Assembly (NCBI GenBank): GCA_944336975.1
Contig: CALVLH010000003.1
Span: forward strand, 85,809 to 149,808
Length of the DNA stretch: 64,000 nucleotides
Source: an uncultured Clostridia bacterium
GTDB lineage: Bacteria > Bacillota > Clostridia > Christensenellales > Borkfalkiaceae
Direction: 5' to 3'
Below are positions 1-64,000 of the stretch, one piece after another; position 1 is the first letter of the stretch, and each line of letters begins with the position of its first letter. A program made the position numbers and the translations under genes. Below the pieces are notes generated by a model. The model made no database searches and had not been told where the DNA came from. It was given only the letters and a program-made list of their open reading frames with translations.

Positions 1-306
1 GATCTTGCGATCGCCAAAGTGGCGTCTCAGGCTGCGCTGGAAAGTTACGGTATCGTAGATACCGTCGCGCGCAGATTTACCGATTCGCTCGCCGAGCTCC
101 TCAAAAAGGATACAGGAGGGAAGGGGGTTAAGGTAACGACGTCGGGCAATCGCATCTATATCGACGTATACGTCCTTATCAAGTACGGCGTTTCCATTGA
201 GGCCGTCGCCGAATCCCTCAAAGAAGGAATCAAATATAAGGTCGAAAAATTTACGGGAATGATTGTGGATACCGTAAACGTCAATGTGATCGGACTCAAA
301 CTTTGA
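1..306 (+). CDS. Asp23/Gls24 family envelope stress protein (C-terminal part, cut by window edge)
   Basis: The frame is open from base 1 and ends at TGA 304-306, so the start lies outside the window; the GTG at 19 is internal. The visible part has the alternating strand-helix pattern of Asp23/Gls24 proteins: an early GIVDTVARR helix, a basic loop, IYIDVYVLIKYG and a final strand VDTVNVNVIG. Family members are small cytosolic or membrane-associated proteins linked to cell-envelope stress; the biochemical role is unclear. The gene lies 44 bp upstream of fakA, the same order as yloU-yloV in Bacillus, which supports the assignment and suggests cotranscription. Confidence 0.85.
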   Translation, partial: DLAIAKVASQAALESYGIVDTVARRFTDSLAELLKKDTGGKGVKVTTSGNRIYIDVYVLIKYGVSIEAVAESLKEGIKYKVEKFTGMIVDTVNVNVIGLKL

Positions 307-350
307 CGGTTCCTTTGAACGATAGATTTACCGAATAAGGAAGGGATTTC

Positions 351-2003
351 ATGCAAAAAACGATCAATTGCGCCGAGTTCCGTAAGATGGTCCTTGCAGG
401 CGCTAAGATGCTTGAAAATAACAGGGCGAAGGTGGACGCGCTCAACGTGTTCCCCGTCCCCGACGGCGACACAGGCACGAATATGTCGCTGACCATACAG
501 TCTGCGGTCAAAGAGCTCAACGGCAGCGCTTCCAACAACTGGATGGAAGTGTGCGACCGCGTTTCCAAGGGCGCGCTTCGCGGCGCGAGAGGGAATTCGG
601 GCGTCATCCTCTCTCAGATTTTCAGGGGGATCTGCACCGTCCTGAGAGAAGCGAAACCGGACGTCGATACCAAGACCTTTGCGAAGGCGATGGAATCGGG
701 CACCAAAGTCGCCTATAACGCCGTTGCGATCCCCAAGGAAGGCACGATCCTCACGGTCGTGCGCATGATGAGCGAATTTGCCGTCAAATCGGCCGGTAAG
801 ATGAAGGATTTCGAAGTATTCCTTCCTGCCGTCATCGAGGAGGGCGACCGTGCGCTGGCGCAGACGCCGGAACTTCTTCCCGTCCTCAAAAAAGCGGGCG
901 TCGTCGACTCGGGCGGCGTCGGGCTCATGACCATCATGCGCGGCTTCCTCGCGGCGCTCATGGGCGATGAGATCGTATCCGAGATCCAGACGGAAGCTGC
1001 GAGCAACGCGGCTTCGGGCGAAGCGGATTTCGGCGACAATTCCGACATCATCAACATGGACCTCGGCGAGATCCAGTTCGCATATTGCACCGAGTTCTTT
1101 ATCATCAACTTAAAAAAGAGCACCACGCTCGCGGACATCGACAAGCTGCGGGAAAATCTCATGGAGATCGGCGACAGCGTCATCTGTATCGGCGATCTGG
1201 AGATGGTTAAGGTGCATGTTCATACCAACAGCCCCGGCGTGGCGCTTACCTATGCGCTCGAACTGGGCGAACTCGATCGCCCCAAGATCGAGAATATGCT
1301 CGAACAGAACCGTGCACTCAAAGCGAAGATCGAAGCGGAAAAGAAAGATCAGGGAATGCTTGCCATCTGTGCGGGCGACGGGATCAGCGATATTTTCAAA
1401 GATCTGTTCGTCGACAGAGTCATCGAAGGCGGGCAGACGATGAATCCCTCCGCTTCCGACATCGCCACGGCGGTGCAGAAGATCAACGCGGACGCGGTTT
1501 TCGTGTTCCCCAACAACAAAAACATCATTCTGGCGGCGGAACAGGCGAAGGCGCTCGTCGATAACCGCACCATTCACGTCATTCCGACGAAAAACGTCCC
1601 GCAAGGCTTTGCGGCGGCTCTCGCGTTCAGCCCCGACGCCAGCGCGGAAGAAAATAAGACGAACATGATCCACGCGCTCGACAACGTCAAGGCGGGACAG
1701 GTCACGCACGCGGTGAGAACGACCAGCGTCAACGGCTTCGACATCACGGAAGGGGACATCATCGGTCTGGACGACAAGAAGATCCTCGCCAAGAGCAATT
1801 CCGTGGACGAGACCGTCCTTGCGTTGCTCGATAAACTCAAAGACGACTCGCACGAGGTCATCACCCTCTACTACGGGCAGGACATCAAGGAAGAGGAGGC
1901 GGAAGCGCTCGCGGGTAAGGTCGCCGAGGCGTTCCCCGACTGCGACGTGGACTTCCATTACGGCGGTCAGCCCATTTATTACTATCTCTTATCTCTCGAG
2001 TAA
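351..2003 (+). CDS. fakA: Fatty acid kinase catalytic subunit (DAK2/DegV-like fusion, YloV family)
   Basis: The 550-residue protein has an N-terminal DAK2 kinase domain (about residues 10-200) with the nucleotide/Mg-binding signature FPVPDGDTGTNM at about 34-45 and the GARGNSGVILSQ loop. A linker and a C-terminal FakA-specific domain follow. FakA phosphorylates fatty acids bound to a FakB partner so that they can enter phospholipid synthesis; no fakB is in this window. The length matches the family (about 550). The ATG is preceded by AAGGAAGGG at a good distance. It sits between the Asp23 gene and recG, a conserved Bacillota cluster, but a terminator at 2009-2039 separates it from recG. Confidence 0.95.
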   Translation: MQKTINCAEFRKMVLAGAKMLENNRAKVDALNVFPVPDGDTGTNMSLTIQSAVKELNGSASNNWMEVCDRVSKGALRGARGNSGVILSQIFRGICTVLREAKPDVDTKTFAKAMESGTKVAYNAVAIPKEGTILTVVRMMSEFAVKSAGKMKDFEVFLPAVIEEGDRALAQTPELLPVLKKAGVVDSGGVGLMTIMRGFLAALMGDEIVSEIQTEAASNAASGEADFGDNSDIINMDLGEIQFAYCTEFFIINLKKSTTLADIDKLRENLMEIGDSVICIGDLEMVKVHVHTNSPGVALTYALELGELDRPKIENMLEQNRALKAKIEAEKKDQGMLAICAGDGISDIFKDLFVDRVIEGGQTMNPSASDIATAVQKINADAVFVFPNNKNIILAAEQAKALVDNRTIHVIPTKNVPQGFAAALAFSPDASAEENKTNMIHALDNVKAGQVTHAVRTTSVNGFDITEGDIIGLDDKKILAKSNSVDETVLALLDKLKDDSHEVITLYYGQDIKEEEAEALAGKVAEAFPDCDVDFHYGGQPIYYYLLSLE

Positions 2004-2008
2004 GCGGC

Positions 2009-2039
2009 AGGGCGGACGCAGTTCCGCCCTTTTCTTTTC
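2009..2039 (+). terminator. Rho-independent terminator of fakA
   Basis: The 8-bp stem AGGGCGGA/TCCGCCCT with a 6-nt loop is followed by TTTCTTTTC directly after the fakA stop. Confidence 0.85.
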
Positions 2040-2105
2040 GGAAGGCGGGCGCCTTCCGATTACTACATATTGAGTAAACTATTCTGAATTTAACGGAGCG
2101 TGCGG

Positions 2106-4109
2106 ATGAAACTGACTTCCCTGAAATTCATCTCCGAAAAGCGGGAGAAAGAGTTCTTCAAACTGAATATCACGGATACCGAATCGCTCGTCAAATACTA
2201 TCCGCGGACCTATCTCGACATGACCAACCGCGTCTCCGTGCGCGACGTTTTTCACAACGATATGGCGCTCATCGCCTGCCGTCTCGTCCGCGCGGAACCG
2301 CTCCGTCACACGGGACGGGTGAAATACATCCGCGCGTTTCTGGAACAGGACGGCTTCCCGTTCACGGCGGTGTGGTTCAATATGCCCTACATCGCACCCA
2401 AACTCAAAGCGGGCGAGTATCTCTTTTACGGGCGGGTGCGCAACGAGTACGGGCAGATCTCGCTCGTCAATCCGACCTTCGAACCGCTCGACAAAAACAT
2501 CCGTCTCAAAGGGCTGATGCCCGTGTATTCCCTGCGCGGCTCGCTCACGCAGAAGATTGTGCGCGACGCGGTGCGGCAGGCACTCGCCGTCGAACCGCTC
2601 GAGTCCGTCATCCCGCAGGAATTGCAGAAAAAATACCGATTATCCCCCTTAAAAGAGGCTTATTATGCCATTCATGCGCCGAAAACGGCACAAGAAATGC
2701 AAAATGCGGCGGAAAGGATCGCTTTGGAGGAGTATTTCACGCTCATTTCTGCCTTTCGGCTCATCAAAGGGGATAAAAACGAGGCGAGATTGCGCCGTTA
2801 TTCGGTCACCGAGCGCGACGTCGCCGACTTCGAAAAACGCTTTCCCTTCACGTTCACGCAGGGACAGCAGGCGGCGGTGCGGGCGATCTACGACAACCTC
2901 ACCTCTCCCGTGCGCATGAACCGATTGCTGCAGGGCGACGTCGGGAGCGGCAAGACGGCGGTCGCGCTCACGGGCATTTTCATGGCGGTAAAGAGCGGCT
3001 TTCAGGCGGCGTATCTTTCGCCCACGGAAGTGCTCGCGGCACAGAACTTCGCGTTGCTCAAAAGAACCTTTCCCGAGTATCGCGTGGGATACCTTGCGGG
3101 CGGGAGTACGGCGAAGGAAAAGCGGGACTTGAAGGCGGCGCTCGCGGCGGGGGAGATCGACATCCTCTGCGGCACGCACGCCGTGTTGCAGGGCGACGTT
3201 CACTTCTCTTCGCTCGCCTTCTGCGTGTGCGACGAACAGCATCGTTTCGGCGTTGCGCAGAGAAATATATTGAGCGAAAAAGGCGATAATCCCGACATTC
3301 TCGTCATGTCGGCGACGCCCATCCCGAGGACGCTTTCCCTCATCTTTTACGGCGATCTGGACGTCACCGTCATCGCAGAAAAACCCAAGGAGCGGCAGGA
3401 GATCTCCACCTCGATCATCCCCGCCTATAAATACGACGATATGCTCGCCTATATCCGTGAACAGACCAAGTTCGGGCGGCAGGCATATTTCGTCTGCGCC
3501 AAGATCGACGACGAAGAAGGGCAGGTCACTTCGGTCACCGAGCTTTTCGACGAACTCAGAGGCAGGCTTCCCGACGTGCGCTTCGCATTGCTTCACGGGC
3601 GCATGAAGGACAGGGACAAGACGGAGATCATGCGGGCGTTCAAAAACAAGGAATACGACTGTCTAGTGTCGACGACGGTCATCGAAGTGGGCGTGGATGT
3701 GCCCGACGCGACCATCATGGTCATCTACAACGCCGAGCGATTCGGGCTTTCGCAGCTTCATCAGCTGCGCGGACGCGTGGGCAGGGGAAGCGAGAAGAGC
3801 TATTGTTTTTTGCTTGTCGGCACGGAGAGCGAAACGGCGCTCGAACGGCTGAATATCCTGAAAACGACGTCGGACGGATTCCGCCTCGCGGAAAAAGATC
3901 TGGAACTGCGAGGGAGCGGCGATTTCTTCGGCACGCGGCAGAGCGGCAAATTTCTCAACGAGATCAGGAATCTGCATTATCCGACGGAGGTCATCTTCAC
4001 GGCGAAAAAACTTTCGGACGAAGCGGCGGAGGGAAGGTATAACGAAGAGGAGATCCGCCGCGCGGCGATGGCAAAATACGACAGCCTGAAAGACGTGGTG
4101 CTCAACTGA
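2106..4109 (+). CDS. recG: ATP-dependent DNA helicase RecG
   Basis: RecG remodels stalled replication forks and branch-migrates Holliday junctions. The roughly 667-residue protein has an N-terminal OB-fold wedge domain (about 50-150). A superfamily 2 helicase core follows, with Walker A GDVGSGKT near residue 277, the DEQH box (DEQHRFGVAQR) near 376, motif III SATPIPRT, and motif VI QLHQLRGRVGRG, which is diagnostic for RecG/Mfd. I chose the ATG at 2106 because GGAG at 2095-2098 lies 7 nt upstream; a GTG two codons earlier is too close to it. Length is slightly below the usual 680-690. The tmRNA promoter begins immediately after the stop codon. Confidence 0.97.
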   Translation: MKLTSLKFISEKREKEFFKLNITDTESLVKYYPRTYLDMTNRVSVRDVFHNDMALIACRLVRAEPLRHTGRVKYIRAFLEQDGFPFTAVWFNMPYIAPKLKAGEYLFYGRVRNEYGQISLVNPTFEPLDKNIRLKGLMPVYSLRGSLTQKIVRDAVRQALAVEPLESVIPQELQKKYRLSPLKEAYYAIHAPKTAQEMQNAAERIALEEYFTLISAFRLIKGDKNEARLRRYSVTERDVADFEKRFPFTFTQGQQAAVRAIYDNLTSPVRMNRLLQGDVGSGKTAVALTGIFMAVKSGFQAAYLSPTEVLAAQNFALLKRTFPEYRVGYLAGGSTAKEKRDLKAALAAGEIDILCGTHAVLQGDVHFSSLAFCVCDEQHRFGVAQRNILSEKGDNPDILVMSATPIPRTLSLIFYGDLDVTVIAEKPKERQEISTSIIPAYKYDDMLAYIREQTKFGRQAYFVCAKIDDEEGQVTSVTELFDELRGRLPDVRFALLHGRMKDRDKTEIMRAFKNKEYDCLVSTTVIEVGVDVPDATIMVIYNAERFGLSQLHQLRGRVGRGSEKSYCFLLVGTESETALERLNILKTTSDGFRLAEKDLELRGSGDFFGTRQSGKFLNEIRNLHYPTEVIFTAKKLSDEAAEGRYNEEEIRRAAMAKYDSLKDVVLN

Positions 4110-4136
4110 TTGACAAAACGGGCGATCGGGTATAAT
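4110..4136 (+). promoter_or_regulatory. Promoter of ssrA (tmRNA)
   Basis: TTGACA at 4110-4115 overlaps the end of the recG stop region and TATAAT lies at 4131-4136 (15-bp spacer). An alternative TAATAT at 4133-4138 gives a 17-bp spacer. It is about 30 bp upstream of the mature tmRNA 5' end. Confidence 0.75.
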
Positions 4137-4166
4137 ATATATATAATAAGACGATCTTCGCAATGC

Positions 4167-4547
4167 GGGCCTGTTTCGGATTCGATTGCAAGCGGATGTC
4201 GTCGGACGCACGTCGGAGGCTCGGCTCCGCAAAAACGGACAAATTTTAAATGCTGATAATAAAAGCAGAAGATCCGGCGTTGCGCGCCGTCAGCGCGTAG
4301 CGCTTGCAGCTTAACTGATTTAAGCTCCGTCCCGCCCCGATTGCCTACGGTCGGGGGTCGGGGCGTCAATCGAGTAGGGAACGTCCCGCAAGCGCTGGTT
4401 TCCCCGCCTGCGGGAGGCATTTCGGAAACATGTCCGCGGAGAGTTTGTCTATGGACTTGCCGCGGACGAGATCGACCACAGACTAAGCGTGTAGTGTCCG
4501 CGGCTGAACCTTGTAAGACCGCAGTTCAATTCTGCGCAGGTCCACCA
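4167..4547 (+). ncRNA. ssrA: Transfer-messenger RNA (tmRNA)
   Basis: tmRNA rescues stalled ribosomes and tags the nascent peptide for proteolysis. The 5' GGGCCTG (4167-4173) pairs over 7 bp (one G-U) with CAGGTCC (4537-4543), followed by encoded ACCA. The 5' end continues with the tmRNA-typical GGATTCGA. The 3' end has a perfect 5-bp T-stem CGCAG/CTGCG around loop TTCAATT. The tag frame ends in GTA GCG CTT GCA GCT TAA (stop 4312-4314), encoding the canonical VALAA ending. If GCT 4252 is the resume codon (inferred), the tag is 20 residues, starts ADNKS and contains six Arg. The length of 381 nt is normal. Flanked by its own promoter and terminator. Confidence 0.93.
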
Positions 4548-4550
4548 GAC

Positions 4551-4584
4551 GATCCCCGAAAGCCTTCGGGGATTTTCTTTTTTG
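4551..4584 (+). terminator. Rho-independent terminator of ssrA
   Basis: The 9-bp perfect stem ATCCCCGAA/TTCGGGGAT with loop AGCC is followed by TTTCTTTTTT, starting 5 nt after the encoded CCA end of tmRNA. The following bases, up to the next promoter at 4749, hold no gene I can recognise. Confidence 0.92.
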
Positions 4585-4748
4585 TCTGAAAGGGCGTACG
4601 GAGCAACTTTTGCGTCCGTCATGGTCAAAAAAAGCGGGCTGGGCATAGCGGGAATGAAAGAGGCGCGGCGCGGGGCGATCGGGCGAAGGATAAAATAAAA
4701 ATAGAAGCAAATGAACATAAAAAACCTTTTTGCGGCATGGAAAAACGA

Positions 4749-4777
4749 TTGACATACGGAGAGAAAAGGAGTAAAAT
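4749..4777 (+). promoter_or_regulatory. Promoter of tRNA-Val
   Basis: TTGACA at 4749-4754, a 17-bp spacer and TAAAAT at 4772-4777, ending 16 bp before the tRNA. Confidence 0.85.
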
Positions 4778-4793
4778 AACACATACAACGAAC

Positions 4794-4870
4794 GGGGGCA
4801 TAGCTCAGTTGGTTAGAGCGCATGCTTCACATGCATGAGGTCACAGGTTCGAGTCCTGTTGTCCCCACCA
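4794..4870 (+). tRNA. tRNA-Val(CAC)
   Basis: This is a 77-nt cloverleaf. Acceptor GGGGGCA pairs with TGTCCCC, the D-arm is GCTC...GAGC, the anticodon stem is CATGC/GCATG with loop TTCACAT (anticodon CAC), and the T-arm is ACAGG-TTCGAGT-CCTGT. ACCA is encoded. It decodes GUG valine codons. It has its own promoter and terminator. Confidence 0.97.
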
Positions 4871-4874
4871 AACG

Positions 4875-4921
4875 AAACCTAAAACGAACCACTTTGAGTG
4901 TAAGTCGTTTTAGGTTTTTCT
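4875..4921 (+). terminator. Terminator of tRNA-Val
   Basis: A 13-bp perfect stem AAACCTAAAACGA (4875-4887) with TCGTTTTAGGTTT (4905-4917) is followed by a T-rich tail. The loop can form a further small ACTT/AAGT pairing. Confidence 0.85.
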
Positions 4922-5036
4922 TTTTGCCGTTTGCTCGCCACAATACCTTTGGAGGCGCAGCCGAGCCGCTCGTTTATTCAAACACCCGCCATAGTGCCAA
5001 TATGTAAAAATTCTTTTCTCCAATGGGGCATTCTGT

Positions 5037-5065
5037 TTGTGAAATTGGTGGCAATATGCTATAAT
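5037..5065 (+). promoter_or_regulatory. Promoter of the AT-rich orphan gene
   Basis: TTGTGA at 5037-5042, a 17-bp spacer and TATAAT at 5060-5065, about 44 bp before the ATG. Confidence 0.7.
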
Positions 5066-5108
5066 TTTTGTAATACAATTGAATTAATCATTGCGAAGGG
5101 GAATTGAA

Positions 5109-5675
5109 ATGGAAACGTTTTTAATTATTTTGGGTATGTTGGTGACAACTGCCTTGATGTGCGTAATAGCCGCTTGGTGGGGAAAACGTAGTAATGAAAA
5201 ATGGAAACGCAGCGTTGGTATTGACCCCAATGACCCTGATGGTTTTACCAAATATCAGCAAGAGCAAAGATGGAAGTGGCAAGAGGAGAAAGATAGACAG
5301 GTGCTTTCGGAAAATCCATCTATCAAGCGGCAAATGGAGAACGCTTTTGCGAATATACAGGCTGTCTACGAGAGTGCTAAAATATTCAGCGATGAAGAAT
5401 TCAGGTGCGAAATATACATGAGAGCTTTGACGCCAGAGGTGTTCCTTAGGTATTACGATGCTTTCAAGAGCAAAGATTGTCGCTTAGTAAAAGATGCAAT
5501 TTATAAGGAATATCCGTATTTTACCCATGACTTGTTAATCGCAATGGGGATTTATATTTTTGAAACACACCATGAAATAGATGTCTTGAAATATATAATC
5601 AAAAGTGAGGATGAGAACCTCGCACCATATTCGGACGAAGCAGAGAATAGATTAAACAGAGAAATGGCTGAATAG
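5109..5675 (+). CDS. Hypothetical membrane-anchored protein (AT-rich orphan)
   Basis: I do not recognise this 188-residue protein. An N-terminal hydrophobic segment (about residues 4-26, ending WW) suggests a single membrane anchor, followed by a basic, Trp- and Gln-rich stretch and a helical C-terminal domain with YYDAFKSKD and YFTHDLLIAMGIYIFE. ATG 5109 is chosen because AAGGGG at about 5096-5101 is well placed; an upstream in-frame TTG at 5091 would overlap that site. Base use differs sharply from its neighbours: AT-rich third positions and A-rich codons in a GC-rich chromosome. Position next to tRNA-Val and a repeat-rich region suggests recent horizontal acquisition (inference). Confidence 0.75.
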   Translation: METFLIILGMLVTTALMCVIAAWWGKRSNEKWKRSVGIDPNDPDGFTKYQQEQRWKWQEEKDRQVLSENPSIKRQMENAFANIQAVYESAKIFSDEEFRCEIYMRALTPEVFLRYYDAFKSKDCRLVKDAIYKEYPYFTHDLLIAMGIYIFETHHEIDVLKYIIKSEDENLAPYSDEAENRLNREMAE

Positions 5676-5770
5676 CAAATGTTATTTATGGAAATCTGAT
5701 AATCATTTTACTTCCGATTTTCAAACTCAAAAGCGAAATAGACTTTATGGTGTGTTATCGTAAAATTGTA

Positions 5771-5900
5771 TTTCGTTTTATCTCATTTATCCTCCACCAC
5801 CAAACGCAATGAGGGGCGCACCTTGCGCCCTTTTTGCGTGTCTCGGATCTCGGTCACGTACGCCAAGTACGCTCCCTCATCCTCGCACTTAAAACGACGC
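5771..5900. repeat. Hairpin repeat, copy 1
   Basis: The block runs as an AT-rich TTCG...ATTTA leader, then CTCCACCA, a GGCGCACCTTGCGCC hairpin, then TGTCTCGGA and ...TCACGTACG. The same order of blocks recurs about 230 bp downstream. The CTCCACCA block resembles a tRNA 3' end, but no cloverleaf can be folded. Boundaries are approximate. Confidence 0.55.
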
Positions 5901-5986
5901 ACACGGGGTCCCCGTAAAGTACCGGAGCAAGCTTTGCGCGCGAGGACACTTTATGGGGTTTCATCGCATCCCCTCATTGCGTTTGG
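5800..5986. repeat. 187-bp element with 17-bp perfect terminal inverted repeats
   Basis: The left end CCAAACGCAATGAGGGG (5800-5816) is the exact reverse complement of the right end at 5970-5986. Inside are nested structures: GGGCGCA/TGCGCCC next to a T-run, the palindrome ACGGGGTCCCCGT (5903-5915), and CCCCGTAAAGT (5910-5920) facing ACTTTATGGGG (5948-5958). No coding capacity and no obvious target-site duplication. It could be a miniature inverted-repeat element or a structured RNA; the sequence alone does not decide. Confidence 0.7.
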
Positions 5987-6001
5987 GCAATCAGGATAGG
6001 T

Positions 6002-6090
6002 TCGATTTTCTGTCGATTTACTCCACCAAATTGAGGGAAGGGCGCATCTTGCGCCCTTCCCTCATGTCTCGGACTTCAATCATTTACGTC
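6002..6090. repeat. Hairpin repeat, copy 2
   Basis: Same block order as copy 1: TTCGATTTTCTGTCGATTTA, CTCCACCA (6021-6028), then a perfect 15-bp stem TGAGGGAAGGGCGCA (6032-6046) and its complement (6050-6064) around loop TCT, then TGTCTCGGA (6065-6073). It lacks the long inverted-repeat interior of copy 1. Confidence 0.6.
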
Positions 6091-6182
6091 TTTATAAATT
6101 TTCTTGCGCTCTGTTTTGAAAGTGCTCGATCTGCAAAACATTTGCTCGATTTAGATGGCGGATTTTTTACTTGACTCACAAG

Positions 6183-6226
6183 AAAAAACCTGAATCGGAT
6201 AATTCGGTTCAGGTTTTTAATTTTTT
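6183..6226. terminator. Rho-independent terminator at the end of the repeat region
   Basis: AAAACCTGAATC pairs with GGTTCAGGTTTT around a short AT loop, followed on the plus strand by TTAATTTTTT and preceded by A-runs, so it could work in both directions. It lies downstream of the minus-strand gene ending at 6392. Confidence 0.8.
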
Positions 6227-6391
6227 ACGGCATGAGATGAAGCCGCGCTCTTAAATTTATTGACGTCAGTTTGACCATGTACCGACGAATGCCGGCGCCC
6301 GCCAAAAACGTGCAGGCGGGGATCTTGCGGCGCCTTTGTAGAGCGGGAAATTCGCAAGACTGTTATTCAGAAAGGTTCTGCGAATGCCGTT

Positions 6392-6883
6392 TCATTTCTG
6401 CACGGGCGAACCGCAATAGGGGCAACGCGCGTCCTCGGCGGTGTAGGAAAATTTGGCGTTGCAAAAGGGGCATTCCGCCGCATAGGTCCGCTTTTCGGGC
6501 GCACGGTTTTCGTTGAGCACGAGGGTATCGCCTTCCCGTTTATAGCCGATCAGCCAATTTTTGCGGAAGCAGACGTCAAGGCGATCGCGCACCTCTTTTT
6601 CGGAAAGCGAGAGCTGCGCGGAGAGTTCGCGCACGGTGAGGAGATGCTCTTGCGTGATGGCGGAGATGAGCCGCACGTTCGCTTTCGTGGGTCCGTAAGA
6701 AAGCGCCCATGCGCAGGGACAGCCGTAAAATGCGATGCCCAGCAGGGCGATGCCGATCGCCCAGACGGCGGGCACCCCGATGCCGAGCCCCACGCCGAGC
6801 ATGATCCCCCCGACGGGGAACGCCAACGTGAACAGAAGAGAGACGACGAGCGCTTTCCTCAGCGCCTTTTGTACGGGTTGCAT
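6392..6883 (-). CDS. Membrane protein with winged-helix-like and zinc-ribbon domains
   Basis: The 163-residue protein begins with two hydrophobic segments (about 10-32 and 37-60). A middle region (about 70-115, LTVRELSAQLSLSEKEVRDRL) looks like a winged helix, and a C-terminal zinc ribbon has CPFC and CPYCGSP. The combination suggests a membrane-anchored regulatory or scaffold protein; no specific function is assigned. GGAGG stands 7 nt before the ATG. Its promoter (6914-6942) is back to back with that of the SPFH gene, whose product also ends in zinc ribbons, so a joint role is plausible (inference). Confidence 0.8.
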   Translation of the reverse strand: MQPVQKALRKALVVSLLFTLAFPVGGIMLGVGLGIGVPAVWAIGIALLGIAFYGCPCAWALSYGPTKANVRLISAITQEHLLTVRELSAQLSLSEKEVRDRLDVCFRKNWLIGYKREGDTLVLNENRAPEKRTYAAECPFCNAKFSYTAEDARCPYCGSPVQK

Positions 6884-6913
6884 ATCTTGCCTCCGTGGAT
6901 TGCTTTTTCTTAT

Positions 6914-6942
6914 AGTATAAATGTTCGCTCCTCTTTTGTCAA
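6914..6942 (-). promoter_or_regulatory. Promoter of the winged-helix/zinc-ribbon gene
   Basis: Reading on the minus strand, TTGACA (6942-6937), a 17-bp spacer and TATACT (6919-6914). Only 22 bp separate it from the divergent promoter at 6965. Confidence 0.85.
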
Positions 6943-6964
6943 GGGGAGCTTTTTTCGATCGGTA

Positions 6965-6993
6965 TTGACTTTTGCTCGTACTCGTGATATGAT
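6965..6993 (+). promoter_or_regulatory. Promoter of the SPFH operon
   Basis: TTGACT at 6965-6970, a 17-bp spacer and TATGAT at 6988-6993, divergent from 6914-6942. Confidence 0.85.
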
Positions 6994-7033
6994 AAGGTCA
7001 GGAGATGCCAAATATGCGTCAAAGGAGAGAATT

Positions 7034-8056
7034 ATGTTTCTGAAAGTCATTGAATGGCCGCAAAGCACGCCCGACGTCATCGTCTGGAAATACCCCGTGG
7101 GGAAGGATACCGTTGAGCGCGGATCGTCGCTGACTGTGCGCGAGGGGCAGGCAGCCGTATTTTGCGACAAAGGTCGGATGGCAGACGTGTTTCTTCCCGG
7201 GATGTATAAGCTGGATACCGATACGCTTCCCGTGCTCACGCGCTTGCTTTCCTGGAAATATGCGTTTCAGAAGCCCTTCAAGTCGGATATTTATTTTGTA
7301 AGCACCAACCGTTTTACCAACATGAAATGGGGGACGGCGACGCCGATTATGGTGCGGGATAAGGATTACGGAGCGGTGCGCCTGCGCGCATACGGGACGT
7401 ATTCTTTCCGCGTGGCCGATCCCTATCTTTTCCTCAAAGAGATCACGGGCGCGTGTTCCGCGTTCCGCACGCAGGACATCACCGACTATATCCGCAGTCT
7501 GCTCGTCACGGGGCTGTCGGACGCGGTCGGGGAGAGCGGGATCCCCGTCCTCGATCTTGCGGCAAATCTTCTGGAATTGGGCGACGCGGTGTGCGGATCG
7601 CTGGAAAAGCGGCTGGAACCGACAGGCATCGAGCTGACGGATTTCCGCTTCGAGAGCGTATCGCTGCCTGCCGAATTGGAGAAGGCGATCGACGAGAACG
7701 CGCGGTTGGCGATGATGCGCGGCAATATCGACGTATACACGCAGATGGCGCAGGCGGACGCGATGCGCGAGGCGGCAAAGAATCCCGGAACGCCCGGCTC
7801 CGCGATCGGCGCGGGGCTCGGGCTCGGAATGGGGATGCAGATGGCGCAGGCGTTTTCTTCCGCGCCGTCTGCCGCGCCTGCGGAGGCGAAGAAACCTGCT
7901 TCGGGGCGCGTCTGTGCGTCGTGCGGCGCGGCTGTCGGCGCGAAGGCGAAATTCTGCCCCGAGTGCGGGAAGCCGCTGTCGGCGCATTGTCCCGAATGCG
8001 GCGCCGCCGTCGTTGCGGGGGCGAAATTCTGCCCTGAATGCGGAACAAAACTTTGA
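7034..8056 (+). CDS. SPFH-domain protein with C-terminal double zinc ribbon (YdjI-like)
   Basis: The 340-residue protein starts MFLKVIEWP and contains the region typical of YdjI-type SPFH/band-7 proteins: VWKYPVGKDTVERGSSLTVREGQAAVF at the N-terminus (given in two parts, VWKYP and GSSLTVREGQAAVF) and a domain through about residue 250. An Ala/Gly/Met-rich linker and two CxxC pairs (CASCG/CPECG and CPECG/CPECG) follow, a double zinc ribbon. Such proteins scaffold membrane microdomains. ATG 7034 has AAAGGAGAG just upstream; the open frame further upstream lies before the promoter. It heads an operon with two small membrane genes. Confidence 0.85.
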   Translation: MFLKVIEWPQSTPDVIVWKYPVGKDTVERGSSLTVREGQAAVFCDKGRMADVFLPGMYKLDTDTLPVLTRLLSWKYAFQKPFKSDIYFVSTNRFTNMKWGTATPIMVRDKDYGAVRLRAYGTYSFRVADPYLFLKEITGACSAFRTQDITDYIRSLLVTGLSDAVGESGIPVLDLAANLLELGDAVCGSLEKRLEPTGIELTDFRFESVSLPAELEKAIDENARLAMMRGNIDVYTQMAQADAMREAAKNPGTPGSAIGAGLGLGMGMQMAQAFSSAPSAAPAEAKKPASGRVCASCGAAVGAKAKFCPECGKPLSAHCPECGAAVVAGAKFCPECGTKL

Positions 8057-8068
8057 CGGAGGACTGAT

Positions 8069-8500
8069 ATGACGGCGGAACAGATCGCAATCATCGCTTT
8101 GTCGTCGGCCGTGGTCGCACTCGGCGTTATGGTCATCGCGCTGGCATTGTCGAGAATGCGGCTTCTTCGGCGGATGAAAGCGGACGCGGCTTATGCGGAT
8201 AAGGTGCTTATACGGCACGGCGTGCGTTATTCGGCGGACGACGCGGTGGAAAAGAACGGGGAGATCAACGTTTCCCATGCGGAAGGGGACTTCGTGCTCG
8301 CGCGCGGGGAGACCTATACCGCCGTGCGCGGCGGGAAACTCATGCCCGGCACCTATACCGTGCTTGCGTCGGGCGAAAACGCGCCGACGTTCAAATTGCG
8401 CGTCGGCGGAAGAGTCCGCACTTATGAGCACGGAGACGCTCTCGTGCTCGGCGAAGGCGAAGAGATCTGCGCGGTATCCTGCGCGGTCATTTTGAGGTGA
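8069..8500 (+). CDS. Small single-pass membrane protein, unknown function
   Basis: I do not recognise this 143-residue protein. One N-terminal transmembrane helix (about residues 6-29) is followed by a beta-rich soluble region with repeated short strands (GETYTAVRGGKLMPGTYTVL). The ATG has GGAGG 7 nt upstream and lies 12 bp after the SPFH gene, so the two are probably cotranscribed and may act at the same membrane site. Confidence 0.75.
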   Translation: MTAEQIAIIALSSAVVALGVMVIALALSRMRLLRRMKADAAYADKVLIRHGVRYSADDAVEKNGEINVSHAEGDFVLARGETYTAVRGGKLMPGTYTVLASGENAPTFKLRVGGRVRTYEHGDALVLGEGEEICAVSCAVILR

Positions 8501-8504
8501 AGTT

Positions 8505-8948
8505 ATGAGCAAAAAGTTTATTGTGCGCCTGCTTTCGGCGCTGTCCTTTCTGATCGCGGCAGTCTTTTATCTGCTTTCGGAACTCGTTCCCGAAACGTTC
8601 GGAGGATATAACCTCTCTTGGGCGGTGGCGATCGTCGCGGGCGTGAACGGGCTCGCCTGCCTTTTGGACGGAATTTTCGGCGGGAACACCGTCCTGAAAA
8701 AGCTGAAGGTGTTTGCGGGAACGGTCCTGCTGGTGATCTGCGCCGTCTGCGTCGCCTTTGCGCTGGCGTTGCCCGAAAATCTCATCCTTCCCATCGTCGC
8801 CGTCGTGCTGTGCGCGGGGATCGTGCTCGGCGTGCTCGTGACGGGCGGAAAGAAATGGGACGAAGGCGACAATCAGAAGGTCGGATATAAGACGTACCGC
8901 GAACGCAAAGCGGAAGAAGAAAAGAAAAAACGGGAAGAGGAAGACTGA
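8505..8948 (+). CDS. Small multi-pass membrane protein, unknown function
   Basis: The 147-residue protein has four hydrophobic segments (about 7-26, 35-55, 65-86 and 88-108) and a charged Lys/Glu-rich cytosolic tail ending in EEKKKREEED. It starts 4 bp after the previous gene and is the last of the SPFH operon. No family is recognised. The palindrome CCGCCGCGATCGCGGCGG after the stop could end transcription, although it lacks a T-run. The 286 bp up to the next gene hold only a promoter at the end. Confidence 0.75.
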   Translation: MSKKFIVRLLSALSFLIAAVFYLLSELVPETFGGYNLSWAVAIVAGVNGLACLLDGIFGGNTVLKKLKVFAGTVLLVICAVCVAFALALPENLILPIVAVVLCAGIVLGVLVTGGKKWDEGDNQKVGYKTYRERKAEEEKKKREEED

Positions 8949-9170
8949 TCCGCCGCGATCGCGGCGGCGAAAAAGATCTTGCTTTCATGCGGCGATCCCG
9001 GCAAAGGCGGAAGTCCTTCAGCCGAGATCGCCGTTGTGCTGATATGCGGATAAAAGTCGTCTGAAAGCGAGCGGTATCGCCGCGTTTTCTCCGCTCAAAA
9101 GAGAACGTATACCGTGCGAGCAATTGCGAGGCGGCGGACATGGAAAAATACAGATTGTGCCTTGAAGGCG

Positions 9171-9199
9171 TTGATTTTTTTGTTAAGGTCAGTTATAAT
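9171..9199 (+). promoter_or_regulatory. Promoter of the BspA-like gene
   Basis: TTGATT at 9171-9176, a 17-bp spacer and TATAAT at 9194-9199, 37 bp before the ATG. Confidence 0.8.
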
Positions 9200-9235
9200 A
9201 AATTTACTATATAAAGTGTAGTGTGAGGATCGAAA

Positions 9236-12200
9236 ATGAAAAAGGTTTTGGCAGGGATTCTGAGCGTATTCTTGTGTCTTGGCTTGACGCTGGGGATCTG
9301 CGGTTGCGGCGGGCAGACAGAGAATGCGCAGTTGGACGAGTTCAGACAGATCGTGACCACGATCCGCGGCGGGATCGTGGAAACGGAGGAGCGCGCCTCG
9401 ATACAGCCGCAGAGCATGACGTCGCAAGCGGAGGATGTATTTGCGCTCTTGTCGGAGGCGCCCGATAAAGAAGTTGAGGAAAGCATGAGCTTTTATCAGG
9501 ATGTATTCGATCAGACCTTTCTCATGCCCCTTGTTATCGGTGAGGCGATCGCCCGTTTTTACGGCGCAGAACAGTTTTACGGCGTAAAAGTTAAGTTGAG
9601 CGAGTGGGAGCAGTATTTTGTGACGGAGTCGGAAGGGACCGTCAAGTCGAGTTTTGTGTTCTCCTCGGCAAAAAGTTCATACGGCAAGGAGATGTATATC
9701 TCCATGACGATCGATTATAAGAGTGAAGACGATTATACGTTTTATGCTCTTCAGACGGACGCGTCATTGAGCGACAGCCTGTTTTTATACGGAAACAGCG
9801 ATCGGGAATTTCTGGCGATCTCCTATCGTCCCGCGACGGCGGGGCAGTCCGCCAACCTGTTCGTGCAGTGTAAGGAGAGAGGCAAGATGGGCTATATCGT
9901 GCACGATGAAGAGACGGTGAACAGCTGTTTTGCGCTCGTGCGAGAAGAATTTGAATCGCTTGATCTTGCAAAGATCGCTTCGCTCTCGCAAGAGTGCGAT
10001 TATACCGTACTGCCCGAGCAATTCCAAGAGGTCGCGGAGCCGTATTTCGGCAGCGGGGCTGCCGTCGAACCTGCCGAATGGCAAATGGAAGGGGATATCG
10101 TTTACGGTTTTTCGGGAACGGAAGGGGATAAGGTGCTTACGATCCCTGCCGAAGCGAAGAGGATTTGGTTTCAGTTCTTCCTTCCCGCGACGACCGAAAA
10201 ACTCGTCATCCCGGCGACGATCCGAGAGATCGTCACTACGCAGGATTATCTTGACGGATTGAGCGATCCGGATTATATCCCGTCCGATACGGACGAGCCT
10301 GTCTATGTCACCTGTCCCGTCGAATATTTTTCGATCTTCCTCAACGGAGCGGAAGGGGAAGAAAAGTTCCTGAAAGAAATCGAAGCGGAAAGCGGATCCC
10401 CCGTGTTCACGGTCGAAAATTACTGTCTGTATGGCGCGGACGATATGCTTTTATACGTTCCCGACAACGACGCCATTGCTTCGCTTACGCTTGACGCCGA
10501 TAAGATGACCGAGTGCGCAGACAGGTGCCTTACCTTCGCGACGTTGTCCGGATTGAGAGAAGCGGATATTACCGTCAGGTATGTCGATACGGAAGACGGC
10601 TCTTTTTACATAAAAAATCCGCTGGATGCACTATTATACGCAGAAGAAGGTTCTTCCAAAGAGAGGTCCTTCGATCGCCTTACCGTGCGCGGACTGAGGA
10701 ACAACGACGGGCTCGGGATAGACACGGGGATTGTCCGCAGAGTGGGCACGCTGGAACTTTTCCTGACAGAGACGGAAGAAAATCCGAGTTTTTCCCTGGG
10801 GATCGATTGCGATGCAGAGCAGATCGCGTTCAGCGGCAGTTTAGGTTGGCTGAACGTGCAATACGGCGGCTCTTCCGCGCTTCGCATCCGGCTTCTCGAC
10901 GAACCGACGGAAGTTTCGTTTTGGAATATGCGAGAAGGGCAGGAGATCTTCATTCAGCTGCCCTGGTCGTTTATCGCGTTCGAAAAGGGGGAAAAGTTCA
11001 ACTGCTTCGATATGCTGAAAAATCGCTATCAGGGACTCGGTTGGACGGCAGAATCGCAAGAGTATCTGTTATCCGACGACGGCGTGACTTACACCTTCGA
11101 GTTTGAAGAGCTTTCTGCCGAAGAGAACGATGAGCTTCGCAAAGAAGCGCAATTTCTGAAAGTGGAATATATCTCAGCCGAAGACGATCCCGTTTACGGG
11201 ACGGACTACGCCCGCGTGATCGGATATTGCGGGACGGATGAGGCGATCCGCGTTCCCGAAAGCCTGTTCGGATGCCCCGTATTGGAATTTCATTTGGTGA
11301 CGCATGAAGAATACGGCGTGCCTGCCGTGGAACGCGTCCGCGAACTGTATCTGCCCGATACGTTAAAGTATATTCAGATCACGAACGACGGTCCCGTTGC
11401 GTATTCCTTCGAACGCATCGTCTATGACGGGACGAAAGCGGAATTGGCAGAGCGCATGGAGGGGGAAGACCGCATTTATTCCGTTCTTTTGGACGCCGCA
11501 ATGTGCGTGGAATGTTCGGACGGGAGTTATGAGCGCGGCGAGCACCCTGATAAAGAAGAATATCGCTACCGTTCCGAAGATGGCGTCGATATTGTTCTCC
11601 GCCTTGACTGGATCGCGCAGGCGATCGAGTATGAGGCGACGGTTGACGGCGAAATCTTTTCGGGTCACCATATTTGTTCGGACGGCGCATTGGAGCAATA
11701 TTACTTCTTTTCTTTTCAGGAAGTCTTCTATACCGTCGATGGACTTGTCGAAACAAGTTATTACAAATATCAGATCAAAGTCGTCATCGACCAGACGGTG
11801 TATGCGCAAAATTATATTTATTATGCTCTCGACGTTTCCTTGGAGAAGACGATACAGGAGGGAGAAGACGATCCCGTTGCGGAAGACTGTGAACTTACGC
11901 TTCTTTCTTTTGAGGCGGCAGAGTTTGAGATCGTTCATAACTACCAGGAGTTGGTCGGTTCCGTGGAACCGTCCTGCGATGGGGACGGCTATGAAGAGTA
12001 TCGCTGTACGGGATGCATAGAGACGATGACGATCCGCATCGAGTCGCTCGGACACGATTTGGGCGAGCCGTATGAAGTGGCGGCTACTTGCTCTGAGTAT
12101 GCGCATCAACGCCGCGACTGTCTGAGAAAGGGGTGTACATACTGCGAAGAATACGACTATGACGTCCAGGGCGGTTTTGCCCCGCACGATTTCACCAGCC

Positions 12201-15200
12201 AGACCGTATCGGAGATCATTCCTTCCAATTGTCTGCATCCGGAATTCGTCATCATGATTTGCGACGTTTGCGGAAGAGAGGAGGGCGAATACCGCGGCGA
12301 GATCACGGGCGAGCACGTCTATGACGGCGAGGACGGGCTTTGCAGCGTCTGCCTGCTTCATACCGAGGAATTCGAGCTGGGTTCGTACGAGGACGGTTAT
12401 AAGATCGTAAAATATAAGGGGCGGAACAGCACGTCCTGTACGATCCCTTCGCAGATCGGCGGTCAGAAGATCCTGGCTGTCGAGGAGAACGCGTTCGAGG
12501 CCTCCGAAAATTCGATCAGACGGTTGAGTTTCGGGTATAATCTGAAGAGCGGGTTGGAGATCGCCCTTCGGCATCTTACGGCGTTATATTCGATCAGCGG
12601 ATCGTCGCCTGCATATAATACCTCTTACGGAATATTGTACAACGCGGATTTTTCGAACATATTGTTTGTTCCCGTGAGGATCGAAGGGGCGTTGACGTTG
12701 AATGAGAACCTGACGAGTATTCCCGAGTCGGCTTTTGCCGCCAAGACGTTCCTCGGGAGCGACATTCCCAATTCGATCAGTTCGATCGTTCTGCCCGCGG
12801 GGATAACCGAGATCGGCGACAATGCGTTCAAAGGATGCGTCAATCTGCAGTCGGTCGAGATCCGCGGCAGCGGCGTGACGATCGGTCGGAATTCTTTTAA
12901 CGGTTGTACCTCGTTGGAGCAGGTGACGGCGGGGGGCATCGTCAGCATCGGGGAAGGTTGTTTTTCGGGATGTACCGCTTTGGAAACGTTCCCCTTCGGA
13001 GCGATTTTGCAAAGCATCGAGTACGGGGCGTTCAGAAACAGCGGACTGCGCAGCGTCGCTTTGCCGGCGACGGTCACTTCGGTGGGGGAAATGGCATTTG
13101 ATTATCTGAATCTGGACGAGCTTACCGTTGCGTCGGGCAATCCCGCTTATACCGCGGAAGGCGGCGTCTTGTACAATGCGGAAAAGACGACGATCGTCGG
13201 TGTTGCCGGCGGGGCAACGCATATCTATATTCCCGATACAATCAAAGATTTCGGTCGGCTTTCGCTGGCGTATCTGAGTAAAGTCGAATTCCTCAGCGTG
13301 CCGTATATGGACGCGGCGAGCAGTTCCTCGTTGACTACCGACGCAATGAATCTGAACGAGATCTTCGGGGGCAACGGCAGCAATCATCTCGTTCCCGCCT
13401 CCTTGAAGCGTGTGGAAGTGCGGGGCGGCGGCGTCGATCAATATGCCTTCTCCGGTTGTTCGAATATCGAAGAGATCGTCCTTTTCGAAGGCGTAACCTT
13501 CATCGGAGTGAGCGCCTTCGTCTCCTGCAGCGGGTTGACAGAACTGATCATACCTTCCAGCGTGGCTTCGATCGGGACGACGGCTTTTAGCGGTTGCACC
13601 GGGTTGAAAACGCTCTCCATTCCCGTCGTGGGCGAGGTGGGCGAAAACACGGCTGTGTTCAAAGATATGATTCATTACAGTCAGGATTGCAGCTCGCTTA
13701 CCGTCATATTTACGGGGGAAACGATCGGAGAAAACGCCTTTTTGAACTGTAATGTAACATCATATGTCTTGCAGGAAGGGCTTCGCGTGATCGGCGACCA
13801 TGCATTCGAGTGGACGCAAGCCACGCAGATCGCTTTTCCCTCCACGCTCGAAGCGATCGGCGAAAGCGCTTTTGCAAACGGCTCGTTGCAGAGCGCGGAT
13901 CTTCCCGCGTCTGTCAAAACAATCGGAGAGAGCGCGTTTTACGATTGTCCTCTGACGCAACTGACGTTGCGGGAAGGGTTGCAGGAGATCGGAGCCAACG
14001 CCTTTTCATGTACGGATATTTCCGATGTGACGTTCCCGAACAGCTTGGTGCGGATCGGCGAAAAAGCCTTTTATTCGTGCGAAGAGCTGAAAAGCGTGGT
14101 GTTCGGAAGCGGATTGCAGTCGATCGCGGATCATGCGTTTAATAATTGCATCGGCATCAAAGGAATCGTTTTGCCCGACAGTGTGGAGACGGTCGGGGCA
14201 TACGCATTCGGCTGTATGCTGACTTCGCTTGATCTCGGCAACGGCGTGCGCGAGATCGGACAGGAAGCATTCTGCGGATATTTGGAGACATTGGAGATCC
14301 CGACATCGCTGCAATCTTTTGCCAACGTGTTCACATCGGTCTCTTCCGTCGACACGCTCATCCTTCCTTCGTTTTCGGAAGGGAAGGTGCTCGGGATCGT
14401 GCCGATCGAAGCGTTCTTGCCCGAGTATGCGCTCGCTACGGTAAAAACGCTGATCGTTTCGGGCGGAAACATCGGTACGGAATTTTCTGTTTGCGAAAGT
14501 CTGACCTCTCTTACATTGGAAAATATGACTTCTGTCGGCGACGGTGCGTTCCAAGGCTTGCCTGCGTTGAAAGAAATACGGCTGGAAAGCGGGACCGTCG
14601 GCGACGGGGCGTTCCAGGATCTGCCTACGTTGGAAGAAATATGGCTGAAAGGCGGGACCGTCGGCGACGGTGCGTTCAGAAATTCGGCGTTGTATAAGGC
14701 TTATCTGGACGTCGAGCAGATCGGCAGCGAGGCGTTCCGCGCCTGCGAAAGCCTGTCAAACGTCGATTTCGGCGCAAGGATCGTTTCGGTAGGGGCGGAT
14801 GCGTTTGCAGACTGCACGCCGACGTCTTTGTTGGATGAATTATTCGTCCTGAATATTCATGACATTTCCTCGTGGTGCGCTGTCGATTTTGCCAACGGAT
14901 ATGCCAATCCTCTCACGATAAGTTCTATCAATTTTGCGATCGACGGCGTGAAGACGGAGGAGATCGTCATTCCCGCAGAGGTCGAGATCATTAAGCCTTA
15001 CGCCTTTTTCGGCGCTCAGCACGGACTCAGCTTCCGTCTGAGCGAAGGCGTTACGGAGATCGGGACTTCGGCATTCGAATCCAGCTTTGTGATCTCCGTC
15101 GAGCTGCCTGCGAGCGTGACAAAGATCGGGGATCGCGCTTTCTATGGAGCAGGTCTGTTGAGTACATATCTCGGCGGCAGCGGCGTACAGTACATCGGAG

Positions 15201-15682
15201 ACGACGCGTTCAACGGCACGGCAGTGCGTTTGGGCAGTATCGAGATCCCGAAAAATCTCGTTTCCATCGGAGCCAGAGCGTTTGTGGGGTTTAACTGGCA
15301 GAGCGTGGTGTTGCCCGACAGCGTGGTTTTCGTCGGGGAGCAGGCGTTCTATTATAATACAAATCTCACGTATGTCCATCTCGGAAAGGGAATCACCTCC
15401 GTTTCCCAAGGGGCGTTCATGAGTTGCGAAAAACTTGAACGGGTGGTCATTGCAGGAAAGCTCGATCAGATCGGCGACGACGCGTTCGCCGTTCCGAGAT
15501 TGCGCGAGTTTTTCTATGGCGGAACGAAGACGCAGTGGTTCGACGTGCGAAAAGGTACGGGAAACAATTCTCTCGGGCAGGCGGAGATCTATTATTATGT
15601 CGAAAATGAGATCGACTTGCCCTGGGACGGCGGAAAATATTGGCATTTCGCAGAGGACGGCGTCACGGTAGAGATCTGGTAA
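9236..15682 (+). CDS. Giant BspA-like leucine-rich-repeat lipoprotein (2148 aa)
   Basis: An N-terminal signal peptide ends in a lipobox-like ICG-C24, so the protein should be secreted and lipid-anchored. Residues 25 to about 900 form a unique region I do not recognise. Residues of about 900-1040 hold GH...C..C repeats (DVCGREEG, CSVCLL) common in Clostridia surface proteins. From about 1045 to 2110 there are many LRR_5/BspA repeats of the form IG-x-AF-x-GC-x-x-L-x-x-V-x-L. No LPXTG or other sorting signal is seen at the C-terminus. BspA-like proteins usually act in adhesion or host interaction. GAGG stands 7 nt before the ATG. It is the only gene in its transcription unit and by far the longest in the window. 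Confidence 0.9.
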   Translation: MKKVLAGILSVFLCLGLTLGICGCGGQTENAQLDEFRQIVTTIRGGIVETEERASIQPQSMTSQAEDVFALLSEAPDKEVEESMSFYQDVFDQTFLMPLVIGEAIARFYGAEQFYGVKVKLSEWEQYFVTESEGTVKSSFVFSSAKSSYGKEMYISMTIDYKSEDDYTFYALQTDASLSDSLFLYGNSDREFLAISYRPATAGQSANLFVQCKERGKMGYIVHDEETVNSCFALVREEFESLDLAKIASLSQECDYTVLPEQFQEVAEPYFGSGAAVEPAEWQMEGDIVYGFSGTEGDKVLTIPAEAKRIWFQFFLPATTEKLVIPATIREIVTTQDYLDGLSDPDYIPSDTDEPVYVTCPVEYFSIFLNGAEGEEKFLKEIEAESGSPVFTVENYCLYGADDMLLYVPDNDAIASLTLDADKMTECADRCLTFATLSGLREADITVRYVDTEDGSFYIKNPLDALLYAEEGSSKERSFDRLTVRGLRNNDGLGIDTGIVRRVGTLELFLTETEENPSFSLGIDCDAEQIAFSGSLGWLNVQYGGSSALRIRLLDEPTEVSFWNMREGQEIFIQLPWSFIAFEKGEKFNCFDMLKNRYQGLGWTAESQEYLLSDDGVTYTFEFEELSAEENDELRKEAQFLKVEYISAEDDPVYGTDYARVIGYCGTDEAIRVPESLFGCPVLEFHLVTHEEYGVPAVERVRELYLPDTLKYIQITNDGPVAYSFERIVYDGTKAELAERMEGEDRIYSVLLDAAMCVECSDGSYERGEHPDKEEYRYRSEDGVDIVLRLDWIAQAIEYEATVDGEIFSGHHICSDGALEQYYFFSFQEVFYTVDGLVETSYYKYQIKVVIDQTVYAQNYIYYALDVSLEKTIQEGEDDPVAEDCELTLLSFEAAEFEIVHNYQELVGSVEPSCDGDGYEEYRCTGCIETMTIRIESLGHDLGEPYEVAATCSEYAHQRRDCLRKGCTYCEEYDYDVQGGFAPHDFTSQTVSEIIPSNCLHPEFVIMICDVCGREEGEYRGEITGEHVYDGEDGLCSVCLLHTEEFELGSYEDGYKIVKYKGRNSTSCTIPSQIGGQKILAVEENAFEASENSIRRLSFGYNLKSGLEIALRHLTALYSISGSSPAYNTSYGILYNADFSNILFVPVRIEGALTLNENLTSIPESAFAAKTFLGSDIPNSISSIVLPAGITEIGDNAFKGCVNLQSVEIRGSGVTIGRNSFNGCTSLEQVTAGGIVSIGEGCFSGCTALETFPFGAILQSIEYGAFRNSGLRSVALPATVTSVGEMAFDYLNLDELTVASGNPAYTAEGGVLYNAEKTTIVGVAGGATHIYIPDTIKDFGRLSLAYLSKVEFLSVPYMDAASSSSLTTDAMNLNEIFGGNGSNHLVPASLKRVEVRGGGVDQYAFSGCSNIEEIVLFEGVTFIGVSAFVSCSGLTELIIPSSVASIGTTAFSGCTGLKTLSIPVVGEVGENTAVFKDMIHYSQDCSSLTVIFTGETIGENAFLNCNVTSYVLQEGLRVIGDHAFEWTQATQIAFPSTLEAIGESAFANGSLQSADLPASVKTIGESAFYDCPLTQLTLREGLQEIGANAFSCTDISDVTFPNSLVRIGEKAFYSCEELKSVVFGSGLQSIADHAFNNCIGIKGIVLPDSVETVGAYAFGCMLTSLDLGNGVREIGQEAFCGYLETLEIPTSLQSFANVFTSVSSVDTLILPSFSEGKVLGIVPIEAFLPEYALATVKTLIVSGGNIGTEFSVCESLTSLTLENMTSVGDGAFQGLPALKEIRLESGTVGDGAFQDLPTLEEIWLKGGTVGDGAFRNSALYKAYLDVEQIGSEAFRACESLSNVDFGARIVSVGADAFADCTPTSLLDELFVLNIHDISSWCAVDFANGYANPLTISSINFAIDGVKTEEIVIPAEVEIIKPYAFFGAQHGLSFRLSEGVTEIGTSAFESSFVISVELPASVTKIGDRAFYGAGLLSTYLGGSGVQYIGDDAFNGTAVRLGSIEIPKNLVSIGARAFVGFNWQSVVLPDSVVFVGEQAFYYNTNLTYVHLGKGITSVSQGAFMSCEKLERVVIAGKLDQIGDDAFAVPRLREFFYGGTKTQWFDVRKGTGNNSLGQAEIYYYVENEIDLPWDGGKYWHFAEDGVTVEIW
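14534..14679 (+). repeat. 63-bp tandem repeat inside the LRR region
   Basis: The motif GTCGGCGACGGNGCGTTC starts at 14534, 14597 and 14660, exactly 63 bp (21 codons) apart, encoding three VGDGAFQ-type repeats that are nearly identical at DNA level, unlike the diverged rest of the LRR array. This points to recent duplication. Confidence 0.8.
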
Positions 15683-15702
15683 CAGGCAGTTTGCCTTGAT
15701 CG

Positions 15703-15739
15703 GGCGATCTCATCGCGATCTCATGCCGATGAGATCGCC
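15703..15739. other. Long hairpin after the BspA-like gene
   Basis: A 13-bp perfect stem GGCGATCTCATCG/CGATGAGATCGCC around an 11-nt loop, not followed by a T-run. It may protect the 3' end of the transcript. Confidence 0.5.
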
Positions 15740-15770
15740 GAGCAAAAAATAAATCGCAGAAATTCGACGG

Positions 15771-15794
15771 ACCGCTCCGAAAGGGGCGGTTTTG
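15771..15794 (+). terminator. Rho-independent terminator of the BspA-like gene
   Basis: ACCGCTCC-GAAA-GGGGCGGT followed by TTTGTC. Confidence 0.75.
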
Positions 15795-15936
15795 TCATAA
15801 ACGAAGAGGGACAAAAATATAGGTCATGCGAACGACGATAAGTTGCGCCTGTCTGCGCGCTCGCCTGTCCGCGCCGTCGGACGAAAGCTTTTGCCGTCGG
15901 ATGTGCGCGCATCGGGGGAAAGGCGTTTGGCAAGGA

Positions 15937-15965
15937 TTGACACGGGAGCAATATTATAGTAAAAT
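15937..15965 (+). promoter_or_regulatory. Promoter of the dinB transcription unit
   Basis: TTGACA at 15937-15942, a 17-bp spacer and TAAAAT at 15960-15965. The start of transcription would be near 15972, leaving a leader of about 78 nt. No LexA-type box was recognised by eye. Confidence 0.75.
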
Positions 15966-16049
15966 GGAGAAAATCGGAAAGAGAGCTTTTGATTTTTCCG
16001 AACTGCGCCCCTGCGGGATAAGCGGGGCAAAATTCCGCAAGATATTGGC

Positions 16050-16328
16050 ATGGAGTATGAAAAACGCTATGTCGGAATGCAGGTGCGCTTCGACGAATCG
16101 GGAAAGATGACTCCGCTCGCCGTCTTGTGGGAGGACGGGCGCACGATCCCCGTCGACCGCGTGATCTCCTTCGGGCGCGCGGCGGCGCGCGTCGGGAGCG
16201 TGATGCCCGTGCGCTACGTCTGCATGATCGGCGGGCGGGAGCGCGAACTTTACTATGAATCGGCGTGCCGACGATGGTTTGTGGAGATGAAACGACGTGA
16301 GGACGATCCTGCACAGCGATCTGAATAA
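16050..16328 (+). CDS. Small conserved-looking protein upstream of dinB
   Basis: The 92-residue protein has no recognised family. It looks beta-rich (GMQVRFDESGKMTPLAVLW, then DRVISFGRA) and ends in a basic/acidic tail. Its last 32 bp overlap the start of dinB in another frame, so the two are translationally coupled and probably functionally linked. The ATG at 16050 has only a weak ribosome binding site; ATG 16077 is an alternative start. Codon use resembles the neighbours. Confidence 0.65.
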   Translation: MEYEKRYVGMQVRFDESGKMTPLAVLWEDGRTIPVDRVISFGRAAARVGSVMPVRYVCMIGGRERELYYESACRRWFVEMKRREDDPAQRSE

Positions 16329-17544
16329 TTTTTATGCTTCGGTAGAGCTTCTCAAGCGCCCCGAATTGAAGGGAAGCCCCGTCGCCGTCTGCGGCAGCGT
16401 GGAAAATCGCCACGGGATCGTGCTCGCCAAAAACATGATCGCCAAGGCGGCGGGCGTAAAGACGGGGGAGACCGTCTGGCAGGCGGAGCGGAAATGCCCC
16501 GGGCTCGTCCGTCTGCCCGTCGATTTTCCCTCCTATCATCGCGTTTCCGCGCGCGTCAGGCAGATCTATCAGCGCTATACCGACCGCGTGGAGCCGTTCG
16601 GGATCGACGAGTGCTGGCTGGACGTGACGGAGAGCGTACGCCTGTTCGGCGGCGGGACGGCGATCGCGGAAGAGATCCGCGCGGCGGTCAAGGCGGAGAT
16701 CGGCGTCACCGTGAGCGTGGGGGTGAGCTGGAACAAGGTCTTTGCCAAGCTGGGTTCGGATATGAAAAAACCGGACGCGGTCACCTGCATCACGCCCGAA
16801 AACTATCAGAATACCGTCTGGCCGCTTTCTGTCGGAGAATTGCTGTATGTCGGAAAGGCGACGCTTCAAAAGCTGAATAAGCTGGGCGTCAGGACCATCG
16901 GCGACCTTGCCCGCGCCGACCGCGCCCTCCTCGCGGCAAAATTGGGTAAGTGGGGGAATGCGCTCTGCGCCTACGCGAACGGCGAGGACGATTCGCCCGT
17001 CGCCCGCGTGGACGAGGAGCGGGAGATCAAGAGCATCGGCAACAGCTTAACGTATCACCGCGATCTCGTCGATAACGACGACGTCTATCCGCTTTTACTC
17101 CTTTTGTCCGAATCGGTCGCGGCGCGGCTGAGGGAGAGCGGCGTGGGGAAGGCGCGCACGGTGCACGTTTCCGCGACGGACAACAAACTCAGACGGTACG
17201 GGAAGCAAGGTCGGCTGACGGAGCCCGCTTCTTCCGCTTCGGAGATCGCCGCGCTGGCGTTCTCGCTGTTCAAAGAGGTATATCCGTGGTCGGATCCCGT
17301 CCGCGCGGCGGGCGTTTCCGTGAGCGATTTCACGGGAAAGACGGAACAGATGAGCATTTTTTCGGATGTCGTCGAAGGAAGAAAGGGCGAAAAGATGGAC
17401 CGCGCGGTGGACGGCTTGCGCAAGAAATACGGCAGTCGCATCATTCAGCGGGCGACAATTTTGCAGGACGACAAGCTGAAAAAGGCGGAGATCGGCGGGG
17501 CGCACATCAACACGCCCGCGGAAGAACCGCCCGAAGAGGACTGA
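16297..17544 (+). CDS. dinB: DNA polymerase IV (Y-family translesion polymerase)
   Basis: The 415-residue enzyme copies past DNA lesions with low fidelity. Motifs: the N-terminal metal-binding SDLNNFYASVE (about 6-16), GIDECWLDVTES around residue 105 with the catalytic DE pair, and KVFAKLGSDMKKP of the palm domain. A helix-hairpin-helix region (VGKATLQKLNKLGVRTIGDL) and the little-finger domain follow. The start is GTG 16297, with GGAG 10 nt upstream, inside the end of the preceding small gene. No canonical C-terminal clamp-binding peptide is obvious. Confidence 0.95.
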   Translation: MRTILHSDLNNFYASVELLKRPELKGSPVAVCGSVENRHGIVLAKNMIAKAAGVKTGETVWQAERKCPGLVRLPVDFPSYHRVSARVRQIYQRYTDRVEPFGIDECWLDVTESVRLFGGGTAIAEEIRAAVKAEIGVTVSVGVSWNKVFAKLGSDMKKPDAVTCITPENYQNTVWPLSVGELLYVGKATLQKLNKLGVRTIGDLARADRALLAAKLGKWGNALCAYANGEDDSPVARVDEEREIKSIGNSLTYHRDLVDNDDVYPLLLLLSESVAARLRESGVGKARTVHVSATDNKLRRYGKQGRLTEPASSASEIAALAFSLFKEVYPWSDPVRAAGVSVSDFTGKTEQMSIFSDVVEGRKGEKMDRAVDGLRKKYGSRIIQRATILQDDKLKKAEIGGAHINTPAEEPPEED

Positions 17545-17548
17545 ACAG

Positions 17549-17590
17549 ACGCGCGCCGCGCGGGAAACTCCCCGCGCGGCGCGCGTTTTA
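17549..17590 (+). terminator. Rho-independent terminator of dinB
   Basis: A very GC-rich perfect stem (GCGCGCCGCGCGGG and its complement) with loop AAACT is followed by TTTTAAAC. Confidence 0.9.
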
Positions 17591-17650
17591 AACAATAGAA
17601 ACCGAAAGGCATCGCGCGAGTGTGATGCAAAGGAAAAATTGACCCCCCTA

Positions 17651-17679
17651 TTGACATATATGCGAGAATATGATAGGAT
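17651..17679 (+). promoter_or_regulatory. Promoter of the YugP-like gene
   Basis: TTGACA at 17651-17656, a 17-bp spacer and TAGGAT at 17674-17679. Confidence 0.7.
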
Positions 17680-17723
17680 ATGGGTAAAGAGATACCGCAC
17701 ACGGTGCGGAAAGGAGAAAAAAT

Positions 17724-18497
17724 ATGAATTTTGCATTGTTGGCGTCAAACGGAGCCGACGGGCTCACGATCGCCTATATCATCGTTTCGATCATGCTCGG
17801 GATCGCGGTCGTTGTCGCGCTCATCGCGCAGGTTGCGATCATCATCGGGTATTGGCGCGGGAATCGCAAAAACAATTCGCTCGAACTCACGGGCGGGGAG
17901 ATCGCGCGCAAAGTCCTCGACGAAAAGGGCATGAACGACGTGAAGGTCAAAAAATGTACGTTTTTGCGCATGATCTTTTTCGGAAACCATTACAGCATTT
18001 CCAAAAAGACGGTGTATCTTCGTAAATATACCATCAATAAGAAGAGTCTCACGGCTACGGCGATGGCGTTGCAAAAGGTGGCGCTTGCGGAACAGCACCG
18101 CGACGGGAACAAAAAGATGATCGTGCGCAGCCGCTTGCAGGGGCTCGGCATCTTTGCGCCCGCGCTCTTCATTCCCTTCGTCATCATCGGCATCCTCGTC
18201 GACCTGTTGGTGGTGGGCAGCCCGCTGGTGACCTTCATCGCGATCGTCCTGGGCTTGCTGTTCATCGTGTTCGGTTTCATCGTAACCATTCTCAATTACC
18301 CCGTCGAGAAAAAGGCGATGAAGCGCGCCATCCAATGGATGGAAGAGGACGGGCTTGCGACGGCGGAAGAGCGGGAAACCATCCGCAAGATCTACCGCAG
18401 CTATCTCGTCGAGTACGCGATGCAGATCGTCATTGCGATCCTGCGGCTCATCCAGCTCATCCTCAAGATCCTTATGTCGGCAAAAAAATCGTCATAA
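17724..18497 (+). CDS. YugP-like membrane protein lacking the HEXXH zinc motif
   Basis: The 257-residue protein follows the layout of the YugP family (neutral zinc metallopeptidase). It has an N-terminal transmembrane helix (about 15-43), then LTGGEIARKVLDEKGMNDV matching the family's (G)x-x-(V)ARRILDENGL region. NHYSIS aligns with the usual DHYDP, and the C-terminal half has two or three membrane segments plus the conserved LNYPVEKKAMKRA and RLIQLILKIL blocks. At the position of HEVGH it has QKVAL (residues 117-121), with the following Q-H preserved. The alignment is from memory of the family. The predicted protein cannot bind catalytic zinc in the usual way, so it is a probable pseudo-protease. 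Strong promoter, own terminator. Confidence 0.75.
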   Translation: MNFALLASNGADGLTIAYIIVSIMLGIAVVVALIAQVAIIIGYWRGNRKNNSLELTGGEIARKVLDEKGMNDVKVKKCTFLRMIFFGNHYSISKKTVYLRKYTINKKSLTATAMALQKVALAEQHRDGNKKMIVRSRLQGLGIFAPALFIPFVIIGILVDLLVVGSPLVTFIAIVLGLLFIVFGFIVTILNYPVEKKAMKRAIQWMEEDGLATAEERETIRKIYRSYLVEYAMQIVIAILRLIQLILKILMSAKKSS

Positions 18498-18511
18498 AAC
18501 CGTTTTGTCGG

Positions 18512-18541
18512 ACGCCCCGCCGCCGTGCGGGGCGTTTTTTT
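18512..18541 (+). terminator. Terminator of the YugP-like gene
   Basis: ACGCCCCGC-CGCCGT-GCGGGGCGT followed by TTTTTTTG. Confidence 0.92.
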
Positions 18542-18572
18542 GCGGTTGTTCGGGTAAAGGGCGTCGCTTCCC

Positions 18573-18601
18573 TTGCATTTTGACATCGAGTCTGATATAA
18601 T
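18573..18601 (+). promoter_or_regulatory. Promoter of the SCP2-like/aminotransferase operon
   Basis: TTGCAT at 18573-18578, a 17-bp spacer and TATAAT at 18596-18601, 23 bp before the ATG. Confidence 0.75.
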
Positions 18602-18624
18602 CAAAGAAAAAACAAGAGGGTACC

Positions 18625-19389
18625 ATGAAAGAACCTGTCGCAATGGCGTATGTCAATCTGTACGGCGTGCTCGGCTGTATTCCGCAGCTGTGCAGGCTGG
18701 ACGAAGACTGCCGACATATTTTGAGCGGGCTGAAAAAGCCCGTCGCGCTCTGTTTTGAAGTGAAGGGCGGTCCCTGCCGCACCTTCCGCTTCACTCGGGA
18801 AGGGTGTGAAATTACCGAAGGGGATGAGGGTTGCAACGCGAAAATGCGCTTTTTCTCGCCCGAAAAATTCAACGCGTTCATCGACGGCGGCGCACCGGGG
18901 ATGCCCGTGAAGCACCCCGTCCGCACGATCGTGTTTCTTTTGAAAGTGTTCGCGAAGCTCGCCGAACGCCTAACTTACTATCTGCGTCCGACGCCCGAAC
19001 AGCTTTCCGACCGCGCTTTCTTTGAAAAGAACACCCTGCTCACGCTCTATACCGCGGCGGGTGCGATCTCCGCGCTTGCGAATACCGATTCCATTTCCCG
19101 CATTTCGGCGGGGAACACGCCCGACGGGGAGATCTCCGTAGGCATCCGCGATACCGTCAGCGTGACCATCCTCGTCAAAGATCACGTCTTTGCCACGGTC
19201 GACCGCGTTTCCGCCGCGCCCCGCGCGGTGATGGAGTTCGCCGACATCGACCTCGCGAACGGATTGTTCCGCGGCGAAGTTTCCACCATCAACGAGCTGT
19301 GCAAGGGGCGCATCCGCCTCGCGGGCATGATCTCCATGATCGACAACGTCAACCGCATCCTCGACCGCGTGTCGGTCTATCTCGCATAA
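18625..19389 (+). CDS. Protein with SCP2-like C-terminal domain
   Basis: The 254-residue protein is not firmly recognised. Its C-terminal part (about 165-254: ISVGIRDTVSVTILVKD, AVMEFADIDLANGLFRGEV, KGRIRLAGMISMIDN) has the layout of SCP2 sterol-carrier-like domains, which bind lipophilic ligands. The N-terminal part contains five Cys, including a CRTF...GCEITEGDEGC stretch. It is 9 bp upstream of the aminotransferase gene, so the pair probably serves one pathway, with this protein possibly presenting or sensing a hydrophobic substrate (inference). Confidence 0.65.
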   Translation: MKEPVAMAYVNLYGVLGCIPQLCRLDEDCRHILSGLKKPVALCFEVKGGPCRTFRFTREGCEITEGDEGCNAKMRFFSPEKFNAFIDGGAPGMPVKHPVRTIVFLLKVFAKLAERLTYYLRPTPEQLSDRAFFEKNTLLTLYTAAGAISALANTDSISRISAGNTPDGEISVGIRDTVSVTILVKDHVFATVDRVSAAPRAVMEFADIDLANGLFRGEVSTINELCKGRIRLAGMISMIDNVNRILDRVSVYLA

Positions 19390-19398
19390 GGAGGGGTT

Positions 19399-20661
19399 AT
19401 GAGCAGATTTCCTGTCTATTCGCATGAAAAGAGCCGCGCGTGGTTCGACCGCGCGCTGAAAGTCATTCCCTCCGGGGTATACGGGCATCTCGGTCCCTCC
19501 GAAGGGCTGTTTCTGCCCATCGAAAACTGGCCGCTCATCAGCTCCCGCGCCGAAGGGACGTATTTCTGGGATATGGACGGCAACCGCTATCTCGATTTTA
19601 TGTGCGCATACGGTCCCAACGTGCTCGGGTATAACGATCCCGACGTGGACGCCGCCGCGCTCGAACAGCTCCGCCGCGGCAACTGCACGACCGCGCCTTC
19701 CTATAAGATGGTGGAATGCGCGGAACTGCTCGTGGACACGGTCGCGAGTGCCGATTGGGCGTTCTTCATGAAAAACGGCACGGACGCGACGACCTTTTCC
19801 GTCATGCTGGCGCGCGCGCATACGCGGAAGAAGAAGATCTTTTTCCTGCGCGGATATTATCACGGCAACGATCAGTGGGCGATGAAAGCGGATTATCCCG
19901 GCATCCTGCCCGAGGAAGTCGCGAACAACGTCATCGTACCGTGGTTCGATCTCGAAGCCATGGAACGCGCCTACGACGAGGCGAAAGGGGACGTCGCGGC
20001 GCTCATCGCGCAGCCGTACGATCACGGTAATTTCTATGACAACCGTTGCGCCTCCAAGGAATATTGGGCGCAGGTGCGGAAATTCTGCGACGAAAAAGGA
20101 ATGCTCCTCATCATCGACGACGTGCGCACGGGCTTCCGTCTCGATCTGGCGGGCTCCGATCACTATTACGGCTTCAAAGCCGATCTCATCTGCTTCTGCA
20201 AAGCGCTCGCCAACGGTTACAATATGTCCGCCGTCTGCGGCAGGGAAGCGTACCGCGCGACCGCGTCCTCGCTCTCGTTCACGGGTTCCTATTGGATGAG
20301 CGCGGAGCCGTTCGCGGCGTGCATCGCCTGTATCGAGAAGATGAAAAAGCTGGATACGCCCCGCCTGTTCCGCGAAAAAGGGACGCGCCTGACCGACGGG
20401 CTCGTCGCCGCCGCCAAGGAATACGGATTCGATCTGCGCGTATCGGGCGAGCCTGCGCTCTTTTACCTGCGCATTGCCGACGACGACAGCCTGATGCTGC
20501 ATCAGGAATGGGTGGCGGAATGCGTGGCGCGCGGCTTGTTCCTCACCTCGCACCACAACCATTTCCTCAACGCCGCGGTGACGGACGAAGATATTCGCCT
20601 CGCCGTGGACATCGCCGCCGACGCCTTTTCCGTCGTGCGCGAACGTCATCCCAAAGACTGA
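19399..20661 (+). CDS. Class III PLP-dependent aminotransferase (glutamate-1-semialdehyde aminomutase-like)
   Basis: The 420-residue enzyme belongs to the fold-type I class III aminotransferases. Features are the substrate-side YLDFMCAYGPNVLGY, the cofactor-phosphate region KNGTDATTFSVMLARA, the GYYHG segment, the PLP-ring aspartate in LLIIDDVRTGFR and the Schiff-base lysine in CFCKALANGY. It most resembles glutamate-1-semialdehyde 2,1-aminomutase relatives, but no haem genes are nearby, so a role in secondary or amino-sugar metabolism is equally possible. AAGGAGG precedes the ATG. Operon with the SCP2-like gene. Confidence 0.85.
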   Translation: MSRFPVYSHEKSRAWFDRALKVIPSGVYGHLGPSEGLFLPIENWPLISSRAEGTYFWDMDGNRYLDFMCAYGPNVLGYNDPDVDAAALEQLRRGNCTTAPSYKMVECAELLVDTVASADWAFFMKNGTDATTFSVMLARAHTRKKKIFFLRGYYHGNDQWAMKADYPGILPEEVANNVIVPWFDLEAMERAYDEAKGDVAALIAQPYDHGNFYDNRCASKEYWAQVRKFCDEKGMLLIIDDVRTGFRLDLAGSDHYYGFKADLICFCKALANGYNMSAVCGREAYRATASSLSFTGSYWMSAEPFAACIACIEKMKKLDTPRLFREKGTRLTDGLVAAAKEYGFDLRVSGEPALFYLRIADDDSLMLHQEWVAECVARGLFLTSHHNHFLNAAVTDEDIRLAVDIAADAFSVVRERHPKD

Positions 20662-20666
20662 GAACG

Positions 20667-20702
20667 AGCCGTCCGCAATGCGGGCGGCTTTATCCTTTTT
20701 CT
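20667..20702 (+). terminator. Terminator of the aminotransferase operon
   Basis: AGCCGTCCGC-AAT-GCGGGCGGCT followed by TTATCCTTTTTC. Confidence 0.85.
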
Positions 20703-20717
20703 TTGTTTTTTTCGATA

Positions 20718-20746
20718 TTGACATTGCACCGCGGGTGTGATAGAAT
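20718..20746 (+). promoter_or_regulatory. Promoter of the 20780 membrane-protein gene
   Basis: TTGACA at 20718-20723, a 17-bp spacer and TAGAAT at 20741-20746. Confidence 0.8.
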
Positions 20747-20779
20747 AAGTGACAGATAGTCCGAGGGAGAAGGAGAGAT

Positions 20780-21733
20780 ATGAACAAAAAGTTAACGGCG
20801 TTTTTTACGACGCTCGGCATGACGGTGACGGGCAATTCCGCATACGGGATCGTCAAAGGCTATGAGACAAATGTTTATGTGACCAATTTAGATACGCAGG
20901 CGCCGATCAAAATCCATTTCAGCTTTTATGCGACGGAAGCGCAGAAGGGGATGATCATGGTGACGCTGAAAAGCATGAAACCGAAAATTCCCCTGTTGGA
21001 GCTTTCGGCATACGGGGTGCTGATCGGCGTCAACGATCTGACCGTATCGCGGCTGTTGAAGCGCCTGCCTGCCTTGATGGACGCGCTCGCCTCCGTATTT
21101 TCTTCCAACGGAGCGCTGGGCGCGGAATACTGTCCCGTCTGCGGGGAAAGGCTGGAAGGGAAAGAGCAGAAACTCTGTCAGGTCGACGGGGCGACCATCC
21201 GTCTTGACGAACAATGTTTCCGTTCGATCGATCGGCAGATCGAGGAGTCGAACAGGGCATTTGCCGCCGCGCCCAACAACTATCTGCGCGGATTGGCGGG
21301 CGCCTGCGTCGGCGGACTTGCGGGCATCGCGTGTTCCGTCGTCCTGTATCTGATCGGCTTCATTTCCGCGATCAGCGTGTTCGTCGCCATCTATGTCGGC
21401 GCTATGCTCTATGTAAAATTCGGCGGAAAACCCAATAAGGCTATGATCGCGATCTCCTCGGTGGTCCCGTTCATCCTGACTTCGCTTTCCATTGTTCTCA
21501 TTTATTTCGTCGCCGCTGGGATCCTGGCGGCGGACGCGGGCATGGCGCTGAAAGGGACCGAAGCGTTTTCCTATATGATGAAGGACGAGGAATTCTCCGG
21601 AGGTTTTTACTCGGATCTCCTTTTTGTGCTCATCTTCGGCGTTGCCGCCGTCGTCATCGAGGCGGTCGCGATGCTGAAACTCATCAAACGTCCCTCCGTT
21701 ACGGACAACTCGCAGGATCCGACGCAAAAATAA
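20780..21733 (+). CDS. Zinc-ribbon membrane protein, unknown function
   Basis: The 317-residue protein has a soluble N-terminal region (about 1-115) and a Cys cluster CPVCGERLEG...C typical of a small zinc ribbon (about 116-135). A C-terminal membrane domain has four hydrophobic segments (about 173-193, 195-213, 223-250 and 277-300). The sequence does not match a family I can name. GGAGAAGGAGAG precedes the ATG. It is a single-gene transcription unit with its own promoter and a strong downstream hairpin. Confidence 0.75.
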   Translation: MNKKLTAFFTTLGMTVTGNSAYGIVKGYETNVYVTNLDTQAPIKIHFSFYATEAQKGMIMVTLKSMKPKIPLLELSAYGVLIGVNDLTVSRLLKRLPALMDALASVFSSNGALGAEYCPVCGERLEGKEQKLCQVDGATIRLDEQCFRSIDRQIEESNRAFAAAPNNYLRGLAGACVGGLAGIACSVVLYLIGFISAISVFVAIYVGAMLYVKFGGKPNKAMIAISSVVPFILTSLSIVLIYFVAAGILAADAGMALKGTEAFSYMMKDEEFSGGFYSDLLFVLIFGVAAVVIEAVAMLKLIKRPSVTDNSQDPTQK

Positions 21734-21752
21734 AGAATGTCCGCTGCATGAT

Positions 21753-21795
21753 ATGCGCCCCCGAAGCGACAGGCTTCGGGGGCGCATGGTTTTAT
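21753..21795 (+). terminator. Terminator of the 20780 gene
   Basis: A 15-bp perfect stem ATGCGCCCCCGAAGC and its complement around loop GACAG, followed by GGTTTTAT. Confidence 0.8.
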
Positions 21796-21823
21796 GTCAC
21801 GGAAGAAAAATTGCCGAAAAGTA

Positions 21824-21852
21824 TTGACAAGCGGCGGATCGGGATATATAAT
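21824..21852 (+). promoter_or_regulatory. Promoter of the MarR/CMD-cupin/flavodoxin operon
   Basis: TTGACA at 21824-21829, a 17-bp spacer and TATAAT at 21847-21852: a near-consensus promoter, 34 bp before the MarR start, where autorepression would be expected. Confidence 0.88.
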
Positions 21853-21886
21853 AGAAATACGAATTCGGATTATTAAAGGAAGCGAT

Positions 21887-22339
21887 ATGACGAGGACGGA
21901 ATTTTTCATGCGGCTTGCCGTGGCGGTCTATCGGATCGACGGCGCCTATGATCGCTTTGCGAAGGGGGGCGGAGTCAAGGCGAACACGATGTGGCTGCTG
22001 TATGCGCTCAACGACGGCAAGCGGCACACGCAGAGACAGATCTGCGACGAGTGGTATTTCCCGCGGTCGACCGTGAACACGCTCATCAAAGAATGCGAAG
22101 GGGAGGGGTATCTGACTCTGCATCGCGTCGAAGGGGAGCGGCGGGAGATGGAGATAAGACTGACGGAGCGGGGGAAGGCGTTTGCCGAGAGAGTGCTCGC
22201 GCCCGTCTACGGTGCGGAGGAAGAGCTGTTCCGCGGCTATTTTTCCGCACGTCCGTGCGCCTTTTTGGAAGAATTGGAGGCGTTCGGCGAAGAAATGGAG
22301 CGCGTCTTTGCGGCGCGCGAAGGAAAAAAGGAGGTCTGA
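21887..22339 (+). CDS. MarR-family transcriptional regulator
   Basis: The 150-residue protein has the MarR winged-helix layout. A dimerisation helix lies at the N-terminus, then the helix-turn-helix RQICDEWYFPRSTVNTLIKECEGEG (in parts RQICDEWYFPRST and VNTLIKECE), and the wing GYLTLHRVEGERREMEIRLTERG. ATG 21887 is chosen because AAAGGAAG stands just upstream and earlier starts lie within the promoter. It is the first gene of an operon with a CMD-cupin protein and a flavodoxin, so it probably controls a small redox or detoxification response (inference). Confidence 0.88.
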   Translation: MTRTEFFMRLAVAVYRIDGAYDRFAKGGGVKANTMWLLYALNDGKRHTQRQICDEWYFPRSTVNTLIKECEGEGYLTLHRVEGERREMEIRLTERGKAFAERVLAPVYGAEEELFRGYFSARPCAFLEELEAFGEEMERVFAAREGKKEV

Positions 22340-22340
22340 A

Positions 22341-23090
22341 ATGGCAATCAAACAGACGGCGGGGCGCGACGCGTTGGGAACGTTCGCGCCGGAATTCGCC
22401 AAGCTTAACGACGACGTACTCTTCGGCGAGGTGTGGAGCAGGGAGGAAAAGCTCTCTCTGCGCGATCGTTCTCTCGTGACGGTCGTGGCGCTGATGGCGC
22501 AGGGGTTGACCGATTCTTCCTTTGCCTATCATCTTGAAAGCGCGAAGAAAAACGGGATCACGCGGGAAGAGATCGCGGAGATCCTCACGCACGCGGCGTT
22601 CTATGCGGGCTGGCCGAAGGCGTGGGCGGCGTTTCGCCTGGCAAAGGGCATCTGGAAAGAAGAGGGCGGCGACGACGCGAGATCGCGCCATGAAAGGAGC
22701 ATGATCTTTCCCGTCGGTCAGCCGAACGAGGCGTATGCGAAGTATTTTGTCGGGCAGAGCTATCTTGCGCCCGTGTCCGAGACGCAGGTCGGCATTTTCA
22801 ACGTGACGTTCGAGCCGGGTTGCCGCAACAACTGGCATATCCACCGCGCGGAAAAGGGCGGCGGACAGATCCTCGTCTGCGTTGCGGGAAGAGGGTATTA
22901 TCGGGAGTGGGGCAAAAAGCCCGTCCTTCTGACGGCGGGAGATGTGGTGAACATCCCCGCAAACGTAAAGCATTGGCACGGCGCGGCGAACGATTCGTGG
23001 TTTTCGCATCTCGCCGTCGAAGTGCCGGGAGAAAAGACGACTACCGAATGGCTGGAACCCGTCGGCGACGAAGAATACGATCAACTGTAA
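22341..23090 (+). CDS. Carboxymuconolactone decarboxylase-like/cupin fusion protein
   Basis: The 249-residue protein joins two domains. Residues 1-110 are CMD/AhpD-like (LSLRDRSLVTVVALMAQG, then TREEIAEILTHAAFYAGWPKAW), but the AhpD CxxC is absent. Residues 130-249 are a cupin with the metal-binding GCRNNWHIHRAEKGGGQ and HWHGAANDSW motifs. Such fusions occur widely next to flavodoxins and MarR/MerR regulators, probably acting on small electrophiles or quinone-like compounds; the substrate is unknown. The ATG (22341) follows AAGGAGG and starts 1 bp after the MarR stop. Confidence 0.88.
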   Translation: MAIKQTAGRDALGTFAPEFAKLNDDVLFGEVWSREEKLSLRDRSLVTVVALMAQGLTDSSFAYHLESAKKNGITREEIAEILTHAAFYAGWPKAWAAFRLAKGIWKEEGGDDARSRHERSMIFPVGQPNEAYAKYFVGQSYLAPVSETQVGIFNVTFEPGCRNNWHIHRAEKGGGQILVCVAGRGYYREWGKKPVLLTAGDVVNIPANVKHWHGAANDSWFSHLAVEVPGEKTTTEWLEPVGDEEYDQL

Positions 23091-23106
23091 ACAAAGGAGG
23101 AAGGTT

Positions 23107-23577
23107 ATGAAGACTTTGGTTGCATATTTCAGCGCAAGCGGCGTGACCGCGCACGTCGCAAAAAAGTTGGCGAAGGCGATCGGGGCGGATCTGCATGAGA
23201 TCGCGCCCGCACAGCCGTATACGGCGGCGGACCTCGATTGGAGAAACCGTCAAAGCCGCAGCAGCGTGGAGATGAAAGACGAAACTTCCCGTCCTGCGCT
23301 CGCCGAACGGATGAGCGCGGAGGGATACGACGCGATCCTCGTCGGATTTCCCATCTGGTGGGGCGTTGCGCCCCGTGCGGTGAATACCTTTTTGGAAGGG
23401 TGCGGAACGGAGGGCAAGATCGTCGTTCCCTTTGCTACATCGGGCGGGAGCGGGATGCGCATCGTGAATGCGGCGCTTGCGCCTTCCTGCCGCGGCGCGA
23501 CGTTAAAAGAGGGCAGGCTGTTTGCGCCCGACGCGTCCGAACGGGAGCTTGCTGCTTGGGCGCAGAGCGTCTTGTAA
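23107..23577 (+). CDS. Flavodoxin
   Basis: The 156-residue protein has the flavodoxin fold signature: an FMN-phosphate loop FSASGVTAHVAKKLA (about 9-23), IWWGVAPRAVNTFLE for the second FMN contact, and PFATSGGSGM. It is a soluble one- or two-electron carrier. Nearest relatives in Clostridia are short flavodoxins paired with oxidoreductases. Here it follows the CMD-cupin gene by 16 bp with AAAGGAGG in front of its ATG and closes the operon. Confidence 0.9.
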   Translation: MKTLVAYFSASGVTAHVAKKLAKAIGADLHEIAPAQPYTAADLDWRNRQSRSSVEMKDETSRPALAERMSAEGYDAILVGFPIWWGVAPRAVNTFLEGCGTEGKIVVPFATSGGSGMRIVNAALAPSCRGATLKEGRLFAPDASERELAAWAQSVL

Positions 23578-23591
23578 GGCATAAATTTTGC

Positions 23592-23636
23592 AAAAAAGAG
23601 AAGAGCCGCAGTGTTGCTGCGGCTCTTCTCTTTTTT
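23592..23636. terminator. Bidirectional terminator between flavodoxin and tRNA-Arg
   Basis: A-run, AGAGAAGAGCCGCAG stem, loop TGTTG and its complement followed by TTTTTT. The A-run makes it usable for the minus-strand tRNA transcript as well. Confidence 0.93.
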
Positions 23637-23710
23637 GGTACTCCCGCTGGGAATCGAACCCGGAACGGCCCCTTAGGAGGGGGCTGTTATATCCATTTAA
23701 CTACGGAAGC
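23636..23710 (-). tRNA. tRNA-Arg(CCT)
   Basis: On the minus strand, acceptor GCTTCCG pairs with CGGGAGT (two G-U), the anticodon stem is GCCCC/GGGGC with loop CTCCTAA (anticodon CCT), and the T-loop is TTCGATT. ACCA is encoded. One T-stem position is mismatched. It reads AGG codons, which are rare in these GC-rich genes. Confidence 0.93.
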
Positions 23711-23850
23711 GTTTGTCTGATATTTCGGTTGTCTCGTATTCGACGGACTGTCCCGAAAAGAGCGGAAATGCGCTCCGCGGCGGATGCCGTCTTGATAGAA
23801 GTTCGGAATGCGGGGAGCTGCGGTTGCGCCGAAAGGAATTTCCGCTTTCT

Positions 23851-23879
23851 ATCATACTACCTTTTTCGGAAAAAAGCAA
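23851..23879 (-). promoter_or_regulatory. Probable promoter of tRNA-Arg
   Basis: Reading on the minus strand, TTGCTT (23879-23874), a 17-bp spacer and TATGAT (23856-23851). It would give an unusually long leader of about 130 nt before the tRNA. Confidence 0.6.
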
Positions 23880-23976
23880 TTGTTTTTTGCACCTTCGTGC
23901 GGGAAAGCAAAAAACAACGGATGTTCTTTCCGCGCTTTGCGAAAGAAACGCTTCGTTGGCTTGGCAATATGGATAG

Positions 23977-24021
23977 ATGAAAGCCGCGGATATTCCGCAT
24001 AAAACCGGAATGCCCGCGGCG
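23977..24021 (-). terminator. Probable terminator of the polysaccharide deacetylase gene
   Basis: A 15-bp stem with one mismatch (GCCGCGGGCATTCCG with CGGAATATCCGCGGC on the minus strand) followed by a weak TTTC tail. Confidence 0.5.
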
Positions 24022-24074
24022 TATTCTGTGCACGATGCGATCGCGAGATAGGAGGCTTCCGCGGATATGCGCGG

Positions 24075-25139
24075 TCACTGCGGATAGGGGACGGGGCGGC
24101 GGACGTCGTAGACCTGCGAACAGAGGAAGATGCGGGAATAACTCGTTTCCCTTGCGCGCAGGGAGATGCCGTCCATCGGGCTTCTGTCCATGAACAGCAC
24201 GCGCGTTTCGCTCTTTAATGGCATCTTTCCGTAAAACGGTTGACTGCCCACGCCGAAAAAGACGCGGAACCCCGCCTCTTCCAGAACGCGGTGCCGTTCG
24301 TCCGAGCAGTTTTCGCCGAGCACCCATTCGCCGTAGGGATAGACATACCACTCCGTATCGCCGACGAGGGGCGCGACTTCCGTTTTCCATTTTTGCACGT
24401 CGTCGCGCATTTTTTCCGACGTATATTTTTTCATGTGTCCGTGCGCGTAGGAATGGCAGGCAAATTTCCAGCCGCTCTTTTTGAGCGCCGCTATCACGGG
24501 TTTTACGCGTCTGATTTCACTTTCGCGGTCGGGTGCGTCCCGTTGCGTGCGATAGCCGAGAATGCCGTCGAAACCCGTCAGACAGAGGATCCCGCGCGCG
24601 CCGCGGAAGGAAAAGTCGGGGTGTTTTTGCACAAAGGATTCGAGAATGGGCACGAATTCCCGTTCCGCGCTCATCTGCGGATCGGCGCGTTCGGTATAGG
24701 AGAGGACGCGCCCGTCCGCGAGGACAAGTTTGTCCGCCATGCCTTTTCCGCGGTTTTTGGAGGCATATACCACGTCGTCGAAGGAGAGGACGAGCGGCTT
24801 TTTCCCCTTCGGGAAGGGGAAGGGAACGCGCTCCGCGCGCCCGTTCGCGACGCGATAGGTGAGCGCGAGGTCGACGAGCATATAATCGTTTTCATACGCC
24901 TGCGCGAGGATCGCCGAAAATTCGTCGGGCGTGAGGCAGTCTCGGTCGAGATCGAAGGCATAGCTGTTGCCCGGAGCGAACGCGACTTCGGGGTGCGCGA
25001 TGAGGGAATGAGTGAAGAAGTGTTCCACCGTTCCCGTCCACGGTTCCAATTCTTCCGCGGTTGCGGACAGGGGCGCGGAAGAGATGTTCAGCAGAAGTGA
25101 CATCGCGAGCAAAATCAGGGGGAATCGGGATGGTTTCAT
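24075..25139 (-). CDS. Secreted polysaccharide deacetylase family protein (NodB fold)
   Basis: The 354-residue protein starts with a signal peptide (hydrophobic residues about 7-25, then APLSATAEE). The NodB homology region has the SFDDV motif (D121, D122) and HSYAH (H229, H233), the metal-binding triad of carbohydrate esterase family 4. The glycan substrate (peptidoglycan or exopolysaccharide) cannot be told. An insertion between the two motifs is longer than in the shortest family members. The ATG at 25139 has no clear Shine-Dalgarno sequence, so the true start could differ by a few codons. Confidence 0.85.
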   Translation of the reverse strand: MKPSRFPLILLAMSLLLNISSAPLSATAEELEPWTGTVEHFFTHSLIAHPEVAFAPGNSYAFDLDRDCLTPDEFSAILAQAYENDYMLVDLALTYRVANGRAERVPFPFPKGKKPLVLSFDDVVYASKNRGKGMADKLVLADGRVLSYTERADPQMSAEREFVPILESFVQKHPDFSFRGARGILCLTGFDGILGYRTQRDAPDRESEIRRVKPVIAALKKSGWKFACHSYAHGHMKKYTSEKMRDDVQKWKTEVAPLVGDTEWYVYPYGEWVLGENCSDERHRVLEEAGFRVFFGVGSQPFYGKMPLKSETRVLFMDRSPMDGISLRARETSYSRIFLCSQVYDVRRPVPYPQ

Positions 25140-25253
25140 GACGTCAGTATGTGTAACGCGCGGAAAAGTTTGCGGTAAAAATATAAGCGTTGCTTATATA
25201 TGGCATAAGAGATCGGTAAACGGAAAATTGCGGAAATGCCTTTGATTTATTAG

Positions 25254-26660
<1,407 letters not shown>

Positions 26661-26704
26661 CGATTTTCCCGAGATCTCCCGAAAGGGATTTCCGAAAAAG
26701 ATCG

Positions 26705-26737
26705 CAACGCCCCGCGGGAAAACGCGGGGCGTTGTTT
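26705..26737 (+). terminator. Terminator of gdhA
   Basis: A 12-bp stem CAACGCCCCGCG/CGCGGGGCGTTG followed by TTTC. Confidence 0.8.
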
Positions 26738-26810
26738 CATGCCGAAGAAAAACCGCGGGGGAATACGGGAGCGAAAAATCTTTGTCCCGAGCGTCGAGAA
26801 AAAACAGGAT

Positions 26811-26850
26811 AAAATAAAAAACCGAGGCAAACGCCGCGGTTTTTATTTTA
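26811..26850 (-). terminator. Terminator of the 26875 lipoprotein gene (bidirectional)
   Basis: AAAATAAAAA-ACCG pairs with CGCGGTTTTTATTTT, giving T-runs on both strands. Confidence 0.8.
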
Positions 26851-26874
26851 AGGATTGATACGATCCGACCGCCG

Positions 26875-27801
26875 TCAGATAAAGGAATCAAGGGTATATT
26901 CGTCGGGATTGTCGGGCATTTTCGCCGCGACGGCTTTTTCTGTTGCGGTGTACGAAACGACTCCGCCGAAAGAAATGGTTTGCGCCGCTTCTCCTTCTCC
27001 GACGGTGTAAACGCATTCGGCATTCATGGCGATCCCCCGTAAAGAACCGTTCGAGCCGATATGCAAATACGCTTCCATGGTATCCTTTCGGAAGGTGACG
27101 TCTTCCGCGGTATCTGTCCCCGCGAGTGCGCCGAATGTATCCTGATTTGCACGGAAACGCAGTTTCACGCCGTCCGATGCGTCCAGTCCGATTTCGACAT
27201 TGTATTGTTGCAGGGTTCCGATCAGCTCGGCAAGGTCAATTTGAGCGACGGCGGAATCCATGCCGGGAGTAGTGGAGTCGGAAGAATCGGAACCTTGCAG
27301 GAAAGATTCGGGAGAAACGGGATACTTGTTTTTTATGGTCTTTTTTTCTTCCGCGCCCTCGCGCATCCAGCCGTCCGCATACAGGAATTCCGAGTCATTG
27401 CAGAGCGTCGCCTCCAGTTCGTTCACGACTTCCCCGCCGTCGGCGGTTTCATCGGGAAGGGTAACTTTAAGCGAAATGTTTCCTTTCCCCGAAAGGACGG
27501 GAAGGGCGGTATCTTTCTCAAACTGAGCGGAAAAGCTGTATTCCGCTTTGATGCGATACTCCGTCAGAAGATCGCCCTGACGGGAACTGTATGTAACGTC
27601 TGCGTACAGTTCGAATCCGTAAATTCCGTTCTGTACAGGCTGAAAAAACTCGTCGGAGTTGACAGAGCTGAGGGCGGTTTGCAATTCTTCGGCGGTAGGT
27701 TCTTTATAGTTTCCTTGAATCTTTCCCGAGGGCGCGCAGCCCGAAAACAGGGTGCAGCAAAACAGCGCAACTACGGTCGTGACGGCGAACAGCTTTTTCA
27801 T
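26875..27801 (-). CDS. Hypothetical lipoprotein
   Basis: The 308-residue protein has a signal peptide with lipobox FSG-C22, so it should be anchored outside the membrane. The mature part is beta-rich and acidic, with a Ser/Asp-rich linker (GSDSSDSTTPGMDS) between two halves. The style resembles Clostridia lipoproteins of the LolA/LppX-like type, but I cannot confirm that. ATG 27801 follows AAAGGAGAG; the longer open frame upstream runs through the promoter. Single-gene unit. Confidence 0.82.
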   Translation of the reverse strand: MKKLFAVTTVVALFCCTLFSGCAPSGKIQGNYKEPTAEELQTALSSVNSDEFFQPVQNGIYGFELYADVTYSSRQGDLLTEYRIKAEYSFSAQFEKDTALPVLSGKGNISLKVTLPDETADGGEVVNELEATLCNDSEFLYADGWMREGAEEKKTIKNKYPVSPESFLQGSDSSDSTTPGMDSAVAQIDLAELIGTLQQYNVEIGLDASDGVKLRFRANQDTFGALAGTDTAEDVTFRKDTMEAYLHIGSNGSLRGIAMNAECVYTVGEGEAAQTISFGGVVSYTATEKAVAAKMPDNPDEYTLDSFI

Positions 27802-27843
27802 AACACTCTCCTTTGCGGTTATCCCGCAACTTTTTCTGATTAT

Positions 27844-27872
27844 AGTGTATGATAAAACGGACATTTTGTCAA
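27844..27872 (-). promoter_or_regulatory. Promoter of the 26875 lipoprotein gene
   Basis: On the minus strand, TTGACA (27872-27867), a 17-bp spacer and TACACT (27849-27844). A TATAAT six bases further on does not fit the spacing. Confidence 0.65.
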
Positions 27873-27972
27873 TCCCTGTCGGAAAAATCGGCTGCCTGTC
27901 AATTGAGCAGAGACAACGAGGCGCCGATGCCTTTTTTGTCGTTCCCGCCCTATCGTATTTCGGAGGTCGGAA

Positions 27973-28160
27973 ATGAGAGCGGAAGAGCGAGAAAAGAGAG
28001 AATACGGACGGTTTTTGCCAATCTTCTTCGCGTCGCGGCGATCGGGGTGACATTCATGATTCCCGGATTTTCGGGCGGATCGGTCGCGGCGCTTCCGGGA
28101 CGCCTCCTCGGTTCGGCGGCGTTGTGTTTATCCGATTTGCCTCGCGCAGAGAAAAGATAA
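27973..28160 (+). pseudogene. Remnant of a DUF368 membrane protein gene
   Basis: ATG 27973 has an excellent GGAGG 6-7 nt upstream, but its frame stops after 25 codons. In the next frame the sequence encodes RVAAIGVTFMIPGFSGGSVAAL, closely resembling the IPG-x-SGG signature near the N-terminus of DUF368 membrane proteins (usually about 270-300 residues). The homology ends after some 25 residues and the frame stops at 28160. This indicates a frameshift plus loss of almost the whole gene. A terminator hairpin follows, perhaps the original gene end. Confidence 0.65.
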
Positions 28161-28176
28161 GAAGAATTCTTGACGG

Positions 28177-28200
28177 AAAACGCCTTTCGGGGCGTTTTTC
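28177..28200 (+). terminator. Terminator after the DUF368 remnant
   Basis: AAAACGCC-TTTCGG-GGCGTTTTTC. Confidence 0.75.
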
Positions 28201-28202
28201 GT

Positions 28203-28231
28203 TTGATAATCGGGAAATAATATGGTATAAT
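28203..28231 (+). promoter_or_regulatory. Promoter of the ABC-F gene
   Basis: TTGATA at 28203-28208, a 17-bp spacer and TATAAT at 28226-28231. Confidence 0.82.
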
Positions 28232-28260
28232 CAAGCGGAAAAAGCATTTGAGGTACGGGA

Positions 28261-29841
28261 ATGTTACAGGTAAACGGCGTCAGCCTGCAATACGGCAGCA
28301 AAAAACTGTTCGAAGACGTGAATCTGAAATTCACGAAGGGGAACTGCTACGGCATCATCGGCGCGAACGGCGCGGGGAAGTCCACCTTTTTGAAGGTGCT
28401 TTCGGGCGAGATCGAGCCGAACAAGGGGGACGTGACGCTCGACAAAGGGGAGCGCATGTCCGTGCTCGCGCAGAACCAGAACAAATACGACTTTGAAACC
28501 GTTCTCCGCACGGTCATGCTCGGGCATAAGCACCTCGTGGAGATCATGGACGAAAAGGACGCGCTCTACGCGCATACCGATTTCACGGAAGAAGACGGCG
28601 TGCGCGCTTCCGAATTGGAGAGCGAATTCGCGGAGCTGGGCGGCTGGGAAGCGGAAAGCGAAGCGCAGACGCTCCTGAACGAACTGGATATTCCCACCGA
28701 ACTGCATTATATGCAGATGGGAGAACTGGACGCAAAACAGAAGGTGCGCGTCCTGCTCGCGCAGGCGCTGTTCGGAAACCCCGACGTGCTCCTTTTGGAC
28801 GAGCCGACCAACAACCTCGACCTCAAAACGGTGCGTTGGTTGGAAAATTATCTGCTCAACTTCGAAAACACTATCATCATCGTCTCGCACAACCGTCACT
28901 TTCTCAATAAGGTATGCACGCACATCTGCGACGTCGACTTCGGAAAGATCAATCTCTTCCTCGGCAATTATGACTTCTGGTATCAGACCTCGCAGCTGCT
29001 CGCCCGTCAGCAGAAGGACGCGAACAAAAAGGCGGAACAGCGCGCGCAGGAACTCAAAGACTTCATCGCTCGCTTTGCGGCGAACGCCTCCAAGTCCCGT
29101 CAGGCGACTTCGAGAAAGAAGGAGCTGGAAAAACTCACCATCACCGATTTTAAGCCTTCCTTGCGCAAATATCCCTTCATCGACTTCAAGTATGAGCGGG
29201 AGATCGGCAACGACATTCTGCAAGTGGAAGGGCTGAGCAAAGAAGGATATTTCAAGGACGTCTCTTTTACCGTGCAGAAAGGGGATAAGATCGGCGTCGT
29301 ATGCGACAAGTCCACGACCGTCACCATGCTCTATGACATCCTCACGGGCAGGGAAGAGCCTGACTCCGGCAGCGTGAAGTGGGGCAAGACGATCTCCTCC
29401 TCCTACTTCCCGCAGAACAACAATGAATTTTTCGAAGGGTGCGATCTCACGCTCGTGCAATGGCTTTCGCAGTTCTCCAAAGACCACTACGAGGAATATC
29501 TGCGCGGCTGGCTGGGCAGGATGCTCTTTTCGGGCGAAGAGGCGATGAAACAGGCGAAAGTGCTTTCGGGCGGCGAAAAGGTGCGTTGTATGCTCGCCAA
29601 AATGATGCTCGAAGGGGGGAATTTCCTCATCTTCGATGAACCGACCAACCATCTCGACCTCGAATCCATCACCGCGCTCAACAACGGGTTGACCGCGTTC
29701 AAGGGCTGTATGCTGCTCACTTCGCACGACCAGGAACTCATGAACACGGTGTGCAACCGCATCATCGTGCTCGACGGCGGAAAGACGTTCGATAAGAACG
29801 TCACGTTCGACGAATATCTCGACCTCACGGAGGGGGCATAA
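28261..29841 (+). CDS. ABC-F family ATPase (YbiT/YkpA-like)
   Basis: The 526-residue soluble protein has two ABC domains in tandem and no membrane segment, the ABC-F layout; members act on ribosomes as translation or antibiotic-resistance factors. The first domain has Walker A GANGAGKST (about 34-42) and LLLDEPTNNLDLKT; the second has LSGGEKVRCMLAKMML and FDEPTNHLDLES. In the second Walker A, GKST-type residues are replaced by VCDKSTTV, so GxxGxGKS is not intact there. The linker between the domains (about 240-300) is Lys/Ala-rich, as usual. The length and sequence are closest to the YbiT/YkpA subgroup. Confidence 0.92.
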   Translation: MLQVNGVSLQYGSKKLFEDVNLKFTKGNCYGIIGANGAGKSTFLKVLSGEIEPNKGDVTLDKGERMSVLAQNQNKYDFETVLRTVMLGHKHLVEIMDEKDALYAHTDFTEEDGVRASELESEFAELGGWEAESEAQTLLNELDIPTELHYMQMGELDAKQKVRVLLAQALFGNPDVLLLDEPTNNLDLKTVRWLENYLLNFENTIIIVSHNRHFLNKVCTHICDVDFGKINLFLGNYDFWYQTSQLLARQQKDANKKAEQRAQELKDFIARFAANASKSRQATSRKKELEKLTITDFKPSLRKYPFIDFKYEREIGNDILQVEGLSKEGYFKDVSFTVQKGDKIGVVCDKSTTVTMLYDILTGREEPDSGSVKWGKTISSSYFPQNNNEFFEGCDLTLVQWLSQFSKDHYEEYLRGWLGRMLFSGEEAMKQAKVLSGGEKVRCMLAKMMLEGGNFLIFDEPTNHLDLESITALNNGLTAFKGCMLLTSHDQELMNTVCNRIIVLDGGKTFDKNVTFDEYLDLTEGA

Positions 29842-29868
29842 TTCGCCCGTCTCCGTCTCGGCGGGCAT

Positions 29869-29875
29869 TTCGACA
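29869..29875 (-). promoter_or_regulatory. Perfect 0A box upstream of spo0A
   Basis: TTCGACA is the exact complement of the Spo0A recognition consensus TGTCGAA. It lies about 60 bp upstream of the spo0A -35 element, consistent with autoregulation. A 7-mer can occur by chance. Confidence 0.5.
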
Positions 29876-29935
29876 ATATTTTACAAAAATAATCGAATTT
29901 TGAAAAATAAATTATGATTATTTTACAATAATATC

Positions 29936-29964
29936 TTTACAATTACAAAATAATGTATTATAAT
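29936..29964 (+). promoter_or_regulatory. Promoter of spo0A
   Basis: TTTACA at 29936-29941, a 17-bp spacer and TATAAT at 29959-29964, within a strongly AT-rich 100-bp region. Confidence 0.8.
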
Positions 29965-30002
29965 ACCCCTGTCAGGGCCGAAAGAGGCATAACAGGGGTA
30001 TT
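29962..30002. promoter_or_regulatory. 11-bp inverted repeat spanning the spo0A start region
   Basis: AATACCCCTGT (29962-29972) is repeated inverted as ACAGGGGTATT (29992-30002). The left arm overlaps the -10 element and predicted transcription start; the right arm contains the AGGGG ribosome binding site 7 nt before the ATG. It could be an operator or, in longer transcripts, a hairpin hiding the ribosome binding site. Confidence 0.7.
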
Positions 30003-30005
30003 TTT

Positions 30006-30767
30006 ATGAAACAATTACGCATTTTGATTCTCGAAAGCAACGGCGCATTCGCAGAAGAACTGCGCAGTTACTTCTCGTCGCTGGAAGGGTACGCGGTATG
30101 CGGCGTGACGGACGACGGGGAGGAGGGGCTTCGGCTGATCGCCGAGCATAAGCCGGACGTGGCGCTCATGAGCCTGTTTCTCAAAACGCTGGACGGGTTC
30201 GGCGTGCTGGAACGGTTGCAGCGTTCGGGATCCGCGCCCGAATTTGTGGTGATGGGGAACTTTTCCGACGACAAGATCATCAACCGCGCGATCGCGCTGG
30301 GCGCGCGCTATTATCTGATGAAACCGGTCACGCCCGCCGTCGCGGCGGAGCGGGTGGGGGAACTGGCGAGGGAGACGCCCGCGGCGCCGCGCGAATCGGT
30401 GGAGCGGCGCAAAGCCAACACGTTGGACGAGCGCATCAGCAGTATCTTCATTTCCATCGGGATCCCGCCGCACATCAAGGGGTATAATTATCTGCGCGAA
30501 GGGATCAAAATGGCGGTAGAAGATCCGCGCATCATCAACAACGTGACAAAGGGGCTGTACCCGATGATCGCCGATCGCTTCACGACTTCGGCGAGCAAGG
30601 TGGAACGCGCGATCCGCCACGCGATCGAGGTCGCGTGGAACAGGGGCAGGATCGACGCGGTCAACGCGATCTTCGGCGTGAGGGTATACATCGGGAGCGA
30701 AAAACCGACGAACAGCGAATTCATCGCGCTCGTCGCCGATAAACTCATTTTGGAAAACATGGCGTGA
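30006..30767 (+). CDS. spo0A: Spo0A-type response regulator with degenerate receiver
   Basis: The 253-residue protein has an N-terminal receiver domain (1-120) and an intact Spo0A DNA-binding domain (about 140-253): HIKGYNYLREGI, LYPMIADRF, the recognition region VERAIRHAIEVAWNRG and the family-typical KPTNSEFIALVADKL. In the receiver the acidic pocket D-D is E10-S11, the phospho-acceptor Asp56 is S56 (context ALMSLFL), and the switch Thr is G84, while the lysine (K106, YYLMKP) is kept. Numbering aligns directly with Bacillus Spo0A. It therefore should bind 0A boxes but cannot be phosphorylated in the ordinary way. It sits just upstream of ftsK. Confidence 0.93.
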   Translation: MKQLRILILESNGAFAEELRSYFSSLEGYAVCGVTDDGEEGLRLIAEHKPDVALMSLFLKTLDGFGVLERLQRSGSAPEFVVMGNFSDDKIINRAIALGARYYLMKPVTPAVAAERVGELARETPAAPRESVERRKANTLDERISSIFISIGIPPHIKGYNYLREGIKMAVEDPRIINNVTKGLYPMIADRFTTSASKVERAIRHAIEVAWNRGRIDAVNAIFGVRVYIGSEKPTNSEFIALVADKLILENMA

Positions 30768-30776
30768 GGAGCGCGG

Positions 30777-30812
30777 TTCCGCAGGGAAAAGTCCTTGCGG
30801 AATTTTTATTTT
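30777..30812 (+). terminator. Terminator of spo0A
   Basis: TTCCGCAGGGA pairs with TCCTTGCGGAA (one G-U), followed by TTTTTATTTT. Confidence 0.9.
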
Positions 30813-30832
30813 GAGAAAAACGTGCAATATCG

Positions 30833-30861
30833 TTGAAAAATAAACGGGAAAATGATATACT
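30833..30861 (+). promoter_or_regulatory. Promoter of the ftsK operon
   Basis: TTGAAA at 30833-30838, a 17-bp spacer and TATACT at 30856-30861. Confidence 0.8.
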
Positions 30862-30891
30862 GTAAGATAGGAAAATACGGAGGTTATTATC

Positions 30892-33800
30892 TTGAACGGT
30901 TTGGGACGCGGAGAAGATAATAAAAATAAAGAAAAACATTCGCTGATCACCAAGGAGACGGCGGGCATGACGCTGCTCCTGTTCAGCGCGATCGTGTTGC
31001 TGATCGCCTTCACGCGCTCGCTCATTTTCGGCGACGTGGGCGTGGCGATCATGGCGTTTTTGTTCGGCTGTTTCGGATACCTCGTCTACCCGATCCTCTT
31101 TCTGTTGCTTTACGCATCCGTCGTGCTTATATCGGGGAAGAAGTTCATTTCGGGGAAGTGGATCGCTCTGCTCAGCGGGCTTGTCTGCGCCGTTTTCCTC
31201 GTTGTGCATCTGGCGACGAGCGCTTCTTTTCCGGGCGGCTACGGGGAATACCTTTCCGCCTGCTATGCGGCGGGCGAAGGGGGGATCGGGACGTCCACGG
31301 CGGGCGGCGCGGTGTTCGGGCTGATCGTCTATCCCGTCAAGAGCCTGATTTCCGTTGCGGGGGCGTACGTGCTCTTCTCTCTCATCATCGTGCTCGCGCT
31401 CGTTCTGATCGCGCGCGCAACGCCGCTCAAAGGTAAGATCTCGCTGGGGACGCGGACAAAGAAGGGAAAGGCGCCCCGTACGGGCGAAAAGAGGGCGTAT
31501 CCCGCCGACATCTCCTTTGAGGAATTGGAAGCGCCCGCGCGTACGTCCGGGATCGACCGCGCCCGCGCCGAGCGGGAAGAGGCGCGGGAGATGCCCGCTT
31601 CGGCGACCGATTATGTGCGTTCCGCCATGGCGGAAGACGATCGCAGGGTGCAGATGCAGGCGGCTCGTCCGCTCGATCCCTATCAGCACAGCCGCGAGAT
31701 CCTGTTCTCCACCGATCCCGCGACGAGTTATAAGAACAATCTCATCTACGACAGCGATTCCTATTTCAATTCCCGCGCGCGCCGCAACAACGCCGTGACG
31801 GGAACGGAAGGAGCGTCCTATGTCTCCGCTGTCCGCAGTACGCCTTCGACCGCGGAAAGCGGAAGCTATTCCGAGCGCTATGCCGCCCGCACGGACGAGT
31901 CCCGTTCGCGAATTCCCAAAAAGATCGTCACCGAGCGCGAAACGCCCTCGGGTTATTCCTATCCCCGCGCAGGCGAGAGCTCTCTTTCTCAGGACACCGA
32001 GCTCAATTATCCTCAGCGCCCGTCGTATAAGGCGGAGGAAGCCCCGTCGGCTTCGGCGGATTATTACCGCAACGACGTGACGCCTTACGGCAGGGGAGAG
32101 GAATCTCCATACGAAGAAGAATTCAGTTCCGCGCCAAACGTCGCGGACGAACCCGTAGCGCCTCGCCCCGAGTACCGCGCGGATATGTCATCGGTACGCG
32201 CGGAAACGCCGCGCGAAGAGCCTCCCGCAAGGACGGAATATCTCTCTTCGGACAGGAGCGCTCGAACCGACTTCACGCGCGCGGAAACGCCGCGCGAAGA
32301 GCCGCCCGCAAGGACGGAATATCTCTCTTCGGACAGGAACTCGCGCACCGATTTCACCCGTGCGGAAACGCCGCGCGAGGAGCCGCCCGCAAGGACGGAA
32401 TATCTCTCTTCGGACAGAACGTCCCGCACCGATTTCACCCGCGCGGAGATTTCCGACGAGGAGCCGTTCGAGGAGACGCCCGCGCCGCGCGCCGAAACGC
32501 CTTCCCGCACGGCGCAGGACGATTCGCTCAGCCGCGAAGCGCAGTTCCGCAGTATGTTCTCCCGCCGCGCCGACGAGGAACCGGAAGAGGAGGACGAACC
32601 GCCGCGCCCCGAGAGCAGGATCTATGAAAGCCCCGTCGCCGACAATATCCGCAACAATGCCGATCTTCTCGACGATGACGATATGGACGACGACATTCCC
32701 GAGATCGAGGAAGAGCCGCCCCGTCCCGCCGTTTCCGTCCGTGCGTCGCGCACCTTCGAACGGCGCGAGGAGCGTTCTGAGAGCTTCGCGCAGCCCGCTG
32801 CGGCGGCGCCCGCGCCCGAAAAACACGTCTTTAAGGAATACGTCAATCCTTCCGTGTCGCTGTTCAGCGATTACGACGACAGCGTGAGCGTTTCCCAGGA
32901 AGAGATCGAGCGCAATTCCGCGATCATCACGGAGACGCTCGCCGGCTTCCGAGTGGACGCGGAAGTCGTCAAGGTGACTTGCGGTTCCGCAGTCACCCGT
33001 TACGACATCGACATCCCCAAAAACATCGCCGTGCGTTCGGTCATCAAGCACGACGCGGAGATCGCGATGCGTCTGCACGCGCGCGACGGCGTGAACATCT
33101 ATTCCAACTCGGAAGTGGGGGCGATCTCCATCGAAGTTCCCAACTCCAAACGCGCCACGGTCGGACTCAAATCGGTCATCCAGGCGGAGGAGTTCCGCGT
33201 ATCCAAGCCGGGCGCGCTCATCTTCGCGATCGGAAAGGACGTCGAAGGCAGAAACGTGTGCGGCAATATCGTCAAAATGAAGCACATCCTCGTCGCCGGC
33301 GCGACCGGTTCGGGCAAGAGCGTGTGCCTCAACGCCATGCTCATCAGCCTGATCTGCAAGTATTCGCCCGAAGATCTCCGTCTCATCCTCATCGATCCCA
33401 AGAAGGTGGAATTCGCCATCTATGACGGACTTCCGCACCTCATGATCAACGAGATCATCGCGGACGCGCAGAAGGCGGTCTCCGCGCTCAACTGGGCGAT
33501 CAAAGAGATGGAGCGCAGATACCTTCTCTTCGAACAGAAGACGCGTTCGGGAAAACTCGTCCATAACGTGGACGAATACAACCGCAGTCTCAACGAAAAC
33601 GAGGAAAAACTTCCCAAAGTCGTCATCGTGGTCGACGAGCTTGCCGATCTCATGTCCGTCGCGAAGAAGGACATCGAAGACCGCATCCAGCGCCTTTCGC
33701 AGAAGGCGCGCGCGGCGGGCATCCACCTCGTCATCGCGACGCAGCGACCGTCCGTGGACGTCATCACGGGCGTCATCAAGGGCAACCTTCCCACGCGTAT

Positions 33801-34308
33801 GGCGTTCCGCGTCATCCAGGAAGTGGACTCGCGTACCATTCTCGACAGTTCGGGCGCGGAAAAACTGCTCGGCAACGGCGATATGCTCTATCGCACGGAG
33901 GGAATGTTCTCCTCCTGCCGCGTGCAGGGCGCGTTCCTGAGTTCGGAAGAGGTGCAGGCGGTCGTCGAGGACATCAAGGCGCACAACGAGGCGTATTTCG
34001 ACGCCAACATCGCCGATTACATCAACAATGCCGACAAGGGGCAGTCGTCGGACGGCGGTTCGGACGACATGGACGGCGATTCGGTCGATCCGCAGTATAT
34101 CAAGGCGCTCGCCATTGTCGTCAAACTCGGTTCCGCCTCCATTTCCCTCATTCAGCGCAAGTGCTCGGTGGGCTATAACCACGCGGGCAAGATCATCGAA
34201 TGGATGGAGCTGATGGGATATATTTCCCCCTTCGACGGAAAGGCAAAGGCGCGCACGGTGCTCCTCTCCAAAGAAGAATTCGAAAGCAAATACGGGAGCC
34301 TTGACTGA
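30892..34308 (+). CDS. ftsK: DNA translocase FtsK/SpoIIIE
   Basis: The 1138-residue protein pumps chromosomal DNA through the division or sporulation septum. Four membrane segments occupy about residues 25-175. A long low-complexity Glu/Arg/Ser/Pro linker (about 190-650) carries three exact 27-residue repeats. The motor (about 660-1040) has Walker A GATGSGKS and Walker B VVIVVDELADLM, and a C-terminal gamma winged helix (about 1070-1138) reads DNA polarity signals. The start is TTG 30892 with GGAGG 8 nt upstream; the first in-frame ATG would remove 25 residues. It is longer than Bacillus SpoIIIE (about 790) because of the linker. The stop overlaps the rimO start. Confidence 0.95.
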   Translation: MNGLGRGEDNKNKEKHSLITKETAGMTLLLFSAIVLLIAFTRSLIFGDVGVAIMAFLFGCFGYLVYPILFLLLYASVVLISGKKFISGKWIALLSGLVCAVFLVVHLATSASFPGGYGEYLSACYAAGEGGIGTSTAGGAVFGLIVYPVKSLISVAGAYVLFSLIIVLALVLIARATPLKGKISLGTRTKKGKAPRTGEKRAYPADISFEELEAPARTSGIDRARAEREEAREMPASATDYVRSAMAEDDRRVQMQAARPLDPYQHSREILFSTDPATSYKNNLIYDSDSYFNSRARRNNAVTGTEGASYVSAVRSTPSTAESGSYSERYAARTDESRSRIPKKIVTERETPSGYSYPRAGESSLSQDTELNYPQRPSYKAEEAPSASADYYRNDVTPYGRGEESPYEEEFSSAPNVADEPVAPRPEYRADMSSVRAETPREEPPARTEYLSSDRSARTDFTRAETPREEPPARTEYLSSDRNSRTDFTRAETPREEPPARTEYLSSDRTSRTDFTRAEISDEEPFEETPAPRAETPSRTAQDDSLSREAQFRSMFSRRADEEPEEEDEPPRPESRIYESPVADNIRNNADLLDDDDMDDDIPEIEEEPPRPAVSVRASRTFERREERSESFAQPAAAAPAPEKHVFKEYVNPSVSLFSDYDDSVSVSQEEIERNSAIITETLAGFRVDAEVVKVTCGSAVTRYDIDIPKNIAVRSVIKHDAEIAMRLHARDGVNIYSNSEVGAISIEVPNSKRATVGLKSVIQAEEFRVSKPGALIFAIGKDVEGRNVCGNIVKMKHILVAGATGSGKSVCLNAMLISLICKYSPEDLRLILIDPKKVEFAIYDGLPHLMINEIIADAQKAVSALNWAIKEMERRYLLFEQKTRSGKLVHNVDEYNRSLNENEEKLPKVVIVVDELADLMSVAKKDIEDRIQRLSQKARAAGIHLVIATQRPSVDVITGVIKGNLPTRMAFRVIQEVDSRTILDSSGAEKLLGNGDMLYRTEGMFSSCRVQGAFLSSEEVQAVVEDIKAHNEAYFDANIADYINNADKGQSSDGGSDDMDGDSVDPQYIKALAIVVKLGSASISLIQRKCSVGYNHAGKIIEWMELMGYISPFDGKAKARTVLLSKEEFESKYGSLD
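32197..32439 (+). repeat. Three 81-bp tandem repeats in the FtsK linker
   Basis: Copies begin at 32197, 32278 and 32359. Each encodes 27 residues starting RAETPREEPPARTEYLSSDR, differing only at two or three positions (SA, NS, TS before RTDFT). A fourth start (RAEISDEEP) is diverged. Confidence 0.95.
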
Positions 34309-35633
34309 TGGCATCACATAAGAAATACGGCATGATCTCGCTGGGATGCGACAAAAACCGCGTGGACGGGGAGCGCATCCTCGGCGTCATCCGCGCCCGC
34401 GGCGGCGAGATCACGGACGATCCGTCCGAAGCGCAGGTGCTCATCGTGAACACCTGCGCCTTTCTGGGTGCGGCACGACAGGAAGCGATCGAGACTGTTC
34501 TCGAATGCAACGAGTATCGTGCGCAGAAACTGGAAAAACTCGTCGTGACGGGCTGTCTGCCCGAAAAATTCATCGGCGAATTGTTCGACGGGCTCACGGA
34601 GGCGGACGTCTTTCTCGGGATCGACGACCGCGATTATCTCTTCGAGGCGCTGGAAAAGGCGTATGCGGGCGAGCGCGTCAATTATGTCGGCAAGAGCAAA
34701 GAGGACGTGCGCGGCGCGCGCGTTCTCACGACGTCTCCCCATTACGCCTACTTGAAGATCTCGGACGGGTGCAACAATCACTGTACCTATTGCCTGATCC
34801 CTGCGATCCGCGGCGCCTATCGCTCTTATCCCATGGAGGAATTGGTCGCGGAGGCGGCGGGCATGGGGCGGCTCGACGAACTCATCCTCGTCGCGCAGGA
34901 CACCACCCGCTACGGGGAAGATCTCTGCGGCGAAAAAAAATTGCCCGAACTGTTAAAAAAATTATCCGAACTTGACAATATCTGTCATATTAGATTGTTA
35001 TACTGTTATCCGGAAGCCATCACGGAGGAGCTGATCGCGGAGATCCGCGACAATCCTAAGATCTTGCCGTATTTGGATATTCCCATGCAGCATTCGGAGG
35101 ATCGCGTTCTCAGACTCATGGGACGAAAGGGGACGCGGGCGAGTTATCTCGCTCTGCTTGCAAAACTGCGGGAGGCGGTGCCCGATCTCGCCGTGCGCAC
35201 GACCTTTATCTCCGGATTCCCGACGGAAACGGAAGAGGAACACCGTGCGCTCCTGCGCTTTCTCGAAGAGGCGAAGCTGGTCAACTGCGGCTTTTTCGCC
35301 TACTCGCGCGAACCGGGAACGCCCGCATACCGCCTGAAAGGGCAGATCCACCCGTCCACAAAAAAGCGCCGCGTGCGCGAACTGTACGAAAAGCAGGCGG
35401 GGATCTCCCGCGCGTATCTGCAAGGATATGTCGGCAAGGCGGTACAAGTAGTCTGCGACGGCGTGGATTATGAGAAGGGCTGTTTCACGGGGCGCGCCTG
35501 TTTCCAGGCGCCCGAGATCGACGGAACGGTGTTTTTCCGCGCGACGCAGGCGGAGACGGGCAGGACATACCGCGTTTTCATAGAGCGCGCGGACGATTAC
35601 GATCTTTACGGACATACGGAGGAAACACGATGA
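34308..35633 (+). CDS. rimO: Ribosomal protein S12 methylthiotransferase
   Basis: RimO attaches a methylthio group to an Asp of ribosomal protein S12 using radical SAM chemistry. The 441-residue protein has the N-terminal MTTase domain with Cys in SLGCDKN, NTCAF and TGCLPE for one 4Fe-4S cluster. A radical SAM core has C155-x3-C159-x2-C162 (CNNHCTYC) and a C-terminal TRAM domain starts at about 375. The ISDGCNN context and REPGTPAY distinguish RimO from MiaB. ATG overlaps the ftsK stop by one base, and the gene's end overlaps pgsA by 4 bp. Confidence 0.96.
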   Translation: MASHKKYGMISLGCDKNRVDGERILGVIRARGGEITDDPSEAQVLIVNTCAFLGAARQEAIETVLECNEYRAQKLEKLVVTGCLPEKFIGELFDGLTEADVFLGIDDRDYLFEALEKAYAGERVNYVGKSKEDVRGARVLTTSPHYAYLKISDGCNNHCTYCLIPAIRGAYRSYPMEELVAEAAGMGRLDELILVAQDTTRYGEDLCGEKKLPELLKKLSELDNICHIRLLYCYPEAITEELIAEIRDNPKILPYLDIPMQHSEDRVLRLMGRKGTRASYLALLAKLREAVPDLAVRTTFISGFPTETEEEHRALLRFLEEAKLVNCGFFAYSREPGTPAYRLKGQIHPSTKKRRVRELYEKQAGISRAYLQGYVGKAVQVVCDGVDYEKGCFTGRACFQAPEIDGTVFFRATQAETGRTYRVFIERADDYDLYGHTEETR

Positions 35634-36214
35634 ATCTTCCCAATAAAATCACTCTCACGCGGATCTGTATGATCCCCGTATTTGCGGCGATTTTTTATCT
35701 GCCGCAGATCCCGTACAATTACCTGATCGCGGCGGTCGTCTTTCTGCTCGCGGCGCTCACCGACGCGCTGGACGGACACATCGCACGCTCGCGCAATCTC
35801 GTGACTAACCTCGGAAAATTTCTCGATCCCATCGCGGACAAGGTACTCGTCTCCACGGCGTTCATCCTCATGCTGACCGCGCCGCAGGTGTTCACGGCAG
35901 CGGGAGAATGGGGGATCGTCGTCGCGGGCGTGTGCATCGCGCTCATCCTTGCGCGCGAACTCATCGTCAGCGGGTTCCGCATGGTGGCGGCGAGCCGCGA
36001 CCTTGTGCTCGCGGCGGATAAGCTGGGCAAGATCAAAACGGTCTTTCAGGACCTTGCCATCGCGCTCATGCTCGCGTCCATGTCCTTTCTCGAAACGTCC
36101 GCGGGGCAGATCGTCAACTATATCGGCGGGGTGTGTTTCCTGCTGTGTACCGTTCTGACCGTGTGGTCGGGCGTAAATTACATCGTGAAAAACAGGGAAG
36201 TCCTGCGTTCGTAA
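35630..36214 (+). CDS. pgsA: CDP-diacylglycerol-glycerol-3-phosphate 3-phosphatidyltransferase
   Basis: The 194-residue integral membrane enzyme makes phosphatidylglycerol phosphate, the committed step to phosphatidylglycerol. The CDP-alcohol phosphotransferase motif DALDGHIARSRNLVTNLG plus KFLDPIADK supplies all four metal-binding Asp. Five or six membrane helices fit the family length. ATG overlaps the rimO stop (ATGA), with AGGAAACACG as ribosome binding site. The order ftsK...pgsA-cinA-recA is conserved in Bacillota. Confidence 0.96.
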   Translation: MNLPNKITLTRICMIPVFAAIFYLPQIPYNYLIAAVVFLLAALTDALDGHIARSRNLVTNLGKFLDPIADKVLVSTAFILMLTAPQVFTAAGEWGIVVAGVCIALILARELIVSGFRMVAASRDLVLAADKLGKIKTVFQDLAIALMLASMSFLETSAGQIVNYIGGVCFLLCTVLTVWSGVNYIVKNREVLRS

Positions 36215-36233
36215 GGGACTTTCGGGGGATACC

Positions 36234-37313
36234 GTGAAATACGCTTGTATCGTTTTACGCAATACGAAAAACCGTCTGTCGTCCGTCCGCTATGCGGGCG
36301 TGGTCGACGCGTTTCTGACGGGCGGCGTGCCGATGGAGGAGATCGTGTTCCTGCCTTACGACGCCGCGGCCGCGCTGACCTCTTCGATCACGCGGCTGAG
36401 ATGCGACTGCGACGGGATCTTTCTCATCTGCGACCGCGTGTTATGCCCGTCCGCAAAGGAGGCGGTCGCGGCTTGCGCCGGGCAGCCTTTTTCCGAAGAT
36501 TATCTTCTGGAAACGCCCGAATGTCTGTTCGGCGTTCTTCCCGCGAATGCCTCGGGGGAAAGCGCGGTGCGTTCGGAAGCGATCCCGCGTCTGGACCGTC
36601 GGCGGAAGATGCGGTTCAGTTCCATCACCGTCCGCACGATGGGCGCGCCCGCGGAAAAACTGCGCGCGGCGATCGCGGCGGCGCGGGAATTGAGCGGCGA
36701 TCAACTGGATTTCAACATCGAGGAAACGTTCGGCGACGCGCGCTTGGAAGTCATCTACAATTCCGAAACGCCGAAGATGCTCGCGGACGAAGTCACCCGC
36801 GTGCTTACGACGAGGCTGGAAGAATACGTCTATGCGTTGGAAGACGTCCCGCTTGCGCAGCGGCTGTTCGACGTGCTGAAACTGCATCGCATGAAGATCG
36901 CGACGGCGGAATCGTTCACGGGCGGCGGCGTGGGCAGGCGCATCGTGGAGATCCCCGGAGCGAGCGCGCTCTTTTACGAGGGACTCAACACTTACGATAA
37001 CGGCTCCAAAGAACAGCGTCTGGGCGTTTCGCCCTACACGCTCAAATCGCACGGGGCGGTGTCCGACGAGGTGGCTTACGAGATGGCGGCGGGGCTCATC
37101 GAGCAGGGGAACTGCGACATCGCCGTCGCGACGACGGGCATCGCGGGGCCGAGATCGGACAACACCGACAAGCCCGTCGGGCTGTGCTTCATCGCGGTGG
37201 GCACGAAAGAGCGCGTCAGGGTATATAAATATCACCTGGAAGGGGATCGGGAACGGATCACCGAGACGGCGATCAATCTCGCGCTCTTCCTCGCTTATAC
37301 GGAGATAAAATAA
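36234..37313 (+). CDS. cinA: CinA-family protein with diverged N-terminal domain
   Basis: The C-terminal domain (about 205-359) is the CinA/PncC nicotinamide-nucleotide amidase type: [24 protein letters not shown] (in parts [12 protein letters not shown] and EIPGAS), a segment matching the family's SYSNxxK..LGV ([13 protein letters not shown]), and [11 protein letters not shown]. The N-terminal 200 residues do not show the GTELLLG motif of the MoaB-like domain normally present; instead they read [13 protein letters not shown] with a loose alpha/beta pattern. The protein is shorter (359) than typical CinA (about 410). GTG start with GGGGG upstream. It is 13 bp from recA, as in Bacillus and Streptococcus. 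Confidence 0.88.
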
Positions 37314-37326
37314 CAAGGAGATAAAC

Positions 37327-38340
37327 ATGAACGACGAAAAAATGAAGGCATTGGACGCCGTGCTCGCGCAGATCGAAAAGCAGTACGGCAAGGGTGCGAT
37401 CATGAAACTTGGAGAAGCCGCGGGCAATACCGACATCGAGACCATCCCGACGGGCTGTCTCGCGCTCGACCTCGCGCTCGGGATCGGCGGATTTCCGCGC
37501 GGGAGGATGATCGAGATCTACGGTCCCGAATCTTCGGGTAAAACGACGGTCGCCCTGCACGCCATCGCGCAGGCGCAGAAGCTCGGCGGCATCGCCGCGT
37601 TCATCGACGCGGAGCACGCCCTCGATCCCGTCTATGCGAAAAATCTCGGGGTGGATCTGGACGAACTCTACGTCTCTCAGCCGGATACGGGCGAACAGGC
37701 GCTCGACATCGTCGACTCTCTCGTGCGCTCTTCGGCGGTGGACGTCATCGTCGTCGACTCGGTCGCCGCGCTCACGCCCAAAGCGGAGATAGAAGGGGAT
37801 ATGGGCGATTCCCACGTCGGATTGCAGGCGCGCCTGATGAGCCAGGCTCTGCGCAAGCTGACGGCGATCGTCAATAAATCCAAGACCTGCGTCATCTTCA
37901 TCAACCAGCTCCGCGAAAAGGTGGGCGTGATGTTCGGCAATCCCGAGACCACGCCGGGCGGCAAGGCGCTCAAATTCTACGCGTCCGTCCGCATCGACGT
38001 GAGAAAGACGGATATGCTCAAAGACGCCGACGGCGCGGTCGGCAACCGCACCCGCGCAAAGGTGGTCAAGAACAAACTTGCGCCTCCCTTCCGTCAGGCG
38101 GAATTTGACATCCTCTACGGGGAAGGCGTTTCGCAGGAAGGCTGTCTCATCGATCTCGGCGTGCAGTACGACGTGATCAAAAAGAGCGGCGCATGGTTCA
38201 GCTACAACGACGAGAAGGTCGCTCAGGGCAGAGAAAAGATGCGACTGTTCCTCAAAGACAATCCCGAACTCGCCGCGGAGATCGAAGGGAAGATCCGCGC
38301 GGCGGCAAAGGGGATCGAAGAGGCGGCGGCTCAGGACTGA
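37327..38340 (+). CDS. recA: Recombinase A
   Basis: RecA drives homologous recombination and triggers SOS. The 337-residue protein has Walker [10 protein letters not shown] (about 66-74), the Walker B region [15 protein letters not shown], loop 2 [21 protein letters not shown] and the usual C-terminal domain. AAGGAG precedes the ATG by 7 nt. Length and motifs are canonical. It lies 13 bp after cinA, so it is likely transcribed from the ftsK operon promoter; no separate SOS box was recognised by eye. Confidence 0.98.
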
Positions 38341-38383
38341 GTCTTCGATTCACTCATAATTCAACCGACGGGAGGTCGGGATC

Positions 38384-40315
38384 ATGCAATACGGTTATGT
38401 AAAAGTGCGCGCGGCGACGCCCGATCTTCGGGTTGCCGACGCGGGATACAATGCGGAACAGATCGGAAAGGAGATGAAACGCGCGGCGGACGACGGCGTT
38501 CAGCTCCTCGTCTTTCCCGAATTATGTCTCAGCGGATATACCTGCGGCGACCTGTTCTTGCAGGACGCCCTGCTCCGCGCCTGCGAGAATGCGCTCGGGG
38601 CGCTCGTACGCGCGTCCGAAGGCAATCCCGCGCTGATATTCGTCGGGCTGCCGTTCTCTGTCGCGGGCAAGCTGTATAACTGCGCGGCGGCGTTTTCAAA
38701 CGGTGCTCTGCTCGCGCTCGTCCCCAAGACGTTCCTGCCCAATTACAACGAATTTTACGAATGCCGCCATTTTGCCCCAGCCGAGGCGGGGGTGATCACT
38801 GTCCGCGCCGCGGGCTTTGACGTTCCGTTCGGCCGCGAGATCATCTTCCGCGACCGCACCATGCCCGCGTTCAGCGTGGGATGCGAGATCTGCGAAGACC
38901 TGTGGGCGCCGCAGTCTCCGTCCGTTGCGCACGTCGCCGCGGGCGCGAACATCATCGTCAATCTTTCCGCGAGCAACGAGCTGGTGGGCAAGCGCGATTA
39001 TCGCCGTCTGCTCGTCCGTTCTCAGTCGGGAAAGCTCGTCTGCGGTTACGTCTATGCGGACGCGGGCGAAGGGGAGTCCACTGCGGACATGGTATTCGCG
39101 GGGCACAATCTCATTGCGGAAAACGGCGTCATCCTCGCCGAGAGCGGATTGTTTTCCGGCGATTGCGCGGACGGCGAGATCGACGCGGAAATGCTGGAAA
39201 GCGAGCGCCGCAGGATGAACACCTTCTCCGTGCGGCAGGGCGGCTATACCGTCGTTTCCTTCACGTCTCCCTGCGCGCCTTGTTCGCTCACGCGCAAAGT
39301 GGACGCCTTCCCGTTCCTTCCCAAAGGGGAGGAAACGGACGAACGCGCCGAACTCATCCTGTCCATGCAGGCGCACGCGCTCAAAAAACGCCTCAGCCAT
39401 ACCCGCGCGAAGACGGCGGTCATCGGCGTATCGGGCGGTCTGGATTCCGCGCTCGCCTTCCTCGTGACGGTTCGCGCGTTCGATCTTCTCGGCAAGGACA
39501 GAAAGGAAATTATGGCGATCACCATGCCCGGGTTCGGAACGACCGCGCGTACGCGCGGCAATTCCCTCCGCCTCATGCAGACGTTGGGCGCGAGCGGAAA
39601 GACGGTCGGGATCGTTCCGTCCGTGAAACGGCATTTTAAGGACATCGGACACGACGAGAGCGAGCTCGACGTCACTTACGAAAACGCACAGGCGCGGATG
39701 CGCACGCTCATCCTGATGGACGTCGCCAACAAGACGGGCGGTCTGGTCGTCGGCACGGGCGATCTTTCCGAACTTGCGCTCGGCTGGTGCACCTATAACG
39801 GCGATCACATGAGTATGTATGCGGTCAACTCCTCCGTGCCCAAGACGCTCGTCAAGACGCTCGTCGCCTACGAAGGCAGGCGGCTGGGCGGAAAGGCGCA
39901 GGAGGTCATCAAAAGCATCCTCTCGACGGAGATTTCTCCCGAACTGCTCCCGCCCGACCGCGCGGGCAACATCGCGCAGAAGACGGAGGACCTCGTGGGT
40001 CCTTACGAATTGCATGATTTCTATCTTTATCATGCGATACGCCGCGGGTTCGCGCCCAAGAAGATCTTCTTCCTGGCGCAATGCGCGTTCGGGGAAAAAT
40101 ACAGCGGACAGGAGCTGTTCCGCTGGTTGGAGAATTTCTATCGCAGGTTCTTCTCGCAGCAGTTCAAGCGTTCGTGCGTACCCGACGGGGTGAAGGTGGG
40201 CTCTGTGAGCCTGTCGCCCCGCGCCGACTGGCGGATGCCGTCGGACGCCTGCGCCGCGGTCTGGATGAAGGAACTCGAAGAACTGAAAAGAGAGATCGGC
40301 GAGACCGATTTTTGA
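38384..40315 (+). CDS. nadE: Glutamine-dependent NAD+ synthetase
   Basis: The 643-residue enzyme makes NAD+ from deamido-NAD+. The N-terminal nitrilase domain (1 to about 290) has the catalytic Glu in VFPELCLSGYTCGD, the Lys in VPKTFLPNYNEFYE and the Cys in GCEICEDLW, and supplies ammonia from glutamine. The C-terminal synthetase domain has the PP-loop GVSGGLDSALAF, GTGDLSELALGW and ELLPPDRAGN. Length fits the fused bacterial type. GGGAGG precedes the ATG. The NAD+ it makes is the acceptor for the Rnf complex encoded further on. Confidence 0.96.
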   Translation: MQYGYVKVRAATPDLRVADAGYNAEQIGKEMKRAADDGVQLLVFPELCLSGYTCGDLFLQDALLRACENALGALVRASEGNPALIFVGLPFSVAGKLYNCAAAFSNGALLALVPKTFLPNYNEFYECRHFAPAEAGVITVRAAGFDVPFGREIIFRDRTMPAFSVGCEICEDLWAPQSPSVAHVAAGANIIVNLSASNELVGKRDYRRLLVRSQSGKLVCGYVYADAGEGESTADMVFAGHNLIAENGVILAESGLFSGDCADGEIDAEMLESERRRMNTFSVRQGGYTVVSFTSPCAPCSLTRKVDAFPFLPKGEETDERAELILSMQAHALKKRLSHTRAKTAVIGVSGGLDSALAFLVTVRAFDLLGKDRKEIMAITMPGFGTTARTRGNSLRLMQTLGASGKTVGIVPSVKRHFKDIGHDESELDVTYENAQARMRTLILMDVANKTGGLVVGTGDLSELALGWCTYNGDHMSMYAVNSSVPKTLVKTLVAYEGRRLGGKAQEVIKSILSTEISPELLPPDRAGNIAQKTEDLVGPYELHDFYLYHAIRRGFAPKKIFFLAQCAFGEKYSGQELFRWLENFYRRFFSQQFKRSCVPDGVKVGSVSLSPRADWRMPSDACAAVWMKELEELKREIGETDF

Positions 40316-40330
40316 TAAAGGAGGGAAAAT

Positions 40331-41674
40331 ATGAGCTTTTCAAAAGATTTCGCCTGGGGCGTGGCGACGGCCGCGTATCAGATCGAAGGCGGCGCATTCG
40401 AAGCGGACAAAGGGCTGAACGGCTGGGATGTCGGTTGCGCGACGGAGGGACGCGTCTTTGAAGGACATACGGGGAACGTCGCCTGCGATCACTATCACCG
40501 TTTCCGCGAGGACGTCGCGCTGATGAAAGAACTCGGCGTGAAGAATTACCGCCTGTCCATCAACTGGTCGCGTCTGATGCCGCACGGAAAAGGGGAAGTC
40601 AGCGCGGCGGGAAAAGAGTTTTATCTCGAACTCTTCCGCGCCCTCAAAGAGGCGGGCATCACCCCGTGGGTGACCGTTTTCCATTGGGATTATCCCTACG
40701 ATCTGTATTTGCAGGGCGGATGGCTCAATCCCGACAGCCCCAAGTGGTTCGAGGAATACGCTTCTGTCGTCGCGACGCTGTTCGGCGATTATGTGAGCCA
40801 TTTCATCATCATCAACGAACCGCAGTGCTTTGTCGAGATCGGGCATAAGCAGGGCGGCCATGCTCCGTTTTTACAGCTTCCGCGCACGGAAGTACTCCGC
40901 GTCGCGCACAACGTTCTGCTCGGCTGCGGACTTGCGGAGAAAAAGATCCGCGCCATCTGCAAACATCCCGTCAAGATCGGGTTCGCGCAGGCGTTCGGTC
41001 CTGCCATCCCCGCGAGCGAAGAGGATACCGAAGCGGCGCGGAAGGATACCTTCGCCTGCCATGACAATCTCTTCTCGCCGAATTTCTGGACGGATCCCGT
41101 CATTTTCGGCAAATATCCCGAGGAGTTTTCCGAGTGGTTCGAACAATACGGTTTCCATCCTTCGGAAGAGGATATGAAGGTCATCCGCTGTCAGGTTGAC
41201 TTCTATGCGGTCAACACCTATCAGGGGTATTACGTGAAGGAGCAGGACGGCCGTGCGGTCACGCTCACGCCTCCGCCTTCCATGCCCAAAACGGATATGC
41301 GCTGGAACGTGACGCCCGAAGCGCTCTATTACGGCACGAAATTCGTCTACGAGCGGTATCGCATCCCCGTCATCTACACGGAGAACGGCGTGGCGCTCAC
41401 TGAATGGAAGACGGAAGAGGGCACGATCAACGACGACTGCCGCATCGATTTCATTCGCAAATACCTGCGCGAACTGCATCGCGCGGCGCAGGAAGTGGAA
41501 GTGGCGGGCTATTTCTATTGGTCCTTCCTCGACAATTTCGAGTGGGCGGAAGGGTATTCCAAACATTTCGGGCTCGTCCATGTCGATTACGACACGATGG
41601 AGCGCACACCCAAAAAGAGCGCGTATTGGTACGCGCAGGTCATGAAGAGCAACGGCGAAGAACTTCTTCGCTGA
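40331..41674 (+). CDS. Glycoside hydrolase family 1 beta-glucosidase
   Basis: The 447-residue cytosolic enzyme hydrolyses beta-glucosides or related sugars. GH1 landmarks: N-terminal FAWGVATAAYQIEGG, DHYHRFREDVALMKELGV, the acid/base Glu in INEP, the nucleophile Glu in IYTENG (about residue 351), and the closing YFYWSFLDNFEWAEGYSKHFGL. No phosphate-binding loop typical of 6-phospho-beta-glucosidases was identified, so an unphosphorylated substrate is more likely. AAGGAGG starts 4 bp after nadE, and a strong terminator follows. Confidence 0.95.
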   Translation: MSFSKDFAWGVATAAYQIEGGAFEADKGLNGWDVGCATEGRVFEGHTGNVACDHYHRFREDVALMKELGVKNYRLSINWSRLMPHGKGEVSAAGKEFYLELFRALKEAGITPWVTVFHWDYPYDLYLQGGWLNPDSPKWFEEYASVVATLFGDYVSHFIIINEPQCFVEIGHKQGGHAPFLQLPRTEVLRVAHNVLLGCGLAEKKIRAICKHPVKIGFAQAFGPAIPASEEDTEAARKDTFACHDNLFSPNFWTDPVIFGKYPEEFSEWFEQYGFHPSEEDMKVIRCQVDFYAVNTYQGYYVKEQDGRAVTLTPPPSMPKTDMRWNVTPEALYYGTKFVYERYRIPVIYTENGVALTEWKTEEGTINDDCRIDFIRKYLRELHRAAQEVEVAGYFYWSFLDNFEWAEGYSKHFGLVHVDYDTMERTPKKSAYWYAQVMKSNGEELLR

Positions 41675-41678
41675 ACGG

Positions 41679-41711
41679 AAAAAATCCGCCCCGCACGGGC
41701 GGATTTTTTCT
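41679..41711 (+). terminator. Terminator of the GH1 gene
   Basis: AAAAAATCCGCCC, loop, GGGCGGATTTTTTC. Confidence 0.95.
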
Positions 41712-41744
41712 TGTCTGCGCGGGGCGATACTTGCATTTAACCTG

Positions 41745-41773
41745 TTGACAATCCTGCCTAAATATAGTATAAT
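41745..41773 (+). promoter_or_regulatory. Promoter of rny
   Basis: TTGACA at 41745-41750, a 17-bp spacer and TATAAT at 41768-41773: full consensus. Confidence 0.92.
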
Positions 41774-41860
41774 AAAAAAGACAATGGCATAATTCTGCCC
41801 ATGATGTTGTTTTTCGGGCAGTTTGATGGATATGAGTCAATCGAATTGAAGGAGGCTGTT

Positions 41861-43465
41861 ATGGAACAATTTTGCAGCCTGCTCCTTGCGGTGAATACCG
41901 GGCTTGCGGTTGCGCTCGCGGTGATCGGTCTGATCGTCGGTGCCGGCGCGGCGGTTGCGGTTCTTGTGCTTGTTTACAAAAATCGGGCGAAAAAGAAACT
42001 TGATGAAACGAGCAAGCGCGTCGAAAAGATGATCGACGACGCAAAAGCGGAATGTAAGCAATTAAAGAAAGAAGCCATTTTAGAATCCAAGGAACAGGAT
42101 CTGAAACTGAGGAACGAGTTCGAGAGGGAAATGAAGGAGAAGCGCGCCGAGCAGCAACGCACGGAACAGCGCCTCAACCGACAGGAGGACCTGCTCGAAC
42201 GCAAAGAAGGCGATCTCAACAAGCGCTCGGAAGCGCTCGATCAGCAGCGCGAGGCGCTCTCCCGCCAGACGGAAGAGGTGCGCAAGATGCAGGAGAAGGT
42301 GGAACACCAGCATGAGCTGATGGTCCAGGAGCTCGAACGCGTCGCGCAGTTGAGCAAAGAGGAGGCGAAGCGCCTTCTCACGGAAGAGATTCTCGACGAG
42401 ACGCGGCACGACGTCGCGTTGCAGGTGAGAAATCTCGAACAGCAGGCGAAGGACGAGGCGGATCTCAACGCGAAGAACATCATCTCGCTGGCGATCCAGC
42501 GCTGTGCGTCCGATCACGCGTCGGAGACGACCGTTTCCGTCGTGCCTCTGCCCAACGACGACATGAAAGCGCGCATCATCGGGCGCGAAGGCAGAAATAT
42601 CCGCGCGATCGAGAATGCGACGGGCATCGAGCTCATCATCGACGATACGCCCGAAGTGGTCATCCTCTCGGGATTCGATCCCGTCCGCCGCGAAGTGGCG
42701 CGTCTGACGTTGGAAAGGCTGATCGCGGACGGCAGAATCCATCCCGCACGCATCGAGGAGACGGTGGAAAAAGTCACCAAGGAACTCGATCAGCAGATCA
42801 AGGCTGCGGGCGAGAACGCGATGTTCGAGGTGGGCATCTTCGGACTGCATCCCGAGATCATCAAACTGCTCGGACGGCTCAAATTTCGCACGAGTTACGG
42901 TCAGAACGTCTATCGCCATTCCATCGAGGTGGCGCAGCTCGCGGGGCTCATGGCGCAGGAACTCGGGTTGGACGTCAACTTCGCCAAGAGAGCGGGGCTT
43001 TTGCACGACATCGGCAAGGCGGTCGACCACGAGCAGGAAGGTACGCACATCCAGATCGGCGCAGACCTTGCCAAGAAGTATAAAGAAAACGCGATGATCG
43101 TAAACGCGATCATGGCGCACCATGGCGACGTGGAGCCCAAGACGATCGAAGCCGTCCTCGTACAGGCGGCAGACGCGATCTCGGGCGCCCGCCCCGGAGC
43201 GCGCCGCGAGACGGGTTCCAACTATGTCAAACGTCTCGAAAAGCTCGAAGCGATCGCCGCAGGGTTCCAGGGCGTGGACAAGACCTACGCTATCCAGGCG
43301 GGCAGAGAAGTCCGCGTCATCGTCAAACCCGAACAGGTGGACGACGCGCAGGCGATCTTCCTCGCAAAGGACATTGCAAAGAAGATCGAGAGCGAGCTGG
43401 AATATCCCGGGCAGATCAAAGTCAACGTCATCCGCGAATTCCGCAGCGTGGAATACGCGAAGTGA
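41861..43465 (+). CDS. rny: Ribonuclease Y
   Basis: RNase Y is the membrane-anchored endoribonuclease that starts mRNA decay in many Bacillota. The 534-residue protein has an N-terminal membrane helix (about 15-40), a long coiled coil rich in Glu/Lys/Gln (about 45-205), a KH domain with [15 protein letters not shown] and an HD domain with [12 protein letters not shown] and [11 protein letters not shown] 41861 follows AAGGAGG; the frame extends upstream without a ribosome binding site. Gene order near recA matches Bacillus, here with nadE and GH1 inserted. Confidence 0.97.
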
Positions 43466-43486
43466 TCTCAAAACAAATGCCACAGG

Positions 43487-43513
43487 GCGGCGCGTTGTCA
43501 TACGCGCCGCTTT
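43487..43513 (+). terminator. Terminator of rny
   Basis: GCGGCGCG-TTGTCATA-CGCGCCGC followed by TTTT. The loop contains the -35 element of the next gene. Confidence 0.8.
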
Positions 43514-43524
43514 TCGCATATAAT
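43495..43524 (+). promoter_or_regulatory. Promoter of the Cys-rich microprotein gene
   Basis: TTGTCA at 43495-43500 (inside the rny terminator loop), an 18-bp spacer and TATAAT at 43519-43524. Confidence 0.72.
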
Positions 43525-43568
43525 GGACTATGGTACCATGAAATTCTACCACAGAGGTCTTTAGCGTT

Positions 43569-43859
43569 ATGTGTCTTACTTGTAATCACTGCAATTCCTG
43601 CAACTCGTGCGGTTCCCGTAACTCCTGTAATTCGTGCGGGACGTGCGGCTGCGGTTCGCTCGCGTCCTTTCTGAGCGAACTGTTTTCCTACGGAACTTCG
43701 TCGGGGAATTGCGCGGGCGGCTGTTCGCGTTCGTGCGGCTGTGCATGCGGCTGTTTCGGGTGCTGTGCGAGCGGCTGTTCCTTCCCGAACTATTGCGGCG
43801 ACGCCTATTATGCGGCGCAGTACGGACTGACTTCGGTCGGCCGCTGTTCCTGCGAATAA
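43569..43859 (+). CDS. Cysteine-rich microprotein (21 Cys in 96 residues)
   Basis: I do not recognise this family. The first 28 residues are a series of CxxC units (CNHC, CNSC, CNSC, CNSC, CGTC) with Asn/Ser/Gly between; a short helical segment LASFLSELFS follows. A second Cys block (GNCAGGCSRSCGCACGCFGCC) and a tail with Tyr/Ala precede a final CSCE. There is no signal peptide. AGAGG stands 10 nt before the ATG, and the gene has its own promoter and terminator, so it is probably real. Metal binding, a spore-coat or crust component, or a modified-peptide precursor are all possible; no modifying enzyme is adjacent. Confidence 0.72.
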   Translation: MCLTCNHCNSCNSCGSRNSCNSCGTCGCGSLASFLSELFSYGTSSGNCAGGCSRSCGCACGCFGCCASGCSFPNYCGDAYYAAQYGLTSVGRCSCE

Positions 43860-43871
43860 GCATTTTCCGGA

Positions 43872-43897
43872 AACGCCCCGAAAGGGGCGTTATTTTA
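43872..43897 (+). terminator. Terminator of the Cys-rich microprotein gene
   Basis: AACGCCCC-GAAA-GGGGCGTT followed by ATTTTAT. Confidence 0.85.
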
Positions 43898-43919
43898 TGC
43901 GCATATTTTCGCGAAAGCA

Positions 43920-43948
43920 TTGTAATCGGTTTCGTCATGTGCTATAAT
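43920..43948 (+). promoter_or_regulatory. Promoter of the YitT gene
   Basis: TTGTAA at 43920-43925, a 17-bp spacer and TATAAT at 43943-43948. Confidence 0.82.
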
Positions 43949-43969
43949 GGGCGTGTACAGAGGGAGTTT

Positions 43970-44965
43970 ATGATTCATATTCGCGAAACACTGCATGACA
44001 TCCACTGGGGCAAACTGCTCCGTTACCTTGCGATCGTGATCGCGGGCAATCTCATCGCCGCGGCGGCGTCCGCGCTTTTTATCCTGCCCAACGATCTGAT
44101 CATGGGAGGGACGACGGGGATCGGTATTTTTGTCGAACATTTTCTCTCGGGAGAAAATTCCTCGATGATCGTCTCCGGGATCGTCCTTATCGCCAATATC
44201 ATTCTCTATCTCATCGGCGTGCTGCTCCTCGGCAAGAAGTTTGCTTTTGCCACGCTTCTGGGCACCTTTCTCTATCCTTCGTTCATGGGGATGTATTCCG
44301 CGATCCTCGGAGATCGCAGGCTGACAGAAAATCCCGTTCTCGCCATGATCTGCGGCGGCGTTTTGATGGGCGTCGGCATCGGGCTCGTCGTCCGCGAGGG
44401 CGCCTCGACGGGCGGCACGGACATCCCGCCGTTGATCTTTCATAAATTTTTCGGGCTTCCCGTCTCTGTCGGGATGTGGCTCGTCGATCTGACCGTCGTG
44501 CTCTTGCAGGCGTTTATCATGCCCGTGGAAACGACGCTGTACGGCATCGTCATCGTCGTGTTCTATTCCATCGTCATCGATAAGGTGTCTCCGATCGGGC
44601 TGAAAAAGATGCAGGTGAAGATCGTCAGCCGAAAGTATAAGGAGATCCGCGAAATGATCCTCAATAAGCTCAACCGCGGCGTAACGCAGTTATTCGGACA
44701 GACGGGCTTTTTGAAGGAGCGCTGCAATGTGCTTTTGACGATCGTGTCCAACCGTGAACTCGTGCGGCTCAAAGACGAAGTGCAGAAGATCGATCCCGAA
44801 GCCTTTCTTACGGTGAGCGTGGTCACGGAAGTGCGCGGGAGGGGATTTTCGCGCGATAAAATCGCATTGCCCAAATCGGAAGAACGTTTCGACGCGGAAG
44901 ATCTCGCTGAGGTAGCGTCCGAGACGGCCGCTCCGCAGGAAGCCTCGCCTTCGGAGGCAAAATAG
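43970..44965 (+). CDS. YitT family membrane protein (DUF161/DUF2179)
   Basis: The 331-residue protein has five or six membrane helices in residues 15-200 with the family-typical NLIAAAASALFILPNDLIMGGTTGIG (in parts ALFILPNDLI and GGTTGI) and the second GASTGGTDI repeat. A cytosolic DUF2179 domain (about 225-300, KYKEIREMILNKLNRGVT, LLTIVSNREL) follows, then a Glu/Ala-rich tail. Its function is not established; members have been suggested to transport small solutes. ATG 43970 follows AGAGGGAG. Confidence 0.92.
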   Translation: MIHIRETLHDIHWGKLLRYLAIVIAGNLIAAAASALFILPNDLIMGGTTGIGIFVEHFLSGENSSMIVSGIVLIANIILYLIGVLLLGKKFAFATLLGTFLYPSFMGMYSAILGDRRLTENPVLAMICGGVLMGVGIGLVVREGASTGGTDIPPLIFHKFFGLPVSVGMWLVDLTVVLLQAFIMPVETTLYGIVIVVFYSIVIDKVSPIGLKKMQVKIVSRKYKEIREMILNKLNRGVTQLFGQTGFLKERCNVLLTIVSNRELVRLKDEVQKIDPEAFLTVSVVTEVRGRGFSRDKIALPKSEERFDAEDLAEVASETAAPQEASPSEAK

Positions 44966-45002
44966 GGAGCCTTCGCGGAGCCGTCCAAAATTTCGGATAT
45001 AA

Positions 45003-45032
45003 AAAAAAGACGGGCTTGCTCGTCTTTTTTCG
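45003..45032 (+). terminator. Terminator of the YitT gene
   Basis: AAAAAAGACG-loop-CGTCTTTTTT, usable on both strands. The remaining 140 bp to the CPBP gene show nothing further. Confidence 0.88.
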
Positions 45033-45171
45033 TTTATTCGGAAAGAGTTTGTCCTTAAAGCATTCCTGCGCACGGGGCGTTTGGCCGTGGGAAGGCGTTC
45101 GCTTTGCGGAACGGTTTGCGATGTCTGCGCGAGGAACCCTGCGCATTTCTCAAATTCATACGACCGATCGG

Positions 45172-45951
45172 CTAAATTTCCGTTTCTCTGTCGGGCGACC
45201 GATTTTGAACGTTCTTCGCTTGCTTTATATCAAGCAGCCAAAACGCGATTGCTACGGCCGTCGTCAGCAAGATGCCTGTAATCAGGATCCAATTCAACTT
45301 TAATATAAACGATGACAGCAACACGTTTACAAAACCGTGAAACAGCGTACAGAGCGGCAGGCTTCTCGATCGCTCGTATAGGATGCCCAACCAAAAGCAA
45401 AGAAATATCCCCAGCACTGCCTGTACCCAAAACGGCATCGATTGATTCGGATGTCCTTCGATGAACCAAAGCGGCAGATGCCACAGCGCCCATATAGCGC
45501 CGCATGCAAGCGAGGCGAGAGGAAAGGTGATTTTCTTTGACAGCGTCGGTTGCAATATCCCTCGCCAGCCGAGTTCTTCCTCTCCGCCATAGAGAAATGT
45601 GGAACCGAGCAGGGTAACGGTAAAATTCAGCGCAGACATCTGCGGATTCCATTCCATGGAAGACAGACCGACGGTGAGAGCGATCAGGACAACGAACAAA
45701 AGAAAAATCAAGATACCGTGCTTTTGATAGGAAAACAGAAACTCTTTCAACCGATGGAAAAAATCTCTTCTGCCGATACAGAATAGAGCGGCAACGGCGG
45801 GGCCGAAATTTCCGATGATATAAATTACGGTGGGCAATGCGTCCCCATATACAAAATCGGTGTATGCGACGAGGAGGGCGACGCCCCACCAGCATACATA
45901 AGTAACGGCAAACGTAATGATAAGATATTTTGCAACGGTCTTGATATTCAT
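45172..45951 (-). CDS. CPBP family intramembrane metalloprotease
   Basis: The 259-residue membrane protein has about eight hydrophobic segments and the CPBP (Abi/CAAX-protease-like) motifs: EE-x3-R in GGEEELGWRG (E125, E126, R130), HLPLW with the second metal-ligand His, and FHGFVN with the third. Members process prenylated or peptide substrates, or confer bacteriocin self-immunity; no bacteriocin gene is adjacent. The TATAAT (45963-45958) ends 6 bp before the ATG and no Shine-Dalgarno is present, suggesting a leaderless transcript. Confidence 0.88.
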   Translation of the reverse strand: MNIKTVAKYLIITFAVTYVCWWGVALLVAYTDFVYGDALPTVIYIIGNFGPAVAALFCIGRRDFFHRLKEFLFSYQKHGILIFLLFVVLIALTVGLSSMEWNPQMSALNFTVTLLGSTFLYGGEEELGWRGILQPTLSKKITFPLASLACGAIWALWHLPLWFIEGHPNQSMPFWVQAVLGIFLCFWLGILYERSRSLPLCTLFHGFVNVLLSSFILKLNWILITGILLTTAVAIAFWLLDIKQAKNVQNRSPDRETEI

Positions 45952-45957
45952 GGATAG

Positions 45958-45986
45958 ATTATAACATAATCGAAGGATAAAGTCAT
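45958..45986 (-). promoter_or_regulatory. Promoter of the CPBP gene (leaderless geometry)
   Basis: On the minus strand, ATGACT (45986-45981), a 17-bp spacer and TATAAT (45963-45958), followed by CTATCC and then ATG. Confidence 0.6.
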
Positions 45987-46061
45987 GGGTAGAGCGGTAA
46001 AAAACAGATGATCCAAACGCATTGCCGATAAAATCGGTTCCGCGTTCGGATCATGCTCGTT

Positions 46062-46152
46062 TGGCGCAGAGAAGAGGATTCGAACCTCCGGACGAGTCAC
46101 CCCCGTCACACGATTTCCAATCGTGCTCCTTAAACCACTCAGACATCTCTGC
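46062..46152 (-). tRNA. tRNA-Ser(GGA)
   Basis: A 91-nt class II tRNA on the minus strand. Acceptor GCAGAGA pairs with TCTCTGC, the anticodon stem is CACGA/TCGTG with loop TTGGAAA (anticodon GGA), there is a long variable arm, and the T-loop is TTCGAAT. GCCA is encoded. Confidence 0.96.
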
Positions 46153-46162
46153 AAGCCTGTTT

Positions 46163-46191
46163 ATTATAATATGTTCTTTCAAAAAAAGCAA
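46163..46191 (-). promoter_or_regulatory. Promoter of tRNA-Ser
   Basis: On the minus strand, TTGCTT (46191-46186), a 17-bp spacer and TATAAT (46168-46163), 11 bp before the tRNA. Confidence 0.85.
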
Positions 46192-46364
46192 GCGTTTTCG
46201 CACAAGTTAAAGAAAGTTTGCGGGCAGATTAAAAAAAATTTATCCGAAGCGGCATTTCCGAGCACGATATTCCGCCGTATTTTTCTCGCGCGGTAAGGGA
46301 ATGGAAACTCTCGAATAATCTGATATTTTACAAAAATTATTGCTAACAAATTATCAGTTTTTGC

Positions 46365-46393
46365 TTGACATTGATTATCAAAAATACTAAAAT
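46365..46393 (+). promoter_or_regulatory. Promoter of the FMN-binding lipoprotein gene
   Basis: TTGACA at 46365-46370, a 17-bp spacer and TAAAAT at 46388-46393, within an AT-rich stretch. Confidence 0.85.
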
Positions 46394-46427
46394 ATAAGCC
46401 AGTAATAAATAAGGAGATTTATTTAGC

Positions 46428-47228
46428 ATGAAGAAGTTTGTTGCTGTTGCACTTACGGGTGTATCTATGTGCGCGCTTTGCCTTGGTCTTACCGCTTGCC
46501 AGGGCGGTGACAACGACGGTGCGGCTTACGCGCTTGTCCACGGCGGATCCTACGTCGGCGAAGCGACCGTTACGGTCGACAAAGACGGCAAGGTCACCGA
46601 AGCTACCCTCAACGAAGTCTGCCTTCCTACCTATGTGACCGCAGGTGAGGACGTTGCGGCTGACGACAAGGTTACAGTCACGGTTACCGACCACGGTTCC
46701 GAAGTTGAAAAGTCCTACTACAAGACCGTTTCCTTCGGCGATATTACGCTCACCTATGACGCAACCGAGAAAACCTATATGAACGGCACCACGAAGATGG
46801 CTGATTTCTTCCAGACGGAAGCAAACGCAAAGGCATACTTCGAAGCTGTTATGGCGAACAAGGTCTCCGTGACGGTCGGCGGCGAGAAGAAGACGGACAT
46901 CATGAACAAGGCTTCTCTTTGCAAGGAAGAGAACGGTTACTGGACCAGGCAGGATGCAGACGGAAATGATTATTCCCGTTGGGAAATGAACCGCGACGCT
47001 ACGGTCAACTATGTCAAGGAGTACGGCGTTGAAGAGCTCGATTCCCTTGTCCGCAACACCGAAGCGGAGAAGGATGAATACGGCGTTGACGCGAAGTACT
47101 GGGTCGACACGAACGGCGTTTCTACGGGCGCTACCTGGTCGGATATGAATTCCGATACGACGGGTAAGGGCTACCTGAGCTATGTTCAGCTCATCCTGAA
47201 GGCTTACGACGCAGCAAAGGCTGACTAA
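46428..47228 (+). CDS. FMN-binding-domain lipoprotein (PplA-like)
   Basis: The 266-residue protein has a signal peptide with lipobox LTA-C24. The mature part resembles the repeated FMN-binding layout of PplA-type lipoproteins: GGSYVGEATVTVDKDGKV near residue 39 and, near the C-terminus, VSTGATWSDMN followed by GYLSYVQLILKAY. TGAT (233-236) fits the [ST]GA[ST] motif that ApbE flavinylates, with T236 as acceptor. The first half carries no such motif. It would be an extracytosolic one-electron carrier. ApbE is encoded 130 bp downstream behind a terminator and its own promoter. GGAG precedes the ATG, although about 12 nt away. Confidence 0.83.
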   Translation: MKKFVAVALTGVSMCALCLGLTACQGGDNDGAAYALVHGGSYVGEATVTVDKDGKVTEATLNEVCLPTYVTAGEDVAADDKVTVTVTDHGSEVEKSYYKTVSFGDITLTYDATEKTYMNGTTKMADFFQTEANAKAYFEAVMANKVSVTVGGEKKTDIMNKASLCKEENGYWTRQDADGNDYSRWEMNRDATVNYVKEYGVEELDSLVRNTEAEKDEYGVDAKYWVDTNGVSTGATWSDMNSDTTGKGYLSYVQLILKAYDAAKAD

Positions 47229-47268
47229 GCGATCACGTCCGATCGGGCGCAGAACTGAAACAAAAAGG

Positions 47269-47299
47269 GGCGGAAGTTTTATCTTCCGCTTCTTTTTTC
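47269..47299 (+). terminator. Terminator between the FMN lipoprotein gene and apbE
   Basis: GCGGAAG-loop-CTTCCGC followed by TTCTTTTTTC. Confidence 0.82.
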
Positions 47300-47328
47300 T
47301 TGTTTTTTTTCGCAAAATGAGATATAAT
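47300..47328 (+). promoter_or_regulatory. Promoter of apbE
   Basis: TTGTTT at 47300-47305, a 17-bp spacer and TATAAT at 47323-47328. Confidence 0.78.
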
Positions 47329-47358
47329 GTCGGTATTGTTACGAAAAGGGAGTATTTC

Positions 47359-48588
47359 ATGAAACATCGGTCTATTTCATTTTCCGTCGGCGCCGGGATG
47401 ATGGCGGCGTGTCTGTTGCTGTCCGCTTGTACGTCCTCCGACGAAAACGGTCCGGTTGGGAAATTGCTCGGATATAATAATTTTGCCTATTTCAATACGC
47501 AGTCTACCTGGGCGTTCATGCCCGAGGGTGACGAGGCGAGCGAAACGGAAAAAGCGCTCTGGGACGAGATGAAATCCATCTTCGCGCGCGTGGAGAACAG
47601 TGTTTCTACCGACATCGAGGGCAGTTCCGTGGCGCGTTTCAACGCGGCGGACGCGGGTGAGGAAGTGGAGATCGATAAGACCGCATACGAGATCTTGCAG
47701 ACGGCGAAAGAGGTCTACGAAAAGACGGAAGGCGCGTATAATCCCGCCGTCGGGCTTCTGGTCGATCTGTGGGGATTTACGCCCCGCTTTACCGATTCGG
47801 ACGTCGTAGCAGACAGCCAGCCTTACGATCGGGAAAAATACTGGGAACAGCTTCCCGACGGGGAGTACATTCAGGCGTTTCTCGCGCTGTCCGATTTTTC
47901 CGCTGTTACCCTTCGGGAAGACGAGGGAAAATACTATGCCCTGAAACCCGAGACGGCGGCGATCGCCGTGGACGGCGTCACTTATACCATGCAACTCAAT
48001 CTGGGCGGGATCGGCAAGGGATACGCCGTCGATCAGGCTGCGGCGCTCGTGCGCGCGAGCGGGCAGGAATACGGCTATATCAGCCTGGGCGGGAGCAGTA
48101 TGTACGTCATGCAAAACCCCACCGTCGATGCGAACGAAGAGGGCGTGCGTCCTTGGAAAGTATCCGTCAACAATCCCCGCCCGTCGGAGTTTTCCGTATC
48201 GTCTTATGCAAGCGTCAGCATGAACGATGTGTTCCTTTCGTCGAGCGGCGACTATGAGCAGTATTACGAGATCGGCGGGAAGCGGTATTGCCATATCATC
48301 AATCCGAACACGGGATTTCCCGTCAATGCCGATCCCGACAGCGACGGGAGCGGGATCGCGATCGTTTCCGTCTTCGGACTTACGGCGGCGGAAGGGGACG
48401 CGACGACGACCGCGCTTATGGCGATGGGAAAAGACCGCTCGCTGGAATACATTGCGGAAAATCTCGAAGACAAAGATGTGATTTTCGTATACTATGACGG
48501 ACAGGCGGACAGCTATACCGTCTATACCAATATGGAAGAAGGGAAATATACCGTGCTCGCGGAAGGCATGTCGGTGGTAAAATTCTGA
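47359..48588 (+). CDS. apbE: FAD:protein FMN transferase lipoprotein
   Basis: ApbE uses FAD to attach FMN covalently to Thr/Ser of target proteins outside the cytosol. The 409-residue protein has a lipobox LSA-C24 and the ApbE core. Landmarks are STDIEGSSVARFN near the N-terminus, LGGIGKGYAVDQAAALV with the FAD-binding lysine, YISLGGSSMY, HIINPNTGFPV and the Mg-binding GDATTTALMAMG. Likely targets here are the upstream lipoprotein, RnfD (TGAT) and the RnfG homologue (SGAS). ATG 47359 follows AAAGGGAG. The stop overlaps the next ATG. Confidence 0.95.
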   Translation: MKHRSISFSVGAGMMAACLLLSACTSSDENGPVGKLLGYNNFAYFNTQSTWAFMPEGDEASETEKALWDEMKSIFARVENSVSTDIEGSSVARFNAADAGEEVEIDKTAYEILQTAKEVYEKTEGAYNPAVGLLVDLWGFTPRFTDSDVVADSQPYDREKYWEQLPDGEYIQAFLALSDFSAVTLREDEGKYYALKPETAAIAVDGVTYTMQLNLGGIGKGYAVDQAAALVRASGQEYGYISLGGSSMYVMQNPTVDANEEGVRPWKVSVNNPRPSEFSVSSYASVSMNDVFLSSSGDYEQYYEIGGKRYCHIINPNTGFPVNADPDSDGSGIAIVSVFGLTAAEGDATTTALMAMGKDRSLEYIAENLEDKDVIFVYYDGQADSYTVYTNMEEGKYTVLAEGMSVVKF

Positions 48589-49076
48589 TGGCGCTCAGGC
48601 AGATCGAACAAGTCAAAAAGAGAAAGCCGTTTGCGCTTTGGGATCTCGCCGTCTATGGGGCTTTGGCGATGTTCATCGTCATTTTGTTCATCGCATTCGT
48701 CTTTACGGCGGATCGGAGTCCCATCGACGGCGTCCGTTTCGTCTATGACGAGGAGACGGTCTATTCCTATTCCTTTACGGACGGTTCGTTCGTTGCGGAC
48801 GGTTGGGAAAACCGCATTGAAGAAGAGCGGGACGGAAGCGATCTTATCGTCACTTTTTACGAGGACGAGGCTAGGACGGAATATAACGTCATTACGATCG
48901 ATCTGCAACGGCGCGCGGCGAAGGTGACGGACACGAATTGCAGCCGACATAAAGACTGTATGTATATGACGGAGATCACCACGGCGGACGGCGTGATCAT
49001 CTGCGTGCCGCACGGGTTGAAAATTCTCGCCCTTAACGGAGAGGAAAATTGGGGCGACGGACCGATTCTCGGATGA
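48588..49076 (+). CDS. NusG domain II-containing membrane protein
   Basis: The 162-residue protein has a cytosolic basic N-terminus, one membrane helix (about 20-42) and an extracytosolic domain. The latter contains the CSRHKDCMYM and VIICVPHGLKILAL blocks typical of the NusG_II family. Such proteins often accompany ApbE, Rnf and Gx-transporter genes in Bacillota; the role is unknown. It overlaps apbE by one base (TGATG), implying coupled translation. Confidence 0.85.
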   Translation: MALRQIEQVKKRKPFALWDLAVYGALAMFIVILFIAFVFTADRSPIDGVRFVYDEETVYSYSFTDGSFVADGWENRIEEERDGSDLIVTFYEDEARTEYNVITIDLQRRAAKVTDTNCSRHKDCMYMTEITTADGVIICVPHGLKILALNGEENWGDGPILG

Positions 49077-49152
49077 GTCCGACGCGGTGATTTCCGTGCG
49101 GATCGGTCAATCAATATGCGGTTCGAAAAGACGCGAGTTTCATCAAGACAGG

Positions 49153-49188
49153 AAAAGAGCGAAGATTTTTGAAAATCTTCGCTCTTTT
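49153..49188 (+). terminator. Terminator of the apbE operon
   Basis: A 17-bp perfect stem (AAAAGAGCGAAGATTTT and its complement) with a minimal loop; T-runs on both strands. Confidence 0.9.
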
Positions 49189-49303
49189 GCATTACTTGAA
49201 TTGAGTTCTTTTGCGTACAGATCAAACAGAGTTTTGATCGTTCCGAAACTTCGCGGTTCCGCGTTCGCCGGGACGCGTCATTCGCTTCCTTCCGTCCCTC
49301 CGA

Positions 49304-49609
49304 TCACTTGACGAGGTCGATCAGGTTGGAATAGGTGTCGGGGAAGAAGAGGAAGACCACGACGATCGCCAGCATAGCGAGGAAGATGATCTGGAACACG
49401 AGATTTCTTTTGGACATCGCTTCCAATCCGACCACCGCGACCAGCAGGAGCGAGCCGTAGGTGCGCGCGATCTCGAGGATGTTCAGCACCGTCGCATTTT
49501 CAATGAAAGGGAAATTCGCGTTGATGATCAGCACGATGTAGACCACGACCAGAAGTACGGCGAGGATCTCGCCGATGATGTCAAATACTTTTTCCAAACT
49601 CTTAAACAT
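49304..49609 (-). CDS. Small three-helix membrane protein, unknown
   Basis: I do not recognise this 101-residue protein. It has three hydrophobic segments (about 10-30, 45-62 and 70-90), a short basic link (MSKRN) and an acidic amphipathic N-terminus (FKSLEKVFDIIGEIL). GGAGG precedes the ATG, and the promoter at 49657-49685 is close to consensus. The leader contains the palindrome GATCTCG-TG-CGAGATC. It stands alone between the flavinylation locus and the 50005 gene. Confidence 0.75.
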   Translation of the reverse strand: MFKSLEKVFDIIGEILAVLLVVVYIVLIINANFPFIENATVLNILEIARTYGSLLLVAVVGLEAMSKRNLVFQIIFLAMLAIVVVFLFFPDTYSNLIDLVK

Positions 49610-49628
49610 AAATATCCTCCGAAAATCC

Positions 49629-49644
49629 GATCTCGCACGAGATC
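49629..49644. promoter_or_regulatory. Palindrome in the leader of the 49304 gene
   Basis: GATCTCG and CGAGATC form two perfect 7-bp arms around 2 bp, between promoter and start codon; a candidate operator. Confidence 0.45.
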
Positions 49645-49656
49645 TTTGTATTGTTT

Positions 49657-49685
49657 ATTTTAACCGTTTTCACAAAAAAAGTCAA
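49657..49685 (-). promoter_or_regulatory. Promoter of the 49304 gene
   Basis: On the minus strand, TTGACT (49685-49680), a 17-bp spacer and TAAAAT (49662-49657). Confidence 0.8.
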
Positions 49686-50004
49686 CTATCCGAGGCAAAA
49701 TTGCGGGGAACGGAACGCCGAACGGAGAAGCGGAAAAAATCAGGCATCCGCAACGGCGGAAGGGCGGGAAGGGCAAGGGGGGGGGACGGCGGCAGATGGG
49801 AAAATGAAAAATGTCTGCTCGACGTGAGGAGGCGAGAAAGACAAACGGAATGAAATACGATAAAGATCGGACGGCCGACGGGAAGAGAAACTCAAAAGAG
49901 ACGGGAAAATTATCCAGCGGTTGGCGGAGATACGGAATGCGGAGAAATAATGCGCCCCGAAGGCAAATTGCCTTCGGGGCGCGTGTTCATGCGAACGTAT
50001 CGCA
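49686..50004. other. Intergenic region with a terminator hairpin
   Basis: No gene is seen; the sequence has a purine-rich, low-complexity character (GGGGGGG and GAAA runs). The end holds the 13-bp hairpin GCGCCCCGAAGGC/GCCTTCGGGGCGC (49952-49982), the probable terminator of the minus-strand gene ending at 50005. Confidence 0.6.
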
Positions 50005-50784
50005 TCATTTTGCTTTTTTCTTTTTGACAAGCACGGTATAGGGCTTGATCAGTCCATTCTCGATGAGCTGTTCGTCTGTCTTGTAGGCAAATTTATATTC
50101 GTTGCAGAGCGCGCCGACTTCGGTGAGTTCGTATTTCTCGGCGAGGAACTTGAACAATTCGAGCGCGTGTTTGAGCGCGCGGCGCGAGGTGATGCGAACC
50201 TTCATGGGGACCGCGGCGTGCGTTTTTTTGTCCGATACGTCTTCGAAGCGAAATTTAGTGTCTTCAAATTCCGCGGGATCGAGCGCGAGATAGAGACAGA
50301 GCGTCTTTCCCGAGATGTTGGATTTCGCGATGAGCTGTTTCCCTACGCGGTAAGTTTCTCCCTGGAAGCCGATGCGGCTCTTAACGCCCGCAAACCCGAG
50401 GATGGCGTTTTTCAGCCCGCTGTACAGTTCCTGTGCGGATTCGTTCTGGATGAGGCGGGATTTATAGCTGCGTCTGTACCGAGTGACCAGCTCATAACCT
50501 TCCTTGACGGGCGCTTCTTCCGCTTTCGCCGCGGCGATTTCCTCTTCGGGGAGCTCGTCTGCCTCTTCGATCTCTTTTAATTCGTCTTTTTCCGCCTGTT
50601 CGCGAACGACCGCCCGCGCGCAGGGATTGGTTTCCGCTTTGATGCAATAAGCGCAGTAACTCGCTTCGCCGCACAGGTCGCGTCCCGCGCGTTCGCTCGC
50701 CAGCCATTTATCTACGTCTATCGTCTGTTGCAGTTGCCCGAGTTCTTCCGTCGTCAATTCTTTTTTTTCGATCATTTCATTCAC
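50005..50784 (-). CDS. Conserved hypothetical protein with N-terminal Cys-cluster module
   Basis: The 259-residue protein has an N-terminal module (about 15-60) with DKWLASERAGRDLCGEASY and the cysteine pattern C-x5-C-x2-C-x7-C ending PCARA. A Glu/Ala-rich acidic linker follows. The C-terminal domain (about 105-250) has SRIGFQGETYRVGKQLIAKSNI and GKTLCLYLALDPAEFEDTKF, which I recall from conserved hypothetical Clostridia proteins of unknown function. The same Cys module is present in the protein encoded at 59717-60109. The four Cys could hold Zn or Fe-S. Own promoter at 50805-50833; no clear Shine-Dalgarno close to the ATG. Confidence 0.78.
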   Translation of the reverse strand: MNEMIEKKELTTEELGQLQQTIDVDKWLASERAGRDLCGEASYCAYCIKAETNPCARAVVREQAEKDELKEIEEADELPEEEIAAAKAEEAPVKEGYELVTRYRRSYKSRLIQNESAQELYSGLKNAILGFAGVKSRIGFQGETYRVGKQLIAKSNISGKTLCLYLALDPAEFEDTKFRFEDVSDKKTHAAVPMKVRITSRRALKHALELFKFLAEKYELTEVGALCNEYKFAYKTDEQLIENGLIKPYTVLVKKKKAK

Positions 50785-50804
50785 CCCGACCTTGAATTAA
50801 TCAT

Positions 50805-50833
50805 ATTATATAACAATTTTCGCGCAAACGCAA
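50805..50833 (-). promoter_or_regulatory. Promoter of the 50005 gene
   Basis: On the minus strand, TTGCGT (50833-50828), a 17-bp spacer and TATAAT (50810-50805). Confidence 0.72.
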
Positions 50834-50886
50834 GTTTTTTTCATCCAATTTATACTAACATATCTGTTTAAACGCACGGCAAGCGT

Positions 50887-50928
50887 AAAAAAGCGGGCTC
50901 TCCTCTCGGGAGAGCCCGCTTTTTTTTA
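50887..50928. terminator. Terminator of the rnf operon (bidirectional)
   Basis: AAAAAAGCGGGCTCTCC pairs with GGAGAGCCCGCTTTTTT; T-runs on both strands, 16 bp after the rnfB stop. Confidence 0.93.
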
Positions 50929-50943
50929 TTCAGTCGGAGTGAT

Positions 50944-51762
50944 TCAATAACGCACGACGATGGTCTTTCTGGGGCACGCTTCCGCGCATTTTCCGCAGTT
51001 GACGCATACGTCGTAATCGATGACGGGCAGATTGTCCGCCATCTTGATGGCGCCTTCGGGACACGTCTTGACGCATTTTCCGCAGGCGATACAGCCGAAT
51101 TCGCATACGTCCATGACCGCCTTGCCTTTATCGTGCGAGGAGCAGGCGATATATACCTTTGCGTCCGCGGGAATGCGCTCGAACAGTCCCTTGGGGCAGG
51201 CGAGGATGCACGCGCCGCAGGAGATACAGCGGTCGGGGTTGACGTTCGCCTTTTTGTCGTTGAGGCAGATCGCGCTTTCGGGGCAAACTCTCGTGCAGTT
51301 CCCGTCGCCGAGACAGCCGTACTTGCACGCCTTTGCGCCGCCGCTCAGCTTCGCCTGTTCCGCGCAGTCCTGCGCGCCGACATAGGCGAACGCGTCTTTG
51401 GCGTGAACGCCGCCGCTGCATTTGCATACGCTGACGGTGGGGCGGGACTTCGCGAAAGGGACGCCGAGGATCTCGGCGATCTCCGCTTTTTTCTCCGCGT
51501 CCGTGACGTGGCAGTCGGAGAGCTTCGCTTCGCCCTTGCAGAGTTTTTCCGCAAAGCCCGCGCAGCCGCTGCAACCGCAACCGCCGCAGTTCGCTCCCGC
51601 GAGATTGGAGAGGATCTTTTCTACTTTTTCGTCCGCGTTCGTCTTGCAGAGCATGGCGACGACGAGAATGCAGGCGGTCAGCACGACCGCAATTCCCGCA
51701 AAGATCCCGATGACGATCCCCACTTGCGCCCACTGAACGGGCGCGAGAAGATTCAGATTCAT
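50944..51762 (-). CDS. rnfB: Rnf complex subunit B (ferredoxin-type Fe-S protein)
   Basis: RnfB takes electrons from reduced ferredoxin. The 272-residue protein has an N-terminal membrane helix (about 14-38) and a 4Fe-4S domain with CGGCGCSGCAGFAEKLC. Three further clusters are carried by CKYGCLGDGNC...C, CISCGACILAC, CIACGKCVKTC and CVNCGKCAEAC. It is the last gene of the rnfCDGEAB operon, 13 bp after rnfA, with AAGGAGG before the ATG. The Cys count and layout match clostridial RnfB. Confidence 0.95.
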   Translation of the reverse strand: MNLNLLAPVQWAQVGIVIGIFAGIAVVLTACILVVAMLCKTNADEKVEKILSNLAGANCGGCGCSGCAGFAEKLCKGEAKLSDCHVTDAEKKAEIAEILGVPFAKSRPTVSVCKCSGGVHAKDAFAYVGAQDCAEQAKLSGGAKACKYGCLGDGNCTRVCPESAICLNDKKANVNPDRCISCGACILACPKGLFERIPADAKVYIACSSHDKGKAVMDVCEFGCIACGKCVKTCPEGAIKMADNLPVIDYDVCVNCGKCAEACPRKTIVVRY

Positions 51763-51775
51763 ATTCTTTGCCTCC

Positions 51776-52402
51776 TTAAATAACGATTAGTGTGAACACA
51801 TAGAACGCCATCGCCATGAAGCAGGCAATGATCATCGTGATGGGGAAGCCTTTCATGCATTTCGCGATGGGAAGCGTGTCCACCTTTTCGCGGACGCCGC
51901 CCATGAGAACCATGGCGACGGTGAAACCGATGCCCGCGAACAGCGCGTACAGGAGCGCAAACCCGAGGTTCATGCCGACTTCCGCGCCCGCCGTGCCGAC
52001 GATCGCGGCGAGATCGGGCGTAAGCACGAGTTCCGCGACGCCCAGGATCGCGCAGTTGGTCGTGATGAGGGGCAGGTAGATGCCCATCGTCTTATAGAGG
52101 GCGGGGGAAAGTTTTTCGATGACCTTTTCCAGGATCTGCACGAGCGCCGCGATGATGAAGATGAAGAAGATGATCTCCAGATATTCGATCTCAAGCGGCA
52201 CCATCACATAGGTGTAGAGGGGATAGGTGACGAGCGTCGCGAGGATCATGACGAGCGTCACGGCAACTCCCATCGAAAGCGCGTTGCCCGTCTTCTTGGA
52301 AACGCCGAGGAAGGGGCAAATGCCGAGGAACTTGACGAGGATGAAGTTCTGCGAGAAGACCGCGGCGACAAAAATCATGAGAATAACGGTAAAGATGTTC
52401 AC
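51776..52402 (-). CDS. rnfA: Rnf complex subunit A
   Basis: The 208-residue protein has six membrane helices. It carries FLGICPFLGVSKK in the first helix pair and the symmetry-related TTNCAILGVAE, whose Cys, together with those of RnfE, hold a membrane-embedded iron-sulfur cluster in the Rnf/Nqr family. Length is normal (about 190-210). It lies 3 bp after rnfE. Confidence 0.95.
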   Translation of the reverse strand: MNIFTVILMIFVAAVFSQNFILVKFLGICPFLGVSKKTGNALSMGVAVTLVMILATLVTYPLYTYVMVPLEIEYLEIIFFIFIIAALVQILEKVIEKLSPALYKTMGIYLPLITTNCAILGVAELVLTPDLAAIVGTAGAEVGMNLGFALLYALFAGIGFTVAMVLMGGVREKVDTLPIAKCMKGFPITMIIACFMAMAFYVFTLIVI

Positions 52403-52405
52403 GGT

Positions 52406-53068
52406 TTAAGCCTCCTTGTCTTCCGACATCTGTTCCACGACGGGAACGCGCAGCAGTCTCGCTTTTTTCGCTCTGCGGCTCTTTTCTACCTGATCGATGA
52501 TGAGAACGAAGAGGGCGATGCAGATACCGTAGACGAAGAACGCGCCTGCCGAGTTGGTGAAGAACGACATCTTGAAATCCATCACCTTGATCCCGAAGAA
52601 GCTGCCGCTTCCGAGGAACTCGCGGATGATGCCGATGATCGTGATCGCGCAGGTGAACCCGAGCCCCGTCGCTACACCGTCGATCGCGCTGTCAAGCACG
52701 GGGTGCTTGCTTGCGAACGCTTCCGCTCTGCCTAAAATGATGCAGTTGACGACGATCAGAGGCAGGAACACGCCCATCGAATCGTAGAGGGAAGGAATAT
52801 ATTTTTCCAGGACCATGCGAAGGATGGTGACCATCGTCGCGATGACGACGATGAATGCGGGAATGCGCACCGTGTTTGGGATGACCTTGCGCAACAGGGA
52901 GATGATCACGTTGCTCAGAAGCAATACGACGGTGACGGAAAGTCCCATGCCGAAGCTGTTGAGCGCCGCGGTAGACATCGAAAGGGTCGCGCAGGTGCCG
53001 AGTACGAGTTTGAAGGTCGGATTGTTGAAGATCAATCCGTCCAGAGAGATTTTCGCGTATTTATTCAT
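52406..53068 (-). CDS. rnfE: Rnf complex subunit E
   Basis: The 220-residue homologue of RnfA has six membrane helices, VLGTCATLSMST and VNCIILGRAEAFA as cluster-ligand regions, and a basic C-terminal tail. The ATG overlaps the rnfG stop by 4 bp (ATGA), indicating translational coupling. Confidence 0.94.
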   Translation of the reverse strand: MNKYAKISLDGLIFNNPTFKLVLGTCATLSMSTAALNSFGMGLSVTVVLLLSNVIISLLRKVIPNTVRIPAFIVVIATMVTILRMVLEKYIPSLYDSMGVFLPLIVVNCIILGRAEAFASKHPVLDSAIDGVATGLGFTCAITIIGIIREFLGSGSFFGIKVMDFKMSFFTNSAGAFFVYGICIALFVLIIDQVEKSRRAKKARLLRVPVVEQMSEDKEA

Positions 53069-54852
53069 TGTTCGCCTCCTTCTGCGACGAATGCAGGATA
53101 ATTGCTTGCCGCATAGACTGCCGCGATGAGGCAGCTGAAGTCGGAATAGCTTGCGCCCGAGGTGATCGTGCCGCCGTCGACGTCCACGTTGTCGCCTTCG
53201 AGGACGGCTTTGAGATCCGCCGCGGTCTTGCCGACGAAGGCGGTGCCGTTCAGATAGTCTGCGTTCATGTCGCCTTCATAACCGCCGGTGGAACCGTTGG
53301 TCTTGATCTCATAAGCGGTGATCTTGTCGCCCGTCACGGTGATATCGATGACGAAGGCGTCCGCGTCGCCGTTGGATTTGACCGTGAGCGTGTAATATAC
53401 GCTCGTGCCTTCCGTAGAGGTGACGATGGAATCGAAGTGCTCCGCATAGGGCAGATATTCCGCCGTGCGGAACGCGTTTGCGTTGGTCGCCGCATAGACC
53501 GCCGCGATGAGACAACTGAAGTTGGAATAGCTTGCGCCCGAGGTGATCGTGCCGCTGCCCATATCCACGTCGTCGCCTTCGAGGATAGCTTTGAGATCCG
53601 CCGCTGTTTTGTTCGTGAAGGCGGTGCCGTTCAGATAGTCTGCGTTCATGTCGCCTTCATAACCGTCGGTGGAACCGTTGGTCTTGATCTCGTAAGAGGT
53701 GATCGTGTCGCCGGTCACGGTGATCTCGATGACGAAGGCGTTCGCGTCGCCGTTGGATTTGACGTTGAGGCTGAATTTGACCGTATCCGCTTCGATGTTC
53801 GTCTCTACCGATGATTTCTCGAAATCGATATAATCGGCGTAGGGGAGGAACTCTGCGGTGCAGAGGTCGTCGAAGTTCGCCGTCGCAAACGCCGCCGCGA
53901 TGAGACAACTGAAGTTGGAATAGCTTGCGCCCGAAGTGATCGTGCCGCCGTCCAGGCTGACGTCGCTGCCGTCGAGGATGGCTTTGATCGCCGCCGCATC
54001 CTTTTCAAGGAAGAAGGTGCCGTCCAGATAATCCGCGTTCATGTCGCCCTCATATCCATCGGTAGAGCCGTTGGTCTTGATCTCATAAGCGGTGATCGTG
54101 CCGTTTTTGACGGTGATGTCGATGACAAAGGCGCCCGCTTCGCCGTTTGCCTTGACGGTAAGCGAAAGATCGAGCGTCTTCGCCGCCAGATCCGCTTCGA
54201 TGACCGACTTGTCCATATCGATATACTTTTCGTACTCGTATTTGTAGGTCACGACTTCCTGTCCGAGCAGTTCGGACTTGACATAGAGGATACTCGTATT
54301 GACCGCGTTGCAGAACGCGCGCGAAGTGCGCGAGGAGCCTGCGACGAGGGCGGGAACGGTATTCGTTTCGCCTTCCGCGGAGAAGAGCATATCGTCGAGG
54401 ATCTCGTCGTTGTACTGCGTGAACAGTTCGTAATAGGACGAGGAGAACGTTCCCATCTGCGTCTGGCTGGTGTTGCTTTCGTAAACGACTTTTCCGATTC
54501 CCTTCCAGGAGGACGCCGTAAAGTTATGCACCACCCATACGGTGACGGTACCGCCGTTATAGCCGTTTTTCCCCGTCGCCTGAATGAGGTAGTTTCCGTC
54601 GTCCATGAGATAGACCTGCGAAACGGTACCGTTGTCGAACGTCATCGCCTCGTCGTCCGTGGAGAGGATTGTCTTTTCGACTTTTGCATTCCCGCCGTAG
54701 ATCTCTTCGATGACGCGGTTGAAGCGCTCTTCATCGGAGATATAGAGCAGGTCGTTGAAGATCGCGAGCAATCCGCCCGCAACGATCGTGATCGCAAGAA
54801 GAACGGCGAGGGCTCTGAACGCCGTGCTCTTGAAAAATTGCTTCGCCGTCAT
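53065..54852 (-). CDS. rnfG: RnfG homologue with three extra FMN-binding-like repeats (595 aa)
   Basis: RnfG is the periplasm-facing flavoprotein of Rnf, normally about 190-210 residues with one FMN on a Thr. Here an N-terminal membrane helix (about 13-33) and an RnfG-like domain (about 40-190) end in AGSSRTSRAFCNAV (171-184), where SGATxTS is expected. Then follow three 127-131-residue repeats (about 205-338, 339-469 and 470-595), each with EIKTNGST-GYEGDMNADYL and ending GTITSGASYS-FSCLIAA. The SGAS motifs are at 307-310, 438-441 and 565-568; Ser would be the acceptor. Each repeat keeps one Cys (315, 446, 573). Good AAAGGAGGG site; adjacent to rnfD with no gap. Confidence 0.9.
   Translation of the reverse strand: MTAKQFFKSTAFRALAVLLAITIVAGGLLAIFNDLLYISDEERFNRVIEEIYGGNAKVEKTILSTDDEAMTFDNGTVSQVYLMDDGNYLIQATGKNGYNGGTVTVWVVHNFTASSWKGIGKVVYESNTSQTQMGTFSSSYYELFTQYNDEILDDMLFSAEGETNTVPALVAGSSRTSRAFCNAVNTSILYVKSELLGQEVVTYKYEYEKYIDMDKSVIEADLAAKTLDLSLTVKANGEAGAFVIDITVKNGTITAYEIKTNGSTDGYEGDMNADYLDGTFFLEKDAAAIKAILDGSDVSLDGGTITSGASYSNFSCLIAAAFATANFDDLCTAEFLPYADYIDFEKSSVETNIEADTVKFSLNVKSNGDANAFVIEITVTGDTITSYEIKTNGSTDGYEGDMNADYLNGTAFTNKTAADLKAILEGDDVDMGSGTITSGASYSNFSCLIAAVYAATNANAFRTAEYLPYAEHFDSIVTSTEGTSVYYTLTVKSNGDADAFVIDITVTGDKITAYEIKTNGSTGGYEGDMNADYLNGTAFVGKTAADLKAVLEGDNVDVDGGTITSGASYSDFSCLIAAVYAASNYPAFVAEGGEQ
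53068..54240 (-). repeat. Three tandem repeats of about 390 bp encoding FMN-binding-like domains
   Basis: The SGAS codons end at 53149, 53530 and 53923 (plus-strand positions of the final Ser codon), 381 and 393 bp apart. Long stretches around GGCACGATCACCTCGGGCGC are almost identical at DNA level, so the duplications are recent or kept alike by gene conversion. Confidence 0.9.
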
Positions 54853-55875
54853 TTATTTGCCCTCCTTTGCCGTGTCCGCTTTGACCTTCTTTTCTTTATG
54901 AAATCCGAAGGGACGCGCCTTGATCGCCGCGTCGAGAAGGAATACGACGAGGTTCATCAGGACGATGCAGAAGGATACGACTTCGATGCCCGTCGCCTTT
55001 CTCAAGCCTGCGGTCAGAAGTCCCAAGAGGACGAAATAGATGATGTTTCCGAGTTTGCTCTTGGGAGTGGTGACATAGTCGGTCGCCATGAAGATCGCGC
55101 CGAGGATAAGTCCGCCCGAGAGGATGGAGGGAAGGAACTGCGTAAAGTCAAATCCTTCGAGTGCGACCGCGAACAGTCCCGTGACCGCGATATAGATAAG
55201 GGGCAGATACCACTTGATCACGCCGCGCACGCACAGATATACGCCGCCCGCGAGAAGGGCGATCTTGCACGTTTCGCCGATACAGCCCGCAACGCCCGTG
55301 CCGAGGAGCAGGTCGAGCGCGGAGAGGGTGCCTTCTCCCGCAAGCCCGCTCGTGAGCGAGGTCGCGCCCGTCATGAGCGAACCGTTGGACTCAAAAAGGG
55401 CGCCGAAGTTGGGATCGGGATACGCCGTCATCGCCGCAAAGGAGATGAACAGGAAAATTCTGCCCATGAGCGCGGGGTTCATGATGTTTCTGCCCGTACC
55501 GCCGAACAGCATTTTGACGACGCCGACTGCGAAGATACTGCCTAAGAGGGGCATATACCACGCGTCGATGTTCGCAGGAATGATGAGCGCGAGCAGAAGT
55601 CCCGTGATGAGAGAGGTGAAGTCGAATTGCTTGAAGAAAGCGTTCACGACTTCCTTGCCTCCCTGCCAGACCTTGTTCTGAATGATATACCACACAAATT
55701 CGGTCAGGAAGGCGGAAGCGAGCGAAATGAGGATAAGAACGAGCGCCTGCCAGCCGAACAGTACGCAGCCCGCGATCGTCGCGGGAGCGAGCGCGATCAG
55801 GACGTCGAGCATGATCGTCTTGGTCGTCCGTGCCGTCTTGACGTGGGGCGCGGTGGATACGATAAGTTGATTCAT
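54853..55875 (-). CDS. rnfD: Rnf complex subunit D
   Basis: The 340-residue membrane subunit has about nine helices and the flavinylation motif T169-G-A-T172 in SLMTGATSLTS; T172 would carry FMN. FGGTGRNIMNPALMGR and ATDYVTTPKSKLG are typical of RnfD/NqrB. The C-terminus is Lys-rich. It lies 16 bp after rnfC and directly abuts rnfG. Confidence 0.95.
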   Translation of the reverse strand: MNQLIVSTAPHVKTARTTKTIMLDVLIALAPATIAGCVLFGWQALVLILISLASAFLTEFVWYIIQNKVWQGGKEVVNAFFKQFDFTSLITGLLLALIIPANIDAWYMPLLGSIFAVGVVKMLFGGTGRNIMNPALMGRIFLFISFAAMTAYPDPNFGALFESNGSLMTGATSLTSGLAGEGTLSALDLLLGTGVAGCIGETCKIALLAGGVYLCVRGVIKWYLPLIYIAVTGLFAVALEGFDFTQFLPSILSGGLILGAIFMATDYVTTPKSKLGNIIYFVLLGLLTAGLRKATGIEVVSFCIVLMNLVVFLLDAAIKARPFGFHKEKKVKADTAKEGK

Positions 55876-55891
55876 AGTATTGCGTCCCTCC

Positions 55892-57184
55892 TTACTTCTT
55901 CTTTCTCAGTTCGGCTTTCGCCGTCTTGATCGCCTGCGCCAGCGGTCTGTGTGCGGGGCAGATATACGAGCACGCGCCGCATTCGATGCAGGCAAGCACG
56001 CCGCCGTACTGATCGGCTTTCGCATAATCTTTCGCGTTGGTGTAAAATTCCGTCTGCATGGGCATGAGCTTCATGGGACATACGTCCGCGCATCTGCCGC
56101 AGTTGATGCAGGGGGTAGGCTCGTCCGCGTTGGTCTCGTCCGCCGTCATGAACAGAAGTCCGGAAGTCGTCTTGGTGACGGAGCCGCAAAGTCCCGTCAG
56201 CGCGCTGCCCGTCATAGGGCCGCCGAGGACGAACTTGACCGCGTCATCCTTTACGGAGCACTGCGCCGCGAGAGCGGAAAGGGGAGCGCCGAGGGGAGCG
56301 CGCAGGTTTTTGGGCGTTTCCACGCCTTTGCCCGATACGGTTACCACGCGTTCGATGAGCGGTTTGCCCTGTTCCACCGCTTCGCATACCGCGAGCGCGG
56401 TCGCGACGTTCTGCACGATGACGCCCGCGTCGGCAGGGAGTTTCCCGAGAGGGACCTTTCTGCCCGTGCATACGTAGATGAGGTGCTTTTCCGAGCCCAT
56501 CGGATACTGCTTTTTGAGCGCCACGACGTTGAGGGGCGTCTTTTCAAACGCCGCGATCGCGTCGGGCTTGTTCAGTTCGATGCCGATCACGATCTTATCC
56601 ACGCCGACCGCCTTGGCAAGGTACTGTGCGCCGCGCACGATCTCGTCCGTGCGTTCCAGCATGATGCGATGGTCGCAGGTGAGATAGGGCTCGCATTCCG
56701 CGCCGTTGAGAATGAGCGTGTCCACCTTGACGGCGGGCTTGACCTTGACGTGCGTGGGGAAGCCCGCGCCGCCCATGCCGACGATGCCCGCTTCCGCAAT
56801 GCGCGCGGCGATCGCCGCGCCGTCCGCGTTTTCGGGCAGGGGCGCCATGAAATCGGTCGCGTCGCTTCCGTCACTTTCGATGACGACGCATCTGACCTTC
56901 CCGCCGCGTCCGTCCGCTCTCTCTTCCACCGCCTTCACCGTTCCGGCGACGCTCGCGTGAACGTTGGCGCTCACGTAACCGTCCGCTTTCGCGATGAGCT
57001 GTCCGCGCTTGACCTGCTGACCGGGTTCCACGATACAAACCGCGGGTTTTCCGATGTGCTGGGAAAGCGGGATGACAGCTTCCGTGACGCCCGCAAGCTG
57101 CTCGACGGGCGCGGCGGAGGAAAGCGATTTCATGTCCCTGAGATGGATCCCGCGGGAGAAGAACTTTCCTTTGATAGCTTTCAA
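55892..57184 (-). CDS. rnfC: Rnf complex subunit C (NADH-binding)
   Basis: RnfC transfers electrons to NAD+. The 430-residue protein has the N-terminal barrel-sandwich region (ADGYVSANVHASVAGTV), the NADH/FMN-binding domain with GIVGMGGAGFPTHVK and LNGAECEPYLTCD, and a C-terminal pair of 4Fe-4S motifs (CINCGRCADVCP and CIECGACSYICP). The ATG overlaps the Gx-transporter stop by 4 bp. Order C-D-G-E-A-B is the clostridial arrangement. Confidence 0.96.
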   Translation of the reverse strand: MKAIKGKFFSRGIHLRDMKSLSSAAPVEQLAGVTEAVIPLSQHIGKPAVCIVEPGQQVKRGQLIAKADGYVSANVHASVAGTVKAVEERADGRGGKVRCVVIESDGSDATDFMAPLPENADGAAIAARIAEAGIVGMGGAGFPTHVKVKPAVKVDTLILNGAECEPYLTCDHRIMLERTDEIVRGAQYLAKAVGVDKIVIGIELNKPDAIAAFEKTPLNVVALKKQYPMGSEKHLIYVCTGRKVPLGKLPADAGVIVQNVATALAVCEAVEQGKPLIERVVTVSGKGVETPKNLRAPLGAPLSALAAQCSVKDDAVKFVLGGPMTGSALTGLCGSVTKTTSGLLFMTADETNADEPTPCINCGRCADVCPMKLMPMQTEFYTNAKDYAKADQYGGVLACIECGACSYICPAHRPLAQAIKTAKAELRKKK

Positions 57185-57759
57185 TTTGAATCCTCCGTTA
57201 TATGATTTTTTTCACCTTCTCTGTCCTTCCCGCCGAGAATCTTCGCAAACACGCCGAGAGGGACGCCCTTCACCGTAAAGATGACCGCAAGACCGACGAT
57301 CACCCCTGCCAGCACGCCGAGCAACGCGAGGTAGGGGAGATAACTGAAAATGAGCGTTGTCTGCGTGAGCGCGCAATATACCAGAAGCTGAACGGTATTG
57401 TGCACGACCGCGGAGACGACGCTGACGGCAAGCAGGCTGACTTTGGGGAACGCGAACATCAACAGTCTGGAAACGATGACGCTCGCGACTCCTGCGGTGA
57501 GGCTGTAGAGAAGAAGAGACGCGTTTCCCGCAAACAGACTGCCGAGCACCGTGCGGGCAATGACCACGATCAGAGCCTCGGGAAGCCCGTAGAGGACGAG
57601 GGTAAGCAGGGAGAAAATGTTGGAAAGCCCCATTTTCGCCCCCGGGAAAAACATGGGGGGAAAGAGGCTTTCGACCATGAACATAATCAGCCCGAATCCC
57701 GTCATCATGGCGAGCACGGCGATCTTTTTTGCGTAAGGCACGCGGTTCTTCTTTTCCAT
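57181..57759 (-). CDS. Gx transporter family membrane protein (HepS component I-like)
   Basis: The 192-residue protein has about five membrane helices and the family landmarks MVESLFPPMFFPGAKMGLSN, LPEALIVVIARTVLGSLF and HNTVQLLVYC. The family was named heptaprenyl diphosphate synthase component I, but its members look like small ECF-S-type transporters and often sit beside apbE/rnf genes, so flavin or quinone supply is a reasonable guess (inference). As first gene of the rnf operon it starts 7 nt after the -10 element with no Shine-Dalgarno. A GTG at codon 7 is an alternative start. Confidence 0.87.
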   Translation of the reverse strand: MEKKNRVPYAKKIAVLAMMTGFGLIMFMVESLFPPMFFPGAKMGLSNIFSLLTLVLYGLPEALIVVIARTVLGSLFAGNASLLLYSLTAGVASVIVSRLLMFAFPKVSLLAVSVVSAVVHNTVQLLVYCALTQTTLIFSYLPYLALLGVLAGVIVGLAVIFTVKGVPLGVFAKILGGKDREGEKNHITEDSN

Positions 57760-57766
57760 ATTTTAT

Positions 57767-57795
57767 ATTATAATCGTTCCCCGCCCGATTGTCAA
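57767..57795 (-). promoter_or_regulatory. Promoter of the rnf operon (leaderless geometry)
   Basis: On the minus strand, TTGACA (57795-57790), a 17-bp spacer and TATAAT (57772-57767), followed by ATAAAAT and then ATG, so transcription should start at or next to the start codon. Confidence 0.82.
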
Positions 57796-57844
57796 TGCGT
57801 TTTTCCGAATCGGAGGGCAGTTTTGCGCAGGAATTCTCACTTTC

Positions 57845-57873
57845 TTGACAAAACGCGCCGTCCGTGCTATACT
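57845..57873 (+). promoter_or_regulatory. Promoter of the thioredoxin-reductase-like gene
   Basis: TTGACA at 57845-57850, a 17-bp spacer and TATACT at 57868-57873, divergent from the rnf promoter 50 bp away. Confidence 0.87.
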
Positions 57874-57927
57874 CTCTCAAAAGCAAGATTGCGTTTTCCG
57901 CCGCGAAGCGGAGAACGGGGAGTTTTT

Positions 57928-58794
57928 ATGGAAAAGATATACGATGTCGCCGTCGTCGGTTCGGGCGTCGCCGCATATTCCGCGGCGCTCTCGCTCAAAA
58001 GTCGCAAGGCGGATTATCTCTGGTTGGGCACGAAGGGCTTCGGCGAAAAAGTGCGCCTTTCCGAGTATGTGCGCAACTATCCCGCCTTCACGGGGGACGG
58101 CAAAGCGTTCTCCGCCGCGCTCGCGCGGCAGGCGGAGGAGGAAGGCGTTGTCCTCACCGAGGGACGCGCGGACGGCGTTTACGCCATGGGGGAACAATTC
58201 CTCATCACCTCGAACGGAAAGGAATATTACGCCCGCGCGGTCATTCTGGCGACGGGGGTGGAGACGGCGGGAAACCTGAAAGGCGAGCGCGAATTTCTCG
58301 GCCGCGGCGTGAGTTATTGCGCCGTGTGCGACGGCGCGCTCTACCGCGGCAAGGAGATCGCCGTCGTCATCTCCTCCCGCGACTACGAGGAAGAGGTGGA
58401 ATATCTCGCGGGGTTCGCCTCCGCCGTGCATGTTTTCAGCGTGTATAAAGATCCTTTGTTTCATGCGAAAAACATCGTCCTGCACAAAGGACTGCCGTTG
58501 GCGATCGAGGGAAATCTGCGCGTGGAAAAACTTATCCTCAGAGAGGGGGAGCTGCCTGTGAGCGGCATCTTTTTCCTCAAAAACGCCGCGCCTCCCTCCG
58601 CGCTCGTCGGCGGGTTGGAAACGGAGGGCGCGCACGTCGTCGTCAGGCGCGATCTTTCCACCAACCTCGAAGGGCTGTTCGCCGCGGGCGACGTGACGGG
58701 AAGACCGTATCAGTTCGTCAAGGCGGCGGGCGAGGGGTGCGTGGCGGCGGATTCGGCGATCGCATACCTGCGCACGGCGAAAAAGGAAGGCTGA
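57928..58794 (+). CDS. Thioredoxin-reductase-like flavoprotein without NADPH motif (FFTR-like)
   Basis: The 288-residue protein has the FAD-binding VVGSGVAAYSAAL (about 9-21), the redox-active C131-AV-C134 in SYCAVCDGALYRGKE, and the C-terminal FAD motif NLEGLFAAGDVTGRPYQFVKAAGEG. Where NADPH-dependent enzymes have GGGxSA followed later by HRRxxxR, it reads VVISSRDYEEEVEY (147-160) and has no HRR motif. Clostridia possess ferredoxin-dependent flavin thioredoxin reductases with exactly such losses, so ferredoxin is the likely donor (inference). The ATG follows GGGGAG. The gene lies divergent from the rnf operon and upstream of a PP-loop gene. Confidence 0.85.
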   Translation: MEKIYDVAVVGSGVAAYSAALSLKSRKADYLWLGTKGFGEKVRLSEYVRNYPAFTGDGKAFSAALARQAEEEGVVLTEGRADGVYAMGEQFLITSNGKEYYARAVILATGVETAGNLKGEREFLGRGVSYCAVCDGALYRGKEIAVVISSRDYEEEVEYLAGFASAVHVFSVYKDPLFHAKNIVLHKGLPLAIEGNLRVEKLILREGELPVSGIFFLKNAAPPSALVGGLETEGAHVVVRRDLSTNLEGLFAAGDVTGRPYQFVKAAGEGCVAADSAIAYLRTAKKEG

Positions 58795-58795
58795 T

Positions 58796-59665
58796 ATGAC
58801 CGTACAGGAGGCGGAGCGCTCCGTCATCAAAAAATTCCGCAAGGAGATCTGGTGTCCCTTCGTGCAGAGCGTGAAGAAGTACGAGCTCATCTCGGAGGGG
58901 GACAGGATCGCCGTGTGCATCTCGGGCGGGAAGGATTCCTTCCTGCTCGCAAAATGTATGCAGGAGATCCAACGGCACGGGCAGATGCGTTTTGATCTGG
59001 AATTCATCGTCATGGATCCCGGCTATGCGCCCCGCAACCGCGCCCTCATCGAAGAAAATGCGGAAAGATTGGGCGTTCCCGTGCATATCTTTGAGAGCGA
59101 TATCTTTGAGGTGGTCACGGCGGCGGGCGGCGGCTCGCCCTGCTATCTCTGCGCGCGGATGCGGCGGGGATATCTGTATGAATTCGCCAAACAGTGCGGC
59201 TGCAACAAGATCGCGCTCGGACATCATTTCGACGACGTGGTCGAAACGGCGCTTTTGAGTATGTTCTACGGCGCGGAGATCAAGACCATGATGCCCAAAC
59301 TGCATTCGACGAGCCACCCCGGCATGGAGCTCATCCGTCCGATGTATTCGGTGCGGGAAGAGGACATCAAAGCATGGGCGAAATATAACGGGCTGACCTT
59401 CCTGAACTGTGCCTGCCGCTTTACCGAGCAGGTCGAAAGCAGGGAAGAGGAGAGCAAACGCAAGGAGATCAAGGAGCTCATCCGCACGCTTCGGGGCAAT
59501 TACTCGGAGATCGACAAAAATATCTTCCGAAGCCTGCACAACGTCAATCTCGATTCGGTCATCGGCTGGCGCAAGGGCGGCGAACGGGGGAGTTTTCTCG
59601 ACCGTTACGGCGAATGCGCGCAGGAGGATGAAAAAATATCCGCCCGACCGCCCGCAGATACTTGA
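58796..59665 (+). CDS. TtcA-like PP-loop ATPase (tRNA thiolation family)
   Basis: The 289-residue protein has the PP-loop SGGKDSFLL (about 43-51), a CxxC pair in SPCYLCARMRRG (about 117-128), HHFDDVVETALLSMFYG, and a downstream NCACRF. This layout is that of TtcA-type enzymes, which thiolate tRNA using an Fe-S cluster held by three Cys. The target position is not certain; C32 thiolation is the model, but Clostridia have several paralogues. It starts one base after the preceding stop and is cotranscribed with the reductase-like gene. Confidence 0.85.
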   Translation: MTVQEAERSVIKKFRKEIWCPFVQSVKKYELISEGDRIAVCISGGKDSFLLAKCMQEIQRHGQMRFDLEFIVMDPGYAPRNRALIEENAERLGVPVHIFESDIFEVVTAAGGGSPCYLCARMRRGYLYEFAKQCGCNKIALGHHFDDVVETALLSMFYGAEIKTMMPKLHSTSHPGMELIRPMYSVREEDIKAWAKYNGLTFLNCACRFTEQVESREEESKRKEIKELIRTLRGNYSEIDKNIFRSLHNVNLDSVIGWRKGGERGSFLDRYGECAQEDEKISARPPADT

Positions 59666-59690
59666 AATTGCGGCAAAAAAATAGTATAAT
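59662..59690 (+). promoter_or_regulatory. Promoter of the small Cys-cluster gene
   Basis: TTGAAA at 59662-59667 (overlapping the previous stop region), a 17-bp spacer and TATAAT at 59685-59690. Confidence 0.82.
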
Positions 59691-59716
59691 GACAGTGTGG
59701 ACAGGGGGATACGCAA

Positions 59717-60109
59717 ATGACGTTTGAACAGTTGCAGAAATATCTGGACGAAGACAAGTGGATCGAAAGTTCCCTGCGCGGCGTGGATATGTGCGGGAGA
59801 TACGCCCGCTGCCGCTATTGCGACCGCGGCGCGAGTTATCCCTGCGCGCGGGCGCACAATAAGCTGATCGAGATGAGAGCCGCTTCCGTTCCCGACGCGA
59901 TCCCTTCGTGGCTGTTGTCCGAACCGCCCGTAAAAAAGAAGTTCGGTACAGAGATCGCGACGGAGCCGCCGATGGCACCCATGTCCGAGGGTAAGAGAAA
60001 ATGGACGAAATGGAAGGCACCCGTGTCCGCGGAACCCGCGGCGGAGAGCGACGGGGAAGAGGGCGCGGGAAAGGGCGTTCGCCTGTTTGTCCTGCGCAAA
60101 AAATCCTGA
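59717..60109 (+). CDS. Small protein with C-x5-C-x2-C-x7-C module
   Basis: The 130-residue protein has an N-terminal module (about 3-60) with DEDKWIESSLRGVDMCGRY and four Cys spaced C-x5-C-x2-C-x7-C ending PCARA, the same as in the 50005-50784 protein. The remainder is basic and Pro/Glu-rich with no recognised fold. There is no signal peptide. The module may bind Zn or Fe-S. The promoter is strong; GGGGG lies 10 nt upstream of the ATG. Confidence 0.75.
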   Translation: MTFEQLQKYLDEDKWIESSLRGVDMCGRYARCRYCDRGASYPCARAHNKLIEMRAASVPDAIPSWLLSEPPVKKKFGTEIATEPPMAPMSEGKRKWTKWKAPVSAEPAAESDGEEGAGKGVRLFVLRKKS

Positions 60110-60132
60110 CCGATCGCATCCGACGGAAAAGA

Positions 60133-60147
60133 CCGCCCGACGGGCGG
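60133..60147 (+). terminator. Possible terminator of the 59717 gene
   Basis: CCGCCC-GAC-GGGCGG hairpin without a T-run. Confidence 0.4.
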
Positions 60148-60187
60148 CGAACGATAAATATTTGAAGAAGGAGATTGTTTTTATTTT

Positions 60188-61234
60188 ATGATAGGGCTAT
60201 TGATTGCCTTGGTCATACTTGTGTTCTTATCCGCGTTTTTCTCGGCGACGGAAACCGCGTACACGAGTTTCAGCACCGTTCGGATGCGCCGCTTCGCGCA
60301 AAAGAAGAGAACAGCGCGGCTCGCGCTCAAGATGAGCGAAAATTACAACAAGGTCCTCACGACCTTGCTCATCGGGAATAACATCGTCAATATCACGGCG
60401 GCGTCCATCGCCACCGTGATCTTTACGCATTATTGGGGCGATTTCGGCGTGACGCTTTCCACGATCGTGCTTACCGTGGTCGTGCTCATCTTCGGCGAGA
60501 TCACGCCCAAGACGCTGTCCAAGGAGATGGCGGAAAAATTTGCCTGCTTCGCGGCGTATCCGCTTTATTTCTGCACCGTCATCTTCACGCCTCTGACCTT
60601 GCTGTTCGGGCTGTGGAAAAAGTTCATCTTCTTTATTTTCCGCCTCAATAAAAAACAGCCCAAGATCACTGAGCAGGAGTTCAAGATGATCGTCTCCGAC
60701 GTCAAGGACGAAGGGGTGCTCAACGCGACCGAGCACGAGCTCATCAACAAGACGTTGCGCTATGACGAATTGCACGTCGGTTCCTGCATGATCCCGCTCG
60801 ACCGCGTGATCGCCGTCGACGTGCGCGCCAATCCCCGCGCGGTATTCAAGCTCTTCCGCGAGACCAATTTCTCGCGCATCCCCGTGTATAAGGGGAGCAA
60901 GCCCAACATCGTGGGCGTGCTTTACCGCGCGGACTTTTATGAAAATATGCTCGCGGGCAGGGAGAATTTCGAAAACATCATCCGCCCCGTGTCGTGGACT
61001 TCCGTCGACGTGAAGCTCTCCGAGCTCATGAAGCGGATGCAGCAGATGAAAGAACACATGGCGATGGTCGGCAAGAGCGGCGACGCGATGGGGCTGATCA
61101 CGCGCGAAGATATGGTGGAAGAACTGGTCGGCGGCATCGACGACAAGTACGATATGACGCCCGTCACCGAACCTCTCGTTCCCGTCGTTCCCGAAAAGGA
61201 AGAGACGGACGAGGAGGAAGAAGAGGAAGAATGA
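60188..61234 (+). CDS. CNNM/CorC-type membrane protein (DUF21 plus CBS)
   Basis: The 348-residue protein has a DUF21 membrane domain (about 1-135; FFSATETAYTSF, LLIGNNIVNI, FGEITPKTLSKEMAEK), then two CBS domains (about 190-320). It lacks the C-terminal CorC/HlyC domain of longer relatives and ends in an acidic Glu run. Members are linked to Mg/Co export or ion homeostasis. The nearest GGAG is about 14 nt from the ATG, farther than usual. It follows the small Cys-cluster gene without a good terminator between them. Confidence 0.9.
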   Translation: MIGLLIALVILVFLSAFFSATETAYTSFSTVRMRRFAQKKRTARLALKMSENYNKVLTTLLIGNNIVNITAASIATVIFTHYWGDFGVTLSTIVLTVVVLIFGEITPKTLSKEMAEKFACFAAYPLYFCTVIFTPLTLLFGLWKKFIFFIFRLNKKQPKITEQEFKMIVSDVKDEGVLNATEHELINKTLRYDELHVGSCMIPLDRVIAVDVRANPRAVFKLFRETNFSRIPVYKGSKPNIVGVLYRADFYENMLAGRENFENIIRPVSWTSVDVKLSELMKRMQQMKEHMAMVGKSGDAMGLITREDMVEELVGGIDDKYDMTPVTEPLVPVVPEKEETDEEEEEEE

Positions 61235-61289
61235 CGGCAGGGAGGAAGAGGGGAGCGATCCCTTTTTCTTTTTTGCGGGAGATGCAAAG

Positions 61290-62435
61290 ATGAAACTGCT
61301 CATTCCCGTCGCGGCGGGCGTGGAAGCGCCCGTCAAGCGGCAACTCACACAACTAGGATACGGCGATTGCCCTGCGGTGAACGGCAGGATCTGTCTGGAA
61401 GGGGACTGGAGCGACGTCGCGCGGCTCAACGTCTTCCTCCGTTCGGGGGAGCGCGTTCTCCTTTCTCTGGCGGAATTTCCTGCGCGGACGTTCGACGAAC
61501 TGTACGACGGCGTTTCCCGCATTCCGTGGGAGGAATATTTTACTTCGCATACGCGCATCCTCCTGGACGGGAAGTGCGTGCGGAGCGCGCTGATGGCGAT
61601 CAAGGCGGCGGGCGGCGTGGCGAAAAAGGCGATCGTCAACCGCCTGCGCGAGCGACTGGGCGCGAGGACGCTGGACGAAACGGGCGAGCGGGCGATCGTG
61701 GGCGTGTCTATCGCGGACGATCTCGCGACGATCACGCTGGATACCTCGGGCGACGGCTTGCACAAACGCGGCTATCGCGTGCTTTCCTATGACGCGCCCC
61801 TGCGCGAAACGACGGCGGCGGCGATGCTCGATCTTTCCTATTTCCGTCCCGAGAAGCCGTTCGCGGACGTGTTCTGCGGCAGCGGCACGCTGGCGATCGA
61901 GGCGGCGATGCTTGCGCTCGGCATTGCGCCGGGGGCGCGCAGGGAGTTCGATTTCACCCGCTGGAAGGGCGTGCCGCCCGTGCTTGCCGCGGCGCGGGAA
62001 GAGGCGGAGGATCTGCGCAGAAGGGATGTCGTTCCCGATATTTTTGCGGGGGATATTTCCCCGAAAGCGATTTCCGCGGCGCGCTTTCACGCGGAGCGGG
62101 CGGGCGTCGCGGAACATATCCGCTTTGCGGTTGCGGATATGCGCGATTTCACTTCCGCCGAGCGCTTCGGCATCCTCATGTCAAACCCGCCTTACGGTGA
62201 ACGTCTCTGCCGCGACGACGACCTGTTCGCGCTCTACCGCGATTTTTCCGCGATGTATCGCCGCCTGTCCGATTGGAGCTGTTATTTCCTCACCTCCTTC
62301 CGCGGGGCGGAGCGCGCGTTCGGCAGGCGCGCCGACAAGAACAGGAAACTGTACAACGCCAATCTCGAATGTTATTTCTATTCTTATCTCGGGAAAAAAC
62401 CGCCGAGACAATCGTCGCCGCAGGAAAAGAAATGA
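61290..62435 (+). CDS. THUMP-domain class I methyltransferase (RlmL/YpsC-like)
   Basis: The 381-residue protein has an N-terminal ferredoxin-like/THUMP region (1 to about 155), the hand-off motif RGYRVLSYDAPLRETTAAAML and a Rossmann methyltransferase domain. The latter has FADVFCGSGTLAIEAAM (SAM binding), AGDISPKAI and the catalytic NPPYGERL. These features match the 23S rRNA guanine-N2 methyltransferase family RlmL N-terminal half/YpsC. Substrate base is inferred from the family. ATG 61290 has GGGAGATG upstream. Confidence 0.92.
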   Translation: MKLLIPVAAGVEAPVKRQLTQLGYGDCPAVNGRICLEGDWSDVARLNVFLRSGERVLLSLAEFPARTFDELYDGVSRIPWEEYFTSHTRILLDGKCVRSALMAIKAAGGVAKKAIVNRLRERLGARTLDETGERAIVGVSIADDLATITLDTSGDGLHKRGYRVLSYDAPLRETTAAAMLDLSYFRPEKPFADVFCGSGTLAIEAAMLALGIAPGARREFDFTRWKGVPPVLAAAREEAEDLRRRDVVPDIFAGDISPKAISAARFHAERAGVAEHIRFAVADMRDFTSAERFGILMSNPPYGERLCRDDDLFALYRDFSAMYRRLSDWSCYFLTSFRGAERAFGRRADKNRKLYNANLECYFYSYLGKKPPRQSSPQEKK

Positions 62436-62473
62436 TATTGTTGTGAAATTTATTTCAAAATTGATGAAGCGGG

Positions 62474-62503
62474 TTGACAATCCGCTTTTTTCGTGTATAT
62501 AAT
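62474..62503 (+). promoter_or_regulatory. Promoter of the MarR/ABC operon
   Basis: TTGACA at 62474-62479, an 18-bp spacer and TATAAT at 62498-62503. ATTGTTTAGAGCAAT at 62511-62525 is a short inverted repeat at the expected start site, a possible operator. Confidence 0.82.
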
Positions 62504-62551
62504 TAAATGGAATTGTTTAGAGCAATACATTATACAAAGGCGGACTCGGTT

Positions 62552-63019
62552 ATGGAAATCAACGAATACCTCATCAAACTTTTTCAGATCATCAAAGATA
62601 TGGAGAGCGTCAGTCTTTTCCGCGAACGCGCCAAACTGAGCAAGACGGAATTTGCCCTGCTCCGCGAGGTCATCATCGAAGGTGAGAACGGAAAACGAAT
62701 CATCTCGTCCGAACTCGCGCGAAGGCTGGGGATCACGCGTTCGGCGGTCTCTCAGCTCGTCACGAAGATGGAAAAGGACGGCGTCGTCAAGCGCGTCGCG
62801 TCCCCGACCGATCGCAAGATCGCGTATATCGAGCTGTCCGACGAATCCCGCGCGGTATTCGAGGCGCAGTGCGCGGAAGCGAACGACATCATGGACCGCG
62901 TCGTCAGGCGCATGGGAGAGGAGCGTATCCGCGAACTCATCGCGACGTACGACGACTTTTTCGCCGCGCTTACGCAGGTACAGGAAGAAGTTAAAAAAGA
63001 GGACGCGCAAGAACGGTGA
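62552..63019 (+). CDS. MarR-family transcriptional regulator
   Basis: The 155-residue protein has the MarR layout: N-terminal helix MEINEYLIKLFQIIK, helix-turn-helix ISSELARRLGITRSAVSQLVTKME, wing DGVVKRVASPTDRKIAYIEL and a C-terminal dimerisation helix. The in-frame ATG at 62507 lies only 3 bp after the -10 element and cannot be in the transcript, so ATG 62552 is chosen. It is 27 bp upstream of the ABC transporter gene and probably represses it in response to a small ligand. Confidence 0.9.
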   Translation: MEINEYLIKLFQIIKDMESVSLFRERAKLSKTEFALLREVIIEGENGKRIISSELARRLGITRSAVSQLVTKMEKDGVVKRVASPTDRKIAYIELSDESRAVFEAQCAEANDIMDRVVRRMGEERIRELIATYDDFFAALTQVQEEVKKEDAQER

Positions 63020-63046
63020 TCTCTTTTGCATGGAGAGAAAAGGGAA

Positions 63047-64000
63047 ATGCTGAAATTAGTCGATATTACCAAGGAATATAAAGTTGCCGACAGCAGCGTG
63101 AAAGCGCTCAAGGGCGTCAGTCTGGAATTTCGCAGAAATGAATTTGTCTGCGTGCTGGGACCTTCCGGATGCGGAAAAACGACGCTTCTCAACATCATCG
63201 GCGGACTCGATCATTACACGAGCGGCGACCTGCTCATTCAGGGCAGATCCACCAAGAACTTTAAAGACAGAGACTGGGACGTATACCGCAATCATAAGAT
63301 CGGGTTCATCTTTCAGTCTTATAATCTTATCCCGCACCAGACGGTGCTCGCAAACGTCGAGATCGCGCTTACGATCGGCGGCGTGGGCAAAGAGGAGCGC
63401 CGCGCCCGAGCGAAACAGGCGCTTGAACGGGTGGGGTTGGGAGAAGAACTCAACAAGCGTCCCAATCAGCTTTCGGGCGGACAGATGCAGCGCGTCGCGA
63501 TTGCGCGCGCCCTCGTCAACAATCCCGCCATCCTGCTCGCCGACGAGCCGACGGGTGCGCTCGACAGCGAAACGAGCGTGCAGATCATGGATCTCATCCG
63601 CGAGATCTCGGGCGAACGCCTGGTCATCATGGTCACGCATAATCCCGAACTTGCGGAAAAGTACGCTTCCCGTATCGTCCGCCTCAAAGACGGGCTGGTC
63701 GAATCGGACAGCGATCCTTACGACGACACGGAAGCGCGGGAACAGCGCCGCGCGGAATACGAGGCACGCAAATCGGAGGCGGCAAAAAACGGTAAGACTT
63801 TCTGCGCGAAGAAGAAGCAGAGCGCGAGCATGAATTTCTCCACGTCGCTCGCCCTTTCCGCGCGCAATCTCATGAGCAAAAAAGGCAGGAGCATCGTCAC
63901 GTCCATCGCGGGGAGCATCGGCATCATCAGCGTATGCCTCGTGCTGGCGCTCTCGAGCGGGTTTTCATCGTATATCCGTAAGACGGAAGAGGATATGCTC
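63047..64000 (+). CDS. ABC transporter ATPase fused to permease (MacB-like), cut by window edge
   Basis: The visible 318 residues contain an ABC domain with Walker A GPSGCGKTT (about 38-46), LSGGQMQRVAIARAL and LLADEPTGALDSET. A charged linker follows, then SLALSARNLMSKKGRSIVTSIAGSIGII, the first membrane segment of a FtsX/MacB-type permease on the same chain. The gene continues beyond base 64000. Such fusions export peptides, lipoproteins or antimicrobials, or mediate resistance; control by the adjacent MarR protein fits a resistance role. Confidence 0.9.
   Translation, partial: MLKLVDITKEYKVADSSVKALKGVSLEFRRNEFVCVLGPSGCGKTTLLNIIGGLDHYTSGDLLIQGRSTKNFKDRDWDVYRNHKIGFIFQSYNLIPHQTVLANVEIALTIGGVGKEERRARAKQALERVGLGEELNKRPNQLSGGQMQRVAIARALVNNPAILLADEPTGALDSETSVQIMDLIREISGERLVIMVTHNPELAEKYASRIVRLKDGLVESDSDPYDDTEAREQRRAEYEARKSEAAKNGKTFCAKKKQSASMNFSTSLALSARNLMSKKGRSIVTSIAGSIGIISVCLVLALSSGFSSYIRKTEEDML

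Follow-up and report, generated by a model that had tools for sequence, protein, structure and literature searches.

What could an RnfG protein with a long tail of repeated domains contribute to an Rnf complex? Rnf is a main energy-conserving machine of anaerobes, and ordinary RnfG/NqrC (7zc6 chain G, 9eri chain G) consists of a membrane anchor and an FMN_bind domain with its acceptor residue before the last helix, encoded within the rnf operon. Such a protein has about 200 aa, one domain and no appended repeats. The RnfG of an uncultured Clostridia bacterium of the Borkfalkiaceae shares the anchor, the first domain and the place in the operon, but extends to 595 aa. The DNA analysed here, a 64,000-nt stretch of contig CALVLH010000003.1 (assembly GCA_944336975.1), is referred to as the window, and the operon comprises the following features.

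57767..57795, minus strand: sigma-70-like promoter match upstream of the operon (TTGACA-17-TATAAT, 12/12; consensus match only)
57181..57759, minus strand: membrane protein of the Hpre_diP_synt_I family, at the head of the apparent operon (PF07456, E 6.3e-34)
55892..57184, minus strand: rnfC (TIGR01945, E 3.5e-149, over cut-off)
54853..55875, minus strand: rnfD (PF03116, E 2.9e-80; TIGR01946 over cut-off), itself bearing a TGAT site with T172 (55360-55362) as acceptor
53065..54852, minus strand: rnfG, 595 aa, four FMN_bind-like domains (ORF, Pfam, iterated profile, AlphaFold model)
52406..53068, minus strand: rnfE (PF02508, E 9e-60; NF009070, 229.2 bits, cut-off 184; TIGR01948, 211.4 bits, just under 213.4)
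51776..52402, minus strand: rnfA (PF02508, E 8.1e-52; best NCBIfam match TIGR01943, 198.7 bits, under cut-off 229.3)
50944..51762, minus strand: rnfB, FeS and several 4Fe-4S domains (Pfam; best NCBIfam match an RnfB model, under cut-off)
50005..50784, minus strand: 259-aa protein 3' of rnfB, ahead of the terminator-like site (ORF)
49952..49982, minus strand: terminator-like stem of 14 pairs after the operon (consensus match only)

The best Pfam and NCBIfam matches bear out a complete operon, rnfCDGEAB, around rnfG, as the preliminary description had proposed. NCBIfam cut-offs were passed by rnfC, rnfD and rnfE (the last with NF009070), the matches of rnfA and rnfB to their models remaining below them, and the 259-aa protein downstream of rnfB had no Pfam match at E 0.05. 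The rnfG gene was identified by its place between rnfD and rnfE and by FMN_bind. TIGR01947 is presumably the NCBI rnfG model; no rnfG model appeared among the NCBIfam matches at E 0.1, the sole match being NF033832, whose 20.9 bits lie below its cut-off of 70, and the assignment is therefore based on operon place and relatives. The protein is divided as follows.

54748..54825, minus strand: N-terminal membrane helix, residues 10-35 (AlphaFold helix and hydrophobic sequence)
54277..54597, minus strand: domain 1, the canonical RnfG domain, residues 86-192 (profile match)
54331-54333, minus strand: acceptor S174 of domain 1 in A-G-S-S, A171-S174 (codon check)
53869..54204, minus strand: r1, first appended repeat (residues 217-328), with S310 (53923-53925) as acceptor (profile, TRF, codon check)
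53482..53814, minus strand: r2, second appended repeat (residues 347-457), with S441 (53530-53532) as acceptor (profile, TRF, codon check)
53098..53427, minus strand: r3, third appended repeat (residues 476-585), with S568 (53149-53151) as acceptor (profile, TRF, codon check)

This arrangement of a membrane anchor, a domain at the canonical position and three repeats agrees with the preliminary description, which named no strand; the gene lies on the minus strand. The motif positions given there were also correct, with A171-G-S-S174 in domain 1 and an SGAS whose final Ser is S310, S441 or S568 in the repeats. Its description of the repeats as near-identical was too strong, since their cores are 67% (r1/r2), 64% (r1/r3) and 77% (r2/r3) identical in protein and 72%, 71% and 83% identical, respectively, in DNA. 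A conserved Cys does follow each acceptor Ser of the repeats (C316, C447 and C574), but six residues on rather than the five originally given. At the DNA level, the repeats form a tandem array of 393 bp in 2.9 copies (53108-54225, TRF score 1175), and this repeat structure shows that the RnfG tail has grown by tandem duplication inside the gene.

A search of the repeats against FMN_bind (PF04205) gave a divided answer. The whole RnfG scored 24.9 bits (E 3.2e-5), above the gathering threshold of 22, but r1 alone matched below the cut-off (E 0.019), and r2, r3 and residues 1-211, each searched alone, had no Pfam FMN_bind match. Iterated profiles, grown on the same proteins that were later counted with them, resolve RnfG into four domains. 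A profile of 47 appended repeats, compared with PDB sequences, placed RnfG 7zc6 first (E 0.0045) and RnfG 9eri fourth (E 0.029), and the profile of 38 first domains (A4) matched 7zc6_G at E 0.001. FMN_bind was the sole recurrent Pfam family, found in 10 of the 47 appended repeats and 27 of the 38 first domains at E 0.1, with other families occurring at most three times. A smaller profile of 12 repeats ranked two designed NTF2 folds above RnfG (third, E 0.018), and only 1 of those 12 matched FMN_bind even at E 10. Direct comparison of the appended-repeat and first-domain profiles gave weak results, with probabilities of 48 and 61 and pairwise E-values of 1.8e-4 and 8e-5, and the non-iterated appended-repeat profile reached a single one-domain RnfG (E 0.0055). 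In the AlphaFold model, all four domains share the same order of elements, namely four strands, short helices and a long final helix whose start coincides with, or adjoins, the motif Ser; the pLDDT of r2 was 91.8. Foldseek searches of the PDB returned no significant match either for the full RnfG model or for a repeat, for which the best relevant entry was domain 1 of CbFMN4 (rank 2, E 0.25) and NqrC 8ad0_C scored E 0.8.

The preliminary description considered the fusion of extra domains to RnfG unusual. This view is not sustained, because multi-flavinylated RnfGs, with a proposed second route to extracytosolic acceptors, are already reported in the part of Meheust et al. (2021, eLife 10:e66878, PMC8238504) consulted, and because multi-domain RnfG was found in 42/99 sampled loci of the family and in 13/57 of other families of the order. 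The loci were picked non-randomly from the rnfD matches listed, and a few from RnfG matches. In the family, 80 regions yielded 78 RnfGs (L057 was truncated and L078 had none), to which the window and 20 of 20 further loci were added; outside it, 57 RnfGs came from 60 regions (none in L161, L170 and L172). G195 and G217, with rnfD at a contig end, were dropped beforehand, and RnfGs from a separate related-loci search were excluded from the counts. Among sampled loci, domain number ranged from 1 to 5 in the window's genus and from 1 to 7 in genus g28, while single-domain RnfGs of the family had a median of 203 aa. Judged by sequence, multi-domain RnfG is common among the relatives of the window bacterium.

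The window RnfG is a further case of this described kind. By its sequence it falls within the multi-flavinylated definition of Meheust et al., more than one FMN-binding domain, and it shares with their RnfGs the location in an RNF cluster and the same proposed second electron route (PMC8238504, as far as consulted). It differs in that single repeats of the window protein and its relatives lie mostly below Pfam detection, and in that Christensenellales RnfGs with a multi-heme domain are described there, whereas no CxxCH heme motif occurs in the window RnfG, the 99 family RnfGs or the 57 RnfGs of other families. The literature passages found propose the multi-flavin RnfG from sequence and describe no test of it. 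Tandem FMN-binding domains behind an N-terminal signal for secretion and a membrane stretch are also found in SaFMN3 and CbFMN4, which were produced in E. coli with three and four covalent FMN, respectively; according to the sections consulted, these proteins are free-standing rather than fused to RnfG, and their domains have about 85 aa with >80% identity between copies (PMC10339131).

The window also encodes a flavin transferase, the candidate modifier of such domains, and two neighbouring proteins.

46428..47228, plus strand: lipoprotein-like protein encoded immediately upstream of apbE, bearing a single TGAT with T236 as acceptor (motif, gene-order comparison)
47317..48588, plus strand: apbE, FAD:protein FMN transferase (PF02424, E 3.7e-59)
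48588..49076, plus strand: NusG domain II protein adjoining apbE (PF07009, 29.0 bits, just under cut-off 29.6)

ApbE carries LLLSACTSS, which we take to be a lipobox-like signal. The gene lies about 4.5 kb from rnfG, close to the 5 kb first noted, and it was the one ApbE found in a search of the genome. Together with the domain, profile and model evidence, this supports the earlier proposal of extra FMN_bind-like domains fused to RnfG and one genomic ApbE to modify them. In the genus, one ApbE was present in 17 of the 18 Rnf-bearing genomes tested, and none of the four genomes without rnfD had any. Since apbE also stands beside rnf where RnfG has a single domain (L060, L061), it is no marker of the tail.

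The order lipoprotein-apbE-nusG_II recurs beside rnf in related loci, where two of the NusG domain II relatives pass the PF07009 cut-off. The window lipoprotein had no Pfam family and no match to the FMN-domain profile, and sequence comparison found it matched in only 4 of 61 genomes of the genus, its own included, with one other match being strong (91%). We nevertheless rejected the idea that it is peculiar to this species, as related loci carry such lipoproteins at the same place. A relative occupies the same position in L031 (E 1e-52), and six of eight readable loci have, directly upstream of apbE and beside rnf, a lipoprotein bearing a site of the flavinylation type (the window, L022, L024, L025 with TDAT, L027 and L031; not L023 or L032). 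L027 encodes, next to rnf, a lipoprotein of 1032 aa in which the RnfG repeat type itself occurs (residues 437-554, E 1.2e-33) together with seven further domains bearing TGAT or SGAT, eight sites in total; this lipoprotein passes Pfam FMN_bind (E 1.2e-16). Because similar lipoproteins sit at the same place in related loci, this newly noticed protein is a likely candidate partner of the RnfG tail. A fumarate-reductase-like acceptor was also sought and rejected: the match examined, the best of 10 to FAD_binding_2 in the genome, is a protein of 435 aa, presumably NadB-like, without a [ST]GA[ST] motif.

Taken together, these observations favour, with a probability of roughly 60%, a reading in which the four-domain RnfG is a flavinylated extra electron outlet or buffer fed by the Rnf loop. 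The Rnf complex (ferredoxin:NAD+ oxidoreductase) would hold four FMN_bind-type domains in a row on its extracytosolic RnfG, and each site would receive FMN on its Ser from the single ApbE. The membrane-proximal domain would do the usual job in the electron loop, while the three added domains would hang outside and draw electrons off the loop or buffer them. The most likely recipients of these electrons would be lipoproteins that bear flavin, for example the product of the gene beside apbE.

The acceptor sites speak both for and against this outlet reading. In its favour, the acceptor position was Ser or Thr in 241/241 aligned domains of the survey (a single one of 242, the second domain of L139, could not be aligned at the motif), G being kept in 218/241 and A in 213/241. 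Against it, all four acceptors of the window RnfG are Ser. Three of its sites, those at the last helix of each appended repeat, have [S/T]-G-A-[S/T] as SGAS, the first being AGSS; the published motif D-x-x-[S/T]-G-A-[S/T] begins with an Asp that all four sites lack, as do most relatives (Asp present in 42/233). According to the sections consulted, Thr to Ser lowered flavinylation by 10-55%, whereas in one enzyme changing this Asp to Ala had a minor effect only and replacing G by A, or A by V, no more than halved flavinylation (PMC12052999). The missing Asp, the weak scores of single repeats against FMN_bind and the lack of a significant structural match would suit appended repeats that derive from FMN_bind and stay unflavinylated, serving as a spacer or binding module that keeps the motif by chance. 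We regard this as unlikely: the acceptor is invariably kept while G and A vary, ApbE and Rnf occur together across the genus, and in the L027 lipoprotein the RnfG repeat type is found in the company of other domains of the FMN_bind type.

The AGSS site raises a second alternative, in which domain 1 has lost its FMN and an appended domain supplies the loop flavin, so that the tail replaces rather than extends the usual site. Within the family, domain 1 departed from G-A-[ST] in 9/15 RnfGs with at least three domains, 3/27 with two and 1/38 with one, a contrast (9/15 against 4/65, Fisher p 1.1e-5, not corrected for kinship) drawn, like the tree, from 80 loci, with genera g26 (14 loci; 4/14 altered) and g40 (5 loci; 1/5 altered) left out. 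Also in favour of relocation, the altered states differ among lineages (AGSS, TGTT, SSST, TGVT, ANAT), and a quick tree requires at least 11 changes. Against it, the acceptor Ser or Thr is kept in all cases, and changes at G or A left the enzyme cited above with half its flavinylation. Moreover, six tree-independent, well-supported pairs gave on average 2.1 differences in the same direction, 0.1 in the opposite and 3.8 without difference (sign test p 0.25-1), a tree-based test of too little power. In other families of the order, 11/44 single-domain RnfGs depart from G-A as well (e.g. TSAT, TGVT), and across all sets outside g26 the difference between multi- and single-domain forms was not significant (p 0.13). 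Seemingly strong inside the family, relocation was demoted as the main reading because single-domain RnfGs elsewhere show the same departures, and we now consider it improbable. The motif of the first domain is indeed altered, as first described, but AGSS gives no clear evidence of site loss, given the retained acceptor Ser and the departures in single-domain RnfGs. It is very unlikely that flavin domains merely come and go by slippage with little effect on where electrons end up: domain number does vary among relatives and rnfG does contain a tandem DNA repeat, but multi-domain forms occupy 30 of the 37 sampled g28 loci and the acceptor residue is kept.

The outlet proposed for the window may be one instance of a broader pattern. 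In the sister genus g26, RnfD continues past an additional helix with one to five repeats in tandem, mostly with T-S-A-T at the site, that are similar to the appended repeats of RnfG. Tentatively, and with somewhat less than even confidence, we suggest that the order added outside flavin domains to Rnf many times and interchangeably, on RnfG, on the RnfD of g26 and on lipoproteins upstream of apbE; if these domains are flavinylated, the family would have in them a modular external flavin relay that Rnf feeds. Genera that mix one-domain and many-domain RnfGs offer natural pairs for comparison. If the tails carry flavins, Rnf could spend ferredoxin electrons outside the cell instead of on NAD+, which would link the energy economy of these bacteria, with their small genomes, to acceptors outside the cell.

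The 595-residue RnfG exhibits one membrane helix, one RnfG-type domain (domain 1) and three tandem repeats (r1, r2 and r3). Its gene is flanked by rnfD and rnfE within an rnfCDGEAB set whose members were assigned from their Pfam domains and best NCBIfam matches (matches to the NCBIfam models for rnfA and rnfB were below cut-off), and the first gene of the operon encodes a Hpre_diP_synt_I family member. The main features are:

53065-54852, minus strand, rnfG, open reading frame of 595 residues
57795-57767, minus strand, perfect sigma-70-like promoter match (consensus match only)
49982-49952, minus strand, terminator-like stem of 14 pairs (consensus match only)

The array in the rnfG DNA consists of a 393-bp unit in 2.9 copies (76% matches), r2 and r3 sharing 83% DNA identity and r1 sharing 71–72% with either; the protein cores are 64–77% identical. 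Four candidate acceptors were located: S174 in domain 1, within AGSS, and S310, S441 and S568, each within SGAS. A Cys lies at +6 from the acceptor Ser in r1, r2 and r3, and this feature recurs in 37 of 60 appended repeats of the family set (loci L053 and L055 left out of the repeats) versus 0 of 99 first domains. Separately, proteins with similar-looking starts (DKW...C...C..C) are encoded at 50005-50784 (minus strand; the end of the rnf operon, with no Pfam match) and 59717-60109 (plus strand). A contig of another genome (G260:C38, L034) is identical to RnfG residues 1–47 and ends directly afterwards; its assembly may have been broken by the tandem repeat.

The preliminary description regarded the repeats as FMN_bind-like, a proposal for which the combined evidence is good, each single line of it being weak. 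In the FMN_bind (PF04205) search, whole RnfG scored above the gathering score and single repeats did not reach it. An iterated profile built from the three repeats (79 proteins) reached the RnfG first domains of relatives, and the enlarged profile, searched against one genome protein together with the 369 ORFs of the window, matched only the window RnfG (four domains) and the genome's other FMN_bind protein. A profile of 43 appended repeats, built without iteration, gave 45 matches on 3563 background ORFs: multi-domain RnfGs were matched strongly, with only one single-domain RnfG (E 0.0055), and a lipoprotein in each of L027 and L022 was also reached. Against PDB sequences, a 47-repeat profile placed RnfG 7zc6_G first (E 0.0045), followed at E 0.014–0.051 by three designed NTF2-like proteins and RnfG 9eri_G; with a 12-repeat profile RnfG (E 0.018) was outranked by two designed NTF2-like proteins, and a first-domain profile retrieved 7zc6_G at E 0.001. 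Two hhalign comparisons of appended repeats with first domains gave probabilities of 48 and 61.

In structure prediction, a check proposed earlier, AlphaFold modelled r2 with a pLDDT of 91.8. The full RnfG model (pLDDT 73.0, pTM 0.40), which does not fix the placement of the domains relative to each other, shows one order of elements recurring in all four domains, with the acceptor Ser at or adjoining the start of the last helix (residues 174–195, 310–325, 440–463 and 569–589). Foldseek searches with the repeat and the full model returned no match at E 0.001.

The strongest independent support for the FMN_bind assignment comes from a 1032-aa lipoprotein encoded beside rnf in L027, in which domain four belongs to the repeat type appended to RnfG (E 1.2e-33); this protein (E 1.2e-16) and the L022 lipoprotein pass Pfam FMN_bind. 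In the window, the gene order lipoprotein–apbE–nusG_II lies on the opposite strand, convergent on the rnf operon, and apbE and nusG_II occupy the same position in related loci, with apbE also found there beside rnf in the single-domain RnfG loci L060 and L061. The gene directly upstream of apbE encodes a lipoprotein-like product with a flavinylation-type site in six of eight readable loci, the window counted, and something else in L023 and L032:

Window, one TGAT
L022:9467-10711, minus strand, three TGAT/SGAT
L024, one site
L025, a TDAT
L027:13026-16124, minus strand, eight TGAT/SGAT
L031, one site (relative of the window lipoprotein, E 1e-52)

The place and type of this lipoprotein recur more than its sequence, since the window protein found one strong match among 60 other genus genomes. 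Elsewhere in the genome (L001, G000:C9:30825-31091) there is a lipoprotein-like FMN_bind protein of 443 aa that carries AGAT and TGAS motifs and may be a further electron acceptor.

The source genome (94% complete) contains a single ApbE match, that of the window. Among 22 genus genomes tested, exactly one ApbE was found in 17 of 18 with rnfD and in none of four without it. Genome G207 (L048), given as 97% complete, carries rnf with a single-domain RnfG and no ApbE match.

RnfG was surveyed next to rnfD, which is present in 226 of 398 family genomes and 110 of 151 genomes of the order sample. The fusion had been thought unusual, a view that the survey did not support: RnfG has more than one domain in 42 of 99 family loci (8/26 in the window's genus, 30/37 in g28, 3/3 in g33, 1/2 in g32, 0/14 in the sister genus g26 and none of 17 in five other genera) and in 13 of 57 loci elsewhere in the order, spread over six families. 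The protein has grown by two routes, through appended repeats, as in the window, or through copies of the first domain (L053 and L055). The largest family member (L098, G116:C44; 1138 aa) contains seven domains, five of seven sites reading NGS[ST]; L053 (G212:C31; 848 aa) contains five, none with G-A; and L166 (G428:C3), outside the family, reaches up to eight in a 927-aa frame.

In g26, the rnfD frame is extended by a helix followed by one to four repeats in all 14 loci read (L064–L077), and five complete reading frames (L208 and L209 left out) confirmed the fusion:

L207, 603 aa
L210, 852 aa
L211, 950 aa, five repeats
L212, 482 aa
L213, 474 aa

PF03116 spans residues 9 to 318–322 in four scanned proteins. 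The tail repeats, whose sites mostly read T-S-A-T, aligned with appended RnfG repeats in hhalign (probability 95, pairwise E 2.6e-8), and the non-iterated 43-repeat profile matched two tails directly (L069, E 1.9e-7; L065, E 4.5e-7). Because the Pfam scan of the tails saw no FMN_bind, they are only tentatively assigned as FMN_bind-like. One L211 repeat reads ISAV by eye and seems to lack an acceptor. No title or abstract opening retrieved on RnfD with FMN-binding fusions or flavinylated C-terminal extensions reports such a tail, and the sole RnfD-type extension described in the available portions of PMC10339131, PMC10979944 and PMC11334425 is a cytosolic NAD-binding domain.

The first site, in domain 1, departs from G-A-[ST] in 1/38 single-domain, 3/27 two-domain and 9/15 longer RnfGs of the family (80 loci), and in 11/44, 1/11 and 1/2, respectively, outside it. 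Across 142 loci outside g26, alteration accompanied three or more domains (10/17 versus 17/125 with fewer; Fisher p 1e-4, kinship ignored), and multi- versus single-domain proteins gave p 0.13. On a quick tree each trait required at least 11 changes, and independent pairs ran 2.1 the same way versus 0.1 opposite (p 0.25–1, too few differing pairs). All 241 aligned domains have Ser or Thr at the acceptor position, and one further domain has a gap there. The variation can be read as looser recognition of the surroundings of an acceptor that has been retained, rather than as proven loss; the flavinylation motif and substitution effects are given in PMC12052999.

Meheust et al. 2021 (PMC8238504) described RnfGs bearing several FMN-binding domains within RNF gene clusters and suggested an additional path by which electrons would reach extracytosolic acceptors. 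They also described Christensenellales RnfGs with a multi-heme domain; CxxCH is absent from all 156 surveyed RnfGs, the window's included. According to Huang et al. 2024 (PMC11334425; preprint PMC10979944), multi-flavinylated proteins are modelled as beads-on-a-string, and PMC10339131 reports for SaFMN3 three covalent FMN by mass and one potential only, at -184 mV. The best explanation remains the mechanism proposed in print. The window RnfG is a genuine, well-placed addition to the already described class of multi-flavinylated RnfG.
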